DNA of 33,518 nt, taken from Acidimicrobiaceae bacterium (GTDB lineage: Bacteria; Actinomycetota; Acidimicrobiia; Acidimicrobiales; RAAP-2). The notes beneath the pieces were generated by a model. That model made no database searches and was not told the DNA's origin. It saw nothing but the letters and a program-made list of their open reading frames with translations. Location of the stretch: assembly GCA_003142095.1 (NCBI GenBank), contig PLON01000015.1, positions 1 to 33,518 of the forward strand, written 5' to 3'. The position numbers were made by a program, and so were the translations under genes. Shown piece by piece: positions 1 through 33,518 of this stretch (its first letter is position 1; every line of letters starts with the position of its first letter).

Positions 1-578
1 CATCGAATGCGTCGCCCTACACCTTGCCAGAGTTGCATGAGACTCTGATAGTTATACAGAGCCGTACCTTCGCCATCGGGATAGCCGCCGTCGGGAAGGC
101 GCATGAACGCTACCGTGATGTTGGACTTCGTGGTGAGCGTGTCGAGCACGATCTGACGACTGCCTACCGTGAGCGCAGAGGTCGTCCAATTATTGTCCGC
201 GCCGGCCATCAGGGCGTACGCCGCTTCGATGCCTAACTCACGGTCCCCCCAGTAACTCTCGCCCATCCCGTCGTCGCCCGCGGTGAGATGGACTGTGAGA
301 ACATTGAGGCCGTTTTGGATGTTCTGCAGTAGCGAGGGGCTCTGAAATATTAGGGAGTCGTCCGGGTGGGCCACGATGTACATCGCGTTGGTAGGGTTGG
401 ACAAATTGGCGGAGAGTTCCCTTTCCGTCATTCCCGCTGGTTTCGTCGCCGCGAATGAACTTTTTGCCCGAAGATCGCCCAGGGCAATGGCGCCTGCCAC
501 TACACCCGCACCGGCCAGAACTTGGCGTCGCGGCAGGATCAGAGGCGATATGGGAGACGCTCCTTCATCCGATGCCAC
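1..578 (-). CDS. Tat-exported PIG-L family deacetylase (partial, C-terminus beyond window)
   Basis: The minus strand is open from about 578 to the left edge. A GTG start at 578 is the best guess; no clear ribosome-binding site precedes it. Residues 16-34 look like a twin-arginine signal: Pro-Arg-Arg-Gln-Val-Leu followed by a Gly/Ala/Val-rich hydrophobic stretch. From residue 66 the protein reads MYIVAHPDD, the zinc-binding signature of the PIG-L/MshB deacetylase fold (His71, Asp73, Asp74), followed by HLTAGDDG, the usual second strand-loop of the family. The third zinc ligand would lie beyond the window. Family members remove acetyl groups from N-acetylglucosamine-type substrates; a Tat-exported member would act outside the membrane on glycans. 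The substrate cannot be told from this part. A divergent role such as mycothiol synthesis (MshB) is unlikely because MshB is cytoplasmic. Confidence 0.8.
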   Translation of the reverse strand, partial: MASDEGASPISPLILPRRQVLAGAGVVAGAIALGDLRAKSSFAATKPAGMTERELSANLSNPTNAMYIVAHPDDSLIFQSPSLLQNIQNGLNVLTVHLTAGDDGMGESYWGDRELGIEAAYALMAGADNNWTTSALTVGSRQIVLDTLTTKSNITVAFMRLPDGGYPDGEGTALYNYQSLMQLWQGVGRRIR

Positions 579-685
579 ATGGTCAAATCTGCCCAATTTC
601 GCGTAACGAAACCCACTGAAAGTTGAATTTGAGTGTAGACAAGACCCAAAGGTTTCACAAGTGAAACCTGGGAAAACCCCATATC

Positions 686-853
686 ACTTTCGGGAACAAT
701 CCGGTGGTGCTCGGCCGAGACGGATGCGTAGGTGGGATCACCGATGCGGCGCAGGATGGTCGTGGAACCTTCAATATCACTGGAGAGGAAGGTCAGGGTT
801 TCGATGAGTGAATCGAAGGAGATGTGACCTGGCGCCGAACGGGCCCAACACAA
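686..853 (-). pseudogene. Fragment of a class III adenylate/guanylate cyclase domain
   Basis: Residues 19-56 of this reading frame (start 853) read like the first strand and helix of a class III nucleotide cyclase: TFLSSDIEGSTTILRRIGD, then SAEHHRIVPES. This matches the usual TFLFTDIEGST...LRR.GD...L.EHHRI start of actinobacterial cyclase-domain regulators, with the first metal-binding Asp present. After that the frame loses resemblance, and it runs into the upstream region of the PIG-L gene without the second metal Asp or the transition-state residues. I read it as a decayed N-terminal remnant of about 40 residues. It might still be translated as a short peptide, but no ribosome-binding site is obvious. 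Confidence 0.6.
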
Positions 854-857
854 CCCG

Positions 858-1337
858 CGATGAACGGGGTTTTAATCCCCTATGGGAGGTTAGATAGGGC
901 GAAGATTCCCAGTGTTTTTCAGTGCTTGTCACGCCCCTTTATGAACTCTGCCAGGGCATCAAGCCACCGCACCCACGATCACAGGAGTTTGAACTACAAC
1001 CGCTGTGGGGTGCGAAGGAAATTCGTTAAAAGTCCAATAATTGCAGGGCTTTCCGACTGTCCGCGAACGACCTCGGTTGACCACGAATGCACCGTGTGAA
1101 ACACCCATTGACGCCCACGTAACGCCCATTGACGCCAAAAAAGAGGCGCACCGGCACTGTTGAAGGAGCAATCATTGAATAGCGTCAGTATCGATTCGGC
1201 GACGGCGTCGCAAAGTGCGGACCCGTCTAACCGCGGAATTGTCGCCCCGTCGACCAACGACGAACCGATGTCTAAAACTCTTGCTGGAGCCTTGGACTGG
1301 AAAACGCTTATTCCAACTGTTCTTTGTATGACAAATC
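858..1337. other. Intergenic stretch without a recognisable gene
   Basis: No frame on either strand gives a recognisable protein here, and the open frames have mixed codon use. The only structure seen is a 12-base direct repeat (CCCATTGACGCC) at 1104-1115 and 1125-1136, 21 bases apart, that is about two helical turns. A weak open frame at 1160-1357 follows a GAAGGAG-like sequence but resembles nothing known, so I do not call it. Confidence 0.5.
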
Positions 1338-1350
1338 GTGATACAATCAC
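1338..1350 (+). promoter_or_regulatory. Putative operator and -10 box of the first toxin-antitoxin operon
   Basis: A perfect inverted repeat GTGAT-ACA-ATCAC ends three bases before the antitoxin ATG. It overlaps TACAAT (1342-1347), a good -10 hexamer. A -10 box here would place the transcript start at or next to the ATG at 1354, and no Shine-Dalgarno sequence lies between, so the antitoxin mRNA is probably leaderless. Ribbon-helix-helix antitoxins typically repress their own promoter through such short palindromes. The assignment is inferred from position and symmetry only. Confidence 0.55.
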
Positions 1351-1353
1351 CGT

Positions 1354-1593
1354 ATGACAACTGCCGTCTCCGTCCGACTCGATGAAGAGACCACCCGTGC
1401 ATTGGCGTTACTTGAAGCTTCTGGTCTCAGTCGGTCCGAGGCCATTCGCGATGCCATTTTGAGTGCGGCCGCGAGTCTCCGACGTCGTCAGGCACTGCGC
1501 GAGGAAGTAGTGGCTCTCGAGGCTGATGAGGATGATCGTCGCGAAATGCTCGAAGTCGCTGCCTTCATGGAGGCACTTCGTGCAGAGGGGTGA
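1354..1593 (+). CDS. Ribbon-helix-helix antitoxin (CopG/MazE-like)
   Basis: A 79-residue protein. Residues 1-45 form a typical RHH DNA-binding domain: strand TTAVSVRLDEE, helix TRALALLEASG, turn LSRSEAIRDAILSAA. The acidic, helical C-terminal part (LREEVVALEADEDDRREM) would wrap the toxin. It overlaps the MazF-type toxin gene by 14 bases, the normal translationally coupled order for type II modules. The start codon follows the predicted -10 box directly. The expected role is to neutralise the toxin and autorepress the operon; this is family knowledge, not shown here. Confidence 0.85.
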   Translation: MTTAVSVRLDEETTRALALLEASGLSRSEAIRDAILSAAASLRRRQALREEVVALEADEDDRREMLEVAAFMEALRAEG

Positions 1594-1897
1594 CGTTGTC
1601 GAGCTTCGTCTCCCTAAGGGTGTAGGCCACGAGCAACGAGGTCGGCGATTTGGAGTTGTGGTGCAATCCGATGCCCTGTTGCCTCGATCAGTTGTCTTGA
1701 TTGCACCTACATCAACAAGTGCGAAGGCCTCCACGTTTCGACCTGAAGTAGAAATCCTTGGAGAGAGAACTAAAATTTTAGTAGAACAGATCGCGGCGCT
1801 CGACATCGGCCGATTGGGAGAAACCATCACCCGACTTCATGGTGAGGCAATGTGGAATGTTGACGATGCTTTAAGCACGGTGCTCGGCTTGAATTAG
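1580..1897 (+). CDS. mazF: MazF/PemK-type endoribonuclease toxin
   Basis: The chosen GTG start at 1580 gives a protein of 105 residues with the family's usual beginning, VQRGDVVELRLPKGVGHEQRGRR. It is preceded at 5-6 bases by GGAGG (1569-1573) inside the antitoxin gene. A longer frame from 1526 would overlap the antitoxin much more and adds no homologous sequence. The order strand RGDVV, G-x-E-x-x-GRRFGVVV, then VVLIAPTSTSAKA and a conserved ...EQIAALDIGRLG segment is that of MazF/PemK toxins, which cut mRNA at short motifs. The usual KxRP is replaced by RGRR. Toxin and antitoxin form one operon. Cleavage specificity cannot be predicted. Confidence 0.85.
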   Translation: MQRGDVVELRLPKGVGHEQRGRRFGVVVQSDALLPRSVVLIAPTSTSAKASTFRPEVEILGERTKILVEQIAALDIGRLGETITRLHGEAMWNVDDALSTVLGLN

Positions 1898-1911
1898 CCG
1901 TGTTCTTCGGC

Positions 1912-2031
1912 ATGTCCGACGTTCCCGACCTCGACCTACGGAAGATCCGCGAGTACGTAGGGGCCCGCGTCGTTCCATCTGAATTTCAGGGGGCGCGCAA
2001 CAAAACTCAAAGTCGGGGTCTGTCCAAATAA
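1912..2031 (+). pseudogene. N-terminal shard of a DUF3024 gene
   Basis: A 39-codon frame begins MSDVPDLDLRKIREYVGARV and continues VPSEFQ, which matches the start of DUF3024 proteins (LD..RI...C..RVPPEFR-type). It then changes to an unrelated low-information tail ending at a TAA at 2029-2031. Full DUF3024 proteins are a little over 100 residues, so about three quarters are missing. It directly follows the toxin gene. A C-terminal shard of the same family lies at 8683-8874 on the same strand. The function of the family is unknown to me. Confidence 0.55.
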
Positions 2032-2196
2032 TAAATGGACTTTCTACCATAACTGTTACCTCGAGTTCACTTTCAAACCGATGATAAGTTGACGCTTAAG
2101 GCATTTTTATCCTTTTGGAACTGCGCAAACAGTCTGAAAAATTCAAACTGTTACGTTCGATCATCGGAGCGCTTCGTGCTCTGGGGGGCGGTTGAA
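2032..2196. other. Upstream region of the Liv-type transporter operon
   Basis: This 165-base stretch is noticeably more AT-rich than the genes around it and must hold the promoter of the ABC operon. An open frame continues upstream from the binding-protein gene to a TTG at 2089, but the residues before 2197 do not look like a signal peptide. I see no convincing spaced -35/-10 pair or palindrome. Confidence 0.4.
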
Positions 2197-3489
2197 ATGA
2201 GACTTATTTCCAAGAAAGTTGGCGTTGGACTTACGGCGTTGAGTTTTAGTATCGGAGGCTTTGCGGTATTTGGTTCGGGCCCGGCGACGGGGGCGACCTC
2301 GAAGACTTCAAGCGCCGGTGACACGATTACCGTCGGCACGCTGTACGCGAGCACCGGCGCTTACGCGACATCCTCTCTGCCCGAATACGCGGGGCTCAAG
2401 TTTTGGGCGAAGCAGGTCAACGCCCAGGGTGGCATGTACGTAGCTCCCCTCAAGAAGAAGGAGAAGGTGAAGATCGTCTCCTACAACGACCAGAGCGACC
2501 CGGCGACTGCCACGACCCTCTACGACGAACTGCTCACACAGGACAAGGTGAACGTTTTGGTCGCGGACTTCGGTTCGGTCCTCACGGCTCCGGCGATCAC
2601 GATCGCGAAGGACCAGAAACATCTGTTGTTCGACGTGACGGGATCGGGCACGTCATTCTTCAGCAGTGGCGCGAACCCGTACGTGGTGCTCACCTCACTG
2701 CCGGTTTCGGCCGTGTGGCCGAAGCCAGTGGCCGCACTTCTGACCAAACTCAAGACGAAGCGAGTCGCGATTCTCTACTGTCAGAACGACTTCGATCAGG
2801 CCCAAGCCACCGCGATCAAGGGATTTCTCGCCAAGAGTGGAATAACGCCCGTGTACTTCCAGGGCGTACCTACGACCCAGACCGACTACAGCACCTTGGT
2901 CCAAGCGATTAAGGCCACGAACCCCGACGCCGTGCTCGAGCTCGGCTACCCGAACAACGACATCGCCTTCTTGAACGAACTCAAGGATACGAACTTGCAC
3001 TTCAAGTTCGTGCTCACACCGTTCTTCGGCCAGCTGCCGTCACTGTTCGCCCAGGACGTTGGTGCCAAGGCGTTGGATTACACCTACACCTACGCCGTCC
3101 CACCAACCCTTACCATCAACACCGTCAACATGGGCCTGGGCCTGACTGACTTCGTCAAGGCCTTCGCACCGGGCAACGCTTCATCGGTGAACTTCCTCGA
3201 CGTCGCTGGCTACAACGCCGGCCTCGCCGTCCAGGCCGCTTTTGACCACGCCACGTCCATGTCCCAGCTCGGCATCCGCGCCGGGATCAGTGCGGTCAGC
3301 GGGAAGCTGCAGACGCTCGAGGGTACGTTCAAGGTCGACAAAACCGGTGAGCAGATCGGTGAGTTGTTGCCGGTTTCCCAGGCCTTCCCTTCGGGTAAGA
3401 GCTTTGCGCTCAAGATCGTGTACCCCGCGATCCCGAGCCAGGTGGCGATGGTGAACGCGACGCCGAGGTACCCAGCGCCAACTGGCTAG
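2197..3489 (+). CDS. livK: ABC transporter substrate-binding protein, branched-chain amino acid (LivK) type
   Basis: 430 residues from the ATG at 2197, chosen because it is followed directly by an export signal: basic MRLISKK, a hydrophobic stretch, then an Ala/Thr-rich cleavage region near residues 28-35. The mature part starts with ITVGTLYASTGAYA, the first strand of type I periplasmic-binding proteins, and has later family segments such as VNVLVADFGSVLTAPAITIAKD and VAILYCQNDFDQAQA. There is no lipobox cysteine, so membrane anchoring is not apparent. It lies 15 bases before the first permease gene, as expected for a high-affinity uptake system. Proteins of this fold bind branched-chain amino acids, but also amides, urea or aromatic acids, so the substrate is open. 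Confidence 0.9.
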   Translation: MRLISKKVGVGLTALSFSIGGFAVFGSGPATGATSKTSSAGDTITVGTLYASTGAYATSSLPEYAGLKFWAKQVNAQGGMYVAPLKKKEKVKIVSYNDQSDPATATTLYDELLTQDKVNVLVADFGSVLTAPAITIAKDQKHLLFDVTGSGTSFFSSGANPYVVLTSLPVSAVWPKPVAALLTKLKTKRVAILYCQNDFDQAQATAIKGFLAKSGITPVYFQGVPTTQTDYSTLVQAIKATNPDAVLELGYPNNDIAFLNELKDTNLHFKFVLTPFFGQLPSLFAQDVGAKALDYTYTYAVPPTLTINTVNMGLGLTDFVKAFAPGNASSVNFLDVAGYNAGLAVQAAFDHATSMSQLGIRAGISAVSGKLQTLEGTFKVDKTGEQIGELLPVSQAFPSGKSFALKIVYPAIPSQVAMVNATPRYPAPTG

Positions 3490-3504
3490 GTTTAGTCGAA
3501 CGCC

Positions 3505-4377
3505 ATGCAGTTACTTGAGTACGCGCTAGTCAACGGGATTCTCTTCGGGCTGTTTTACGGGTTCATTGGTATCGGACTGAACCTGCTATTCGGAGTGATG
3601 CGACTGGTGAACCTGGCCCACGGTGACTTCGTGGTCTTCGGTGGCTACCTGGCCTACTCGCTCGTGACCGTCTTCCATGTCGGTTCGCTTTGGGCGATAC
3701 CACTGTCGATCCCTTTGGCACTCCTGTTGGGGTTTGTGCTCTACCAGGTGACGGTTCCCCGTCTCAAGCGCTCACCAGATACCGAGACGGCGTCGCTCAT
3801 CGCGTTCTTTGGTGTCTCTCAGGTGCTCCAGGCGGTGGCCACGATGATCTACGGCGCCAATCAAATAACGCTCCCTTCGCTCGGTGGTCCGATCAGCATC
3901 TTCGGCCAGTCCTACCCATCGAGCGTGGTCATTTCTGCCAGCCTGTCCGTTCCGGCCCTCGGCGTCCTTTACCTCTATCTCTACCGGACAAGGCTCGGGC
4001 TCGCGACCCGAGCCGTCATGGCCGATGAGCAAGAAGCGATCGCTTCAGGTGTGCGGGTGCGTCTGGTCGCGACGTCGGCCTTCATGATCGGCATTGCCTT
4101 CGCCGCAGCCGCGGGAACACTCAGCGTCTTCATGCTCGGCGGGATCAACCCGACGTCAGGCAGCGCTCTCACCGTAACCGCCTTCACGGTCATTATCATC
4201 GGTTCGCTCGGCAACCCCCTCGGCACCATCGTCGGCGGTCTGCTGGTCGGGCTCGCCTCGAGCTTGACCCAGGCCTACGCGACCGAATGGACGGGAATGA
4301 TTCCCTATGCCTTGCTGTTGGCGGTCGTGCTGTTGAGGCCGAGCGGGCTATTCGGAAGAAAGGTTCGCAGTGTCTAA
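3505..4377 (+). CDS. livH: Branched-chain amino acid ABC transporter permease, LivH type
   Basis: 290 residues, highly hydrophobic with about eight membrane segments. The N-terminal GILFGLFYGFIGIGLNLLFGVMRLVNLAHGDFVVFGGYL is a hallmark of LivH permeases (shown here in part by GVMRLVNLAHGDF). The cytoplasmic coupling loop is seen around residue 170 (TRAVMADEQEAIASGV). The next gene, livM, begins 8 bases before this one ends, so translation is coupled. With LivM it would form the membrane channel of the importer. Confidence 0.93.
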   Translation: MQLLEYALVNGILFGLFYGFIGIGLNLLFGVMRLVNLAHGDFVVFGGYLAYSLVTVFHVGSLWAIPLSIPLALLLGFVLYQVTVPRLKRSPDTETASLIAFFGVSQVLQAVATMIYGANQITLPSLGGPISIFGQSYPSSVVISASLSVPALGVLYLYLYRTRLGLATRAVMADEQEAIASGVRVRLVATSAFMIGIAFAAAAGTLSVFMLGGINPTSGSALTVTAFTVIIIGSLGNPLGTIVGGLLVGLASSLTQAYATEWTGMIPYALLLAVVLLRPSGLFGRKVRSV

Positions 4378-5533
4378 GAATCCCTTGAGTTCGCCAGCAC
4401 CGCGCGGTGGTCTAGACGCGAAGTCACGCGAGGCGCGAGGCGCGCGAGCGGCACCGACTCGAATCTGGGGGCTGCCCGTTCGCTGGGGCCGCTGGGCGCG
4501 TCGGATTGTGCCGGTGGTGGTGACTCCCGTGGTGCTGGGTTTCGCCCCGCACATCTACGACAACCTGGCCTTTCTCACCACCATGATCGTGTACGTGGTG
4601 CTCGCCGAGGGGGTGAACCTGCTCTACGGCTTTACCGGCTACTTACCATTCGGGTACGTCGGATTCTTCGGCGCCGGGGCGTATGGCGCTGCGCTCTCGT
4701 TGACCTACTGGCACGTGCCCGGGATCGCCGCGCTGCTGATCGGTGGACTCGCCGCGGCCCTCATCGGGCTGGTGCTCTCGCCCCTGCTACGGCTATCAGG
4801 GGCGTACTTCGCGCTGGCCACGCTCGCGGCCTCGCAAGTTCTCTACTACATCATCGCCAATGAACCGTGGACCTTCGGCGAGACCGGTACGTCGCTACCC
4901 GAAGTCTTCAGCCCTAACCAGATCTACCTCATCGCCTTGGCGATCATGACGATCGCCATCGCCCTCACGGTCTTCGTCAAAGAGTCACGTTTCGGACTCT
5001 CGCTGAGGGCGATTCGCTCGGACCCGGTGAGCGCCTCGATGGCGGGCATCAACGTCGTGAGGACCCGGAGTGTGGCTTGGTTCATCAGTGCCGCACTGGC
5101 CGGGCTGGCCGGCGCCATCTGGGCCATCATGACCGCGGCCTTCTACGCCGAGAGTCCCTTCGCCCTGACCATCAGCGTCTACGCGATTGTCTTCGCCCTC
5201 TTTGGCGGAGTGCGCACCGTACTCGGGCCGGTGGTGGGTGCGGTGGTGCTCTACTCCTTGTACCAGTACATCGGGATCTCGAACCCCCAGTACTTCGAAC
5301 TCGTCTACGGAGTTCTGATAGTGGCACTCATACTTTTTCTTCCCGGTGGACTCAGTTCGCTCGTTGGCCATCCGGGGAACAGGCCAAAGTGGTGGAAATC
5401 CATCACCCCGCGGGCCTCGCTCGCGCCGGTCGCTTCGACTCCCGCGGTACTGACACCAGCGCGTGAAACCGACCAAGACCCGAGTGGTGGAATATCGCGT
5501 CGCGATGGAACTAAGGACGATGATGCAAGCTAG
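4370..5533 (+). CDS. livM: Branched-chain amino acid ABC transporter permease, LivM type
   Basis: 387 residues from a GTG at 4370 overlapping livH. A basic, Arg/Ala-rich cytoplasmic extension of about 45 residues precedes the first membrane segment. The LivM signature follows: NLLYGFTGYLPFGYVGFFGAGAYGAA, and the coupling loop SRFGLSLRAIRSDPVSASMAGIN near residue 210. The C-terminal tail of about 60 residues is Pro/Ser/Thr-rich and hydrophilic, with no family resemblance. It pairs with LivH in the permease heterodimer. The extended tail overlaps the start of the ATPase gene, so the exact junction of the two frames is uncertain. Confidence 0.92.
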   Translation: MSKNPLSSPAPRGGLDAKSREARGARAAPTRIWGLPVRWGRWARRIVPVVVTPVVLGFAPHIYDNLAFLTTMIVYVVLAEGVNLLYGFTGYLPFGYVGFFGAGAYGAALSLTYWHVPGIAALLIGGLAAALIGLVLSPLLRLSGAYFALATLAASQVLYYIIANEPWTFGETGTSLPEVFSPNQIYLIALAIMTIAIALTVFVKESRFGLSLRAIRSDPVSASMAGINVVRTRSVAWFISAALAGLAGAIWAIMTAAFYAESPFALTISVYAIVFALFGGVRTVLGPVVGAVVLYSLYQYIGISNPQYFELVYGVLIVALILFLPGGLSSLVGHPGNRPKWWKSITPRASLAPVASTPAVLTPARETDQDPSGGISRRDGTKDDDAS

Positions 5534-6362
5534 CAAGAGGCCGTTGTCGATCGCGAAGAGATTCCTGCACCGCCAAGGTGACGACGCGCCGTCGAGGCGG
5601 TCGGTGCCCGATGCCTCAAGCGCGTCAGTCGCGCCCCACTTGGAGTCCAACGAAACAGATATCCCGATTCTTCAGGTGAGGGGACTTTCCAAGTCCTTCG
5701 CAGGTTTCCCGGCCGTCGCGGGAGTAAATCTGGACGCCTTCGCCGGCCGGGCAGTCGGCCTCATGGGACCCAACGGCTCCGGCAAGACCACCCTCATCAA
5801 CGTGATATCTGGCGTCTACAAGCCCAGCGGTGGCACCGTCACGCTGCGCGGACACGATGTGGCCGGCAAACCCTCGCACCGCTTATGTCGGCTCGGTCTG
5901 AATCGAACATTCCAAGTTCCTCACCCGCTCGGGGACCTCACGGTAGGGGACAACGTGGCTATCGTGCGGAGCCGCATTCACGAAGACCACGTAATCTTCG
6001 ACGGCGATCCGCTCGAGTTTGTCGGACTGGCCGGGGCCACGAACTATCTGGCGTCAACCCTGACGAGCAGCGAGCAAAAACTGCTTGATCTCGCGCGGGC
6101 GTTGGCCGCGGGTCCGGACGTGCTGCTCATCGACGAACTCGGCGCCGGTCTCAGTGCCCGCGAACTCGAGGAGGTTGCGGGTCTGTTGCGACAGCTGAAG
6201 GACGCGGGCCTAGCCCTGATCATTGTCGAACACCTGATGGACTTCTTAGAGCAAATTGTGGACACAGTTGTCGTCATGGAAGCCGGAGCATCAATCTTTC
6301 GCGGGACGCTGCGCGCCGCGATTGCCGACCGTCGAGTCATCGACATTTACTTGGGAGAGTAA
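5523..6362 (+). CDS. livG: Branched-chain amino acid ABC transporter ATP-binding protein, LivG type
   Basis: The ABC domain starts at the ILQVRGLSKSFAGFPAV segment. Walker A is GPNGSGKTT, with NRTFQVPHPL as the Q-loop region, Walker B VLLIDELGAGL and the switch HLM. The family's LSGGQ is degenerate: the sequence reads LTSSEQKLLDLARAL. I chose the ATG at 5523 because AAGGA (5513-5517) lies five bases upstream; it overlaps livM by 11 bases. GTG 5463 or ATG 5505 are possible longer starts. About 45 residues before the ABC domain have no known counterpart. It should power transport together with LivF. Confidence 0.9.
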   Translation: MQASKRPLSIAKRFLHRQGDDAPSRRSVPDASSASVAPHLESNETDIPILQVRGLSKSFAGFPAVAGVNLDAFAGRAVGLMGPNGSGKTTLINVISGVYKPSGGTVTLRGHDVAGKPSHRLCRLGLNRTFQVPHPLGDLTVGDNVAIVRSRIHEDHVIFDGDPLEFVGLAGATNYLASTLTSSEQKLLDLARALAAGPDVLLIDELGAGLSARELEEVAGLLRQLKDAGLALIIVEHLMDFLEQIVDTVVVMEAGASIFRGTLRAAIADRRVIDIYLGE

Positions 6363-6364
6363 CG

Positions 6365-7138
6365 ATGACCGAACCACACTTCTTCGAGGCACATCACATA
6401 AGTTCCGGCTACGGTACGACTCAGGTTCTGTGGGACGTCGACCTAGAAGTCTCGGAAGGATCGACAGTGGCACTACTTGGCGCGAACGGAGCGGGCAAGA
6501 GCACACTGCTTCGTGCCCTGATGGGGCTGATCCCGCTTTGGGAGGGCCAGGTCAGTTTCTGCGGTGAGCGGATCGATCGCTGGGATTCCAACCAGCGGGT
6601 TCGAGCATCGATTTCTTACATGAGCGAAATAGGGATCTTCCCACAGCTGAATGTTGAGGACAATCTGCGTGTTGGCGGGACCGGTCTTTCATCACGAGAT
6701 CTTAAGCTCGCTCTGAAACAGACTTGGGAGGAGTTCCCGATGTTCACCCAACGGCGCCACTTGCCAGCGGGCAGTCTTTCGGGCGGGCAGCGAAAACTAC
6801 TCGGCCTCGCCAAGGCGCTGATCAGCCGGCCCCGTCTGCTCATTTTGGACGAGCCGTCGTCGGGACTCTCACCTCTGTTGGTGAGGGAAATGATTGAGAT
6901 GCTCGCCCTGGTGCGTGAGCGCCACGCGGTAACGATTCTTCTCGCCGAGCAGAACGCCAAGGTTCTCGACCTTGCCGACCGGGTCGCCATTCTGAACGGG
7001 GGAGCGAAGGGCTTTGACGGACCAATCGACGAGTTTCGAGCCCAGACCGACATCGCGGCGCAGTTCTTTGGACTTTCTAAGAGCCCTACGGGCTCCGATC
7101 AGATGAACCTTCTCGGGCCGGAGGACCAACAGTCCTAG
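6365..7138 (+). CDS. livF: Branched-chain amino acid ABC transporter ATP-binding protein, LivF type
   Basis: 257 residues. The ATG at 6365 lies two bases after the livG stop and is preceded by GGAGAG, which overlaps that stop. Motifs in order: GYGTTQVLWDVDLEV, Walker A GANGAGKST, Q-loop ISYMSEIGIFPQLNVEDNL, signature LSGGQRK, Walker B LLILDEPSSGL, switch region LLAEQN. In LivF proteins the switch is usually EQN rather than EH, as here. It closes the five-gene operon. The C-terminal 25 residues are polar and family-unspecific. Confidence 0.93.
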   Translation: MTEPHFFEAHHISSGYGTTQVLWDVDLEVSEGSTVALLGANGAGKSTLLRALMGLIPLWEGQVSFCGERIDRWDSNQRVRASISYMSEIGIFPQLNVEDNLRVGGTGLSSRDLKLALKQTWEEFPMFTQRRHLPAGSLSGGQRKLLGLAKALISRPRLLILDEPSSGLSPLLVREMIEMLALVRERHAVTILLAEQNAKVLDLADRVAILNGGAKGFDGPIDEFRAQTDIAAQFFGLSKSPTGSDQMNLLGPEDQQS

Positions 7139-7176
7139 AGCGAACGAGGACGTACGTCTTGTCCTTCCTGTTCCGT

Positions 7177-7205
7177 ACGAATATGTCCTTCTAGCGGATA
7201 TTCGT
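7177..7205 (+). terminator. Inverted repeat after the liv operon, possible weak terminator
   Basis: An 8-base perfect inverted repeat ACGAATAT / ATATTCGT with a 13-base loop lies 38 bases after the livF stop and is followed by a short T-containing stretch. The stem is AT-rich, so as an intrinsic terminator it is weak; it could equally be a protein-binding site. The same core (CGAATAT) recurs as a palindrome at 10226-10235. Confidence 0.35.
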
Positions 7206-7373
7206 TTGTGGAGCCACGGTTACGTCATCCGAACACCCTGGCTTTCCAACTTCCCACCGTATTTAGGCACCTCGCGGGTACTACCAAAACTTCTCAGGGT
7301 GTGCTCGATATTTTTCTGACGGCCGGCTCGCCGTCAGTACCGTCCGAGGGCGAGATAAACCAATCGTGGCCTA

Positions 7374-7721
7374 TTACAGAGCTAAATGTAAGCGAAGTGC
7401 CTCGTCGAGCTCCACGAGAGAATCACTCGATACAACGCCCACTCGACCTCCCACTCGCTCGACCGATATAGATCGAATCTGTTCTGCCTGAGCTTTTGAA
7501 TCACGATCTAATCCACTCTCGCTTGCGTGCAGCAAGACCTGAAATGGATAGATGCTCTCAACATTTGACGTAATCGGAACCACCGTGATGACACCACGGC
7601 CGAGACGCTCTGCTGAAATATTCGCCCCGTCATTGCTCACTATTACGGCCGGCCGACGTTTGTTCGCCTCGGAGCCACGAGCGGGTTCGAGATCAACCAG
7701 GCAAATCTCACCTCGACGCAT
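7374..7721 (-). CDS. mazF: MazF/PemK-type endoribonuclease toxin (second module)
   Basis: 115 residues, the usual MazF length. It has the canonical start MRRGEICLVDLEPARGSEANKRRPAVIVSND, with the catalytic-loop Arg in KRRP and a GSE...K motif, followed by VITVVPITSNVESIYPFQVLL and the C-terminal AEQIRSISVERVG. This is a better match to the MazF consensus than the toxin at 1580, so the two modules are not recent copies of each other. Its ATG shares one base with the antitoxin stop (TAATG), showing translational coupling. It points toward the liv operon, with 235 bases between the two stops. Confidence 0.92.
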   Translation of the reverse strand: MRRGEICLVDLEPARGSEANKRRPAVIVSNDGANISAERLGRGVITVVPITSNVESIYPFQVLLHASESGLDRDSKAQAEQIRSISVERVGGRVGVVSSDSLVELDEALRLHLAL

Positions 7722-7939
7722 TAGATGAGACCGTCATTCACGGTGACGTCCCACACTTGCCCATCGTCGCGCTGAGACCATTCACTCCAAGCTTGCTCAT
7801 AGTCAGGTCCAAGTTCGGACGCTCGTAACAACCGAACAGCCTTGTGCATCACAGCCGACCTAGAGGAAATGCCTCGAGCAGTTGCGTACGAGTCAAGGAA
7901 TTCAACGTCGGCTTCGGGGAGACTCACACTTAGTTTCAT
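7721..7939 (-). CDS. MazE/RHH-type antitoxin (second module)
   Basis: 72 residues. The N-terminal MKLSVSLPEADVEFLDSYA followed by SSRSAVMHKAVRLLR is a ribbon-helix-helix fold as in actinobacterial MazE antitoxins. The C-terminal WSEWSQRDDGQVWDV is acidic and Trp-rich, as expected for toxin binding. It is the first gene of a two-gene operon with the MazF toxin downstream. A palindromic site is found just upstream of the start. No Shine-Dalgarno sequence is evident, so a leaderless mRNA is possible. Confidence 0.85.
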   Translation of the reverse strand: MKLSVSLPEADVEFLDSYATARGISSRSAVMHKAVRLLRASELGPDYEQAWSEWSQRDDGQVWDVTVNDGLI

Positions 7940-7944
7940 ACTTC

Positions 7945-7962
7945 AATACTACTCTCAGTATT
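7945..7962 (-). promoter_or_regulatory. Putative operator of the second toxin-antitoxin operon
   Basis: A perfect inverted repeat AATACT-N6-AGTATT lies five bases upstream of the antitoxin start. The position and the two half-sites suit autorepression by an RHH dimer pair. The arms differ from the operator of the first module (GTGAT-N3-ATCAC), which argues that the modules do not cross-regulate. Confidence 0.55.
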
Positions 7963-8127
7963 ACCCTTTTACGACACCTTTGGATCGGTAGTCGCTGCGC
8001 GCAAGTTTCTTGATATTGACCGGATCGCCGCGGAACTTGGCGTCTTCGTGAACGAGGGGGCATTGTCTCGTGCCTGACTATCCCTTCGACCGAGCAGGGG
8101 GCGGCTCTCTGTGAAATGGTGGTCAAG

Positions 8128-8640
8128 ATGAACGCACCGGTGACCACTCTTGATCAGCGATACAGCGACCCCAGAGCGTCGGCCATCACATGGACCGATA
8201 CCGAACGCGCGATTGAGTCAGCTGAATTGTTTTGGCTGACGACGGTGCGCGTCGATGGACGACCTCACGTCACGCCGCTCGTAGCTGCGTGGGCGCACGG
8301 GGAGTTGCATTTCACGACCGGATCCGACGAACAGAAGTCCGCAAACCTTCGCGCGAACTCCCACGTGATTCTGACGACTGGTCGTAACGACTGGCAAGAC
8401 GGTATCGACATCGTGCTTGAGGGCGAGGCCCATGAAGGAGCGGACCAACGTTTACTTGAGGATGTAAGCCAAGCATTTCGAACGAAGTGGGACGGTCGCT
8501 GGGAGTTCACGGCGCGCGACGGCAAGTTTTTCCACCCCGATGGATTTGAGGTACAACTCTTTTCCGTTACGACCACCAAAGTTCTGGCATTTGCCAAGGG
8601 CACTTTCGGTCACACGGTTCACAGATTTGATGAATCCTAG
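8128..8640 (+). CDS. Pyridoxamine 5'-phosphate oxidase family (FMN/F420-binding split-barrel) protein
   Basis: 170 residues. The ATG at 8128 has GGTGGT five bases upstream; an in-frame ATG at 8116 is the alternative. The segment AELFWLTTVRVDGRPHVTPLVAAWAHGELHFTTGSDEQKSANLRANSHVILTTG (quoted in pieces: LTTVRVDGRPHVTPL, LHFTTGSDEQKSANL) is the split-barrel core seen in PNPOx-like proteins and their F420-dependent relatives, where the G-R-P-H/V-T-P strand lies next to the cofactor. The reaction cannot be assigned. It stands between the second toxin-antitoxin pair and the DUF3024 shard and has no obvious operon partner. Confidence 0.8.
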   Translation: MNAPVTTLDQRYSDPRASAITWTDTERAIESAELFWLTTVRVDGRPHVTPLVAAWAHGELHFTTGSDEQKSANLRANSHVILTTGRNDWQDGIDIVLEGEAHEGADQRLLEDVSQAFRTKWDGRWEFTARDGKFFHPDGFEVQLFSVTTTKVLAFAKGTFGHTVHRFDES

Positions 8641-8682
8641 AATCACGACTCTTCTTCAAGGTGTGAGAGACGAGCGCTGACC

Positions 8683-8874
8683 GTGTCCGACATTCCGGAG
8701 TGGACGCGAGAAGGAGTCGCCAGAATGAAGTTCGACTCCGCTACTAAGAAGTGGACGCTCTACTAGGTCGACAGCGACGACCGTTGGCACGTCTTCGACC
8801 TCATCTCGCCCGGTTCGATTGACAAATTACTGCGTGAGATTGAGCAGGATCGAACCAACATCTTCTGGGGATAG
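8683..8874 (+). pseudogene. C-terminal shard of a DUF3024 gene with an in-frame stop
   Basis: The frame from GTG 8683 reads EWTREGVARMKFD, then KKWTLY, a TAG stop at codon 28, and on in the same frame VDSDDRWHVFDLISP ... REIEQDRTNIFWG and a final stop. This matches the C-terminal half of DUF3024 proteins (WT...ARLRYD...WTLYW.D...RWH.YDL...I..LL.EI..DPT.IFWG). The family's Tyr or Trp codon at the stop (TAC/TGG to TAG) differs by one base. The N-terminal half is missing; only MSDIP-like residues precede it. The reading frame after the stop is still clean, so the inactivation looks recent. Confidence 0.75.
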
Positions 8875-8921
8875 CGAGCGCGCACAGTCAACCATTCGAT
8901 TGTCGCGACATCAGAACTGAC

Positions 8922-9059
8922 TTAGTGACGTTGCTGTCGACGGGCTCTTGTCTTGCGACGTCCTTCCCCAAAGGACTCTCGACGCATCCAGATGTACACG
9001 CCGGAGTAGAGACAGCTAAATAGAACCATGACGACGATGGGCACAATGATGGCCGTCAT
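8922..9059 (-). CDS. Small single-pass membrane protein
   Basis: 45 residues from the ATG at 9059, which follows a GGGGGAA sequence at seven bases. Residues 3-25 form one hydrophobic segment (TAIIVPIVVMVLFSCLYSGV), followed by a strongly basic tail (RRKTRARRQQRH), so the C-terminus should be cytoplasmic. A longer frame to 9131 exists, but its added residues are not protein-like. It is transcribed divergently from the OhrR-type regulator, with a palindrome between them. I do not recognise the family. Confidence 0.5.
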   Translation of the reverse strand: MTAIIVPIVVMVLFSCLYSGVYIWMRRESFGEGRRKTRARRQQRH

Positions 9060-9134
9060 CAGACGATTCCCCCGCGAATTTCCGAGGAATTTAATCCGTG
9101 AAACCCAGTGACAACAGCCATAGTGCCCCATTTC

Positions 9135-9161
9135 ATCGTGTACGATTAGTTAGTGTACGAT
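9135..9161. promoter_or_regulatory. Putative operator between the small membrane protein and the OhrR-type regulator
   Basis: ATCGT-GT-ACGAT (9135-9146) is a perfect palindrome, and its right part GTGTACGAT is repeated at 9153-9161, 15 bases on. OhrR/MarR proteins bind short palindromes in their own promoter. A second perfect repeat, CCCAC-CATA-GTGGG (9167-9180), follows and would lie near the start of, or within, the regulator's transcript. The assignment is by position only. Confidence 0.45.
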
Positions 9162-9236
9162 CTATCCCCACCATAGTGGGATCGGTGACAAGTGCAACAG
9201 GACCTCGGCGAGGTACACGAAAGAGGGGGGCGGACA

Positions 9237-9698
9237 GTGAGCAAAATCGATGAAATCCAGGGCGATCCGCTCGCTCTCGAACGTCAGGTCTGCTTCGCGT
9301 TGGTGGTCGCATCGCGCAGTGTCCTGTCGGTCTATCGACCGCTGTTGGAACCGATGGGTCTCACCCATCCGCAGTATCTGGTGATGCTGGCTGTATGGGA
9401 ACGCTCCCCTCTGTCGGTTCGTGAGATTGGCGATCTGCTTCAGCTCGATTCGCCGACACTTTCACCTCTTCTCAAACGTTTGGAGGCGTCGGGCTTGATC
9501 ACGCGCGAAAGAAGTGGCGATGACGAACGCCGGCTGCAGGTCGATCTCACGAAGAAGGGTCGTGAACTACGAACGATGGCCGAGCGTATTCCGTCAGCGG
9601 TTATCGCTCGACTCGGCATGGAAGTGAGCGAATTGACATCGCTTCACGCCGCTCTCATGAAGGTCATCAGCGCCGTACGCGACGCCGCCAACGGGTAG
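9237..9698 (+). CDS. ohrR: MarR family transcriptional regulator, OhrR-type peroxide sensor
   Basis: 153 residues from the GTG at 9237, which has a run of six G six bases upstream; the longer GTG start at 9192 lacks this. Near the N-terminus is QVCFALVVASRSVLSVYRPLLEPMGLTHPQYLVML (key parts: Cys19, the Tyr-Arg-Pro-Leu-Leu and the HPQYLVM). This is the OhrR layout in which the conserved Cys senses organic hydroperoxides and nearby tyrosines bond to it. The winged helix follows (SVREIGDLLQLDSPTLSPLLKRLEASGLI, wing ERSGDDERRLQVDLT). No ohr peroxidase gene is next to it, which is unusual. Its targets may be itself and the divergent small membrane protein. Confidence 0.85.
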   Translation: MSKIDEIQGDPLALERQVCFALVVASRSVLSVYRPLLEPMGLTHPQYLVMLAVWERSPLSVREIGDLLQLDSPTLSPLLKRLEASGLITRERSGDDERRLQVDLTKKGRELRTMAERIPSAVIARLGMEVSELTSLHAALMKVISAVRDAANG

Positions 9699-9720
9699 TT
9701 GAAAAGACCGGGCCGCGCGA

Positions 9721-10179
9721 CTAGGTCGTGATGCGAAAAACCGGGTGGTTCGGTGCCACGCGAGCGAACTCCTCGTCGGACGACGTGGCACTCACACCGT
9801 CGAAAAAGATTCCGACCTCCATCTTCCACCGCTTCAAATAGGCGCGCAAGACTTCCGTCTTTTCTGCGTCGTTCACCTCCACCGCGTTGAATTCTTCCTT
9901 CGAGCGGCCGAGACGCAACTCGCCAGTTCCCGCCACGCGTAGATTCCTGACCCATTGCGTCTCTCCGCGCGGCGCGACCAGGTAGTGATTGCTACCGAAT
10001 GTGAGAAGGTTGACGGGAGTTGAACGCCACTCGCCGCTGACTCGACCGCGAACCCAGAGTGTTCGAGAGCCCCCGACGCTCACGCCCGCGTTCGTCATAA
10101 GAGCGATCAGGCGATTGAAGACGTTCCGTGTGAACCAACCAGGTTCTGCGTACCGTGCACCCGATGGTGAATCCGCCAT
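9721..10179 (-). CDS. Deazaflavin (F420)-dependent nitroreductase family protein, DDN-like
   Basis: 152 residues from the ATG at 10179; AAGGCGG lies six bases upstream, whereas the GTG at 10185 has none. The domain is recognised from SRTLWVRGRVSGEWRSTPVNLL, then NHYLVAPRGETQWVRNLRVAG and ELRLGRSKEEFNAVEV, the order in DDN/FDOR proteins, which use coenzyme F420H2 to reduce quinones, nitro compounds or enones. The N-terminal helix (PGWFTRNVFNRLIALMTNAG) is amphipathic, as in membrane-associated DDN. Family members are often part of redox-stress responses. The physiological substrate is unknown. Confidence 0.88.
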   Translation of the reverse strand: MADSPSGARYAEPGWFTRNVFNRLIALMTNAGVSVGGSRTLWVRGRVSGEWRSTPVNLLTFGSNHYLVAPRGETQWVRNLRVAGTGELRLGRSKEEFNAVEVNDAEKTEVLRAYLKRWKMEVGIFFDGVSATSSDEEFARVAPNHPVFRITT

Positions 10180-10225
10180 GAACACCGCCTTCGATTTCGC
10201 GTAGGAACCGTCGACCCATGTTTAT

Positions 10226-10235
10226 CGAATATTCG
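10226..10235. promoter_or_regulatory. Short palindrome upstream of the DDN-like gene
   Basis: CGAATATTCG is a perfect 10-base palindrome 47-56 bases upstream of the DDN-like start, a plausible operator place. It shares its half-site with the inverted repeat at 7177-7205. Symmetry this short can arise by chance. Confidence 0.25.
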
Positions 10236-10337
10236 CGACCGTTTGCCATCGCAACTCTGTGCCCGCGATTAAGCCAAGCGGAATGTCAGACTCGTTAGAT
10301 GCCGTCGCGCTGTCTCAACGCTTCGTGCGCGGAGACT

Positions 10338-10895
10338 CTAACTCGACGCCATTGCGTGATTAACGCTGACCTCGTCGTGCTCGTCAGTGTTTTCGGCGGA
10401 CGGTTGTTCCGCGGACGCAGTCGACGAGTTACGAAGCATGTACGCGATCGATCCGGCGGCGAGTGCCGCTCCTCCGAGGACGGCGGCACGTGTCCACGAC
10501 TTCGAGAGGTGTGGTCCGAGACGCAAGACGCCCGTCCCCGCACTCATGAGCGCAATGGCCATCACCATATTGGTCAAGGGCAACTCGAATCCACCGTCCT
10601 GCGCGAGTGGTCCGTGCTCGCGGTGTGTGGTGCTCGCGACAGCCATTGTTCCGACAATGATCAGTGGTCCGAGCGGTGCGGCGATTCCCGTCGCCGTTAA
10701 CACGCCGCCGCTAAGTTCACTGGCGCCGGCGAGGGCAGCGAAAGGCTTACCCGGACGAAGTCCGATGTGCTCGAAGCCCGCGGCCGCTTTATCGAGGCCC
10801 GGTCCTTTGAACGCGCCAAAGAGTTTCTGCGCACCGTGCACGGCCAGATAGGTGCCAAACACCACGCGAGCGATGAATAAACCGAGATGACGCAT
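10338..10895 (-). CDS. DoxX family membrane protein
   Basis: 185 residues from the ATG at 10895, which has GGAGG five to six bases upstream; the nominal TTG four codons earlier contains that very site. The start MRHLGLFIARVVFGTYLAVHGAQKLFG and the segment LAGASELSGGVLTATGIAAPLGPLIIVG are typical of DoxX: four membrane helices with HGxQKLFG and the E-x-x-GG in helix two. The C-terminal 45 residues after the fourth helix are polar and Ser/Glu-rich. DoxX-type proteins have been linked to redox and thiol-stress complexes in mycobacteria. No superoxide dismutase or sulphur gene is adjacent here. Confidence 0.85.
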   Translation of the reverse strand: MRHLGLFIARVVFGTYLAVHGAQKLFGAFKGPGLDKAAAGFEHIGLRPGKPFAALAGASELSGGVLTATGIAAPLGPLIIVGTMAVASTTHREHGPLAQDGGFELPLTNMVMAIALMSAGTGVLRLGPHLSKSWTRAAVLGGAALAAGSIAYMLRNSSTASAEQPSAENTDEHDEVSVNHAMASS

Positions 10896-11028
10896 TACAA
10901 CCTCCAAGCTGCCAACTGCCGAACGCGACGGACGCGATTTGATACAAAACTAACGTGACCTCGTCGAACTGTGACGCTCTCGAAATGTAAGCATCATCAG
11001 CTGAGGCGCGCAAGATGACGAGAGAATT

Positions 11029-11370
11029 CTACGAGATGGAATCGCGCATTCCCTGAATGCCGCGCTGCGCCGGGCTTGCGATGGAGGTGCTCACGCACCG
11101 GCTTGGTTGAATGATGAGACCAGCGAACCCGCCAGCCGTCAGCATCTCAGCAAATAGGAGAACACGAAGGGCCCCCACAATCGTGACCAAACAAAGAATG
11201 CTTCCGACCATCTGCATGAAGAGAAAAACGTCGTCCCATACGAATCGCCGACACAGTCGAAACATCCACAGAGACGATGCGACCTCAAAGCAAATGGGAA
11301 CGGTGCCGAATCCGAAGTGAAAGTCGCGCAACGTGAGATTGAGGGTGTACACGTAAGTGCTGAGGAGCAT
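11029..11370 (-). CDS. Hypothetical membrane protein
   Basis: 113 residues with three hydrophobic stretches (about residues 20-38, 46-75 and 73-86 in an Ile/Val/Leu-rich run). The frame stays open 5' of the ATG and adds a basic then hydrophobic stretch (RRLRRILYAHSVIVFV), but no start codon was found there before a TGA. The gene may therefore be 5'-truncated or start at an unusual codon. No Shine-Dalgarno sequence is seen. I do not recognise the family. Confidence 0.35.
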   Translation of the reverse strand: MLLSTYVYTLNLTLRDFHFGFGTVPICFEVASSLWMFRLCRRFVWDDVFLFMQMVGSILCLVTIVGALRVLLFAEMLTAGGFAGLIIQPSRCVSTSIASPAQRGIQGMRDSIS

Positions 11371-11456
11371 GACGAAGACAATGACGCTGTGGGCGTAGAG
11401 AATTCGGCGCAGGCGTCGTACCCTTCAAAAGATGCGGGTTACATTCTGCGAGATTT

Positions 11457-11912
11457 CTAAAGCAGTCGGGACGTGTCGTAGGTGGTCTCGCCGAGCACGA
11501 TACGACTCTGCACGTCGCGAGTCCCGAGTTTCTGCAGAGTATCGAGAACCGACTGGAGCTCGTCCGTATTGCGACTCACGATGCGCAGTTGATAGTCGAG
11601 TTCCCCCGTCGTGTGCACCGCTGAGAGGACCTGGGGCACGCCGTTCAGATCACGTTCGAACTCGTGGCGGTCGACCGACTCCTTCAAGTTGATGTCGGTC
11701 AACGAATGAAGGGTGTGACCGAGGGCGGCCAGATCGAGTTCCGCGTGAAACCCCGCGAGGACCCCGCTCTGGCGAAGTCGCCGCACGCGGTCGGCGGTGC
11801 TGTTCGCGCTGAGGTGCACCAGTGCCGCTAGCTGTTGGTAGCTCAAACGTCCGTCATCACACAAAGCAACGAGCAGCGCTCGATCAACCTCGTCCATAAT
11901 CACATCTTTCAT
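11457..11912 (-). CDS. Lrp/AsnC family transcriptional regulator
   Basis: 151 residues (146 if the ATG at 11897 is used). An N-terminal helix-turn-helix (LLVALCDDGRLSYQQLAALVHLSANSTADRVRRLRQSGVL) is followed by the RAM effector domain with GVPQVLSAVHTTGELDYQLRIVSRNTDEL, where the TG-x-x-D-Y motif lines the amino-acid pocket. It is divergent from a polytopic membrane protein gene over a very AT-rich 108-base gap. Lrp-type regulators commonly control an adjacent exporter or enzyme in response to an amino acid. The effector is unknown. Confidence 0.9.
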   Translation of the reverse strand: MKDVIMDEVDRALLVALCDDGRLSYQQLAALVHLSANSTADRVRRLRQSGVLAGFHAELDLAALGHTLHSLTDINLKESVDRHEFERDLNGVPQVLSAVHTTGELDYQLRIVSRNTDELQSVLDTLQKLGTRDVQSRIVLGETTYDTSRLL

Positions 11913-12020
11913 CGTTTATCTAGGTTAATTAAGACTTATATAGGTATTTTAGAGGTTTTTTACTCGTTCTATTGCTTATTACCGAGTCAATTTAACAAGT
12001 ATCGCAATTATTATTAAGGC
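11913..12020. promoter_or_regulatory. AT-rich divergent promoter region, probable Lrp-regulated
   Basis: This gap is strikingly AT-rich in an otherwise GC-rich window, with runs such as TTAATTAA and ATTATTATTAA. Lrp-family proteins prefer such bendable DNA. Neither flanking start has a clear Shine-Dalgarno sequence. No exact palindrome was picked out beyond TTAATTAA. Confidence 0.45.
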
Positions 12021-12830
12021 ATGGTGTTTTTCCTGTTTCGAATCCTTCTCGCCCCCCTGGCCGTCGTCGCCGGGTCTCTCGCGCAACGTCGTTTTGGCCA
12101 CGCCGTCAGCGGTCTTATCGTCGGTCTGCCGCTGACCAGCCTGCCCCTGCTCTGGCTCGTGGCCCTACAGCACGGGACCGCGTTCGCCAGCTCGATGACC
12201 GGCGCCCTGCTGGTTGGTTCCATCGCCGAGGCCGTGGTGCTGTGGCTCTACGCCCGGCTAACGATCCATCTGTCGCCTTCGCTCGCCCTCATCGGCGCCC
12301 TCGGCGCCTTCGCGCTCGCCGCCGAAGCCGTCAACCTTCTCAAACTGTCCGCGCTGCTCGCGGGACTCGTCACCGCTGTCGGCTTCGCCGTCGCACTCCG
12401 TTGGTGGCCCGTCACGTCCACCAACACGTCATCGACTCAGGGCCGGTCTCGACTCTGGCTACGGGTCGTTCTGTCAGCGGTCTTTACCCTCGTGCTCGTT
12501 TCACTCGCCGGTCGACTCGGCCCGGTACTCGCGGGACTCGTCGACGCGTTGCCCGCAATGAGTCTCATGATGGCTTTCATGACGCACCAGGATCACGGCT
12601 CAGGAGCGTCGTCGCGATTCCTCCACAGCGTTACTCGAGGCTCGTTCTCGTACCTCGCCGCGATGATTGTCTTGGCCGAACTTCTGCACACCGGTAACTT
12701 GTTGCTCGCTTTCGCGGCGGCGCTGGGTGCCGCACTAGTCGTGCAAGGTTCGATTCAGGCCCACGACACGTTCGCCAAGCGCCCCCCGACGCTCGTTCTT
12801 TCGAACGAGATGTGGTCGCAGAGCGCCTGA
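12021..12830 (+). CDS. Polytopic membrane protein with an internal duplication, possible exporter
   Basis: 269 residues, about eight to nine hydrophobic segments. Two halves can be aligned: residues 22-50 (QRRFGHAVSGLIVGLPLTSLPLLWLVAL) and about 162-190 (AGRLGPVLAGLVDALPAMSLMMAFMT). Both have a basic residue, then G-x-x-x-(S/A)GL-(hydrophobic)-LP, then a Leu/Met-rich helix ending in a short polar (Q/H)HG or QDHG turn. Such tandem repeats are typical of small transporters. The divergent Lrp-type regulator makes amino-acid or metabolite export a reasonable guess, but no characterised family is recognised. Confidence 0.75.
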   Translation: MVFFLFRILLAPLAVVAGSLAQRRFGHAVSGLIVGLPLTSLPLLWLVALQHGTAFASSMTGALLVGSIAEAVVLWLYARLTIHLSPSLALIGALGAFALAAEAVNLLKLSALLAGLVTAVGFAVALRWWPVTSTNTSSTQGRSRLWLRVVLSAVFTLVLVSLAGRLGPVLAGLVDALPAMSLMMAFMTHQDHGSGASSRFLHSVTRGSFSYLAAMIVLAELLHTGNLLLAFAAALGAALVVQGSIQAHDTFAKRPPTLVLSNEMWSQSA

Positions 12831-12910
12831 CGCTCCGCACGAGAATTCCCGATTCCAAAAACTCAGCCTGCGAGGTGCAGTTGAAAATCGAACGCGAGAG
12901 AAAAGTAAAA

Positions 12911-12952
12911 CCCCCGCGACCCGGAGAACCGTGACTTCGCGAACCGCGGGGG
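12911..12952 (+). terminator. GC-rich hairpin after the membrane protein gene
   Basis: CCCCCGCG (12911-12918) pairs perfectly with CGCGGGGG (12945-12952) across a 26-base loop. CGCGA/TCGCG inside offers an alternative pairing. It sits 80 bases after the 12021 gene, before a gene remnant. It lacks a downstream T-run, so if it is a terminator it is of the stem-only kind; it might also be the end of a lost element. Confidence 0.4.
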
Positions 12953-12972
12953 CGAACTAACGCCTAGTAGTA

Positions 12973-13245
12973 GTGGCGTCGACCTCCCACTACGTGCACC
13001 ACGTGCCCTCGCCCGAGCTCCAGAACCGCCTCATCGCCGAAGTGCGCCGAGTGCTGCGCCCTGACGAACTCTTCGCCGGAACCGACAGCACCGAGACAAC
13101 GGCTCGATGGGTGCTACACGAGGGCGACGTCTACGTACCCGTTGATCCGACGGCGTTAGCGCCGCGTCTCAGCGACGCGGGATTTGTCGACATCGTCTTT
13201 GAAGAACACGGCGACCGCTTTCGATTCCTTGCGCGTTGCCCCTAG
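12973..13245 (+). pseudogene. C-terminal remnant of a SAM-dependent methyltransferase
   Basis: 90 codons resemble the last third of class I methyltransferases: HHVPSPELQNRLIAEVRRVLRPDELFAGTDS, then LHEGDVYVPVDPTALAPRLSDAGFVDIVFEE (quoted in part). The SAM-binding motif I and about 100 preceding residues are absent, and the usual RPGG turn is RPDE. The GTG at 12973 lies within what should be the middle of the domain (x-x-MLHHVP), so it is not a natural start. I read it as a 5'-truncated remnant. Confidence 0.7.
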
Positions 13246-13249
13246 GGGA

Positions 13250-13621
13250 CTACTCGGGGATCATCGTGCTGAGACAGAACGGATGACCTGCCGGGTCCAA
13301 GAACACAAGGTACGTCTCCGGCGCGGGTTGCGTCTCTGACTTCGTCGCACCGAGCGCGAGTACTTCGCGCTCTCCGGCAGCGAGATCGGACACGGCGAGA
13401 TCAAGATGCATCTGCTTGGGAGTCGCGTCGCCGGGCCACGTCGGAGGTTGGTAATTCTCCACCTTGATGGCCGTCAACCACAGAGGCCCGGCTTTCACTG
13501 CGTCGAAGGTGTCACTACGAAACGCAACCTCGCCGTTAATGACCGCGGCCCAAAAGTCTGCGAGCGGGTGGGGATCTTCACAGTCGAAAGAGACCGCGCC
13601 AAATCGAACATGCTCTGTCAT
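13250..13621 (-). CDS. VOC (glyoxalase/dioxygenase fold) family protein
   Basis: 123 residues from the ATG at 13621; an in-frame start 16 codons upstream adds nothing recognisable. It contains VRFGAVSFDCEDPHPLADFWAAVI, the first beta-alpha-beta repeat, then KQMHLDLAVSDLAAGEREVLALGA and VFLDPAGHPFCL, the second, with the D-P-x-G-x-P-FCL ending common in Glyoxalase_6-type proteins. A metal site is only partly suggested (His in KQMHLDL and a late Glu). Function unknown; such proteins include resistance and isomerase enzymes. It lies 35 bases downstream of nadC on the same strand. Confidence 0.85.
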   Translation of the reverse strand: MTEHVRFGAVSFDCEDPHPLADFWAAVINGEVAFRSDTFDAVKAGPLWLTAIKVENYQPPTWPGDATPKQMHLDLAVSDLAAGEREVLALGATKSETQPAPETYLVFLDPAGHPFCLSTMIPE

Positions 13622-13655
13622 GGAGGTCAGTGTAACGACCCCGTGCAACGCGAAT

Positions 13656-14534
13656 CTAGAGCAGATCAAGTCCGAGGTCGAGTGCCCGCACGGAGTGCGT
13701 CAGCGCGCCAACGGCGAGATAGTCGACCCCAGTCGCCGCGACCAACGTGGCGTCCTCGAGCGTGAGTCCGCCGCTCGCTTCGAGGAGGACGTCGGGAAAA
13801 CCGTTGGCCAATTCGACGGCGGCCCGCATCTGTTGAACATTCATGTTGTCGAGCAGTATCAAGGAGCAGCCGGAGTCGAGCGCTTCACGAACCTGCTCGA
13901 GCGTGTCGCACTCGACCTCGAGCGTCACGTCGGGATACTGGCGTCGGACGTCCTCGATCGCGTTGGCGATGCTGCCGGTCGCGGCCACGTGATTGTCCTT
14001 GATCAGTGCGGCATCGCCGAGGCCCATCCGATGGTTCACGCCGCCGCCGCAGCGCACGGCGTACTTCTGCAGTTGACGAAGTCCGGGGGTGGTCTTGCGC
14101 GTGTCGCGCACGCGACAACTGGTGCCCTCAAGCGCTCGACTCCACGCGTACGTGGCACTCGCGATTCCCGACAGATGCGTCATGAAGTTCAAGAGTGTGC
14201 GCTCGGCGACAAGCAGTGAGCGAAGCGGCCCCTCCAGACTCATCACCACGGTGCCCGCTTCAACGGCCTCGCCGTCGACCACCCGGACGTCAACGCCCGA
14301 GAGGGAGAAACCGACCGCGTCGAGCACCACGAGCGCAACCGGCCCGCCGCAGACAACTCCACCCTCGCGCGCGGCGACTTGCGCGCGAGCGCGCTGGCCC
14401 GGACGAATCGTCGCTTCGGTGGTGACGTCGGGGCCGTAGCGAAGATCTTCGTCGAGCGCCGTGTCGACGAGGCGGCGTACCTCGAGAGGTTCGAGACCAG
14501 CCCGTTTTAGATCGGCGTCACACTCTTCGCTCAC
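13656..14534 (-). CDS. nadC: Nicotinate-nucleotide pyrophosphorylase (quinolinate phosphoribosyltransferase)
   Basis: 292 residues, the family's usual length. It converts quinolinate and PRPP to nicotinate mononucleotide, CO2 and pyrophosphate. Motifs: DEDLRYGPDVTTEAT near the N-terminus, TLLNFMTHLSGIASATYAW, CRVRDTRKTTPGLRQLQKYAVRCGGGVNHRMGL (parts: DTRKTTPGLR and CGGGVNHR, which hold the active-site Arg, Lys and His residues), LIKDNH, LEVECDTLEQ, LLDNM and LEASGGL. The GTG start overlaps the nadB stop (GTGA), so translation is coupled. It is the last gene of nadABC. Confidence 0.97.
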   Translation of the reverse strand: MSEECDADLKRAGLEPLEVRRLVDTALDEDLRYGPDVTTEATIRPGQRARAQVAAREGGVVCGGPVALVVLDAVGFSLSGVDVRVVDGEAVEAGTVVMSLEGPLRSLLVAERTLLNFMTHLSGIASATYAWSRALEGTSCRVRDTRKTTPGLRQLQKYAVRCGGGVNHRMGLGDAALIKDNHVAATGSIANAIEDVRRQYPDVTLEVECDTLEQVREALDSGCSLILLDNMNVQQMRAAVELANGFPDVLLEASGGLTLEDATLVAATGVDYLAVGALTHSVRALDLGLDLL

Positions 14535-16159
14535 GCGCCGGCCATCGCACCCGTCTCGGAGACCACCTCGCCGTCGACCACGCGCATCGTGATCGCGTGG
14601 CCCCAGGCGTCACTCGTCTCACTAAAGTCACTGCGCCGATGACAACCGCGACTCTCTTCGCGCAATAACGCGGCGCTCGCGACGAGTACGGACGACGTGT
14701 GCAGGTTGGTCGCCTCAAGCGTCGCGAGGTCTATCTCCGCACGTGCGCTCGCGGTCGTGTCGAGCGTCTCGAGGAGCGTCTCCAGTCCGTCGCGATCGCG
14801 CAGTACTCCGGCGTATTTCGACATCTTCACGGCTAATGAATCTCGCGTTGACGCGTCGACTCCACGGCCTACAACGCGACCGTCGCCCCGGCGTCGAGTG
14901 TTCTCTCTCTGCGGTGCGTCGTCGTGGGCGAGTCTCTGGCCCAGGCGCCGTCCCGCAATGACGGCCTCGGTCAGCGAGTTCGACGCCAGACGGTTCGCGC
15001 CGTGCACCCCGGTCGCCGCCACTTCGCCCACGGCGTATAGGCCAGCGAGTGACGTGTTGCCCTCGAGGTCCGCGCTCACCCCGCCACAGGCGTAGTGCGC
15101 ACCAGGGGCAATGGGAATGAGTTCCTTCGCCGGTTCGACACCCGCCCTTCGACAGATATCGAGAGTCGTCGGAAATTCTCTCGCGAGGCGTTTCGCCCCG
15201 ATGCCGCGCGCGTCGAGCCACAGGTTGGTCGACGGGCCGTCGCCTCGGTTCATGCGCTGAAGCATTGTGAACGAGACCACATCACGAGGTGCGAGGTCGC
15301 CGAGTGGGTGCTGTCCGCGCATGACGGACTGCTCATCGGCGTCAACGATGGTGCCGCCCGCCCCGCGCAGCGCCTCCGTGATGAGAGGCGACTGGCCACG
15401 GTGTCCCTTCGAAAACAACACCGTGGGGTGAAACTGCACAAATTCAACGTTGGTCACTGTTGCGCCCGCGCGAACGGCGAGGCCCAGGCCGTCGCCCGTC
15501 ACTTCGGCGGGATTCGTCGACGAGGAGAATGCCTGACCGTAGCCGCCTGTCGCGAGCACGACGGCGCGCGCGCTGATGACTCCCACCTCAAGGGCCGAGT
15601 CAGCTCCAACGCGTCCGGCGATGACTCCGACCACGTCACCAACATCGTTCGTCAATGCATCAATGGCAACCGTGTGCTCCATGATCTCCACGTCTGAAGC
15701 GAGCAGCGCCCCCCGTAGTACCCGGTGTAGCTCGGTCCCGATGGCGTCTCCGCCCGCGTGCACAATTCGTCGGTGCGAGTGGCCACCCTCGAGCCCAAGC
15801 GAGCCGAGATCGAAGTGGGCCCCCAGGCTGGTCAGCACTCTGACCACTTCGGGCGCGCTCGTCACGAGAGAGCGGACTCGGTCCTCGTCGGCCAGTCCGG
15901 CGGCGGCGACGAGGGTGTCGCGCGCGTGCGCGTCGAATGAGTCGTCGGCGTCGCTCACGACGGCGAGTCCGCCCTGAGCGTACGGCGTTGATCCACTGCG
16001 CAGTGTTCCCTTGGTAACGAGTAGGACGCGCTGTCCGTATTCGCTTGCGACCACCGCGGCGCTGAGTCCCGCCGCTCCACTGCCCACGACCACGACGTCG
16101 ACGTCGCGACTCCAGAGAGGCGTCGAGGACGGCAAGAAGCGCGGGGTGGGAATGTTCAT
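14531..16159 (-). CDS. nadB: L-aspartate oxidase
   Basis: 542 residues. It oxidises L-aspartate to iminoaspartate with FAD. The N-terminal dinucleotide fold is [18 protein letters not shown], followed by [22 protein letters not shown], where the S-T-x-x-AQGG loop is characteristic. Later come [12 protein letters not shown], the capping-domain [19 protein letters not shown] and [24 protein letters not shown] (in part). The ATG overlaps the nadA stop (ATGA). The iminoaspartate it makes is unstable and passes to NadA encoded just upstream. Confidence 0.97.
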
Positions 16160-17187
16160 TCGCCCACCATGGAGGGTCTACCGACCGCGATCATGGCGTC
16201 CACCGCGCGCTTCGCGCGACGGGCGATTTCGGGATCAACAATGACCTCGCTCGTTCCCTCACGCAGGCATCGCAGTAGAACGTCGCGAGTTGTCATCTTC
16301 ATGTACACGCACTCGGCGTGCTCGTTGACCGGCTCCCATCTCACGGCGGGATTCGCCCGACGGAGTTGGTGCAACATGCCGGTCTCGGTGGCGACGAGAA
16401 CTGACTTCGCAATGGTCACGCGAGCACGATCGAGCATGCCACCCGTGGAGAGAATGTGCGTGCGCTCGGCGGGCAGGTCGCCCGTGCCGCTCAGCCAGAG
16501 CGCCGGCGTCGCGCATCCGCACTCGGGGTGGATGAACAGTTCCGACTCAGGACTCGCCAGCGCTTTGTCACGCAGCTCCACCGGGCTGATATCCGCGTGT
16601 ACGTGGCATTCGCCCATCCAAATGTGCATGTTCTCACGCTTCGTCATGCGCTGGACGTGTGCGCCGAGAAACTGATCGGGGAGGAAGAGAACCTCGCGGT
16701 CGGCGGGGATGGTATTCACGATGTCAACGGCGTTTGCCGATGTGCAGCACAAGTCGGTTTCGGCCTTCACGTCTGCGCTGGTGTTGACGTAGGCGACGAC
16801 CACGGCACCCGGGTGCTCGGACTTCCACTCTCGGAGTTGGTCAGCCGTGATGCTGTCGGCGAGCGAGCATCCGGCCAGCGGCTCGGGAATAAGGACGGTG
16901 CGCTCGGGCGCGAGAATCTTTGCGGTCTCAGCCATGAAGTACACACCAGCGAAGACAATGGTCGAGGCGTCACTGGCCGCAGCGATGCGCGACAGGGCCA
17001 GCGAGTCGCCGACGTGATCGGCGACGTCTTGGATTTCGGGACGCTGATAGTTGTGGGCGAGAATGACGGCGTCGCGCTCGTTGGCGAGGCGTCGCACTTC
17101 GCTGAACCACTCGTCGAGCGTTTCGGGGGCCAACTCGGTGATGCTCACGAGACCTTCTTCCCCTCGGCCGACTGACGCGACACTCAC
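16156..17187 (-). CDS. nadA: Quinolinate synthase
   Basis: 343 residues from the GTG at 17187. A second GTG at 17148 has GAAGAAGG four bases upstream and may be the true start. It condenses iminoaspartate with dihydroxyacetone phosphate to quinolinate using a [4Fe-4S] cluster. The three cluster cysteines are identifiable in PLAGCSLAD, in the ECGCATP segment and in [12 protein letters not shown]. Also present are [25 protein letters not shown] (in part) and [14 protein letters not shown]. First gene of the operon, divergent from nrtR by 79 bases, which carry a TAATAG sequence fit for a -10 box. Confidence 0.96.
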
Positions 17188-17266
17188 GTCGTGTTCCCGA
17201 AGGTGTCACGTCCGGGGAGGTTTTCGACTATTAGGCGTAAACCCTTCGATTAAGTTACCATGCAAG

Positions 17267-17989
17267 GTGAACCCGAGTCAACACTCCGACGAGTCGACCA
17301 GCGATTTCACGGGTCGCTTCCGTCACGAAGTCCTCGCCGCCGTCTTCCAAGTTCGCGAACGTCGACTGCATTCGTTGCTATGGCGCCGGGCCCGCTCCCC
17401 CTTCGAGGGCGATTGGGCGCTGCCGGGAGGACCCCTCGGACGTGTCGAACTCCTCGGCTCCTCGCTCAGTCGACACCTCGCGGCGAAGGTCGATCTGACC
17501 GACATTGCGTACCTCGAGCAACTCGAGACTCGCAGTGACGTGGACCGTGACCCGCGCGAGCGCACCATCGCCACGGCGTACCTGGCCCTCGTATCGTCGG
17601 CGCTCAATCCGTCGATCCCGAGCGACACGGCGTGGTTCGCGGTCGACGAACTACCCGCCACGGCCTTCGATCACGCGTCGATCATTCAGTCGGCTCGAGA
17701 ACGCCTCCGCGCAAAACTCACCTACACCAACGTGGGCTACGCACTCGCGCCAGAAACGTTCAGCATCGCGGAACTGCGCGTCATCTACGCCGCCTGTCTC
17801 GGTCACGACGTGTCCGCGACGAACCTCCAGCGCGTGTTGCTACGCCGCCACATCATCGAAGCGACCAGCGTGACCGCAACGCCGTCGGCCTCGGGTGGGC
17901 GGCCGGCCACGCTCCACCGATTCACCGAACGCACCCTGTTGGTGACCGATCCTTTCGCGGTGTTTCGTCCGCCGAGCGAGCGCCCGTAG
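17267..17989 (+). CDS. nrtR: NrtR-type Nudix-related repressor of NAD biosynthesis
   Basis: 240 residues from the GTG at 17267. A longer frame to 17051 would run over nadA and is rejected. The N-terminal Nudix-like domain has EVLAAVFQVRERRLHSLL and WALPGGPLGRVELLGSSLSRHLAAKV, where the catalytic REUXEE of Nudix hydrolases is replaced by SRHLAAK, so hydrolysis is not expected. The C-terminal winged helix ends with GGRPATLHRF and VTDPFAVFRPP, as in actinobacterial NrtR. NrtR proteins bind ADP-ribose or related ligands and repress NAD genes. Divergence from nadABC supports that role here. Confidence 0.9.
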   Translation: MNPSQHSDESTSDFTGRFRHEVLAAVFQVRERRLHSLLWRRARSPFEGDWALPGGPLGRVELLGSSLSRHLAAKVDLTDIAYLEQLETRSDVDRDPRERTIATAYLALVSSALNPSIPSDTAWFAVDELPATAFDHASIIQSARERLRAKLTYTNVGYALAPETFSIAELRVIYAACLGHDVSATNLQRVLLRRHIIEATSVTATPSASGGRPATLHRFTERTLLVTDPFAVFRPPSERP

Positions 17990-17992
17990 ATA

Positions 17993-18627
17993 TTAGGCGC
18001 GACCGGTTTTCCTGAGCACGTCGCGTACGTAGTCGAGTTCCTCTCGTAGACGTGCGCCGACTTCACGATCATCGTCAGGGGTCCAACGGCCAGTCCCACC
18101 ACGTTGGCTACGTGCTCTTGAATATGCGCCAACTCGACCAGATTCCCGTACCCCTTGGCTCCAAAGTCAATACTGTGCGCGTATATCGACAGCGAGAGTC
18201 GACCACCGTGGATGAACAAGTCGAGCAAACTCACGCACGGGATGTACGTGGTGTCACTGAGTGGCTGAAACGTCGTGATCGCCGCGTGCCGCGAAGTCGG
18301 ATCGTCGATGAGTTTCTTCGCCACCCCCGCGACTTGATCGAGGCCGCGGTTCTCATAGTCGTAGAGGCGAGTGGCGTAGCTCGCGGCGTCGCCGAGTTCC
18401 GCGACGCGAGTCGGATCAGTGAAATTCGCGTGCATCCACGCGAGACGTTCGGGCTCGGCGAAGAGCTCGATGAGTTCGTCGCGACTTGCCGGTTGCGCGA
18501 CGTGCAGCGCCGCCATGAGGACCTCGCGCATCGCGATCCCGTCGTAGGTACCCTCGTGACCCAGGGCGAGGATGTCACGCGCGATGTCGAGCCAGGTCTC
18601 GCCAATCGTGTTCGCGACAACGCTCAC
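17993..18627 (-). CDS. Thymidylate-synthase-like protein, frameshifted near the C-terminus
   Basis: The frame from GTG 18627 runs to about residue 196. It has LAWMHANFTD, ITTFQPLSDTTYIPCVSLLDLF (Cys131 in the position of the ThyA nucleophile), YAHSIDFGAKGYGNLVELAHIQ and MIVKSAHVYER. These follow the ThyA order PC...RS.D...G.P.N...Y......GDAHIY. As read, the frame then runs 80 meaningless codons on to 17803, antisense to nrtR. One extra base at about 18040-18042 would give ELDYVRDVLRKTGRA and a stop at 17993, matching ThyA's AHIY.NHLEQV..QL ending and leaving a neat three-base gap to nrtR. The start is uncertain. Whether it makes dTMP or modifies another pyrimidine is unknown. Confidence 0.75.
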
Positions 18628-18755
18628 GAGCGGGAACTGGTCGATATCGGGCCACGACGCCGAGTTGATGATTCGCTGGCGTGGCGCGAAGTTTGAGCCA
18701 CTCGACAGGACGACCCTGCCTACACTGAGGGAATCCGCGACGGATCGAGTGCATC

Positions 18756-19214
18756 GTGAGACGACAACTGCTGTGCCTGGCTGTGGTGGCGACACTCGCC
18801 ACGTTGGCTCCCGCCTGGTCGGCATCGGGAGCGCTGACCAGAGCGAAGAATCTGGTCGTGACGCCCGCGGTGCGGCGCAGTCTCTTTGTGGCGCTCGCTG
18901 CCTTTCACCAATTGCCCACGAAGGACTACGTCAGGCTCGCTCCGGGAATGACGTTCTACGCCCTCGACGTGACATCCAAGACCTACTACGCCGCGTCTGG
19001 CATCGTCCCGAGCCCGAAGTCACTGCAGGCACAAGTGGGTGCCCAGGACGACGGCGGTTACCAACTCCTCACTCGTGCGCAGGGCGCGAAGACGTGGACG
19101 ATCTACGACGACGGATTCGGCGGAGCTAACGGCTCCAAATGTCCGATCGTTATTCCGGCCGCGGTGCTCGCGGTATGGGCCTGGCCGAGGAAGTGCTCCC
19201 CACCCGCGCTCTAG
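18756..19214 (+). CDS. Secreted hypothetical protein
   Basis: 152 residues from a GTG at 18756. The N-terminus is a good Sec signal peptide: MRRQLLCLAVVATLATLAPAWSASGA, with cleavage near residues 23-26. The mature part has LVVTPAVRRSLFVALAAFHQLPTKDYVRLAPGMTFYALD (in part) and two Cys near the C-terminus (KCPIVIP and RKCSPPAL) that could form a disulphide outside the cell. No family is recognised. It ends two bases before the convergent amidase gene and is divergent from the thymidylate-synthase-like gene. Confidence 0.7.
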   Translation: MRRQLLCLAVVATLATLAPAWSASGALTRAKNLVVTPAVRRSLFVALAAFHQLPTKDYVRLAPGMTFYALDVTSKTYYAASGIVPSPKSLQAQVGAQDDGGYQLLTRAQGAKTWTIYDDGFGGANGSKCPIVIPAAVLAVWAWPRKCSPPAL

Positions 19215-19215
19215 G

Positions 19216-20682
19216 TCACAGACCTCGCGTCGGTGCCTGCCACTGCGGAGTTGGCCAGGGACTCGCGGCGCGTAGTACTGCTTCAATCCGTCGCGCGGCG
19301 TCGAGAACGCTCCACTCGTCGTGAGCGCGACCAACGATCGCGAGACCGACCGGCAACCCGTTCACCACACCCATCGGCAAGCTCAGGATCGGCCACCCGG
19401 CGATCGCCGGCGGGCCGGTCACGGGACTCGCCGGACCGGGATGACCGCCAACAATCAGGTCGCTCTTCCACGTTGGCCCATACGCCGGGGCAATGATGAC
19501 GTCGGATCCCTCGATCCCCGGTTCGAGACACGTGTCGAGCGCCCACGCCAGGTTGCGCGGGCGCGATTGCTCGTACGCAGCTCCCGCACGTCCGCCCGAC
19601 GCGACCGCTTCGAGGAAGAACTCATGACCGAAGTAGCGCTGTTCGATCTCCGCGTGCTCGTCCTCGTAGACAATCACGTCGGCGAGTGAGCGCACGCCTT
19701 CGCCGGGTCGCTGGGCTAAATACTCGCTGAGGTCGTCGACGAGTTCGCCGAGCATCACCGCCAATTCGTCGCGCCCTTCGGCCTCGCCCGGAACCGCGAG
19801 ATCGCGGTCAATCATCGCGAGTCCGGCTCCTCGCAACTCAGTCACGACGTCGTCGAACATCTGGTCGGTGGCGGGGTGACCGGTGCGCCAGTTCTTCGCG
19901 ACGACCATTGATGTCGCCTGCGCCGGTCGCTGCGCTTGTTGGGCCAGCACGCTAAACATCAACGCCACGTCCGCGACGTGGCGGCCCATTGGCCCGGGGC
20001 TGTCCTGACTCGCGCTGACCGGCACAACGTGCGTCGTGGGCACCGCACCCACCGTGGGCTTTAGTCCGACGACGCCGTTCATTGACGCCGGCGACACGAT
20101 GGAACCGTCGGTCTCGGTACCGACGGCGAGAGGTGCCAAACCAGCAGCAAGCGCCGCACCCGAACCGGAAGACGAACCACCGGCGGAGCGGTCGAGAGCC
20201 CACGGGTTCGCGACGAGACCGCCACTGGCCGAGTAGCCACTCGTGGAGCGCGGAGATCGAATGTTCGCCCACTGGCTGAGGTTGGTACTGCCCAGCACAA
20301 TGGCGCCGGCGTCGCGTAGTCGCGTCACCAGCGTGGCGTCGCGACTCGGTCGCCCGATCAGCGAGGTCGACCCCGCGAGGCCCGGCAGTCCGAGCGCCTC
20401 AATGTTGTCCTTCACCAGAACGGGCACGCCGTGCAGAGCACCGAGAGCGCCGCCACTCTGGCGTTCAGTGTCGCGCGCGTTCGCCTGAGCGCGCGCGTCG
20501 GCGCTGAGCGCGGCCACGGCATTGACAGCGGTGTGGCTGTCTGGCGCGTCGACGTGGGTGACGCGCTCGATCAACGTATCGACGAGGTCGAGTGAGGTCA
20601 ACCCGCCCGCCGCTAGTCGCACGAGAACATCGTGAACGCTCAAGTAACCGAGGCTCGACGTGGACGGATGCGGATCGTGCAC
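19216..20682 (-). CDS. Amidase, amidase-signature family
   Basis: 488 residues. The Ser-cisSer-Lys triad can be placed: Lys91 in VPVLVKDNIE, cis-Ser within GGSSSGSG (168-175) and nucleophile Ser194 in GTETDGSIVSPAS. MNGVVGLKPTVG follows, as in the family. No signal peptide. Members hydrolyse amides (nitrile-derived amides, peptides, or the Gln-tRNA amidation subunit GatA); the DGSIVSPA form with a C-terminal ALDTCLEPGIEGSDVIIAPAYGP (in part) suits a stand-alone amidase rather than GatA. Substrate unknown. Confidence 0.92.
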   Translation of the reverse strand: MHDPHPSTSSLGYLSVHDVLVRLAAGGLTSLDLVDTLIERVTHVDAPDSHTAVNAVAALSADARAQANARDTERQSGGALGALHGVPVLVKDNIEALGLPGLAGSTSLIGRPSRDATLVTRLRDAGAIVLGSTNLSQWANIRSPRSTSGYSASGGLVANPWALDRSAGGSSSGSGAALAAGLAPLAVGTETDGSIVSPASMNGVVGLKPTVGAVPTTHVVPVSASQDSPGPMGRHVADVALMFSVLAQQAQRPAQATSMVVAKNWRTGHPATDQMFDDVVTELRGAGLAMIDRDLAVPGEAEGRDELAVMLGELVDDLSEYLAQRPGEGVRSLADVIVYEDEHAEIEQRYFGHEFFLEAVASGGRAGAAYEQSRPRNLAWALDTCLEPGIEGSDVIIAPAYGPTWKSDLIVGGHPGPASPVTGPPAIAGWPILSLPMGVVNGLPVGLAIVGRAHDEWSVLDAARRIEAVLRAASPWPTPQWQAPTRGL

Positions 20683-20812
20683 AGCACCACCCTACGACGG
20701 TGCGGTGCCGATCTTTGGTGAACTGCGTGACAGACTTTCGCCATGCCGGATGCGTCACTCGAACAAAAACTGGGCGTTCGATCCCGCGAAGAAGGCGAGC
20801 ACGACAGGCGAC

Positions 20813-21361
20813 GTGAACGCAGGACCTGACCCCTTGAAGCCGCCGATCCATGACGTGAAAATCGAGCAGGCGACCGTGACGGACGCAGAAGCACTCCTCG
20901 CCATGCGCGAGCGGCTCTCGGCGTGGCTCGCCCTGCGTGACGTGGTGCAGTGGCAGCCCGGCAGCCTTAGCGCCGAGCGCATTCGCGAACAAATCGCGGC
21001 CGGCTCGGTCTACGTGGGCCGTCTCCGCGGGCAACTCGTCGGTTCGGCGACGATCACCGACGAAGACCCGCATATATGGGGAAACGATTCGACGAAAGCG
21101 GGTTACGTGCATCGACTCATGGTGGATCGGCGATGGGCGCACCGAGGATTCGGCGCCGAACTATTGACCTGGGCCGAAGAATACTGCCGCGCGAACGCGA
21201 AGACCCACGTGCGTCTCGACTGCGTCGAGATCAACACGACGTTGATCGAGTACTACCGCAATGCGGGATATAAAGAAGTTCGCCGCCTCGTCATTGAAGG
21301 ACTGCTGCCGCACCGAGGTGGCATGGTCTTGTTTGAGAAGGCGCTCGACGACACAGATTAA
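20813..21361 (+). CDS. GNAT family N-acetyltransferase
   Basis: About 182 residues from a GTG at 20813; ATG 20750 and GTG 20855 are also possible starts, and none has a strong ribosome-binding site. The acetyl-CoA-binding core is VHRLMVDRRWAHRGFGAELLTWAEEYC, where R-x-x-G-x-G/A is R-G-F-G, preceded by the strand GQLVGSATITDED and followed by VRLDCVEINTTLIEYYRNAGY, a typical GNAT ending. The acceptor is not predictable. It runs convergent with the anti-sigma gene, with the two ends four bases overlapping. Confidence 0.85.
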   Translation: MNAGPDPLKPPIHDVKIEQATVTDAEALLAMRERLSAWLALRDVVQWQPGSLSAERIREQIAAGSVYVGRLRGQLVGSATITDEDPHIWGNDSTKAGYVHRLMVDRRWAHRGFGAELLTWAEEYCRANAKTHVRLDCVEINTTLIEYYRNAGYKEVRRLVIEGLLPHRGGMVLFEKALDDTD

Positions 21362-21612
21362 GACTCGTCGCGGAAACGCTCGAAGAGTTCGCTCAAGGTC
21401 TGAAGAACCTCCGGCGCAAGGTCATCGGCCGTCACGACGCCGCTCGCGGCGATAGTCACGCGTAGCTGTTCGAGATACGCGGTGCACGCGTCGCAGGCGA
21501 CGAGGTGCGCCTCGAGGCGACGTCGCGCGCGTCGAGACAGTGAGCCGTCCAGGTAGTCGCTCATCAGCTCGACCGCCTGTTGGCACACGAGAGCACTCGG
21601 GAGCAGTTTCAC
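21358..21612 (-). CDS. Zinc-finger anti-sigma factor (ZAS domain)
   Basis: 84 residues. Cys10, His36, Cys40 and Cys43 form the H-x3-C-x2-C zinc-binding anti-sigma motif, within LMSDYLDGSLSRRARRRLEAHLVACDACTAYLEQL (in part). No membrane segment follows, so it is a soluble ZAS protein, often redox-sensitive. It starts with GTG overlapping the sigma factor's stop (GTGA), so the pair is co-translated. It should hold the neighbouring sigma factor inactive until a signal, possibly thiol oxidation, releases it. Confidence 0.88.
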   Translation of the reverse strand: MKLLPSALVCQQAVELMSDYLDGSLSRRARRRLEAHLVACDACTAYLEQLRVTIAASGVVTADDLAPEVLQTLSELFERFRDES

Positions 21613-22238
21613 TTTTGACCTGCTCTCATACTCGCTTCGACCTCTGATCGTATTCGTGCGCGGCTCCGGTGCAGGATCACGCGCACGTTGGCCTCGGAGA
21701 GTTCGAGCAACTCGGCAACTTCCGTAGTAGATAGTCCTTGCACGTCACGCAGCGTTACAACGGCGCGCGCGGCGTCGGGCAGGCGCGCGATCGACTCGTG
21801 GACCAGACGGACGATCGGAGCGTTCACGATGGCGTCGTCGACACTGTCGGTAAAGGGGGCGGGTGGATCGCTCCACATCCCATGTTCGTTGAAACGACGG
21901 GCGAGGAGCGATCGATCGGACGTGATATCGACGGCAACGACGCGATGTTCCTTCACACCCTTGGTGCGAGCGCGATTGACCGCGATGCGAAATAGCCACG
22001 TTTTGAAGGAGGAGCGGCCCTCGAAACGCTCGATACCCCTGAGAACGGCAATCCAGGTTTCCTGGGCGACGTCTTCGGCGCTGGCGTCATTCGCAACGTA
22101 GGAGCGCGCGACGCGCACCAGAGACTCGTGATACTTCGTGACGATCTCTCTAAAGGCGTCTTTATCGCCGGCGAGCAGTCGCCCTAACAGCTCCGCGTCG
22201 TCCACCTCGTCACGATATCGGGGATATTCCAACCGCAT
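21609..22238 (-). CDS. ECF-type RNA polymerase sigma factor
   Basis: 209 residues from the ATG at 22238; the open frame continues upstream but the extra residues are not sigma-like. Region 2 is AELLGRLLAGDKDAFREIVTKYHESLVRVARSYV with DVAQETWIAVLRGIERFEGRSSFKTWLFRIAVNRA (in part), and region 4 is LPDAARAVVTLRDVQGLSTTEVAELLELSEANVRVILHRSRARI (in part). An Asp/Pro-rich linker between them is typical. No Shine-Dalgarno sequence precedes the start. Its regulon is unknown; the divergent lipoprotein gene is a natural candidate. Confidence 0.92.
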   Translation of the reverse strand: MRLEYPRYRDEVDDAELLGRLLAGDKDAFREIVTKYHESLVRVARSYVANDASAEDVAQETWIAVLRGIERFEGRSSFKTWLFRIAVNRARTKGVKEHRVVAVDITSDRSLLARRFNEHGMWSDPPAPFTDSVDDAIVNAPIVRLVHESIARLPDAARAVVTLRDVQGLSTTEVAELLELSEANVRVILHRSRARIRSEVEASMRAGQK

Positions 22239-22263
22239 AGTTTGGAATCGGCTTCCATACGTT

Positions 22264-22276
22264 CGGGTAAAACCCG
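22264..22276. promoter_or_regulatory. Palindrome between the ECF sigma and lipoprotein genes
   Basis: CGGGT-AAA-ACCCG is a perfect inverted repeat, 26 bases upstream of the sigma start and 66 upstream of the lipoprotein start. It could be an operator or a hairpin in the sigma transcript. No partner copy was seen elsewhere in the window. Confidence 0.35.
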
Positions 22277-22341
22277 GTGGTAAGTTGCGAGGATAGGGCG
22301 GATTGCGGTGGTGGTCGCGATCTTTTCGAGAGGGAGTATGC

Positions 22342-23235
22342 GTGCGCAGATACTGGATCGCCGGAATCGTTGCGGCGGCGCTTGGTCTCTCGGCGTGCGG
22401 CGCGGCCGCCACGTCCGACACGATCAACTCGGCCGTATCCTCGCTCAGTTCATCGCAGTATTTACAGGTGCACTTCACGGCGACGGCGTCGGGCGCCAGC
22501 AGCGCCGAGGCGCAGCCGTACCTGAAACTCCTGTCGTTCGACGTCAATTACGCCAATCCAACGGGAGCGGCGATTTCCCAGGCGACCGCGCCCAACGCGG
22601 AGATGACCTTCAATGTCGGCAGTCAGGCACTCCTTGATCTGCGCCAGATCAACGGCGTCGCGTACGTAGAGATCAACGTCTCAGCGCTCTCCAGCATCCC
22701 CTCGGCGAATATTCCCGCCTCGGACCTCGCTGCCGCCCAGCTGCTGATTGGCGGACGGTGGTTTGAGCTGACGAAGGGCTTCGTAAAGACCGAGCTGAAG
22801 ACTCTCGTGCCGACGTCAACGACACTCAGCCCCGCTCAGGAATCGAAGGACGAAGCCACCAGCAAGAAGCTGATCAGCGCCCTGACAACTCTGATTGACA
22901 ACGGGAATTCGACTGCACTGGCGAACGGTAACGGCTACAGCGAGACCGGTTCGCTCGCCTCCGTCGTCAACGCGCTCTACCCGACACTTACCTCGATCGA
23001 TCCGACGATGAGTAAGCCCGCCGACGTAAAGGGCACCTACGATCTGACGCTAACGACGTCGGGCTCGACGGCGACGGGTGGTTCGCTCACCATCACCGTG
23101 CCCGGCTCCACGGGGGACCAGAGTGTCGGCCTGCAGGCGACCGTCACGCACAACAACGACCCCATCGTCACGCCAACCGACGCGACCGTGGTCACGCCCG
23201 CACTCATCAAGGGGCTCCTCAGCGAAGCCAAGTAG
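22342..23235 (+). CDS. Putative lipoprotein
   Basis: 297 residues from a GTG at 22342 with GAGGGAG six bases upstream. The N-terminus is a lipoprotein signal: basic MRRYW, hydrophobic IAGIVAAALG, lipobox LSAC with the acylated Cys. The mature part is Ser/Thr/Ala-rich, with repeated beta-strand-like segments and few aromatic residues (for example QYLQVHFTATASG, GGRWFELTKGF, KGTYDLTLTTSGS). This superficially resembles LppX/LprG-type lipid-carrier lipoproteins but is not convincing. Divergent from the ECF sigma factor. Function unknown. Confidence 0.8.
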   Translation: MRRYWIAGIVAAALGLSACGAAATSDTINSAVSSLSSSQYLQVHFTATASGASSAEAQPYLKLLSFDVNYANPTGAAISQATAPNAEMTFNVGSQALLDLRQINGVAYVEINVSALSSIPSANIPASDLAAAQLLIGGRWFELTKGFVKTELKTLVPTSTTLSPAQESKDEATSKKLISALTTLIDNGNSTALANGNGYSETGSLASVVNALYPTLTSIDPTMSKPADVKGTYDLTLTTSGSTATGGSLTITVPGSTGDQSVGLQATVTHNNDPIVTPTDATVVTPALIKGLLSEAK

Positions 23236-23238
23236 TTG

Positions 23239-23679
23239 GTGACATCGCGTCCCACCCGTTGGGTGATCGTCGGAGGTGTCACCGTCGCGGCGTACGCGTG
23301 GCTCGCAACGAGTGCTCGGCCCTTCGCCCCATGGGCGTACGCAGCGGTGTCCGTTCCGGTGGTCGTGACGTTGGCGCTCTACGCCGTACGTGGCGGATTC
23401 TCCGATCCCGACGCGACGAACTACTACCGACACCGATCGCTCGGTACAGCGCGGGGAGCGGCTCCGTGGTGCGGGCTGTTCATCGTCGCCCTCGCGCTCG
23501 AGATCGTGGGACTCGCTCTCGGTGGACGATCGAAGGACGTGCCGACGCTCAGCACCACCGTCGATCATCTCCTCGTTGCGCACTGGGGACGCTGGCTCTT
23601 GTTCCTCTGGTGGTTCTGGGTCGGTGCCCGGGCTGTTGAGGGAATGAGTCAGCGACGGCGAGAAAAGAGACGGTCGTAA
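23239..23679 (+). CDS. Hypothetical membrane protein
   Basis: About 146 residues from a GTG at 23239, immediately downstream of the lipoprotein stop. Four hydrophobic segments are seen: VIVGGVTVAAYAWLA, FAPWAYAAVSVPVVVTLALYA, WCGLFIVALALEIVGLAL and WGRWLLFLWWFWVGARAV. The C-terminal tail is basic (RRREKRRS). Its stop overlaps the next gene (TAATG), so both are likely co-translated and could interact in the membrane. No named family is recognised with confidence. Confidence 0.75.
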   Translation: MTSRPTRWVIVGGVTVAAYAWLATSARPFAPWAYAAVSVPVVVTLALYAVRGGFSDPDATNYYRHRSLGTARGAAPWCGLFIVALALEIVGLALGGRSKDVPTLSTTVDHLLVAHWGRWLLFLWWFWVGARAVEGMSQRRREKRRS

Positions 23680-23882
23680 TGGGCACGATTCTCTGGTGGG
23701 TACTCATCGTCGCGGGTGCCGCTTTCGAGCTGACCGCGCGAGTTCGCCCCACACTGGTCACGCCGCTCGCGCGTTTGGGCGCACGACTCGCGAGCCATCT
23801 TCCGCTGCGCGTGGCGTTATGGGCCGGATGGATCTTCGTGGGCCTTCACCTCTTTGCGCGCTACACGCTGCCCCGGCATTGA
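23679..23882 (+). CDS. Small membrane protein, DUF6186-like
   Basis: 67 residues with two hydrophobic segments (TILWWVLIVAGAAFEL and LRVALWAGWIFVGLHLFA), separated by a basic stretch. The WxGWHxxxR-type ending here is LWAGWIFVGLHLFARYTLP. This layout resembles small actinobacterial DUF6186 proteins, a recollection I cannot check. It begins on the last base of the preceding gene, and the two form an operon with the lipoprotein gene. Confidence 0.65.
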   Translation: MGTILWWVLIVAGAAFELTARVRPTLVTPLARLGARLASHLPLRVALWAGWIFVGLHLFARYTLPRH

Positions 23883-23921
23883 CGCGACAGATCGAACGGC
23901 GTCGTATGACAGACTGCCCTC

Positions 23922-24188
23922 ATGGGATCAGCAGGCGACAAACCGAGAAAGCCACGTCGACGTATGGCGAAAGTACCGCGCGGACTGGAGCCGAACAACC
24001 CGCCCCTGGCCGGTCTCACCAACTCTTCCGGCGGCACGTACGGTCCGCGCGTCGATCACGACGCCGCGAGTTCGCGCAGCTCGAACCTGGGACGATTCGG
24101 CCGGGCGTTCTTGTGGATCCTCGGGCGCCGTCGTCGCCCACCAGTCGATCCCAACACCGAAGCCGAGGCCGACACCGAGGCCGAATAA
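23922..24188 (+). CDS. Hypothetical polar protein
   Basis: 88 residues. It starts Gly/Ser/Lys/Arg-rich (GDKPRKPRRRMAKVPRG), has a central polar stretch and a short hydrophobic FGRAFLWILG, then a basic RRRR cluster and an acidic Glu/Ala/Asp/Thr tail. The third-position GC is high throughout, as in real genes here. No ribosome-binding site is seen before the ATG, and TTGACG about 40 bases upstream may belong to a promoter. No family recognised. Confidence 0.55.
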   Translation: MGSAGDKPRKPRRRMAKVPRGLEPNNPPLAGLTNSSGGTYGPRVDHDAASSRSSNLGRFGRAFLWILGRRRRPPVDPNTEAEADTEAE

Positions 24189-24230
24189 ATCTGTCGTAAA
24201 CCTGAGCGGCCGCACAGTTAGATTGAGCCA

Positions 24231-24755
24231 ATGGCCATCGAACACGACACGAAAGACTGGACCTGGGTTCTCGAACGGCCCTGCGAAGAGTGTGGCTTCA
24301 ACGCCGACAGCGTCGGGACCGACGTGCTCGCCGAGAAACTTCGCGACAGCGCTACACGGTGGTCAGCGGTGTTGTCGCGTGAGGACGTGCGAATACGTCC
24401 GAGTGAGAGCCAGTGGTCACCGCTCGAATACGCCTGTCACGTGCGCGACGTTTTCCTCGTCTGCTACGGACGACTCGTCCTCATGCTGGAGAACGACAAC
24501 CCCACCTTTGAGAACTGGGATCAAGATGAAACGGCGATCGAGGCGCGCTACTGCGATCAAGATCCCACCGACGTACGCGACGAACTCTGCGCCAGCGCAC
24601 GACGCTACGCCGACCGATTCGACACCCTTGAGGCCCCTCAGTGGTCGCGGCCGGGACTGCGCTCCAACGGCAGCGAATTCACGGTGGCGTCACTTGGACG
24701 CTATTCCCTGCACGACGTCGTCCACCACCTCTGGGACGTCGGCGCTCCGGTCTAG
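24231..24755 (+). CDS. DinB-superfamily protein
   Basis: 174 residues from the ATG at 24231. The four-helix DinB fold is suggested by WSPLEYACHVRDVFLVCYGRLVLML and a C-terminal LGRYSLHDVVHHLWDVG, which supply the three metal-binding His positions (CHVRD, then LHDVVHH). Family members are metal-dependent enzymes that act with thiols such as mycothiol or bacillithiol, or have unknown roles. Start has no clear Shine-Dalgarno sequence. It converges with the DUF885 gene. Confidence 0.8.
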   Translation: MAIEHDTKDWTWVLERPCEECGFNADSVGTDVLAEKLRDSATRWSAVLSREDVRIRPSESQWSPLEYACHVRDVFLVCYGRLVLMLENDNPTFENWDQDETAIEARYCDQDPTDVRDELCASARRYADRFDTLEAPQWSRPGLRSNGSEFTVASLGRYSLHDVVHHLWDVGAPV

Positions 24756-24762
24756 GGCGGCG

Positions 24763-26454
24763 TCACTCCCCGCGCCAGCCGCGCATTTCGTCTTCGAAGG
24801 GGTCGAGACCCATCGGACCGAGCGCCAAGGCGTGCGCGTGAAAACGTTTGAGCGAAAAGTCGTCGCCGAGTCGATGGCGAGCCTCTTCGCGCGAACGCAT
24901 CCATACCCGCTCACCCACCTTGTAGGAGATCGCCTGCGCCGGTAGTCCCAGGTAGCGCTCCACCTCCGAGACCGACATCTCGTGCGACTGAATGGCCCGC
25001 TCCTCGAGCACGGCGACCGCCATCTCCGGCGTCCACACGCGGCCCGAGCAGTCGCCGAGATCCGCGAGCTCCCCGAGGTCGTCGGGCGCGGGCAGTTGCA
25101 AGTGCATGCCGATGTCGACCATGACGCGCGCCGCGCGCAGCGCCTGACCCGCGAGGAATCCCATTTCCTCGCCGAGATCGTCGAAGAAACCGAGCTCGTC
25201 CATCAGACGTTCGGCGTAGAGGGCCCACCCTTCGCCGTACCCGCTCGTCCAAGCTTCGAGTCGGTGAAAGCGACTCTGGCGATCGGCTTCGAGGATCGAG
25301 GTCGCACACTGCAGGTGGTGGCCCGGCACGCCTTCGTGGTACCAGGTCGAGGCGTCACTCCACCAGGAGAAGGTCGTGGCGCCGAGCGTGGGGAACCACG
25401 TCGTGCCCGGTCGAGAGAGATCTTCGCTCGGTGGGATGTAATACGGCGCCGCCGCCGATCCTTCGGGCGCGAGTCGCGCGTCACAGAAGCGAATGCGCGG
25501 ATCGATATCGAAATGGACACCGTCGAGTTTTTCGATGGCTCCTTGAGTGAACGAAATGAGCCGACGCAAGAGTTCGTCGGTGCCGTCGATGAAGCGCGAG
25601 GGATCGTGGTCGAGGTGATCGGCCACCTCTACGAGACTCGTGGCGCCGGGTACGAGGGTATTGGCGATCTCCCACATGCGAGCATTGATGCGACGCAGAT
25701 CCGCGTAGCCCCATTTGTAGAGCTCGTCGAAGTCGAGGACGGCGCCGGTGAAGCTCTGTGACCAGACGCGGTAGCGGTCAATGCCACAAAAATCACGCTC
25801 GTTCGCTCGTGGCGCGAGTTCGTCGCGCAGCCACGCAGAGAGTTCACCGCACGCCGCGTCGGCGTCGTTCGCGGCCCGCACAAGTCGACCGTCGTCGTCG
25901 AGATTCGCCGTCACCGTCTTCGCAAAACGTGCGTAAGTACCCGTCGCGTAGGTCGCGGCCTGATCGGCCACCCCGAGCACATGGCGGCGCGACGCCAGTC
26001 GATCGCTGTTGGCGAGCCCTTCCAGAGTCGGTCGCCAACTCTCCAACGCGGAACGCACCTTCTCTAGTCGCGTCGAGATGATGGAGCGTTCCTCGTCACT
26101 CTCATGGCTCATCAGTTCGAACACTTGACGAATCTCCGACAACGGCGAGGTGAGCACGGAAAAGAGCCGCTCGGACTCTCCGGACTCGAGCAGACCGCGA
26201 CGAGTCTCAAGTCGCTCGCGCATAACGGCCAGTGCGATGCGGTCAATCTCGTCGCTCGCCGACAGTGTGTCGAGACGATCGCAGTGCTCTCTCGTGGCCG
26301 CAAGATGCTTCGCGGTGGCGTCGGGCGAGAAGTCCGGTAAGAACTCGTCGTAGTCGATAATCCCCGAGCCGGTAGCGAAGATGGGATCGAGTTGAGCGTC
26401 GTGCTCGACGATGGTATTCGCGTACGCGAACACGTCAGAACGATGTTCAGTCAT
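24763..26454 (-). CDS. DUF885 family metallopeptidase-like protein
   Basis: 563 residues, the usual length of DUF885 proteins. The signature is WYHEGVPGHHLQC near residue 375, in which the HEGxPGHH provides metal-binding residues, followed by EGWALYAERLMDELGFF and a long C-terminal helical part with DLGELADLGDCS. No signal peptide, so it is probably cytoplasmic. Members are thought to be zinc peptidases, but few are characterised. The large antisense frames over this gene are codon-structure shadows. Confidence 0.9.
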   Translation of the reverse strand: MTEHRSDVFAYANTIVEHDAQLDPIFATGSGIIDYDEFLPDFSPDATAKHLAATREHCDRLDTLSASDEIDRIALAVMRERLETRRGLLESGESERLFSVLTSPLSEIRQVFELMSHESDEERSIISTRLEKVRSALESWRPTLEGLANSDRLASRRHVLGVADQAATYATGTYARFAKTVTANLDDDGRLVRAANDADAACGELSAWLRDELAPRANERDFCGIDRYRVWSQSFTGAVLDFDELYKWGYADLRRINARMWEIANTLVPGATSLVEVADHLDHDPSRFIDGTDELLRRLISFTQGAIEKLDGVHFDIDPRIRFCDARLAPEGSAAAPYYIPPSEDLSRPGTTWFPTLGATTFSWWSDASTWYHEGVPGHHLQCATSILEADRQSRFHRLEAWTSGYGEGWALYAERLMDELGFFDDLGEEMGFLAGQALRAARVMVDIGMHLQLPAPDDLGELADLGDCSGRVWTPEMAVAVLEERAIQSHEMSVSEVERYLGLPAQAISYKVGERVWMRSREEARHRLGDDFSLKRFHAHALALGPMGLDPFEDEMRGWRGE

Positions 26455-26487
26455 GGAGCGTTGAGGTCATGGTGACCCTCAGGATAC

Positions 26488-26607
26488 TCAACCCGATGAT
26501 TCGTCGATAGAGGTGACCGGTCCGTTCCACGACCACTGGGGCATGGCGAGACCGAGGAAGGCATCGCTTCCGCCAACGAATTCGTAGACGGATTGACGTT
26601 CGCCCAT
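26488..26607 (-). CDS. 39-residue ORF with truncated-haemoglobin-like start
   Basis: The ATG at 26607 has an excellent ribosome-binding site, AAGGAGGT, ending three bases before it, stronger than that of any neighbour. The peptide begins MGERQSVYEFVGGSDAFLGL, which fits the first helix of group II truncated haemoglobins (...YE.VGG...F..L), then MPQWSWNGPVTSIDESSG and a stop. No heme-binding residues are possible in so short a chain. It is either a truncated globin remnant or a true micropeptide. A DosR-type box lies 77-96 bases upstream. Confidence 0.5.
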   Translation of the reverse strand: MGERQSVYEFVGGSDAFLGLAMPQWSWNGPVTSIDESSG

Positions 26608-26683
26608 TCGACCTCCTTCGTTCATTATGGCGCGAGTCCCGGCTGCGCCGTACAGCCCTGAAAAAGTGGCGAATGTCCCCCCG

Positions 26684-26703
26684 CTCGGGACTTTCGTCCC
26701 TAA
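26684..26703. promoter_or_regulatory. DosR/DevR-type dormancy box
   Basis: The site reads CTCGGGACTTTCGTCCCTAA. Against the mycobacterial consensus TTSGGGACTWWAGTCCCSAA, 17 of 20 positions agree, and the core GGGAC-N4-GTCCC is perfect. A further GTCCC half-site (26675-26679) lies just left of it. It is central in the gap between the minus-strand 39-codon ORF and the plus-strand 103-codon gene, 77-112 bases from each start, and a DosR-like regulator is encoded 400 bases away. Binding is inferred. Confidence 0.75.
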
Positions 26704-26795
26704 CGTACCGCGTCGACACGAGCGAATACTGAATTCGTGACGTATCCCGGATGCGTCACGGGCTCATCTGAACAAAGCGCGAGGAGGCCAACTCC

Positions 26796-27107
26796 ATGTA
26801 CGTCCAACTACTGACCGATGCACTAGACGAGTGGGTGGTGGCCTCTGATCGTCACGACGTCGTCGCTCACGTCGTCGCGTGTCGCACGCAGATGCTTCTC
26901 ACGTCGCCGCGCAGCGGCGAACCCGCGTACCGAGCGCTCGCGGCTCAGGTTTCGTACGATCGATCGCTCATCAAACTCTGCGGGATTTTCGACATTGCGA
27001 CGTCGGTCGACAACTTCACCAACCCCCTCGCCGAGCGCCGTCGACTCGAGCAAGAACTCGCCCTCGCGGGGCTCGATTTCGCGGAACTCTCGAGCGCCGG
27101 ACTTTAG
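26796..27107 (+). CDS. Hypothetical protein, predicted DosR-box target
   Basis: 103 residues; the ATG follows GAGGAGG at eight bases, a strong ribosome-binding site. The protein is soluble and probably helical: MYVQLLTDALDEWVV, VVAHVVACRTQMLL, ALAAQVSYDRSLIKLCGIFDI, and a C-terminal ERRRLEQELALAGLDF. Its three Cys/Asp/Arg-containing segments suggest a conserved, structured protein rather than a random frame. It converges with the regulator gene, overlapping it by four bases. The upstream GGGAC-N4-GTCCC box suggests induction by the neighbouring regulator. I do not recognise a named family. Confidence 0.75.
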   Translation: MYVQLLTDALDEWVVASDRHDVVAHVVACRTQMLLTSPRSGEPAYRALAAQVSYDRSLIKLCGIFDIATSVDNFTNPLAERRRLEQELALAGLDFAELSSAGL

Positions 27108-27760
27108 ATCTGCGTTCGCGGCGCCTCGGCGCCCTTCAGCTTCGTCACATACACGGCCGCCTCGGTGCGATTGCTCATGTTGAGTTTGTTGAGAAGCCCG
27201 GTCATGTAGTTCTTTACCGTCTTCTCCGAGAGGAACATGGACTCGGCGATCTCTCGATTCGTGAGTCCTTCGGCGATGAAGTCGAGGAGTCGGCGTTCTT
27301 GGGGAGAAAGCGCTGCGAGTTCCGATCGAGGTTGGGGAGGATTAGCGATTCGTTCGACCACTCGCGCCACGGCGCGTGGATCCATCAGAGACGCACCGCC
27401 CGCTACTTTCTTCACGTCCTCAATGAGGTCGCGGGCACGAATCTGCTTAAGGACGTAGCCGGCCGCCCCCGCCATCACGCTCGCGTAGAGAGCTTCGTCG
27501 TCGGCGAAACTCGTGAGCATCAGACAGACGATCTCGGGATGCGACGACCGCACTTCTCGACAGACCTCAATGCCGCTACCGTCGTCGAGCCGCACATCCA
27601 AGATTGCGACGTCGGGTTTCACGACAGGGATTCGAGCCAAGGCTTCGGCGACCGACGATGCCTGGCCAACGACTTCGATGTCGTCGTCAGTTTCGAGCAG
27701 GCTGATCACTCCTTCTCGAACCATTTCGTGGTCATCGAGAAGAAAGACGCGTATTGCCAT
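27104..27760 (-). CDS. dosR: DosR/DevR-like response regulator (NarL/LuxR family)
   Basis: 218 residues. The receiver domain has the acidic pair Asp9-Asp10, phosphorylation site Asp55 (VAILDVRL), Thr83 and Lys105. The LuxR-type helix-turn-helix is EGLTNREIAESMFLSEKTVKNYMTGLLNKL. The stretch SVAEALARIPVVKPDVAILDVRL and the recognition helix SEKTVKNY (Lys180, Lys183, Asn184) are very close to mycobacterial DosR, whose recognition residues sit in the same order. A matching DNA box is nearby. No histidine kinase (DosS/DosT type) is in this window, so the sensor must be elsewhere. Start ATG at 27760; GGAG two bases before it is too close to be a good ribosome-binding site. Confidence 0.88.
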   Translation of the reverse strand: MAIRVFLLDDHEMVREGVISLLETDDDIEVVGQASSVAEALARIPVVKPDVAILDVRLDDGSGIEVCREVRSSHPEIVCLMLTSFADDEALYASVMAGAAGYVLKQIRARDLIEDVKKVAGGASLMDPRAVARVVERIANPPQPRSELAALSPQERRLLDFIAEGLTNREIAESMFLSEKTVKNYMTGLLNKLNMSNRTEAAVYVTKLKGAEAPRTQI

Positions 27761-27876
27761 AGCTCCATTGTGTCAGCAACGTGGCTCGACGTGTGAAGGA
27801 CACCTCACCCGCCCGCCATACGGGCCTCGTGAGTACCGTCGTGGCGCCATACCGCAGGATTGACGACGCCTTAAAG

Positions 27877-28548
27877 TTACGTCGCCTTCTCGCTCGCCAT
27901 GCTCGCGATCATCCCGGGCACCAGCGCCTTCGAACCGACGCCGATGCTGATGACCGGGTGCAGGCTCGGCGCCAGCCAGCGCATCACCCGATCGAGAACT
28001 CCTTCGGGAATGGCGACGCAGCCCTCCGTCGCAGAACCAAAACTCACGTGCAGGAAGAATCCACTGCCGGCGCCCTTCACGACGGGGTTCATGTTGTAGT
28101 TGATGACCACGGCGTGGGCGTAGGCGACGCCGGAGTAGTAGAGGTTCTCCGAATTCCCTCCCGGTGAGACGCGGCTCACCACGAGGCGGTTGTAGTGAGG
28201 CGACGCCGGGTTCTCATCCCACCAATCGTCCGGTCCGACGTGCACGTACGACAGACGGGTGCCGTTATCGGGTTGGTTGCCAAATGCCTGGGTCAGTGTG
28301 AAGACACCGACGGGGGTACGACCGAGTCCTTCGCGAGTGGGTCGCACGCCATTCACCCCGACCCACGCTACGACGGCGGGAAACACCTGCACGTAGTGAC
28401 CGTCACTCGCGAGACGCCACGTACGAAGTACGGCGGTCTGCGACAGCGGCGTCGCCGCTTCGACAGTGATGACCTGACCGGGCAAAGATGCGGCGCTTGC
28501 CGACCTCGAAAAGATGGCGAGTGCTCCGAGCACGCTGACCACCACCAC
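27877..28548 (-). CDS. Exported L,D-transpeptidase-family (YkuD) protein
   Basis: 223 residues with a GTG start at 28548; the frame is open further upstream with basic residues, so the signal peptide may begin earlier. Hydrophobic VVVSVLGALAIFS then SASAASLPG gives a likely cleavage near residue 19. The YkuD active-site region is GSGFFLHVSFGSATEGCVAIPE, with His167 and catalytic Cys177 (the G-C of H...[ST]xGC). Such enzymes crosslink peptidoglycan or attach proteins to it. HVSFG/GC lacks the usual SHGC serine-histidine pair directly before the Cys, as in the subfamily related to uncharacterised exported proteins. Role therefore tentative. Confidence 0.85.
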   Translation of the reverse strand: MVVVSVLGALAIFSRSASAASLPGQVITVEAATPLSQTAVLRTWRLASDGHYVQVFPAVVAWVGVNGVRPTREGLGRTPVGVFTLTQAFGNQPDNGTRLSYVHVGPDDWWDENPASPHYNRLVVSRVSPGGNSENLYYSGVAYAHAVVINYNMNPVVKGAGSGFFLHVSFGSATEGCVAIPEGVLDRVMRWLAPSLHPVISIGVGSKALVPGMIASMASEKAT

Positions 28549-28603
28549 AGCGCTACGTATCGACGCATGACAACGTGTGCGGGCGACCCGGTATCGTCCC
28601 TCA

Positions 28604-28996
28604 TCAGGGGGTTTCGTCAGCCGGGTCCGCGTCGTCTTCGCCCATGAAGTGGGGGTTGAAAATGAACCCGATGATCGAGCCGTCGGGCGTCCTCACCGAG
28701 GCCGTAATGATTCCTTCGCCCACGTCGGTCGGCTCGGCGTCTAACGTCGCGCCCGCTTCTAAGGCCGAATCGACGGCAGCGTTCACGTCGTCCACGCCCC
28801 AATAGGTCAGCGCACCCTCTGCGGGATCGGCGTCGGGCAACAGTCCGAGCTCGTAACCCCCTGGATCGAACCCCACGTAGAACGGCTCATCGAAATAGGG
28901 CTCGAAACCGAGAAACTCCGTCCACCACTGTTTGGCCGCCTCAAGATCCGGCGCGGGGTAGATCACGGTTCGAAGCCCTAACAGTTCTGTGCTCAT
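28604..28996 (-). CDS. VOC (glyoxalase) family protein
   Basis: 130 residues. LRTVIYPAPDLEAAKQWWTEFLG and DEPFYVGFDPGGYELGLLPD form the first module, and YWGVDDVNAAVDSALEAGATLD with DPDGSIIGFIFNPHF-type TPDGSIIGFIFN the second, as in Glyoxalase/bleomycin-resistance proteins. The active-site Glu of the family is seen in YELGL. An acidic C-terminal tail of about 12 residues follows. Substrate unknown. Its start lies close to, and divergent from, no other gene; downstream lies the YkuD gene on the same strand after 55 bases. Confidence 0.88.
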   Translation of the reverse strand: MSTELLGLRTVIYPAPDLEAAKQWWTEFLGFEPYFDEPFYVGFDPGGYELGLLPDADPAEGALTYWGVDDVNAAVDSALEAGATLDAEPTDVGEGIITASVRTPDGSIIGFIFNPHFMGEDDADPADETP

Positions 28997-29039
28997 GGAC
29001 CTTGTCTACCAGTACTTGCGCGCATGCGACGACAGACAC

Positions 29040-29477
29040 CTACGACTCAAATTCCACCAGGCGAATCAGCGCTCGATGGGCCGCCGCGCGCACGCGCGCC
29101 ACGTCGTCGTCCAGAAGTACGGTCATCGCGTCGTGCGCGTCTTCGAGACGACGTTGAGCGACGACCTTGGCGGACATTTCTCGAACCCGCCACGAAGTAT
29201 CGTTCGCGCCCTCGACGACCACACGTGTCGCCGAGCGATCCCACGCGTACAGGAGACCGCGCATCGCCCAGACACGGGGCCAGTAACCACTCACCCCGCC
29301 CGCACCACCGCTGAGGACCGTGGCAGCCGCCGGACCGGCGAGCACCATCAATGTCACTTCGTCGATCCCGCGGCCACTCAAGATCGCGACGCATTCGCCG
29401 GCCACGTGTTTCTCACCTCGGCGCTGAGACTCGAATTCAATGCTCTGTCGCGACGTTAGTCCCCACTCACTCGCCAT
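29040..29477 (-). CDS. HEAT-repeat protein
   Basis: 145 residues from the ATG at 29477. The C-terminal half has two tandem HEAT-like helical repeats: DTSWRVREMSAKVVAQRRLEDAHDAMTVLLDDDVARVRAAAHRALIRL (in part), with the usual V-R-x-x-A and D-V-x-x-V-R-x-A-A-x-x-A-L spacing. The N-terminal half is Gly/Ala-rich and less regular. HEAT repeats mediate protein binding; partner unknown. It follows the DUF664 gene closely on the same strand, so they may be co-transcribed. Confidence 0.7.
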   Translation of the reverse strand: MASEWGLTSRQSIEFESQRRGEKHVAGECVAILSGRGIDEVTLMVLAGPAAATVLSGGAGGVSGYWPRVWAMRGLLYAWDRSATRVVVEGANDTSWRVREMSAKVVAQRRLEDAHDAMTVLLDDDVARVRAAAHRALIRLVEFES

Positions 29478-29491
29478 AACCACCGGACCCG

Positions 29492-29998
29492 CTACTGGCT
29501 GGTCGAGCCACCAGCGAGTTCGGCCACGATGTCGAGGTGTCCGACGTGTCGCGCGTACTCCTGGAGAAGGTGAAACAGGATGCGCTCCAGAGTCGCTGGT
29601 TCGGCCCCGTCCCAGCGCGCTCCGGGTTGGCCCACGGCGTCAAGACTATTGGCGCGAATGATCTTGCGCGAGCGAAAGCCCTGGGCACGTAACTCGCCAA
29701 TGACCGTCTCGCGTGACTCATCCGCAGCGACGTACCAGCGGCCATCGCGGTTGTCGCCCCACGGGTCTTTCACCTGTTGACCTTCGAATCCCCATTCGAG
29801 CCAGCGCATCTCGACGAACGTCAGATGGCGCAGAAGTTCGAGCGGCGTCCAGCCCGACGCCAGTCGACTTGAACGCACCTCGCTCTCGGAGAGACTTTCG
29901 ACACGCGAGATCACGCCCGAGCGAAAGTAGTCGAGGTACCCGACGAAAACTTCGGTGCGTGACGAGATGGGCAGGGTTGGTTCGGGAAAGACGTCCAT
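29492..29998 (-). CDS. DUF664 (DinB-superfamily) protein
   Basis: 168 residues from the ATG at 29998; the longer frame to 30355 overlaps the regulator gene and is not protein-like. WTPLELLRHLTFVEMRWLEWGFEG and LERILFHLLQEYARHVGHLDIVAEL hold the three His of the DinB metal site (LRHL, ARHVGHLD). This is the actinobacterial DUF664 layout, related to mycothiol-dependent isomerases and transferases. It is the second DinB-fold protein in the window (the other is at 24231), but they are too different to be recent duplicates. Function unknown. Confidence 0.85.
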   Translation of the reverse strand: MDVFPEPTLPISSRTEVFVGYLDYFRSGVISRVESLSESEVRSSRLASGWTPLELLRHLTFVEMRWLEWGFEGQQVKDPWGDNRDGRWYVAADESRETVIGELRAQGFRSRKIIRANSLDAVGQPGARWDGAEPATLERILFHLLQEYARHVGHLDIVAELAGGSTSQ

Positions 29999-30035
29999 GG
30001 TGACAGTATGGTCCGCCCCTGTGTCAGTTCGCCCG

Positions 30036-30704
30036 TTAGATCGTCTGCACCCAGATGAGTCGCGCCGCCTCAAGCGAGAGGGTAAGGTCCGCGCCAGCCA
30101 CGGTGAGGGCCACGTCGTTCGGGCCGACATTGGACTCGATGACGCCAACTTCGCTGCCTTCGTGTATTGCGTGCTCGGCCAACATTGAGAGCAGCGCAGG
30201 CGCTTCGTGTTCGGCCACTTCGGAGATGCGCCGCACCGTCGCGGGTGTCCCCGGTTCGAGGTCCGCGAGCGCGACGAGCACGCCGTAGTGCGCGTCGCGT
30301 CCCGGGATGACGTTGCCGTGGGGACACGTGGCCGGCGAACCCATGGAGATGTCAATCTGGTCGACCACGGCGTCAGAGATAGCCGAAGAAATGCGATCCG
30401 CCTCGATATCGGCCGTCGCCCAATCGAAGCCGAGTACGTCGGTCAGCCAGCGTTCAAGGATTCGATGACGTCGTACCAGACTCGTCGCGGTGGCGGTGCC
30501 AACCTCGGTGAGTGTCACGCTGCGGTCCGAGCTGATGTCGATCCATCCGTCGCGCTTCAGCCGTACGAGCGCGTTACTCACGGTCGGCGCGCTCACCGAT
30601 AACCAGTAGGCGAGTCGACTGGGTCGAACGACCTCGCCTTCCGCGGCGATGTAGTAAATCGCCTCAAGATACTTGTCGACGGTCTCGGTGTGACTGGTCG
30701 TCAT
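30036..30704 (-). CDS. DtxR/MntR-family regulator with altered metal-binding residues
   Basis: 222 residues. The N-terminal winged helix is DKYLEAIYYIAAEGEVVRPSRLAYWLSVSAPTVSNALVRL with wing DISSDRSVTLTEVG, followed by the dimerisation domain TSLVRRHRILERWLTDVLGFDW and CPHGNVIPG (127-135). The C-terminal SH3/FeoA-like domain is present. Compared with IdeR/DtxR, the ligands Met10, Cys102, Glu105 and His106 are replaced by Lys11, Asp103, Ser106 and Ser107; only His80 (RRHRI) is kept. Metal sensing may therefore be lost or differ. Its target could be a transporter outside this window. Confidence 0.87.
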   Translation of the reverse strand: MTTSHTETVDKYLEAIYYIAAEGEVVRPSRLAYWLSVSAPTVSNALVRLKRDGWIDISSDRSVTLTEVGTATATSLVRRHRILERWLTDVLGFDWATADIEADRISSAISDAVVDQIDISMGSPATCPHGNVIPGRDAHYGVLVALADLEPGTPATVRRISEVAEHEAPALLSMLAEHAIHEGSEVGVIESNVGPNDVALTVAGADLTLSLEAARLIWVQTI

Positions 30705-30782
30705 CGAATCACGTCGCCCCGTGACGCAGCAGTTACTCGCGCGAGTCTCATGCTTGGTTGCGCGACTGCCATTTAGTCGACG

Positions 30783-30986
30783 CTAACGAGTGAATCCCGA
30801 CGCTGTCAACGCGACGCCGAGGCGCTCTTCGCTGACGTCGCTGACGACGACGCCCGCCTCACGAATTTTCTCGACGTCTTCGTCGAGACTGTCCGTTTCG
30901 AGAAGAAGCCCCTTCAGCGATCCCAGAGCCATGGTCGGAAACCAGGTCACCAGCTTGAGGGTGGTCTGGGCGTCCGGGGGAAAAGG
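30783..30986 (-). pseudogene. Remnant of a VOC (glyoxalase) gene
   Basis: On the minus strand, reading from 30986 to a TAG at 30783-30785, the frame gives PPDAQTTLKLVTWFPTM, then ALGSLKGLLLETDSLDEDVEKIREAG. This matches the second half of glyoxalase-type proteins (L.TWF..MPPGSL.GLVLET.D.D..V..LR..G). A TGA stop lies directly upstream, so the N-terminal half is absent. At the C-terminus, the usual PWG...F.DPDGNG has drifted (ERLGVALTASGFTR). No functional gene remains. It accounts for most of the gap between the DtxR-like gene and the MFS gene. Confidence 0.65.
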
Positions 30987-31013
30987 TCACGGGTTTCCTA
31001 AGAGCCGATATAA

Positions 31014-31031
31014 TTGCTTGTAAGTAAGCAA
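31014..31031 (+). promoter_or_regulatory. Putative MarR operator upstream of the MFS exporter operon
   Basis: TTGCTT-GTAAGT-AAGCAA is a perfect inverted repeat 26 bases before the MFS start. It follows TATAAT (31009-31014), a perfect -10 consensus one position away, so a bound protein would block RNA polymerase. The MarR-type regulator at the end of the operon is the obvious binder. MarR sites are commonly such near-palindromes of 16-20 bases. Confidence 0.65.
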
Positions 31032-31056
31032 CTAAATTGGCTGAAACGGTAGGTAT

Positions 31057-32820
31057 ATGCCCCCCTTAAAGGAAATGCACCACGATCGCTACAAGTGGAT
31101 TGCGCTGACGAACACCACGCTCGGCATGTTCATGGCGACGATCAACTCCTCGATCATCCTGATCTCCCTGCCGGCGATCTTCCGCGGTATCGACATCAAT
31201 CCCCTCTCGGCCGGCAACGTGGGCTACCTGCTCTGGGTCCTTATGGGTTACCTCCTCGTGACCGCCGTCCTCGTCGTCAGTCTCGGCCGACTCGGCGACA
31301 TCGTCGGACGTGTCCGAGTGTTCAATCTCGGCTTTGCGGTCTTCTCGGTGGCGTCCGCACTCCTCGCCATCGATCCCTTTCACGGCTCGTCGGGAGCGAT
31401 GTGGCTCGTGATCTTCCGATTGGTGCAGGGAGTTGGTGGCGCCATGCTCTTCGCGAACTCAGCCGCGATCCTCGTTGACGCCTTTCCCGTCGAACAGCGC
31501 GGACTCGCCATGGGCGTGAACCAGATCGCGGCGATTGGCGGATCCTTCATCGGCCTGATCGCCGGTGGTCTGCTCTCGATCGTCGATTGGCGCTTGGTCT
31601 TTTGGGTCTCGGTGCCCTTTGGCATCATCGGCACCGTCTGGAGCTACAAGAGCCTGCGCGACAACGGAGTACGCACACCGTCGAAGATCGATTGGTGGGG
31701 CAATATTTCCTTTGGCGTCGGACTCACGGCACTGCTGGTCGGAATCGTCTACGGCATTGAACCGTACGGTGGGAGTTCGATGGGCTGGGGATCGCCGTTC
31801 GTCTTGAGCGCCTTCGCCATCGCAGTCGTTTTCCTCGGAGCGTTCTTCTACATCGAAAACCACGTCGAAGCCCCGATGTTCAACCTGCGTCTCTTTAAGA
31901 TCCGCGCCTTCTTCATGGGGAGTGTCGCGGGTCTACTCGCCGCCATCTCGCGCGGTGGGTTGCAGTTCATGCTCATCATCTGGCTCCAAGGCATCTGGCT
32001 GCCACTGCACGGGTACAGCTACTCCGACACGCCGCTGTGGGCCGGCATTTCGCTGTTGCCTCTCACGATTGGCTTCTTGCTGGCTGGACCGATCTCGGGC
32101 TACTTCTCGGACCGTCACGGGGCGCGCATTCTCTCGACCGCCGGTCTTTCTGTTTTTGCGCTGAGTTTCGTTGGTCTGCTCTTTATCCCGACCAACTTCT
32201 CCTACTGGGCCTTCGCGGCGCTTGTCTTCGCCAACGGTGTCGGCGGTGGAATGTTCTCCGCCCCCAACTCGGCGGCGGTCATGAACTCGGTACCGGCCGA
32301 CCAGCGCGGTGGCGCCGCCGGTATCCAAGCGGCCTTCATGAATACCGGCATGGTGCTCTCCATCGGGGTCTTCTTCTCACTAATGATCGTTGGACTCACC
32401 AGCACGTTGCCCAAGGCCATGTATCGCGGACTTAGCGCCCACGGCGTCGCGGCTGCGCAAGCCCATATCGTGGCGAACTTGCCGGCGGTCGGCAGTCTCT
32501 TCTCGTCGTTCCTCGGCTACAACCCTTTGAAGAGCCTCCTCATATCGCGGGCCAGCACCCACGTCTCGGAGGCCAAGTGGCTAACACTGACGGGTAAGAA
32601 ATTCTTCCCCGACCTCATTCAGAGTCCCTTCCACCACGGGCTGATCATCGTCTTCTCGGTGGCGATTCTTCTGTCGGTCATCGGCGCGATCTTCTCCGCG
32701 CTGCGCGGTGAGCGCTTCGTTCACCAGACGCCCACACTGCTAAAGCACGAAGGCGAACTGGCCGAGAGTTCGAACGCCGTTCCCGGTGAAGTCGCTCTCG
32801 ACCCTGAGGTCGTGCGATGA
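31057..32820 (+). CDS. MFS drug-efflux transporter, DHA2 (14-helix) type
   Basis: 587 residues with about 14 hydrophobic segments. [19 protein letters not shown] is motif D1 of EmrB/QacA-type antiporters. [17 protein letters not shown] is motif A, and [24 protein letters not shown] is motif B/C, with the second half starting at about residue 260. The C-terminus has a loop of about 70 residues between the last helices, and a hydrophilic tail. Such pumps export lipophilic drugs, cations or fatty acids by proton exchange. It overlaps the following MarR gene by four bases. Confidence 0.93.
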
Positions 32821-33248
32821 GTGTCACGACGAACGTTGACACGACGAGTGGCGCAAGGCTACGCCTCGCGTTGACTCGAGTGCTGCGGACACTGCGTCGT
32901 CACGGGCGATCGAGTCTGACTCCCTCGCAGGTCTCGGCGCTATCAACGCTCGAAGACTTGGGTGCTATGCGCATCAGCACGATTGCGACCTACGAGTCCC
33001 TCGGTGCCCCGGCCGCGACGCGGGTCGTGGCGAGCCTCGAAGAACTCGGCCTCGTACGGCGCACGAGCGATCCCGACGACAAGCGTGCGTCGCTCATCGA
33101 TCTCACGGAGTTGGGCCGGAGCACTTTGAGCGAACTTTGGCGCGAACGAACGCTCGACATCAATACGATGCTGGAGCGTCTGACGGCAAAAGAGCGAGCC
33201 AGCATCGAGGCGGCCCTGCCGGTCCTCGAAAAAATCGCCCGCGATTAG
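32817..33248 (+). CDS. MarR family transcriptional regulator
   Basis: 143 residues starting within the MFS stop (ATGA). The winged helix is [69 protein letters not shown] (in part: the recognition helix [16 protein letters not shown] and wing [14 protein letters not shown]), the DxRxxxxxLT being the family signature. Gene order exporter-regulator in one operon and the upstream palindrome suggest that it represses its own operon until a toxic compound binds. The inducer is unknown. Confidence 0.92.
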
Positions 33249-33518
33249 CGATCGCCGCAGGACACCGGTCCACGCGGTCTGCACCACTAACTTCTTCAAC
33301 GTGAGCGCCGGCACCATCGCAAAAACGAAGAGAGTCATTGTCCACGGTTGAACCAAGCTGCTTCGGCATTTGGGCGAGCTATTCAAGTGTTGAGGCAAAA
33401 AACATTGAGAAGGTGCGTTATAGTTGCCTTAGAGGTAGTCGAGCGAAGCAGTTCCTACGTCATCTCAGAGCCGAAATCCGAGTTTCTTCATCTCACGTTA
33501 CTGTTCAGGTCCCCCGTT
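33249..33518. other. Right-end stretch without a recognisable gene
   Basis: No protein in this 270-base end could be recognised on either strand. A minus-strand frame here has hydrophobic residues (TMTLFVFAMVPALTLKKLV) that could be the tail of a lost membrane gene, but it runs into the MarR gene in antisense and has no ribosome-binding site. TTATAGT at 33418-33424 might be part of a promoter for a gene to the right. Confidence 0.4.

Follow-up and report, generated by a model that had tools for sequence, protein, structure and literature searches.

A 39-codon open reading frame (ORF) on the minus strand of a 33,518-nucleotide stretch of Acidimicrobiaceae DNA (contig PLON01000015.1; the window) is very probably the remnant of a truncated-haemoglobin gene that lost its interior through an in-frame deletion and kept both ends. 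The observations behind this reading are that both ends of the peptide are homologous, in order, to the ends of full-length globins, that the core between them is lost, and that intact genes stand at the corresponding place in relatives. Genomes of relatives are given below by their G numbers. The features concerned are as follows.

24763 to 26454, minus strand: DUF885 gene, next downstream of the probable remnant (33-nt gap)
26488 to 26607, minus strand: 39-codon ORF, stop codon included; probable remnant, an in-frame fusion of the two ends of a truncated-haemoglobin gene
26491 to 26553, minus strand: codons 19 to 39, globin C-terminal tail (GLAMPQWSWNGPVT) plus a 7-residue extension; from alignment and C-terminal profile
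26539 to 26553, minus strand: putative deletion junction GGTCTCGCCATGCCC; from flank comparison with G069 and G071
26554 to 26607, minus strand: codons 1 to 18, N-terminal (first-helix) globin part; from alignment and N-terminal profile
26611 to 26618, minus strand: Shine-Dalgarno sequence AAGGAGGT, separated by 3 nt from the ATG at 26607
26687 to 26700, no strand assigned: DosR-like palindromic box GGGACTTTCGTCCC, between the ORF and orf103; from a pattern match
26796 to 27107, plus strand: conserved 103-aa ORF (orf103), divergent from the probable remnant; synteny marker, no Pfam or NCBIfam match
27104 to 27760, minus strand: NarL/LuxR-type response regulator; synteny marker and candidate regulator acting at the box
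27877 to 28548, minus strand: YkuD (L,D-transpeptidase-like) gene; synteny marker

The ORF has the coordinates and length that an earlier note on this DNA had assigned to it (26488 to 26607, 39 codons), and it lies on the minus strand, with its ATG at 26607 and its stop ending at 26488; the plus strand carries a stop in the frame of the same interval. The encoded peptide is MGERQSVYEFVGGSDAFLGLAMPQWSWNGPVTSIDESSG, and the reading frame is clean, with 0 stops and 0 frameshifts over the 39 codons. An alternative in-frame ATG at 26625, six codons upstream, would give 45 aa and is located before the ribosome-binding site. The AAGGAGGT octamer occurs a single time in the window when both strands are searched; the note describes it as the best Shine-Dalgarno match seen there. 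By eye, a purine-rich ribosome site also precedes the intact globin gene in at least G008, G075, G015, and G007. A consensus promoter scan returned no sigma-70-type site, a blastn comparison of the region with a phage collection gave no match, and no Rfam family matched within 24000 to 29000 at the gathering threshold. A terminator-like site at 26684 to 26669, between the box and the ORF, was given no weight (0.3 such sites are expected by chance); a genuine terminator there would reduce the remnant's expression. Among the papers listed in literature searches, none was recognised as dealing with this locus.

A MAFFT alignment of the peptide with six full-length relatives opens one internal gap in the peptide, between AFL and GLAM. 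In a truncated haemoglobin of about 150 residues (PF01152), the first helix is the part to which residues 1 to 18 align, and residues 19 to 32 align to the last 14 residues of the G069 globin (GLAMPQWSWNGPVT versus GLAVPRWSWDGPVT, 11 of 14 identical). Relative to that globin, residues 18 to 135 are missing, which amounts to 118 residues or 354 nt, in frame. The six full-length relatives share 62 invariant columns, 53 of which fall in the deleted stretch; the peptide retains 8 and differs at 1 (A10). From globin anatomy, the haem-pocket residues are presumably among the 53. The 39-aa peptide thus lacks the core residues that hold haem and, because the core is lost, the remnant cannot be a working globin. 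The parts that remain nevertheless show the sequence descent expected of a truncated-haemoglobin gene remnant.

Searches with the peptide as query point to the same pair of ends. Among 61 genomes (the organism's own and 60 relatives), the peptide gives two separate, ordered matches within one full-length ORF of G015 (153 aa), and likewise two ordered matches within one full-length ORF of G007. G071 and G069 also give two separate matches each, the N-terminal one in G069 at E 0.325 only. Compared with G015, differences at codon positions 1, 2, and 3 number 2, 3, and 6 over 13 codons of the N-terminal part and 0, 0, and 4 over 8 codons of the C-terminal part. These counts are less skewed elsewhere (1, 1, and 1 of 8 for the C-terminal part of G069; 4, 5, and 6 of 13 for the N-terminal part of G075), and the third-position lean in some comparisons cannot date the differences relative to the deletion.

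Profiles built from the full-length globins were scored against the peptide and against 20,000 shuffles of it per profile. With the joined ends of six relatives, the peptide reaches 62.2 bits, compared with 12.3 for the best shuffle; across the window's 895 reading segments, the ORF-bearing one aside, the top score is 5.2. The six-relative profile included G015 and G007, both first found with the peptide itself; for this reason we repeated the comparison with G069, G075, and G008 only, which are syntenic and absent from the first peptide search result. Against the three-relative joined profile, the peptide still scores 44.6 bits, compared with 15.0 for the best shuffle. Taken alone, the N-terminal half scores 22.0 bits with six relatives (0 of 20,000 shuffles reach this; best, 14.0) and 10.6 bits with three (reached by 3 of 20,000 shuffles), so that the first-helix resemblance claimed in the earlier note is real but forms the weaker half. 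The same note had the resemblance stopping at once after the first 20 residues; in fact, it continues in the second half, where the C-terminal tail of that globin is matched at 32.9 bits with six relatives (0 of 20,000 shuffles; best, 16.6) and 23.9 bits with three (0 of 20,000; best, 15.4). Both halves together, in this order and at this place, are not a product of chance. The profile search that had been proposed as a check therefore succeeds in one form and not in another: a profile made from relatives finds both ends, whereas the peptide alone yields no hit at E up to 10 in either Pfam or NCBIfam and falls short of the PF01152 cut-off (21 bits), a silence that we put down to its short length.

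The genus set comprised 99 genomes, among them the organism's own. The full-length G015 globin matches PF01152 (Bac_globin) at 43.4 bits, above the cut-off, and we take its subfamily, which occurs in Actinobacteria and certain further phyla, to be group II-like. The PDB entries that match the G015 protein best are 4uzv (a haemoglobin), 2bmm (Thermobifida fusca), and HbO (2qrw/1ngk); the PDB match list also contains DARPins, which we take for chance. With this globin as query, 44 of the 99 genomes match at E <= 0.01. Twelve of these do so at E <= 1e-27, six of them at 61 to 100% identity (G015 itself included) and six at 37 to 40%. The peptide as query finds some match at E <= 1 in 54 of the 99 genomes, and its residues 1 to 39 are matched whole in the organism's own genome only. 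Nine other peptide matches reach E <= 0.02, eight inside full-length globin genes and one in G122 (E 0.016, in an 82-aa frame), where no frame with W[ST]W in the locus reaches 60 codons. We set aside weak partial matches (E 0.1 to 0.4), many of which were to frames of about 540 to 650 aa.

The organism also has another truncated haemoglobin, intact, on contig 46. When the G069 globin was searched against the genome at E <= 10, it recovered only the remnant and this contig 46 gene, and no other copy of the lost core. Origin of the ORF by partial duplication of the contig 46 gene was rejected: the N-terminus of that protein reads MEESLFDQVGGDAFF, and it lacks the PxWSWNGP tail. Globins of the remnant's own subfamily (genes L022, L023, L086, L087, L088, and L090) share the conserved end PxW(S/T)W(N/D)G, and they carry H or N where the contig 46 protein has the Tyr of AFY, which we assume to be position B10.

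A DUF885 match at E <= 1e-20 is present in 53 of the 99 genus genomes, and we compared the surroundings of the five loci most similar to that of the window (G008, G063, G075, G069, and G007; 68 to 75% identical in DUF885). An intact full-length globin gene lies upstream of DUF885 on the same strand in four of the five (G008, G075, G069, and G007). Thus the full-length gene that the earlier note had suggested looking for at this place in related genomes is indeed there, as an intact orthologue in four of five syntenic relatives. In G069 the globin gene directly adjoins DUF885, 116 nt apart, whereas in G008, G075, and G007 a DUF1905/OmdA gene occupies a gap of about 600 nt between the two; this gene is absent from the same interval in the window and in G069. 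The arrangement of the window, with box, globin, and DUF885 adjoining, recurs in G069 only. There the box has the globin on one side and a divergent alcohol dehydrogenase gene on the other. The window has no room for the latter, and its nearest homologue in the organism's own genome is 57% identical and lies on contig 40.

The flanking markers agree in part. All three (orf103, the response regulator, and YkuD) are present in G008, G069, and G063; YkuD is the sole marker found in G007, and in G075 the locus is ended by the contig end. In G008, G069, and G063, orf103 stands beside the response regulator, as it does in the window, and is 41 to 45% identical. In the fifth relative, G063, the globin is reduced in the same place to ...LPRWSWGGLDA-stop, with no globin start. 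This segment scores 17.1 bits against the C-terminal profile, a value reached by 1 of 20,000 shuffles of the segment, and it reads as a second globin loss with a different upstream breakpoint. Of the six syntenic loci (the window and the five relatives), four still have the globin; the other two lack it as a result of different deletions. The PRWSWGGLDA-stop tail of G063 (locus L089, about 3540 to 3600) adjoins the start of the DUF1905/OmdA gene. In comparison with five relatives, the window's DUF885 gene carries 10 additional nt immediately behind its presumed ancestral start (in the region 26447 to 26470). Translation from that former start would now yield a 7-codon ORF (MTSTLHD), which overlaps the current ATG at 26454; initiation of DUF885 may depend on coupling or reinitiation.

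As in a member of a DosR-type regulon, a palindromic box lies upstream of the ORF, at 26687 to 26700, with 79 nt between it and the ATG at 26607. The name DosR/DevR and the box consensus are those of regulon boxes of Actinobacteria. The pattern GGGACnnnnGTCCC occurs at 9 places in the organism's genome, and the reversed control pattern occurs at 0. The scan covered five of the eight remaining sites, with five nearby ORFs; three match HSP20, DoxD/DoxX, and DUF1918, with these genes lying 44 to 103 nt downstream of their boxes, and two match nothing. The nine sites may perhaps mark a DosR-like regulon in Acidimicrobiaceae. Among the named NCBIfam regulators listed for the neighbouring response regulator, there is none whose cut-off it reaches. 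The box is present in the fetched stretches of G008, G075, G069, and G063 and was not found in those of G007 (8.5 kb), G015, and G071; the box and the globin are separated in G008 and G075 by a gene encoding 211 residues, which is absent from the window and the G069 stretch. Because four of the five relatives' DUF885 loci also have it, the box at the remnant was probably inherited from an intact locus, and since the box and the ribosome-site region both occur in intact loci of relatives, neither calls for a new origin.

We propose that the interval from the DosR-like box to the DUF885 gene once held a truncated-haemoglobin gene. A single in-frame deletion, of 354 nt relative to G069, would have taken the stretch from the end of the first helix through to the last 14 or so codons, fusing ...SDAFL to GLAMPQWSW... 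The likeliest cause would be a slip between short direct repeats. At the junction, GGTCTCGCC recurs in the right flank of G069, and CTCGCC stands at the corresponding position in the left flank of G071, giving about 6 to 9 nt of shared sequence as far as the relatives show; the possible direct repeat is a composite of two different relatives and was not seen in the parent gene. The peptide has G at residue 19; on the left side the relatives show A, and on the right side G069 shows G, a pattern that fits a breakpoint near residue 19. With box, ribosome-binding site, start, and stop retained, transcription and translation of the 39-residue peptide may continue, presumably as a remnant without function.

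The tidiness of the ORF is an argument for reading it otherwise, since an old neutral remnant need not keep a clean 39-codon frame. Together with the strong ribosome site and the box upstream, that frame would suit a functional micropeptide, in which the joined ends were co-opted, kept by selection, and made under the DosR-like box. However, the earlier note's suggestion of a micropeptide evolved from a globin fares poorly. The short form is not conserved across species, being confined to the organism's own genome among the 99 of the genus. The box also stands at the relatives' syntenic loci, and it and the ribosome-site region are explicable as inherited. Loss of the same gene in a different way in G063, with no globin start kept, points to dispensability. 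We consider the micropeptide very unlikely. A leader ORF, the translation of which sets expression of the DUF885 gene 33 nt downstream, gains some plausibility from this close spacing on one strand and from the altered DUF885 start, where the MTSTLHD ORF overlapping the present ATG makes coupling conceivable. Against it stand the lack of any Rfam match within 24000 to 29000 at the gathering threshold, its occurrence in a single genome, and the globin being an ordinary full-length gene in the intact loci, and it too seems very improbable. More broadly, that a hypoxia-controlled globin gave rise to a 39-residue peptide with a role of its own under a DosR-like box, for example as a leader coupling DUF885 expression, strikes us as very unlikely, and a function for the peptide finds no support in the present data.

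Two further readings deny that a gene was lost here. The genome is a draft in 77 contigs, and an assembly artefact could have joined the two ends of an intact gene; yet the overlap at the junction is about 6 to 9 nt, which is shorter than usual assembly words, and no second genomic place holds the missing core, making such an artefact highly unlikely. A chance resemblance of an unrelated short ORF would agree with the lack of any Pfam or NCBIfam match at E up to 10 and with the N-terminal half, which alone is weak when three relatives are used (3 of 20,000 shuffles reach its score). It is barely credible given that the halves match in order, that the joined profile lies far above all shuffles, and that the ORF sits at the expected genomic place. 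Besides the clean frame and the lean of some codon comparisons to third positions, the remnant reading has to accommodate a gene order that varies among relatives, with G007 lacking the box in its fetched stretch and G008 and G075 having the 211-residue gene in between. The truncated globin remnant near a DosR-like box, which the earlier note had also entertained, holds up in the form of an in-frame internal deletion that kept both ends.

An event of an ordinary kind, the formation of a gene remnant by in-frame internal deletion, accounts for the ORF, its ribosome site, and the box, and a puzzling short ORF is in this way explained by descent. The case shows that such a deletion can leave behind a small ORF that is clean and has a strong ribosome site, which calls for caution in small-protein annotation. 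Deletion of the same globin in two different ways within one genus suggests that it is dispensable in some Acidimicrobiaceae.

Compared with PF01152 truncated haemoglobins, both ends of the ORF appear to derive from a family member, but about 118 residues, the globin core, are lacking, as is a PF01152 match. The box resembles DosR/DevR regulon boxes in being a palindrome, GGGACnnnnGTCCC, repeated at nine sites, with HSP20, DoxD/DoxX, and DUF1918 genes downstream of three, and is unlike them in that two of the five scanned ORFs have no family match. For the deletion itself, a study of Haloquadratum walsbyi ties many inferred deletions to direct repeats of 4 to 20 bp (PMC3119063). The repeat proposed here is pieced together from two relatives, not from the parent sequence; the junction is compatible with a repeat of 6 to 9 nt, within the 4- to 20-bp range given in that study.
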